Shown: positions 1 through 11,631 of the stretch, piece by piece
How positions within the stretch are numbered: the stretch's first letter is position 1
How the letters are laid out: each line of letters opens with the position of its first letter
From: Candidatus Woesearchaeota archaeon
GTDB lineage: Archaea; Nanobdellota; Nanobdellia; Woesearchaeales; UBA11576
Length of the DNA: 11,631 nt
NCBI GenBank assembly: GCA_016219765.1
Contig: JACRKM010000071.1
Span: 1 to 11,631, forward strand
Direction: 5' to 3'
Translations under genes and position numbers: made by a program
Notes under the pieces: generated by a model
Database searches by the model: none
Told to the model about the DNA's origin: nothing
The model's input: only the letters and a program-made list of their open reading frames with translations

Positions 1-931
1 CCTTGCTTTCCGTTGTTGCAAGCTCCGCACGCATTTGTGCAGAGATCGTCGCGATCACACTGCACACCTGGGAAACATACGTGAACTCCTGCTCCACTTC
101 AGAGAACTCGTGCAGCAGCGCTTCAAATGTCGTTGATTCGTCTGCAGTGATCTCATCAAGACCTGCGTGGAGCCGGCGCAACTCTGCAAGATTCTCCCGC
201 TCACTGCTGATCGTGCCCTGCAATCTTGCAAGCTCTTCAAGCGCTTGTTCAAGCTTTGCAAGTTTCTTATTGCGCGACTTCACCTTTGACTGCTTATCTT
301 TTATCGTGTCAAAATCGCCCTGCAAGGACGCCACAACTGCCGAAATCAAACTGCGGTCATCTTTATTTTCTTCTACAAGCCGCTCAAGGTCAAACGCGAC
401 GCCGCTTTTCTTGAGGGCCATGCCGATCGCGAGCTGGCCCCCGACTGTATCAGGTGAACTTCCCGAAGGCAAAATCTTTTTTAGCGCCATGCGAATCTTT
501 TTTCCAACATCCCATTCTGAACGCGCACGCGCTTCTACTTTACGAACACGAACTTCCCGTTTCCTTTGCTTTTCCGAAAGTTGCTTTGCGAGCGCAGATC
601 TTCCAAGCAATTCCGCCTCATCTTCGCTCAACACAGTTTCGATGAGTGAAGGCGCCTTCTTTTTTGAAACGAGAGAGACGAGACGCTGGCGGTTTTCATA
701 CAATAAATATAAGATCATGATTCCGATTGCAATGGCAGGGACGAACCAGAATTCCGAGAGATCTTCAAGAGTGATCATGCCAGAGAGCTGGTTACTTGCC
801 GCAGAACTTTGTGCTTTGACTGAGGAAGTGAGAAAAGCTGTGTACGTCGCAAGAAGAGTTCCGGTCCCTACGACCCGCAGCGCCAGCGTCAATGCCGGAG
901 TCTTTTCTTTTTTAATACGGTCTTTTTTCAT
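1..931 (-). CDS. Membrane-anchored coiled-coil protein, 3' end outside window
   Basis: An open frame of 310 codons starts at ATG 931-929 and runs off the left edge without a stop, so the C-terminus is missing. Residues 1-11 are Lys/Arg-rich, 12-40 form a signal-peptide-like hydrophobic stretch ending in SSVKA, about 20 polar residues follow, and 61-78 (starting FWFVPAIAIG) is a transmembrane segment followed by NRQR and KKK. Positive-inside reasoning puts the rest in the cytosol. From about residue 100 it is highly charged and helical, with heptad-like coiled coil strongest around 205-260 (NKKLAKLEQALEELARL). The ATG overlaps the TGA of the upstream gene as ATGA, which suggests translational coupling and a shared complex. 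Its plan (leader, short ectodomain, one span, cytosolic coiled coil) matches the upstream 722-residue protein. I do not recognise the family, and no enzymatic motif is visible. The long plus-strand frame over the same bases is a shadow. Confidence 0.85.
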   Translation of the reverse strand, partial: MKKDRIKKEKTPALTLALRVVGTGTLLATYTAFLTSSVKAQSSAASNQLSGMITLEDLSEFWFVPAIAIGIMILYLLYENRQRLVSLVSKKKAPSLIETVLSEDEAELLGRSALAKQLSEKQRKREVRVRKVEARARSEWDVGKKIRMALKKILPSGSSPDTVGGQLAIGMALKKSGVAFDLERLVEENKDDRSLISAVVASLQGDFDTIKDKQSKVKSRNKKLAKLEQALEELARLQGTISSERENLAELRRLHAGLDEITADESTTFEALLHEFSEVEQEFTYVSQVCSVIATISAQMRAELATTESK

Positions 932-3096
932 ACAATGGCCTCTTCTGCTGCAAGGGACTGCCATAATTCACGAACACCTGCTTTCTCATCACTCCAGCTG
1001 CGTGCGAGTTTTAGTGTTTTCATCAAGCCTGCCTTTTGAACATCTTTTTCCAATTGCGTAATCATATCTTCAAGCGCTTTATGCCGCGCAGCATCTAATA
1101 CCTCTCCCGCTTTGATCTTTGCAGCAAGATCATCCAATGGTGGCGGCAGTGCGACTGCTTCAAGATCTTTTGCAACAACTTCGGCCGCAAGATGCTGACT
1201 CTGAGCCTCTTCGCTTAATTTTTGTTTCACGTATGCAAGATTCGCGTTCTTTTCAGCTGCATTCTTTCCAGTTCGAATGAATAAGCGGATAGTTTTTTGC
1301 TCAATCTCGATCTCCTGAGCAGTACTATAATCTTTATTGACGATTATCCGGTCAAACATCTCCTTGAATTTTGTTGCATCGTACTTGTTCAGCGCTTGAC
1401 GCAGTTTGTTGATCTTTTTCTTGTGCTCTTCATGTAATGCCTGTCCCCCGACTCGCGAGACCCGCTCAACAAGATCTGTAACCACTTTGACGTCTCCAAT
1501 CTGTTCGTTTTGCAACTGCTGCTCTGCATGCTCCAAAAGCTTTCCGAGTACCGCTACACGCAGCTTTTGTACTTGTCCTTTGATCTTGGCGTCTTTCGTG
1601 TCAACTTCTGAGACCATCGCACGCTGCAAAAGCTTCAGCGCTTCACCGATCTTCTCCTTTTCTGCTGTCTTGACGAGTTCCCCAATCTTTTTCACAAGTT
1701 CTTTGATCGTCTTTTCACGTGCTTCGACGAGACGCGGCAGTGCGGCCTTGACAATTTTTCTCGCCTCATCGCTCAATTCACGAAGATCAAGAAGCCTTGC
1801 ATTCTTCTCCACAATCGACGCAAAATAGACGATGCGTTCATAGCTTGGCTGCTGTGCAGCCAACTCGCGCTTTGCCAGTTCGAGATATTCCTGCAGTTTT
1901 GTTGTTTCTTTGCCGCTTAATTCAGTCACGTCAAGCTCAAGCTCTTTAAACTTCTCCACTAAGTCTTTGAATGTTCGCACCTTCTTTGCGAAGAGTGCAT
2001 TGAGCTTGATCGCATTATCGCGCAAGTTGCGGATGTCAAGCAGGATTGCCTGATAATTTGCCTCACCACGCTCAAGACGCATCAATTCATCAATCTCATT
2101 GTTCAACGAGAGATGGATTCCTTCGCAGGCCGTTTCCAGCGCTTGAAAGTCTGCGATCGTTTCGTTGAAGTGCTGCTGCAGCCTGTCGAGAACACCGGCT
2201 TCTGCAAGATCAACATTCTGCAACATTCGCAAGCCCTCATCGGCCTTTCTAAACGCTTCATGCACGTTCTTAACATTATTCATTGCGGCAAACACTTCTT
2301 CTTTCTCTACGCGGATCCTGTTGATGTCATTGACACCTTCGTTAAGGTGCTCTGTCGCTTTGATCGCCGCATTTTTCTCAGCAAAATTATGGGCGCGCAA
2401 TACCTGCAGCTTCTCATTGATCTTTGATGAACGTTCCAGTTCACCCGCCAGCTCCTTTTCTTCACCGATCGTCTCTTTGACGTGCTCAGTGACCTGCGTA
2501 ACCAGGTTTCTGCATTCATCAAATGTTGTCTGCTCCGCCGTCAGCTGTGTGTGAATCTGCTGCGCGTCTCCCTTCACTTCTTCTTTTATCCTGATTAATT
2601 TCTTTATAAGATCGATAAGGACAGATTCTGCATCTTTTCCGACGATCTTCTTGAACCAGCTTCCCTTGTACCCAATAAAGCCAAGTATGAGCACCGCAAG
2701 AACTCCAAGACTTCCAAGACCATACGGGACTGCCTTCTGCAGTGGACTCTTCTTTGCTTCCTCTTCGGTTGCGGGCAGATCCTCTGCAAGTTTCTTATTC
2801 AACAGGTCATGAAGGGCGGGCTGCGTTGTCACTGCTGCTAAGAATGCGGGACTGGTGCTAATTTGGCTGAGCCGTTCTTGGCTTTTCGCATTGCTGATGG
2901 CATCTGAGAGCGCTTGGTCGCGAACATTGGCGAGCCTTTTGACAAGATCGTCCACTTCTGTTTGCGTTACTGCGAGAACAACAGGAGTGATAATTAAGAC
3001 GACGATTAAGACGATGAGCAACACCTGCGCCCACAGGCGTAACACAGGGTTGCTGTCGCATCGTTTTCTCTTACCTAGTTTTTTTGTTCTGTACAT
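928..3096 (-). CDS. Two-span membrane protein with long cytosolic coiled coil
   Basis: The 722-residue protein begins with a basic N-terminus (KKLGKRKR). TM1 or an uncleaved signal anchor lies at about 21-43, a polar, probably extracytoplasmic segment of about 80 residues at 44-123, and TM2 at about 127-143. About 575 residues follow that are almost entirely charged and helical, with many Glu/Lys/Leu heptads, consistent with several coiled-coil segments or a helical-repeat rod. Positive residues after TM2 (YKGSWFKKIVGK) place the rod in the cytosol. The ATG at 3096-3094 is preceded by a purine-only stretch (GAGAGAGAAAG on the coding strand) that can act as ribosome binding site. The gap to the upstream gene is 55 nt, and the downstream gene overlaps by 4 nt. 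It resembles SMC-like or tethering proteins only in composition: there is no Walker motif. The family is not recognised; a structural or scaffold role is inferred. Confidence 0.92.
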   Translation of the reverse strand: MYRTKKLGKRKRCDSNPVLRLWAQVLLIVLIVVLIITPVVLAVTQTEVDDLVKRLANVRDQALSDAISNAKSQERLSQISTSPAFLAAVTTQPALHDLLNKKLAEDLPATEEEAKKSPLQKAVPYGLGSLGVLAVLILGFIGYKGSWFKKIVGKDAESVLIDLIKKLIRIKEEVKGDAQQIHTQLTAEQTTFDECRNLVTQVTEHVKETIGEEKELAGELERSSKINEKLQVLRAHNFAEKNAAIKATEHLNEGVNDINRIRVEKEEVFAAMNNVKNVHEAFRKADEGLRMLQNVDLAEAGVLDRLQQHFNETIADFQALETACEGIHLSLNNEIDELMRLERGEANYQAILLDIRNLRDNAIKLNALFAKKVRTFKDLVEKFKELELDVTELSGKETTKLQEYLELAKRELAAQQPSYERIVYFASIVEKNARLLDLRELSDEARKIVKAALPRLVEAREKTIKELVKKIGELVKTAEKEKIGEALKLLQRAMVSEVDTKDAKIKGQVQKLRVAVLGKLLEHAEQQLQNEQIGDVKVVTDLVERVSRVGGQALHEEHKKKINKLRQALNKYDATKFKEMFDRIIVNKDYSTAQEIEIEQKTIRLFIRTGKNAAEKNANLAYVKQKLSEEAQSQHLAAEVVAKDLEAVALPPPLDDLAAKIKAGEVLDAARHKALEDMITQLEKDVQKAGLMKTLKLARSWSDEKAGVRELWQSLAAEEAIV

Positions 3097-3100
3097 ATCT

Positions 3101-3120
3101 TTTCTCTCTCTTTCTCTCTC
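3101..3120. repeat. Two tandem 10-bp units, TTTCTCTCTC
   Basis: A perfect 10-bp direct repeat lies just upstream of the 722-residue gene's start. Read on the coding (minus) strand it is a GA-only tract 5-24 nt before the ATG, where a Shine-Dalgarno sequence would sit. Slippage at this tract could change ribosome binding, but that is inference. Confidence 0.8.
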
Positions 3121-3151
3121 CCTCTTTTCATTTTCTTGTTTTGTCTGTCTC

Positions 3152-3973
3152 TTATTTTGTCAGTCGGTCGATGTAGTCCTGAGCCTTGTTTGCGCGTTCT
3201 AAATCATCCTTCACCTTGCGCGGGTCTGTTTCTGTTCGCTGCGCTTTCGCCCACGCAGCTGCTTCATCGAACAATTTCTCATCAATCACTTTCTGCAGCG
3301 GTCCACTCGGAATACCCGGAGTTGGTCCTGCCGGTGCGCTTGGTCCGCCGAACAGGCCATCAAACCAACTCGTGATTCTTCCAACGATCGATGTCTTTCC
3401 TAAAAGGTCTGAAAGCAGGGGATTCTTGTCACAACTGCCTTGACCACACAATGAACTTAGCGTGAAACCCAGGATCAGCACCGCAAGGGTGATCGCGATG
3501 ACAAAGGAGAGTATCCTGCTTAGCGCAGTCTCGCTTCTGAATACCAACCGCTGCAGGATGAATGCGAGCCCGGCAATAACCAATAGAAAAATCAGCAAAC
3601 TTGCAAATGGCAACAGCTTTTTCACGCCAATATTGCCTCCAAAGACGAGCGCTGCCGACAGCGCAATGGCGAGCGTGACCGACAATGCGATCGCCGCGCT
3701 TTTCGCGCCTTCGAACCACTTTTGGAACCCAAGCCAGCAGAGTGCAAAGAACATGATTCCAAACAGGATGAAGTCGAAGAAGCCGGGCGTCTCTGAAGTG
3801 AACCAGCTGCTGACAGTTCCGCCAGTGCTGGAGAATGCATCAGTGAAGCGAGAAGCTGATGCGCTGGCTGAAGTTACAAAAACGATTAAAAGAAGGAGAC
3901 TTGCAAGTATCAGCAGGCGATTTCTCTTATTACTCTTATTATGATTTTTCTTATAATTTGTGGGCTGCTTCAT
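3152..3973 (-). CDS. Polytopic membrane protein with extracytoplasmic CxxxxC pair
   Basis: The 273-residue protein has a basic, Asn-rich N-terminus (1-18) and a signal-peptide-like segment at 19-40 ending in an Ala/Ser run (SASASAS). Four spans follow at about 65-84, 92-111, 119-143 and 151-173. Directly after the last span lie Cys176 and Cys181 (CGQGSC), which would face outside if the leader is cleaved, so a disulfide is plausible. A Pro/Gly linker (about 208-225) leads to a charged helical C-terminus. The start region (a signal, a short Gly/Ser/Trp segment, then two spans joined by a basic loop of about 8 residues) resembles the start of the 501-residue gene two genes upstream, suggesting distant paralogy. 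An in-frame TAA shortly upstream of ATG 3973-3971 rules out a longer start. It sits between two coiled-coil genes. The family is not recognised. Confidence 0.9.
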   Translation of the reverse strand: MKQPTNYKKNHNKSNKRNRLLILASLLLLIVFVTSASASASRFTDAFSSTGGTVSSWFTSETPGFFDFILFGIMFFALCWLGFQKWFEGAKSAAIALSVTLAIALSAALVFGGNIGVKKLLPFASLLIFLLVIAGLAFILQRLVFRSETALSRILSFVIAITLAVLILGFTLSSLCGQGSCDKNPLLSDLLGKTSIVGRITSWFDGLFGGPSAPAGPTPGIPSGPLQKVIDEKLFDEAAAWAKAQRTETDPRKVKDDLERANKAQDYIDRLTK

Positions 3974-3984
3974 TGTCTCTTCAG

Positions 3985-4031
3985 TCGCTTCATTGCATTA
4001 TCGCTTCATTGCATTGTCTCTTCATTGTCTG
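3985..4031. repeat. Imperfect tandem 16-bp repeats in intergenic linker
   Basis: Unit TCGCTTCATTGCATTA (3985-4000) is followed by TCGCTTCATTGCATTG (4001-4016) and a decayed third copy from 4017 (TCTCTTCATTGTCTG). On the coding strand this repeats the AATGAAG found at the real start codon of the next gene (3973), so several out-of-frame decoy ATGs precede the true start. The units look like slippage products. Confidence 0.85.
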
Positions 4032-4044
4032 TTGTGACCACGAG

Positions 4045-5505
4045 TTATGCGGCCTTTTGCCGCAGTTCATCAACTTCTTTACGTTCGCCAGTGGCCTGCT
4101 CTGCTGCTTCATGAATAAGCTGATCGTGTCTCTCATGCATTGCATCAACTTTTTGCGCGTATTCCTTCAGTTTATCGTAAAGTGCAACCTGCTGTCTTTT
4201 AACCACAACCACCTTATCCAGCGCGGGCGCCAAGGCGTTTTGGAAATGCTGCATGAGAGCGTTTCGCTGTTTTTGATACTCCTGTTCACTTATCTCCCCG
4301 CGTCTTGAGCGTTCGTCGAGGTCATGCAGTCGCTGCCAGAATGCTGCATTGCTGTTAACGACTCTCAAAATGTAGCTGCTGATCTTGAGATACTCTTCGA
4401 CAGTGTTCTTGATGGTGGCCGCCCCTTCATCTTCCACTTCCCGCGCGGTCAGCATGCTCCTCATCTCCTGCATCCTGCGTTCTCTGATACGTTCGACCTT
4501 CTCAAGATCCGCCGCGTGTTTGTGTTCGATATCGAGAACGCGTTTGGTGATGGAGCGTGCAATCGATGCACGTTCTTCATCAAGCATTTCATCTGCGTGT
4601 TTCAGGTAAGCCTTTACGATGCCGTGAAGATCTATCAGCGCGTCGTGTTCTGCCTGTTTGAGGCTTTCAATACTCTGCATCTTTTGGATCATTCCCATCA
4701 CGAGCTCCCACGCCTTTGCACGATCAAATCCTTTTGATGTAAACTGCTGCAGCACTATCTTTGCATAGTAGGGATCGCCATAACGGTCCCCGATTTCCTT
4801 GCATTTTTTCTTAAGCAACTGCAGCTGCGCACCAATCTTGTCCGGCCGCGTCCACATTTCTTCTCCAAGCGGGATCTTTGCACCCTGGAATGCCTGGATA
4901 TCCTGCGCATTTAGGACTGTTGGCGGAATGGTTCCAAGTTCTTCCTTAAACAGCATCATGTAGAGAATCTCTTTCCATTCACGAACTTCTGCGATGTACT
5001 GTCTGATGTGTATGAGTTTCTGTGATGCACGCAGTTTTCTCAGAACATAAGATTTTGGATACGTGGTTTCAAGATACTTTTCAAAGTCGTTCAACTGCAC
5101 GACGCACTGCTGGAATTCCTTCGCGCACACATCGCCTTTCTGAATCTGAGCGAGGATCTTCCTGAAATATTCTATCTCTTCCCGCGGGGCGACCGCGCGC
5201 AGCTTTCGTGCAGCTTCTCTCACTTCTTTCGCGAGCTTCAGATCATTGAAACTTTCGACCGTTCTTGCAATCTGTTCGTACTGCTCAAAGAACATCGAAA
5301 CCAGCGATCGAATATCTGCAAGGAATTTGCCAATCACTTCTTCCTGCAGGTACTTCACTTCTCTGCCCTCAAGACTTTGTTGAAATTTCTGCATAAGCTG
5401 TTCATCGAGCCGAATGACGTCTTCGGTACTCGAGGCGTAAAATTCAGCGTTTCTATCGACGTGTGCTGGGTCGCTTCGTTGTTCGTCGGTTGTTCTTGCC
5501 ATCAT
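4045..5505 (-). CDS. Soluble all-helical, coiled-coil protein
   Basis: From ATG 5505-5503 this is a 486-residue protein. A GTG two codons upstream (5511) and an ATG one codon downstream (5502) are also possible, and no strong Shine-Dalgarno sequence separates them. No signal peptide or membrane span is present, so it should be cytosolic or peripheral. It is charged and helical throughout. Residues of about 330-390 are strongly coiled-coil-like (for example ADLEKVERIRERRMQEMRSM), and the last 60 residues form another long charged helix ending in DELRQKAA. Cysteines are few and no catalytic motif is visible. It lies between two polytopic membrane genes (65 nt and 71 nt gaps), which suggests a cytosolic adaptor for the membrane subunits or a partner of the two anchored coiled-coil proteins. 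I do not recognise the family. Confidence 0.9.
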   Translation of the reverse strand: MMARTTDEQRSDPAHVDRNAEFYASSTEDVIRLDEQLMQKFQQSLEGREVKYLQEEVIGKFLADIRSLVSMFFEQYEQIARTVESFNDLKLAKEVREAARKLRAVAPREEIEYFRKILAQIQKGDVCAKEFQQCVVQLNDFEKYLETTYPKSYVLRKLRASQKLIHIRQYIAEVREWKEILYMMLFKEELGTIPPTVLNAQDIQAFQGAKIPLGEEMWTRPDKIGAQLQLLKKKCKEIGDRYGDPYYAKIVLQQFTSKGFDRAKAWELVMGMIQKMQSIESLKQAEHDALIDLHGIVKAYLKHADEMLDEERASIARSITKRVLDIEHKHAADLEKVERIRERRMQEMRSMLTAREVEDEGAATIKNTVEEYLKISSYILRVVNSNAAFWQRLHDLDERSRRGEISEQEYQKQRNALMQHFQNALAPALDKVVVVKRQQVALYDKLKEYAQKVDAMHERHDQLIHEAAEQATGERKEVDELRQKAA

Positions 5506-5576
5506 GATCACGGTGTTTTGATGCTCTTTGTTATGCTGTTTTATGCCTATTGTTATCGTATCATTTGTTATTGTAT

Positions 5577-7082
5577 CTACCGTAGCGTTGGCGGTGTTTG
5601 AGGCGGCGGCGTCACAGGCGGCTTGGATTGTTGCGCTTGTTGTGCGGGCGTTGCTTGCGGTTGCGGTTTTGAACCTGCTTGCTCTTGTGCTGCTTGTTGC
5701 TTTGCAGACGGCTCTTGTTCCTGCTGTTGCCCTGCAGGATATCTTGGCGGTATCATTACAGGTATGCCCATTTCCCGTGCCATATCATACAGGTCCATCT
5801 GCTTCTTCTCCTCAAACTGGATTGCCTGCTGCAATGTCTTGATGCGCTGCCAGTCTTCGTCTGAGAGAGGCTGGCCGCGAAATGCTTTTGCGTAAATTTT
5901 CTTGATCTCTTCGCGGAATTCTTCAGCTGTCTTCGGTTTTGGACGCTCCATCTTCCCGGTGAAGTCCTTAAACCATCCAAGGATCGGCAACGATTGCTTG
6001 AGCGCGTCCCATGGCCTCTTCGCCTTCATGAGATCGTCCACTTTCTTCTGGCGTTCTTCATCGAGTTGCTTGAAGTACTGTGCAAATATGCCGCCCCCTT
6101 TGCCGATAAACGTGTTATACAGGAAACTGATGCCAAATCCGATACCGATGTAGATAACAACCCACCAAATGGTAATGCCCTGCGGCTCGACAGGCTCGAA
6201 AAGTCCTCCGAGCAGCGACGAGCCCAGAAGGTTTGCAATGATCTGTACAAACGCAAATGCAAGGCCCAATGCCAGACCAGCATTTCCTTTCTCACCCATC
6301 GACGTCTTGATCCTGGCGTAGATGACAATGACTAAGATCCAGCCGCCCATCACGATAATCTGATTCTTCGTCGCACCTTGATTCGCGATCAGCGCCGCCA
6401 GGTATACGGGCAGGATAATCACGAGTTTTGATGAGCCACCTTCGCCCATTCCCAACTGTCCTTTGTACACGCTGAAGATCACATACAAGACGAGGAACGT
6501 GATGATCAGTGCAGGAAGCCCTTTGCCAGATTCGCCGATGCGCAGGATTGCTTGGCGGCACGCCACTCCACGGTTGCCCGGCAAGACCTTTGCATATGCA
6601 CCGTCGCCTTCGCATCCGGGTTGTGTAATTTCACCGGCCGGCTTGCCAAACGTGAATCGCGTGATGTCTGCTACAGTTCCCTTTTCCCAAAGGTACAAGT
6701 TTCCTTGCGGAATCAATTGCACGCCAATGATGACAGTACCGATTAGGCACAATCCCCAGATCGCGTACTTCTGCTTCTCATCCTGCGCATGTTCCTTAAG
6801 GAAAATCATCTGCAATATGAAGAGGAGTGCAAAGAGAACAAAGAAGTTCACGAACATCTTTACATTCATGTAGAGTTTTGCACTCTGCCACCATCCGCCA
6901 ATCGAGCCGATGCTTGACTTGACAGAACCCCATCCACTCCGGACACTGTCTTTAATTTGTGCTTCCACCACGAATGCGCTTGCCAATAATACTGCGATTG
7001 AGATTGCAAGCAGGATGATAACGCGGCGCTGTGTAGTTTCACGATCCGATCGTTGCGTCAGTCTTTTCATGTTTCTTTTCAT
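5577..7082 (-). CDS. Polytopic membrane protein with Cys loop and Pro/Gln-rich tail
   Basis: The 501-residue protein has a basic N-terminus, a signal-like segment at 20-42 (ending FVVEAQ), and predicted spans at about 75-95, 106-124, 189-206, 218-234, 241-257, 269-287 and 304-322. The positive-inside rule puts loop 125-188 outside; it contains Cys157 and Cys175, a likely disulfide. Short Lys/Gly-rich loops and the long C-terminus (about 330-501) face the cytosol. The tail is charged and helical to about 450, then low complexity, rich in Gln, Pro and Ala and ending TPPPQTPPTLR. It is the largest membrane subunit of the gene train and a natural candidate for its central channel or platform. The overall shape recalls VirB6/TrbL-type proteins of secretion systems, but I see no sequence match. 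Two near-identical start contexts exist (ATG 7082 and ATG 7070), so the start is uncertain by 4 codons. The upstream ATPase gene ends 41 nt away. Confidence 0.9.
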   Translation of the reverse strand: MKRNMKRLTQRSDRETTQRRVIILLAISIAVLLASAFVVEAQIKDSVRSGWGSVKSSIGSIGGWWQSAKLYMNVKMFVNFFVLFALLFILQMIFLKEHAQDEKQKYAIWGLCLIGTVIIGVQLIPQGNLYLWEKGTVADITRFTFGKPAGEITQPGCEGDGAYAKVLPGNRGVACRQAILRIGESGKGLPALIITFLVLYVIFSVYKGQLGMGEGGSSKLVIILPVYLAALIANQGATKNQIIVMGGWILVIVIYARIKTSMGEKGNAGLALGLAFAFVQIIANLLGSSLLGGLFEPVEPQGITIWWVVIYIGIGFGISFLYNTFIGKGGGIFAQYFKQLDEERQKKVDDLMKAKRPWDALKQSLPILGWFKDFTGKMERPKPKTAEEFREEIKKIYAKAFRGQPLSDEDWQRIKTLQQAIQFEEKKQMDLYDMAREMGIPVMIPPRYPAGQQQEQEPSAKQQAAQEQAGSKPQPQATPAQQAQQSKPPVTPPPQTPPTLR

Positions 7083-7086
7083 GTTC
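7063..7086. repeat. Tandem 12-bp duplication carrying both candidate start codons
   Basis: CTTTTCATGTTT (7063-7074) and CTTTTCATGTTC (7075-7086) match at 11 of 12 positions. Each holds one in-frame ATG on the minus strand, so the duplication added or removed four codons (MKRN) at the N-terminus of the 501-residue protein. Confidence 0.8.
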
Positions 7087-7123
7087 GTGCAATTATGGTT
7101 GTGTGATTATTCGGGTTGTGTGG

Positions 7124-8353
7124 TTATGAGATGAGTTTCTTCACTTGTTCAATTTCCTCGCCAGCGGCGTCTTTGCTTAGCTCAAGCCCTGCGAAATATG
7201 CCTTGCACCAATTCTTGACAATCGGATTCTGGAATTCAAACGTCGAGTCTTTCTTTTTTATCAAATCAACTTCACCAAGACGATCAAGCAAGCTCTTCGT
7301 GACAGGCCCAGAACGATAGACTTTGCGGGCGATCTCTGTCAGACGTAAATTGTCGTGCAACGCAACAACACGCACGATGCTTTTGAGCAATGACGCGCCA
7401 CGCGCGTGCACGAGCGCCGTGGAAAACTCTTCTTTTGTATATTGATAGATCAATGATGCGGGTGACGCGATCTCTTGAGCAAAGATATCCTTGATTTTTG
7501 GGACACTGGCAACATCTTTGACATTGATGTGCGCCTGTACGAGTTTTTCCGCCAGCGAAACTGTCACCGACGGAATTCCTGCACACCAATGATGCATTTG
7601 CGCAGCGACACGCTCGTCCATCTTTCCAAGGATCTTTTCTGCAAGTTGTCGAGTCTCCTGTGCAGAGAAGGACTCAAGATTGACTATGTCGAGGCTCTGC
7701 GTGTCGAGGCTGTGCGAGAACCGTTTGCGCATCTCGCTCACGAAAGAACTAATGAGAATATAGACGACATTTTTGGACCGCTTTGTAGCGTCAGCAAACA
7801 GTTGCGCACTATCGCGAATCTGCGGAAAGTTGTCAAAGCCAAGTAGCTGTTCTGCATCATCGAGCGCAATGACTAACTTGCGGTTGTTGTCCGCTGCAAA
7901 CTGTTCCGCACACGCGAAAGCCTGCGTCAGGATCAGCCGCTGGTCAGGCTTGATCTTCTGAAGTTCGTTGCGTATCCTTGAAAGAATCTCCCTTACTTCT
8001 CCACTGTATTTTTGCTGCAGAAGAAAATCGATGTCCTCATACGCCAAAGCGCCACCGGCTTGTGCGCGGTCATTCGCTGCTGCAATGCTGCCGATGAATT
8101 CCTGTGCAAAATTCTCTGGAGAAATGCTTACGCGTGCAAGGTCAAGCGCGACAAAGGTCGTGTTTGCAGACCTGCTTTTGTCTTTCTTCTCCGACTCAAA
8201 CAAGTCGCGTACAAGCAAGGACTTGCCAAGGCCACAGGGTGCAAGAAGAAGCGTGTGCTTGCTGTGCGAGATATTGCGCCTGATAATATCCAGATAGCGC
8301 TGTCTAGGACAGTATAGCGATTTCTCCCGATTTGACAACTCGTTCTGGGGCAT
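7124..8353 (-). CDS. Archaeal P-loop ATPase (AAA/STAND-like) with winged helix
   Basis: From ATG 8353 the protein has 409 residues; a TTG nine codons upstream (8380) is possible but lies at the predicted transcription start. Numbering from the ATG, the Walker A motif APCGLGKS is at about 38-45, the Walker B strand KLVIALDDAEQL at about 159-170 with two Asp, and a sensor-1-like strand NVVYILISSF follows at about 195-204. A helical lid includes HHWCAGIPSVTVSLAEKL, like the G-x-P element of the archaeal ATPase_2 (PF01637-like) group. A C-terminal winged helix (about 340-385, LTEIARKVYRSGPVTKSLLD) ends in FQNPIVKNWCKAYF, resembling the typical [D/N]P-[I/L]-x-x-[K/R]-W ending. It differs from Orc1/Cdc6 in lacking the usual GxxGTGKT and DEID forms. 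As first gene of the train and the only ATPase seen, it may power or regulate the membrane complex, or control transcription through the winged helix; both are inferences. Confidence 0.88.
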   Translation of the reverse strand: MPQNELSNREKSLYCPRQRYLDIIRRNISHSKHTLLLAPCGLGKSLLVRDLFESEKKDKSRSANTTFVALDLARVSISPENFAQEFIGSIAAANDRAQAGGALAYEDIDFLLQQKYSGEVREILSRIRNELQKIKPDQRLILTQAFACAEQFAADNNRKLVIALDDAEQLLGFDNFPQIRDSAQLFADATKRSKNVVYILISSFVSEMRKRFSHSLDTQSLDIVNLESFSAQETRQLAEKILGKMDERVAAQMHHWCAGIPSVTVSLAEKLVQAHINVKDVASVPKIKDIFAQEIASPASLIYQYTKEEFSTALVHARGASLLKSIVRVVALHDNLRLTEIARKVYRSGPVTKSLLDRLGEVDLIKKKDSTFEFQNPIVKNWCKAYFAGLELSKDAAGEEIEQVKKLIS

Positions 8354-8374
8354 GACCTCTTTTTCCCCGTCTTT

Positions 8375-8386
8375 TACCAATTGGTA
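8375..8386. promoter_or_regulatory. Perfect 12-bp palindrome at ATPase transcription start
   Basis: TACCAATTGGTA reads the same on both strands and sits over the predicted start site of the ATPase-led train. The position suits a dimeric repressor site. No regulator is identified, though the ATPase itself carries a winged helix. Confidence 0.5.
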
Positions 8387-8407
8387 TATAGTCTAAATGA
8401 GCAATTA

Positions 8408-8415
8408 TATTTAAA
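8408..8415 (-). promoter_or_regulatory. Archaeal TATA box for the ATPase-led gene train
   Basis: The coding-strand sequence AAAGCTTTAAATATAATT holds a classic TTTAAATA box preceded by a purine-rich BRE-like stretch (AGAAAAGC). A start site 25-27 nt downstream falls near 8385, giving a leader of about 30 nt to ATG 8353. This favours that ATG over the TTG at 8380. Confidence 0.7.
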
Positions 8416-8795
8416 GCTTTTCTAATCGGTTCGCCTGCTTCCCGCTTGTCAAAGCGATCTGTGAAAAACGCCGGGAGTTGCCGTCGATGTCCGAATGTGC
8501 TACTGGCTGTTTGCAATCCTATCGCCGCGGCTGCCTCCAGCTCGATTTCGGAGACTAATTTGTGGCTAATTATTCGATATGCTTTTTGGTATATATCGAA
8601 TCTGGCAATTATACCGAACAGGAGATTTACTATATAAATCTTTGCTCCTATTCTGAAGTATGTCTTCCAATTTGGCATATATGCAGAATGGTATAAATGT
8701 GTATGTTTTAATCATTGTATACCATCAGTCGCAATTAGTGGAGCACAAAGCACGTTTTACGATGTGCCTGAAAGCGCCACTTACCCTTTATTTTC
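8416..8795. other. Intergenic stretch without a supported gene
   Basis: No convincing gene is seen. The stretch holds the 9-bp inverted repeat at 8572-8601, the left arm of another inverted repeat (8781-8790), and plus-strand TATA-like elements at 8631-8638 (TATATAAA) and 8690-8697 (GTATAAAT). These could once have served the broken Fic gene downstream. GGTATA or TATACC recurs at about 8383, 8588, 8609, 8689 and 8718. A 124-codon minus-strand frame crosses the region but overlaps the ATPase gene and contains its promoter, so it is not called. Confidence 0.5.
8572..8601. repeat. Inverted repeat with 9-bp perfect arms
   Basis: ATTCGATAT (8572-8580) and ATATCGAAT (8593-8601) flank a 12-nt spacer, GCTTTTTGGTAT. 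It lies in the gene-poor stretch upstream of the ATPase promoter. It could be a protein-binding site or a remnant; nothing decides between these. Confidence 0.6.
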
Positions 8796-8818
8796 TTGAA
8801 TGTTAATTTAAAGGGTAA
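8781..8818. repeat. Inverted repeat with 10-bp perfect arms
   Basis: TTACCCTTTA (8781-8790) and TAAAGGGTAA (8809-8818) are perfect complements around an 18-nt spacer. The right arm ends 4 nt before the first recognisable Fic codon (8823), so the repeat sits at the point where homology to Fic is lost. It may be a terminator-like hairpin or mark a deletion or insertion junction. Confidence 0.65.
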
Positions 8819-9097
8819 ACTCCATCCTCTTGCCCTAGCGACAATATTTCACCACAGAGTTGAGAAGATACATCCCTTCATGGATGGAAACGGCAGACTG
8901 GAAGGATGCTGATGAATCTCATAATGCTCAATAACAGATACCCTCCAATAATCATCAAAAAGAAGAACAGGCAGGAGTACCTTCAAGCACTAAACAACAC
9001 AGACAAAGCAAAAACAACGGACGACCAACAATACAAAAAGCTGATAGATATGACAGCACAAGAGCTCACGAGCAGTTATTGGAATATATTCTTATGA
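8796..9097 (+). pseudogene. Fic-domain protein remnant, truncated and frameshifted
   Basis: Fic enzymes transfer AMP or other phosphate-bearing groups to target proteins. In one frame from 8823 the sequence reads HPLALATIFHHRVEKIHPFM, containing the alpha helix before the active site, and continues into DGNGR. The Fic signature HPFxxGNGR, with catalytic His and anion-binding residues, is therefore present at 8871-8897. Two codons later the frame meets TGA. The frame entered at about 8903 resumes the family pattern with RMLMNLIMLNNRYPPIII, then KKKNRQEYLQAL, to a stop at 9095-9097. Inserting one base near 8901 would join the two halves. The N-terminal half of the domain, including any inhibitory helix, is missing: an in-frame TGA lies at 8769-8771 and no family pattern is seen before about 8820. 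No functional protein is expected. Confidence 0.85.
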
Positions 9098-9161
9098 GTA
9101 TACGATGTATCAAATCAACAGAAGGAAGCCAACAAGTGACTGGTTACTATCAAATACACAT

Positions 9162-9419
9162 TTACTCAATCTTGACCTTTTGCCCAACCGCCTGGCCAGG
9201 CATCCCTGTTGCAAACAGAACACGAAGCGCGCCGCTATTGCCGTGCGCACTGCGGACTTCACCAGCGATCATCTTCTTTGCTGGAGAGGCCCAGACTACT
9301 TTCTTTCCAACAAGCTCCGAAGCTTTTTTCTTCGAATCCACGCCTTTGACGACAACAACCATCTGGTTTTGGACCTGAGAGTGGACGCTTGAACGATAAT
9401 TGACAATTGTGCCTTCCAT
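9162..9419 (-). CDS. rpl35ae: Large-subunit ribosomal protein eL33 (L35Ae)
   Basis: This is a small basic protein of the 50S ribosomal subunit, found in archaea and eukaryotes. The 85-residue product begins MEGTIVNYRSS and contains the family's landmarks: QNQMVVVVKGVDSKKKAS, then LVGKKVVWASP, then a Lys-rich segment, AHGNSGALRVLF and the terminal GMPGQAVGQKVKI. Length and the diagnostic hGN-x-GALR and PGQA-x-G segments fit the archaeal family. A GTG three codons upstream (9428) is possible, but the TATA box at 9449-9456 predicts transcription starting near 9426, so ATG 9419 with a leader of roughly 7 nt is preferred. No Shine-Dalgarno sequence is visible. The gene converges on the broken Fic gene and has its own promoter, so it need not be linked in function to its membrane-protein neighbours. 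Confidence 0.95.
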   Translation of the reverse strand: MEGTIVNYRSSVHSQVQNQMVVVVKGVDSKKKASELVGKKVVWASPAKKMIAGEVRSAHGNSGALRVLFATGMPGQAVGQKVKIE

Positions 9420-9448
9420 ATTGATCACGTTTGAGTTTTTTGAGGGTG

Positions 9449-9456
9449 TTTATAAA
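9449..9456 (-). promoter_or_regulatory. TATA box for eL33
   Basis: The coding strand reads AAAACTTTATAAACACC, with TTTATAAA as the box. Its centre is about 33 nt before ATG 9419, which implies an almost leaderless mRNA. Confidence 0.7.
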
Positions 9457-9480
9457 GTTTTTGCACTCGTTGAACACTTC

Positions 9481-10242
9481 TTAGAATTTTCCCAGACCTC
9501 CTCTAAATCCTTTATCAGGACCCTTACTAGGAGGCATTCCACCAGAAGAACCCGGGGTGGGTAGCTGAGATTCTGGACCAACTCCACCAAGCCTGCCTGC
9601 ATTGTCTCCAAACTCGCCCAAACCGCCAAGACCGCTGCTAAGATCGCCCAATCCAGATTCTTCTTTTTTCAAACCTCCTTCATCGCTTTCATCGGTCTTC
9701 ATCGCTTTAGGCTCGGGTGTGAAGTAATCAATGAGTTCGATAGTGAAATAGAATAACGGAAAAAAAACAATGATCGCAAGCACCAGCTTAAATGAGAGAG
9801 GCACCACGTTGTAGAACACTGGTGTAAACACAGCAATGAGATATGTAACTTCACGAATTCTTCCAATATACCTGACTATCTTGTTTCCTTTGATTCCGAG
9901 CACAATGATAGTCATTCCGTATGACAGAACGATCAAGCTAAGGGCGATGCGGCCGATCAACGAACCCAAACTCAGCTCACCGGTGTGAAAAAAGCGAATA
10001 GATGTGCGCGTCCAATCCAAGCTTGCCCAAAAGGGCGTCACAGCGTTCGAGATCGCATTACCTAACGACGTGCCTTTTTTCTCCTGAAAGAACTCCGTAA
10101 ACACCCACGTCAACCAGACAGGGACGAGGACCCACAACATATCAAACTTCTTGAAAGGAGCAACAAAAAGCGTCGACAGCCATATCTTAAATAATTCCCA
10201 TACGTAAAGACCTACGGTTGTAGCAACTTCGACAAAAGCCAT
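9481..10242 (-). CDS. Four-span membrane protein with Gly-rich cytosolic tail
   Basis: The 253-residue protein has an amphipathic N-terminus with a possible extra span at about 10-28. Clear spans lie at about 34-52, 93-117, 131-149 and 152-172. The last 80 residues are low complexity, rich in Gly, Ser, Pro and Asp, with repeated GLG/LGG motifs (for example SSGLGGLGEFG), ending RGGLGKF. The loop between the first two clear spans is polar with conserved-looking aromatics (PFWASLDWTRTSIRFF). The start at ATG 10242 is well supported: GAGGT (10248-10252) lies 5 nt before it and a TATA box lies at 10279-10285. Its design (spans followed by a disordered tail) resembles the 501-residue protein of the gene train, but it has a separate promoter and is separated from the train by the eL33 gene. 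The family is not recognised. Confidence 0.9.
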   Translation of the reverse strand: MAFVEVATTVGLYVWELFKIWLSTLFVAPFKKFDMLWVLVPVWLTWVFTEFFQEKKGTSLGNAISNAVTPFWASLDWTRTSIRFFHTGELSLGSLIGRIALSLIVLSYGMTIIVLGIKGNKIVRYIGRIREVTYLIAVFTPVFYNVVPLSFKLVLAIIVFFPLFYFTIELIDYFTPEPKAMKTDESDEGGLKKEESGLGDLSSGLGGLGEFGDNAGRLGGVGPESQLPTPGSSGGMPPSKGPDKGFRGGLGKF

Positions 10243-10247
10243 GAATT

Positions 10248-10285
10248 ACCTCTTTTTGGCTTTCTGTGTTTTCAAGAGATATAAA
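10248..10285 (-). promoter_or_regulatory. Promoter and Shine-Dalgarno of the 253-residue membrane gene
   Basis: TTTATAT (complement of 10279-10285) is the TATA element, and GAGGT (complement of 10248-10252) is a good ribosome binding site 5 nt from the ATG. The same AT-rich box reads ATATAAAT on the plus strand, so it could also fire rightward, with a start near 10309 at the edge of the structured element. Confidence 0.6.
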
Positions 10286-10291
10286 TTTTCG

Positions 10292-10299
10292 TATTAGAA
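10292..10299. repeat. Left copy of 8-bp direct repeat TATTAGAA
   Basis: It is identical to 10510-10517 and lies immediately outside the inverted-repeat element. This is the expected position of a target-site duplication. Confidence 0.6.
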
Positions 10300-10509
10300 C
10301 AGCTCTGTAGAAAATAGTGCCGGCACGCTCACCACCACCGCCTTTTCGCGAGAGATGGAAAGAAACACGAACCAGCCGACAAGGGGGGCGTCCATAACGG
10401 GGAATGTCGGCCATGAAAAAACGCCGACATATCACGAGCCTGGCGTGGTGGTGAGCGAGCGATACGTAGAGTATCGCGGTGCCGGCCAATTAAGATTTTC
10501 TATAGAGTC
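10300..10509. mobile_element. MITE-like or structured-RNA element, long inverted repeat with 8-bp flanks
   Basis: The direct repeat TATTAGAA at 10292-10299 and 10510-10517 brackets 210 bp. CTCTGTAGAAAAT (10303-10315) pairs with ATTTTCTATAGAG (10495-10507) through one G.U pair. GTGCCGGCAC (10317-10326) pairs with GGTGCCGGCC (10478-10487). GCTCACCACCAC (10327-10338) pairs with GTGGTGGTGAGC (10445-10456). The right arm carries an extra hairpin, GCGATAC/GTATCGC (10459-10465 and 10471-10477). Inside lies ATGTCGGC/GCCGACAT (10404-10411 and 10423-10430). The interior is GC-rich between AT-rich flanks. The flanking 8-bp repeat favours an inserted, non-autonomous element. The nested helices and the plus-strand TATA box about 25 nt before the structure would also fit an RNA gene of about 200 nt. 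No transposase is present, and I see no SRP or RNase P signature. Confidence 0.65.
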
Positions 10510-10517
10510 TATTAGAA
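10510..10517. repeat. Right copy of 8-bp direct repeat TATTAGAA
   Basis: It is the partner of 10292-10299. The two copies lie nearly symmetrically, 3 nt (left) and 2 nt (right) outside the outermost paired bases. Confidence 0.6.
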
Positions 10518-10549
10518 AAAGTTCAAACGAAAGAAGCAAAAGGAAAAAA

Positions 10550-10825
10550 TTACAAATAACGCCGGCGGATCTCGTTTAACCTGTAGAGCGCACCAATCTG
10601 ATTTATGTGTGGATGCATGCTTGCAACAAAACAGGCAACCTCATTGTAGAGCGTTGGTACGCCTCCTTTGAAGTTTGGTTCAATGCCATCCGGCCTCAGA
10701 ACGTTTTGCAATAGAATCTGTTCAATTCCTACCGCATTGATCTGTTCAATGTGTTCGATGCGTCGAATGGATTCCATAAATCCCCGTATGATATCCTCTT
10801 TACTTAATAGCCCAGACGTTACCAT
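10550..10825 (-). CDS. Small hypothetical protein
   Basis: This is a 91-residue soluble protein with no signal peptide or span. It starts at ATG 10825, preceded by GGGGATGAG, a reasonable Shine-Dalgarno 3-5 nt away. The first half is helical and amphipathic (EDIIRGFMESIRRIEHIEQI), followed by GIEQILLQNVLRPDGIEP and a C-terminus ending in EIRRRYL. It lies 52 nt downstream of the lipoprotein gene on the same strand, so co-transcription is possible. I do not recognise it, and no motif points to a function. Coding status rests on the ribosome binding site, sensible composition and lack of a competing frame. Confidence 0.55.
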   Translation of the reverse strand: MVTSGLLSKEDIIRGFMESIRRIEHIEQINAVGIEQILLQNVLRPDGIEPNFKGGVPTLYNEVACFVASMHPHINQIGALYRLNEIRRRYL

Positions 10826-10877
10826 GACTCATCCCCACAGATGTTAGCTAGATAAGTTTGGCATTTGTGTTTTCATT

Positions 10878-11405
10878 TTAATGCCACCTCGCTTGCCACA
10901 ACTTGTGTACTTCGTCGCGCTTGAATGCAGCAACCTTTTTATCATAGAACTTTTGATCAGCAGGCTCCCAGTAGCCGCCCCCAAATACCATCCACTGCTG
11001 AACTTTCTGGTTGTTCGAGCGCTGGAATCCGCGCCGTGAACTGTATCTGCATGAGACCGCGGATCCTTCCTTGTGACAGACATACACTGGCTCGTTGCCA
11101 AGCAGTACAAAATCGAGTTTGCCATCAGCGTTCGTGTCGTGCAGAGCGTGCCCGTTCCACTGCAGAACGTCCTGACCGTTCCAGTGCTGGAATCCGTGCT
11201 TTTCATCGCACTGGATCATGTATCCTTTCTTGTCCATCCACACTTCTGCTTTACTGCATGGAAGGGACTCGGACGAGACGTTAAGGGTCGTATTTTCCGT
11301 GAAACGCCCCATTCCGTATGGCACCAAGGTCGATCCGCAGCCAGACGCGCTTGCGCTTATGCCAGCTGTAAGCACTATCGAAGCTAATCCTGCTACTCGT
11401 TTCAT
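10878..11405 (-). CDS. Secreted lipoprotein with two internal repeats and Ca-type loop
   Basis: The 175-residue protein starts at ATG 11405, preceded by GGAGATGAT. The frame extends to a GTG at 11456, but that lies upstream of the predicted transcription start. Residues 1-22 form a signal peptide (MKRVAGLASIVLTAGISASA) followed by SGC, a lipobox-like site with Cys23, so the mature protein is probably lipid-anchored outside the membrane. Two repeats of about 30 residues are visible: VWMDKKGYMIQC...GFQHWNGQDVLQW (about 55-82) and VYVCHKEGSAVSC...GFQRSNNQKVQQW (about 107-138). They share the pattern V-aromatic...K-x-G...C...GFQ..N.Q.V.QW. Between them lies DTNADGKLD, an EF-hand or dockerin-like calcium loop also typical of FG-GAP-type extracellular proteins. 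The C-terminus is Lys/Trp/His-rich. The function is unknown; an extracellular binding role is inferred. Confidence 0.85.
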   Translation of the reverse strand: MKRVAGLASIVLTAGISASASGCGSTLVPYGMGRFTENTTLNVSSESLPCSKAEVWMDKKGYMIQCDEKHGFQHWNGQDVLQWNGHALHDTNADGKLDFVLLGNEPVYVCHKEGSAVSCRYSSRRGFQRSNNQKVQQWMVFGGGYWEPADQKFYDKKVAAFKRDEVHKLWQARWH

Positions 11406-11468
11406 TGTATCATCTCCGTGCATGTCTAGTGATTGTAGGTTGTTGTTGCACGGCACTACATAAACTTG

Positions 11469-11475
11469 TATATAA
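11469..11475 (-). promoter_or_regulatory. TATA box for the lipoprotein gene
   Basis: The coding strand reads AATTTTATATACAAG. The box lies about 67 nt before ATG 11405, so transcription should start near 11446 with a leader of about 40 nt carrying the GGAG ribosome binding site. This excludes the upstream GTG start. Confidence 0.6.
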
Positions 11476-11553
11476 AATTAGTGGATGAGGGGGCTTGTTT
11501 GCAAGTTATCATAAAATGTTGTGGGGTGCTACTTTTTCTTCGTTTATACGGTC

Positions 11554-11560
11554 TATAAAG
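11554..11560 (+). promoter_or_regulatory. Possible rightward TATA box
   Basis: CGGTCTATAAAGCTA contains TATAAAG about 45 nt before the ATG at 11600, predicting a start near 11582 and a leader of about 18 nt. It is divergent from the lipoprotein promoter. The rest of 11476-11599 shows nothing else. Confidence 0.35.
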
Positions 11561-11599
11561 CTAGTCTGATATGTTCGTCTGTTTCTGGTTTTGTTGAAA

Positions 11600-11631
11600 A
11601 TGAGTCGCGACGCAGCAATTTTCGTCGTGAA
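11600..11631 (+). CDS. Possible start of a plus-strand gene, cut by right edge
   Basis: ATG at 11600 opens ten codons (MSRDAAIFVV) to the end of the window, downstream of the TATA-like element at 11554-11560. The sequence is far too short to identify a product or confirm coding. There is no clear Shine-Dalgarno sequence. Confidence 0.25.
   Translation, partial: MSRDAAIFVV

Follow-up and report, generated by a model that had tools for sequence, protein, structure and literature searches.

First six genes of an operon of Woesearchaeota-type archaea predicted to encode a scaffold that spans the envelope and is switched by a STAND-type ATPase

What do six adjacent, co-directional genes of a Woesearchaeota-type archaeon, one for an ATPase and the others for membrane, coiled-coil, and soluble proteins, build together? 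The first-pass annotation proposed an ATP-driven envelope machine. Here, we report a computational analysis of this operon, which we read, at about an even chance (roughly 0.5), as encoding an envelope-spanning, regulated scaffold with a STAND-type ATPase switch, specific to a lineage of Woesearchaeota-type archaea.

The window (11,631 nt, the whole stretch analyzed) is the entire contig C31 of a 178-contig assembly (81% complete). Open reading frames called on all of it gave six genes in the order A-B-C-D-E-F, all on the minus strand, with gaps of 41, 65, 71, and 55 nt and an E/F overlap of 37 nt, in agreement with the tight spacing (71 nt or less) first described. The best-placed TATA-like site upstream of A (TTTAAATA, positions 8415-8408, minus strand; consensus match only) lies 62 nt before the ATG. 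Further matches to three TATA patterns start at 8390, 8595, 8636-8638, and 8697, so although a promoter-like site before A was correctly noticed, a single box is not established. Separate promoters within the train were looked for, and the same three patterns had no match in the four intergenic gaps. Bacterial promoter models found 13 sites in the window (11.8 expected), which is uninformative, and no tRNA or Rfam features were found there. A same-genus contig (L030) encodes six proteins 76 to 86% identical to those of the window, with third codon positions varying most (in C, for example, 63/44/138 changes by codon position), which marks all six as real genes. Their order is kept in other genomes, making a chance arrangement very unlikely.

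Gene A (7124..8353, minus strand; 409 aa from ATG, with a possible TTG at 8380) encodes an AAA/STAND-like ATPase with a C-terminal winged-helix-like motif, a helix-turn-helix-like conserved stretch judged by sequence. Its Pfam matches were AAA_22 (2e-5), AAA_16 (2.2e-5), and ATPase_2 (0.0028), all under curated cutoffs (25.4/27, 25.5/32.6, and 17.9/33.2 bits, respectively), and its profile matched PDB 2fna at 4.7e-7. Family members carry variants of NELxKIKP and YRSxPVTKSL as a signature. Among 34 signature-bearing proteins, the Walker A GK[S/T] was kept in 28 and lost in 6; the Walker B Asp was absent from 6, and the usual Asp-Glu occurred in just 4. The A protein of the window has GLGKS and LDD and may still hydrolyze ATP, as its GKS and Asp-Asp would allow. 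With this erosion of the catalytic motifs among relatives, the description as an ATP-driven machine is supported in part only. The winged-helix-like motif, in contrast, is nearly constant, and a nucleotide-dependent switch or scaffold appears to fit A better than a processive motor.

Gene B (5577..7082, minus strand) encodes a polytopic membrane protein (by hydropathy, a signal-like helix, seven transmembrane segments, and a cytosolic tail) without a match of note in Pfam, NCBIfam, or PDB. Of the 40 distinct loci with enough sequence after A, 38 have B as the very next gene; the two exceptions also lack the A signature. The question of whether the genes stay together across genomes is thus answered for this pair, and single scattering of A or B was not found. 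These counts use the first, strict B profile, except for L134, which rests on an iterated profile that drifted (107 matches). Outside the 40 are L042 (its contig ends in A, and it shares a genome with L025), duplicates L105, L106, L116, and L121, and a single piece of the A gene, which is broken in L043. Two loci found via A, L135 and L136 (genomes G173 and G241), had neither signature nor B and were judged nonmembers.

Gene C (4045..5511, minus strand) encodes a soluble helical protein of 488 aa that was traced with own-family profiles. Leave-one-out detection within its own family (f1) gave a probability of 100%, and the f1 profile matched the position-3 genes of family f10 at 88% (E value, 2.9e-6). 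Of 12 single genes taken from other loci, 9 were reached by the f10 profile with a probability of at least 70%. The f1 profile alone missed C of L028, L035, L037, L041, and L043 (2% or less), and single-gene tests failed for L025 (4%), L133 (10%), and L041 (0.4%) and were weak for L028 (29%). In protein-database searches, each scoring a capped list of about 8,000 candidates, B had at least two and at least four matches and C at least three, own proteins counted, and those named by their source were “hypothetical protein.”

Gene D (3152..3973, minus strand) encodes a signal-like helix and a four-transmembrane (4-TM) module with a Cys pair (176/181) predicted outside, and gene E (928..3096, minus strand) encodes a membrane-anchored protein with a predicted cytosolic coiled-coil arm of about 580 residues. 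In relatives, the two are one fused protein: the L021 fusion aligns with D over its N-terminal part (E value, 3e-36) and with E over its C-terminal part (5e-25). The 4-TM module of D also occurs in protein H of relatives (probability of 99.4% with the D-E fusion profile) and was found in families f1, f10, f43, f76, f79, and f83. Gene F (2..964, minus strand), open at the contig end, covers the N-terminal 321 residues of a giant coiled-coil protein, G. A same-genus F extends to 592 aa, with matches to the G profile (1.9e-23) and to G of L022 (5e-10). As the window is an entire contig, the gene train continues past base 1. A search of the assembly to which the window belongs recovered neither the remainder of F nor protein H, the sole match of H being D; an OmpA-type protein and its neighbors lie on contig C111.

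Hydropathy concurs with the topology first assigned, namely two polytopic membrane proteins (B and D), two membrane-anchored proteins (E and F), and two soluble ones, with transmembrane counts of zero for A and C, two for E, and one for F (two in its same-genus relative). Heptad periodicity was marked in the tails of E (z = 5.4) and F (z = 5.1); the value for C (z = 3.5) is weak taken alone, since ribosomal protein L35ae, an unrelated control, scored 3.7. In alignments, Cys 157 and Cys 175 of B are present in 6 of 13 sequences (window counted), and 14 of 16 sequences of D or D-like proteins have the Cys pair after the last transmembrane segment. Pfam, NCBIfam, PADLOC, and PHROGs named no family over cutoff for B, C, D, E, or F, which bears out the earlier view that the ATPase fold alone is nameable among the subunits.

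Beyond the operon, relatives encode further envelope proteins. G is a coiled-coil protein of 1,610 to 1,687 residues with C-terminal FHA domains or a calcineurin-like phosphatase; among the loci retrieved from other families, none matched its profile. Downstream lie membrane or secreted proteins bearing OmpA-like domains, and FHA, metallophosphatase, and OmpA domains all exceed curated cutoffs in relatives. On the 4-TM protein H, PF00691 passed its cutoff (27.2 bits) in L022 (31.4), L133 (37), and L028 (33.6), fell beneath it in L020, L021, and L026, and was absent from the window's own proteins (Pfam scan). In the window's genus, H has no OmpA match; there, a protein encoded three genes beyond it carries the OmpA-like domain. 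The H profile matched solved PAL/OmpA/YfiB chains. An OmpA domain was present in 9/17 genomes with A versus 3/81 without, an association tied to kinship (outside the window's family, 2/8 versus 3/80; P = 0.06), and a link of FHA domains to the operon was not clear (7/17 genomes with A versus 15/81 without; P = 0.056). OmpA-type domains had no match in archaeal control genomes, which makes their use here unusual. At the position that we take to be the peptidoglycan-binding Asp, all 9 motif-caught proteins of 13 scanned have Ser (the pattern itself demanded Arg), which makes bacterial peptidoglycan an improbable ligand.

Taken together, these comparisons support A to F as one evolutionary unit at the level of sequence, through the co-conservation of A-B(-C-4-TM), in which the A-B pair is joined in other families by C and by the 4-TM module, and through the D-E fusion. 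In relatives, the train continues into the giant coiled-coil protein with FHA domains or a phosphatase and into 4-TM or secreted proteins with OmpA-like domains. Of the ATP-driven envelope machine, the single unit and the predicted membrane location of its products are supported; a motor, as first put forward, is not, given the eroded catalytic motifs. In the scaffold that we favor, the B and D/H modules would sit in the membrane, the arms of E and F/G would extend into the cytosol, and the OmpA-like and Cys-rich domains would face the exterior. A would be a STAND-type nucleotide switch that acts together with B and controls how the complex assembles or which state it is in. FHA domains (in some lineages with a phosphatase on the same arm) might couple that state to Ser/Thr phosphorylation, and OmpA-like domains could hold an envelope component outside the cell. 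Such a complex would operate as a regulated scaffold between the cell surface and the cytosol and not as a processive motor.

An unlikely competitor is an ATP-powered machine for secretion or attachment, in which A supplies energy and B is the channel or platform for exporting proteins or holding a partner cell. The retention of GK[S/T] in most A proteins speaks for it, as do giant secreted proteins (with subthreshold OmpA-like matches) whose genes adjoin A in divergent orientation in L031, L034, and L022, a papain-like protease gene after H in two relatives, and a subthreshold match of F to the NCBIfam type VII effector model TIGR04197 (0.0022). Against it, several lineages that lost the catalytic motifs keep the operon, and the six proteins had no export or pilus ATPase, secretin, pilin, or FtsK-type match over cutoff (Pfam and NCBIfam) and none of note in PHROGs. 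That A is instead a winged-helix DNA-binding regulator of its own operon, not complexed with the envelope proteins, seems improbable: the winged-helix-like motif is nearly invariant across 34 aligned members and among the most conserved parts of A, but a winged helix also belongs to the STAND fold, the longest frames of A and B overlap by 4 nt in 28/38 loci, and B is the one constant partner.

The ribosomal protein L35ae gene (9162..9428, minus strand; Pfam, 2.2e-15) lies near the operon in eight loci (the window and seven others) from four families and was not retained as a marker of fixed position; its absence from 14 further upstream stretches is soft, because the open reading frame filter used also misses the window's own L35ae. 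Within the phylum sample, the operon ATPase was confined to the window's order. A STAND-based conflict or defense system, with A sensing an invader and B and D as membrane effectors, is the least probable of the three: STAND-like ATPases are common in such systems, A weakly matches PADLOC mad8 (3e-4, 18.4 bits), and its distribution is patchy (40/352 genomes of the order), but mad8 was the best model for the ATPase with the others weaker and none strong, A mostly has one match per genome, f1 and f58 form clades in its tree (two f79 rows do not group), the L35ae neighbor recurs, unlike in mobile defense islands, and the operon encodes large structural proteins. A provirus or mobile element was rejected, as the viral contigs searched held no relative of the operon and no PHROGs match was strong.

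By the prevailing view, DPANN archaea live for the most part on other cells. We tentatively extend the scaffold to an undescribed class of archaeal envelope-spanning machine, passed on vertically within a single DPANN order. In such a machine, a STAND-type nucleotide switch, together with coiled-coil arms that read phosphorylation and reach at most about 1,700 residues, might control an OmpA-anchored surface structure, perhaps a host-cell attachment apparatus. If true, the incorporation of a STAND protein into a structural complex would be unusual. No description of these genes was found in the open-licence literature. The operon's ATPase switch, uncharacterized membrane core, giant FHA arms, and OmpA-like domains make a short gene list to localize.

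Among known systems, bacterial secretion systems bearing FHA or OmpA-type parts include type VI (TagH and OmpA-type subunits), type VII (EssC), and type III (YscD). The operon resembles them as a predicted membrane complex with FHA domains (L125 has a PF16697 YscD-like match) but differs in having no FtsK-type or ClpV ATPase, sheath, or secretin match, and B and C match nothing named. Type VI and VII parts (sheath/ClpV; FtsK-type ATPase and WXG) had no Pfam match in the six proteins and 50 further proteins of relatives, nor did GspE/FlaI, GspF/FlaJ, or pilins of type IV filaments and archaella match over cutoff in the six. The attachment cone of Nanobdellota, a large DPANN envelope structure bridging to the host, offers a possible parallel, its genes not being named in the parts of its description consulted (PMC11420986); the operon ATPase, in contrast, was confined to the window's order in the phylum sample. 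Archaeal “dark matter” loci include lineage-specific operons of uncharacterized membrane proteins, with pilus-like secretion loci, none of which, in the portions consulted, had the gene set of this operon (PMC4158269). The domain of OmpA/Pal-like anchors (PF00691) recurs in several secreted proteins and, in some relatives, in H; here, it is archaeal and partly on a 4-TM membrane module. The closest likeness of A is to archaeal STAND/ATPase_2 proteins (PF01637, AAA_22, and AAA_16), with PDB 2fna (labeled a conserved hypothetical protein, and presumably a STAND/ATPase_2-type ATPase) and 2qen among its best solved matches. A likewise appears to combine a P-loop AAA core with a C-terminal winged-helix-like motif, and it departs from them in scoring under the Pfam cutoffs and in having its own signature and a constant membrane partner, B.

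The window is contig C31 entire (genome, 1.09 Mb in 178 contigs, 81% complete); the closest named relative is Candidatus Woesearchaeota JACQXV010000090.1 (locus L030), whose gene A product is 77% identical. ORF calling agrees with the first-pass annotation on six minus-strand genes and the short gaps between them, namely, A (8353-7124, AAA/STAND-like ATPase), B (7082-5577, polytopic membrane protein), C (5511-4045, soluble helical protein), D (3973-3152, signal-like helix plus four transmembrane helices [4-TM]), E (3096-928, anchored coiled coil), and F (964-2). TATA-like sites lie 5' of A as proposed, the best placed at 8415, yet they are several rather than the single box claimed; a consensus pattern search found none within the gaps between genes. 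All six genes are under purifying selection (codon-position differences versus L030), and F is open at the contig end in both the window and L030. Short direct repeats (units of 14 and 16 nt; 3968-4033) surround the D start and the C-D gap, and an intergenic inverted repeat spans 10323-10460 (16-nt arms, 94% complementary, 106-nt spacing). A Fic-family gene remnant lies on the plus strand (8847-9097): the HPFMDGNGR motif (PF02661, 1e-6) sits in a stretch of 21 residues that terminates at a stop, after which a 63-residue ORF with no Pfam name follows in another frame.

The genes were expected to stay together, and B directly follows A in 38/40 distinct loci whose contigs continue past A (37 by strict family profile, weakest E value 1.3e-7; L134 by iterated profile). 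The longest frames of A and B overlap by 4 nt in 28/38 loci; the window has a 41-nt gap instead. As a single-sequence query, B found matches in 11/98 relatives. A 17-row profile of A matched 40/352 genomes of the order at 1e-15, of which G173 and G241, without the motifs or the neighbor, are not true members. Across the phylum sample, A was matched in 21/371 genomes (G173 included), every one from the window's order. Two peptide patterns run against 84,980 species gave 15 loci, of which the record L044, titled “DPANN group archaeon,” and the contigs under an “Omnitrophica” title lack order placement. In the A tree, the window's family (support, 96/88) and family f58 (100/100) were each grouped, as vertical inheritance would produce; family f10 was interrupted solely by L039 (family not assigned), the two f79 rows stayed apart, and the deeper branching is uncertain owing to long branches. 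L039 and L043 (MHFY01000038.1 and MHFY01000046.1) bear this archaeal operon under the title “Omnitrophica WOR_2 bacterium GWA2_47_8,” a record that may be misnamed or mixed; the L039 ATPase groups with L037 of f10, and the L043 ATPase gene is broken across two frames.

The window-family profile of C found the position-3 genes of f10 (P, 88%; E value, 2.9e-6) and L029 (94%); alone, it did not find those of L028, L035, L037, L041, and L043. The f10 profile gave at least 70% for 9/12 single genes from other loci and was too weak at L028 (29%), L133 (10%), and L041 (0.4%). All six control profile pairs fell below 1%. Leave-one-out passed in 12/12 f10 genes and 7/8 from the window's family (failure, L025). 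The signal-plus-4-TM module of D also occurs in f1 (the window's family), f10, f43, f76, f79, and f83.

A single long protein occupies the place of D and E in L019, L020, L021, L025, and L026; by BLAST, window D matches the N-terminal part (E value, 3e-36) and window E the C-terminal part (5e-25) of the L021 protein. Two close relatives, L019 (12238-13344, 368 amino acids [aa]) and L020 (10470-11678, 402 aa), each carry an opposite-strand ORF in the space from the D-E protein gene to that of G. F aligns as the beginning of giant protein G (1,610 to 1,687 aa in five relatives), which is heptad rich (z, 11.5 in L022) and shares a stretch with the arm of E (E values, 3e-4 and 7e-6). By Pfam, G ends in an FHA domain in L019 and L021 and a calcineurin-like phosphatase in L022 and L026, and G of L020 gave no match; G of same-genus L125 has three FHA stretches. 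The gene after G, H, carries the 4-TM module, to which L022 adds an OmpA domain, Cys-rich modules, and an extra transmembrane helix; the OmpA match is subthreshold in H of L020, L021, and L026 and absent from that of L125. Three genes past H, L125 has an OmpA match on a 500-aa protein (24.5 and 27.5 bits in two scans), with an FHA protein next. Homologues of both are on contig C111 of the window's genome, the FHA-protein homologue (79% identity over 486 aa) ending before the FHA part; a search of this 81%-complete genome recovered neither the remainder of F nor H. H of L020 (3133-5376), L021 (3-1760), and L042 (6236-7969) begins with ISGC, which we take as a lipobox-like motif, and may be lipid anchored. 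Giant secreted proteins, each with a subthreshold OmpA-like match near the N terminus, lie divergent beside the ATPase gene in L031 (969-5069), L034 (4378-9480), and L022 (16067-19999).

OmpA domains occur in 12/98 relatives, in 9/17 genomes with A versus 3/81 lacking it (Fisher P, 2.6e-6). With the window's family left out, the ratio drops to 2/8 versus 3/80 (P, 0.06), so kinship accounts for much of the link. Among 13 OmpA-like proteins scanned, all nine caught by the motif pattern have Ser at the position of the peptidoglycan-binding Asp. FHA has no firm link with A (7/17 versus 15/81; P, 0.056), and kinase-type domains are nearly ubiquitous (96/98). Other members of the order have very long open frames, with FHA matches (12,045 and 6,282 aa; G033:C21 and G047:C25) or a kinase match (17,312 aa; G016:C36).

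The A alignment held 36 rows over 300 aa, with the signature in 34. Among these, Walker A reads GK[S/T] in 28, GRT in 3, and GKE, GKR, and CKA in 1 each; Walker B is Asp-Asn in 19, Asp-Glu in 4, Asp-Asp in 3 (window, L018, and L120), Glu-Glu in 1, and a gap in 1, with no Asp in 6. Since several rows have lost Walker residues and the NELxKIKP and winged-helix-like motifs vary little, we interpret A as a nucleotide switch or a scaffold. An ATP-powered secretion or host-attachment machine is less likely: the description “ATP-driven” could suit the window's A, which has ATPase motifs and may still hydrolyze ATP, and is weakened by relatives with altered Walker A or B. We favor an envelope-spanning scaffold that the operon's products would build, its state presumably set by A and by phosphorylation; hydropathy topology would place OmpA-like and Cys-rich domains outside and coiled-coil arms inside.

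That no family could be named beyond the ATPase fold was borne out by Pfam, NCBIfam, PADLOC, and PHROGs, where B to F gave nothing over cutoff or of note and A gave weak AAA/STAND matches alone, each under its curated cutoff; a defense system is improbable. No description of this gene set was found in the open-licence literature searched, PMC4158269, PMC11329633, and PMC11420986 included. Against solved structures, B and C had no credible match, and the A profile matched 2fna (4.7e-7).
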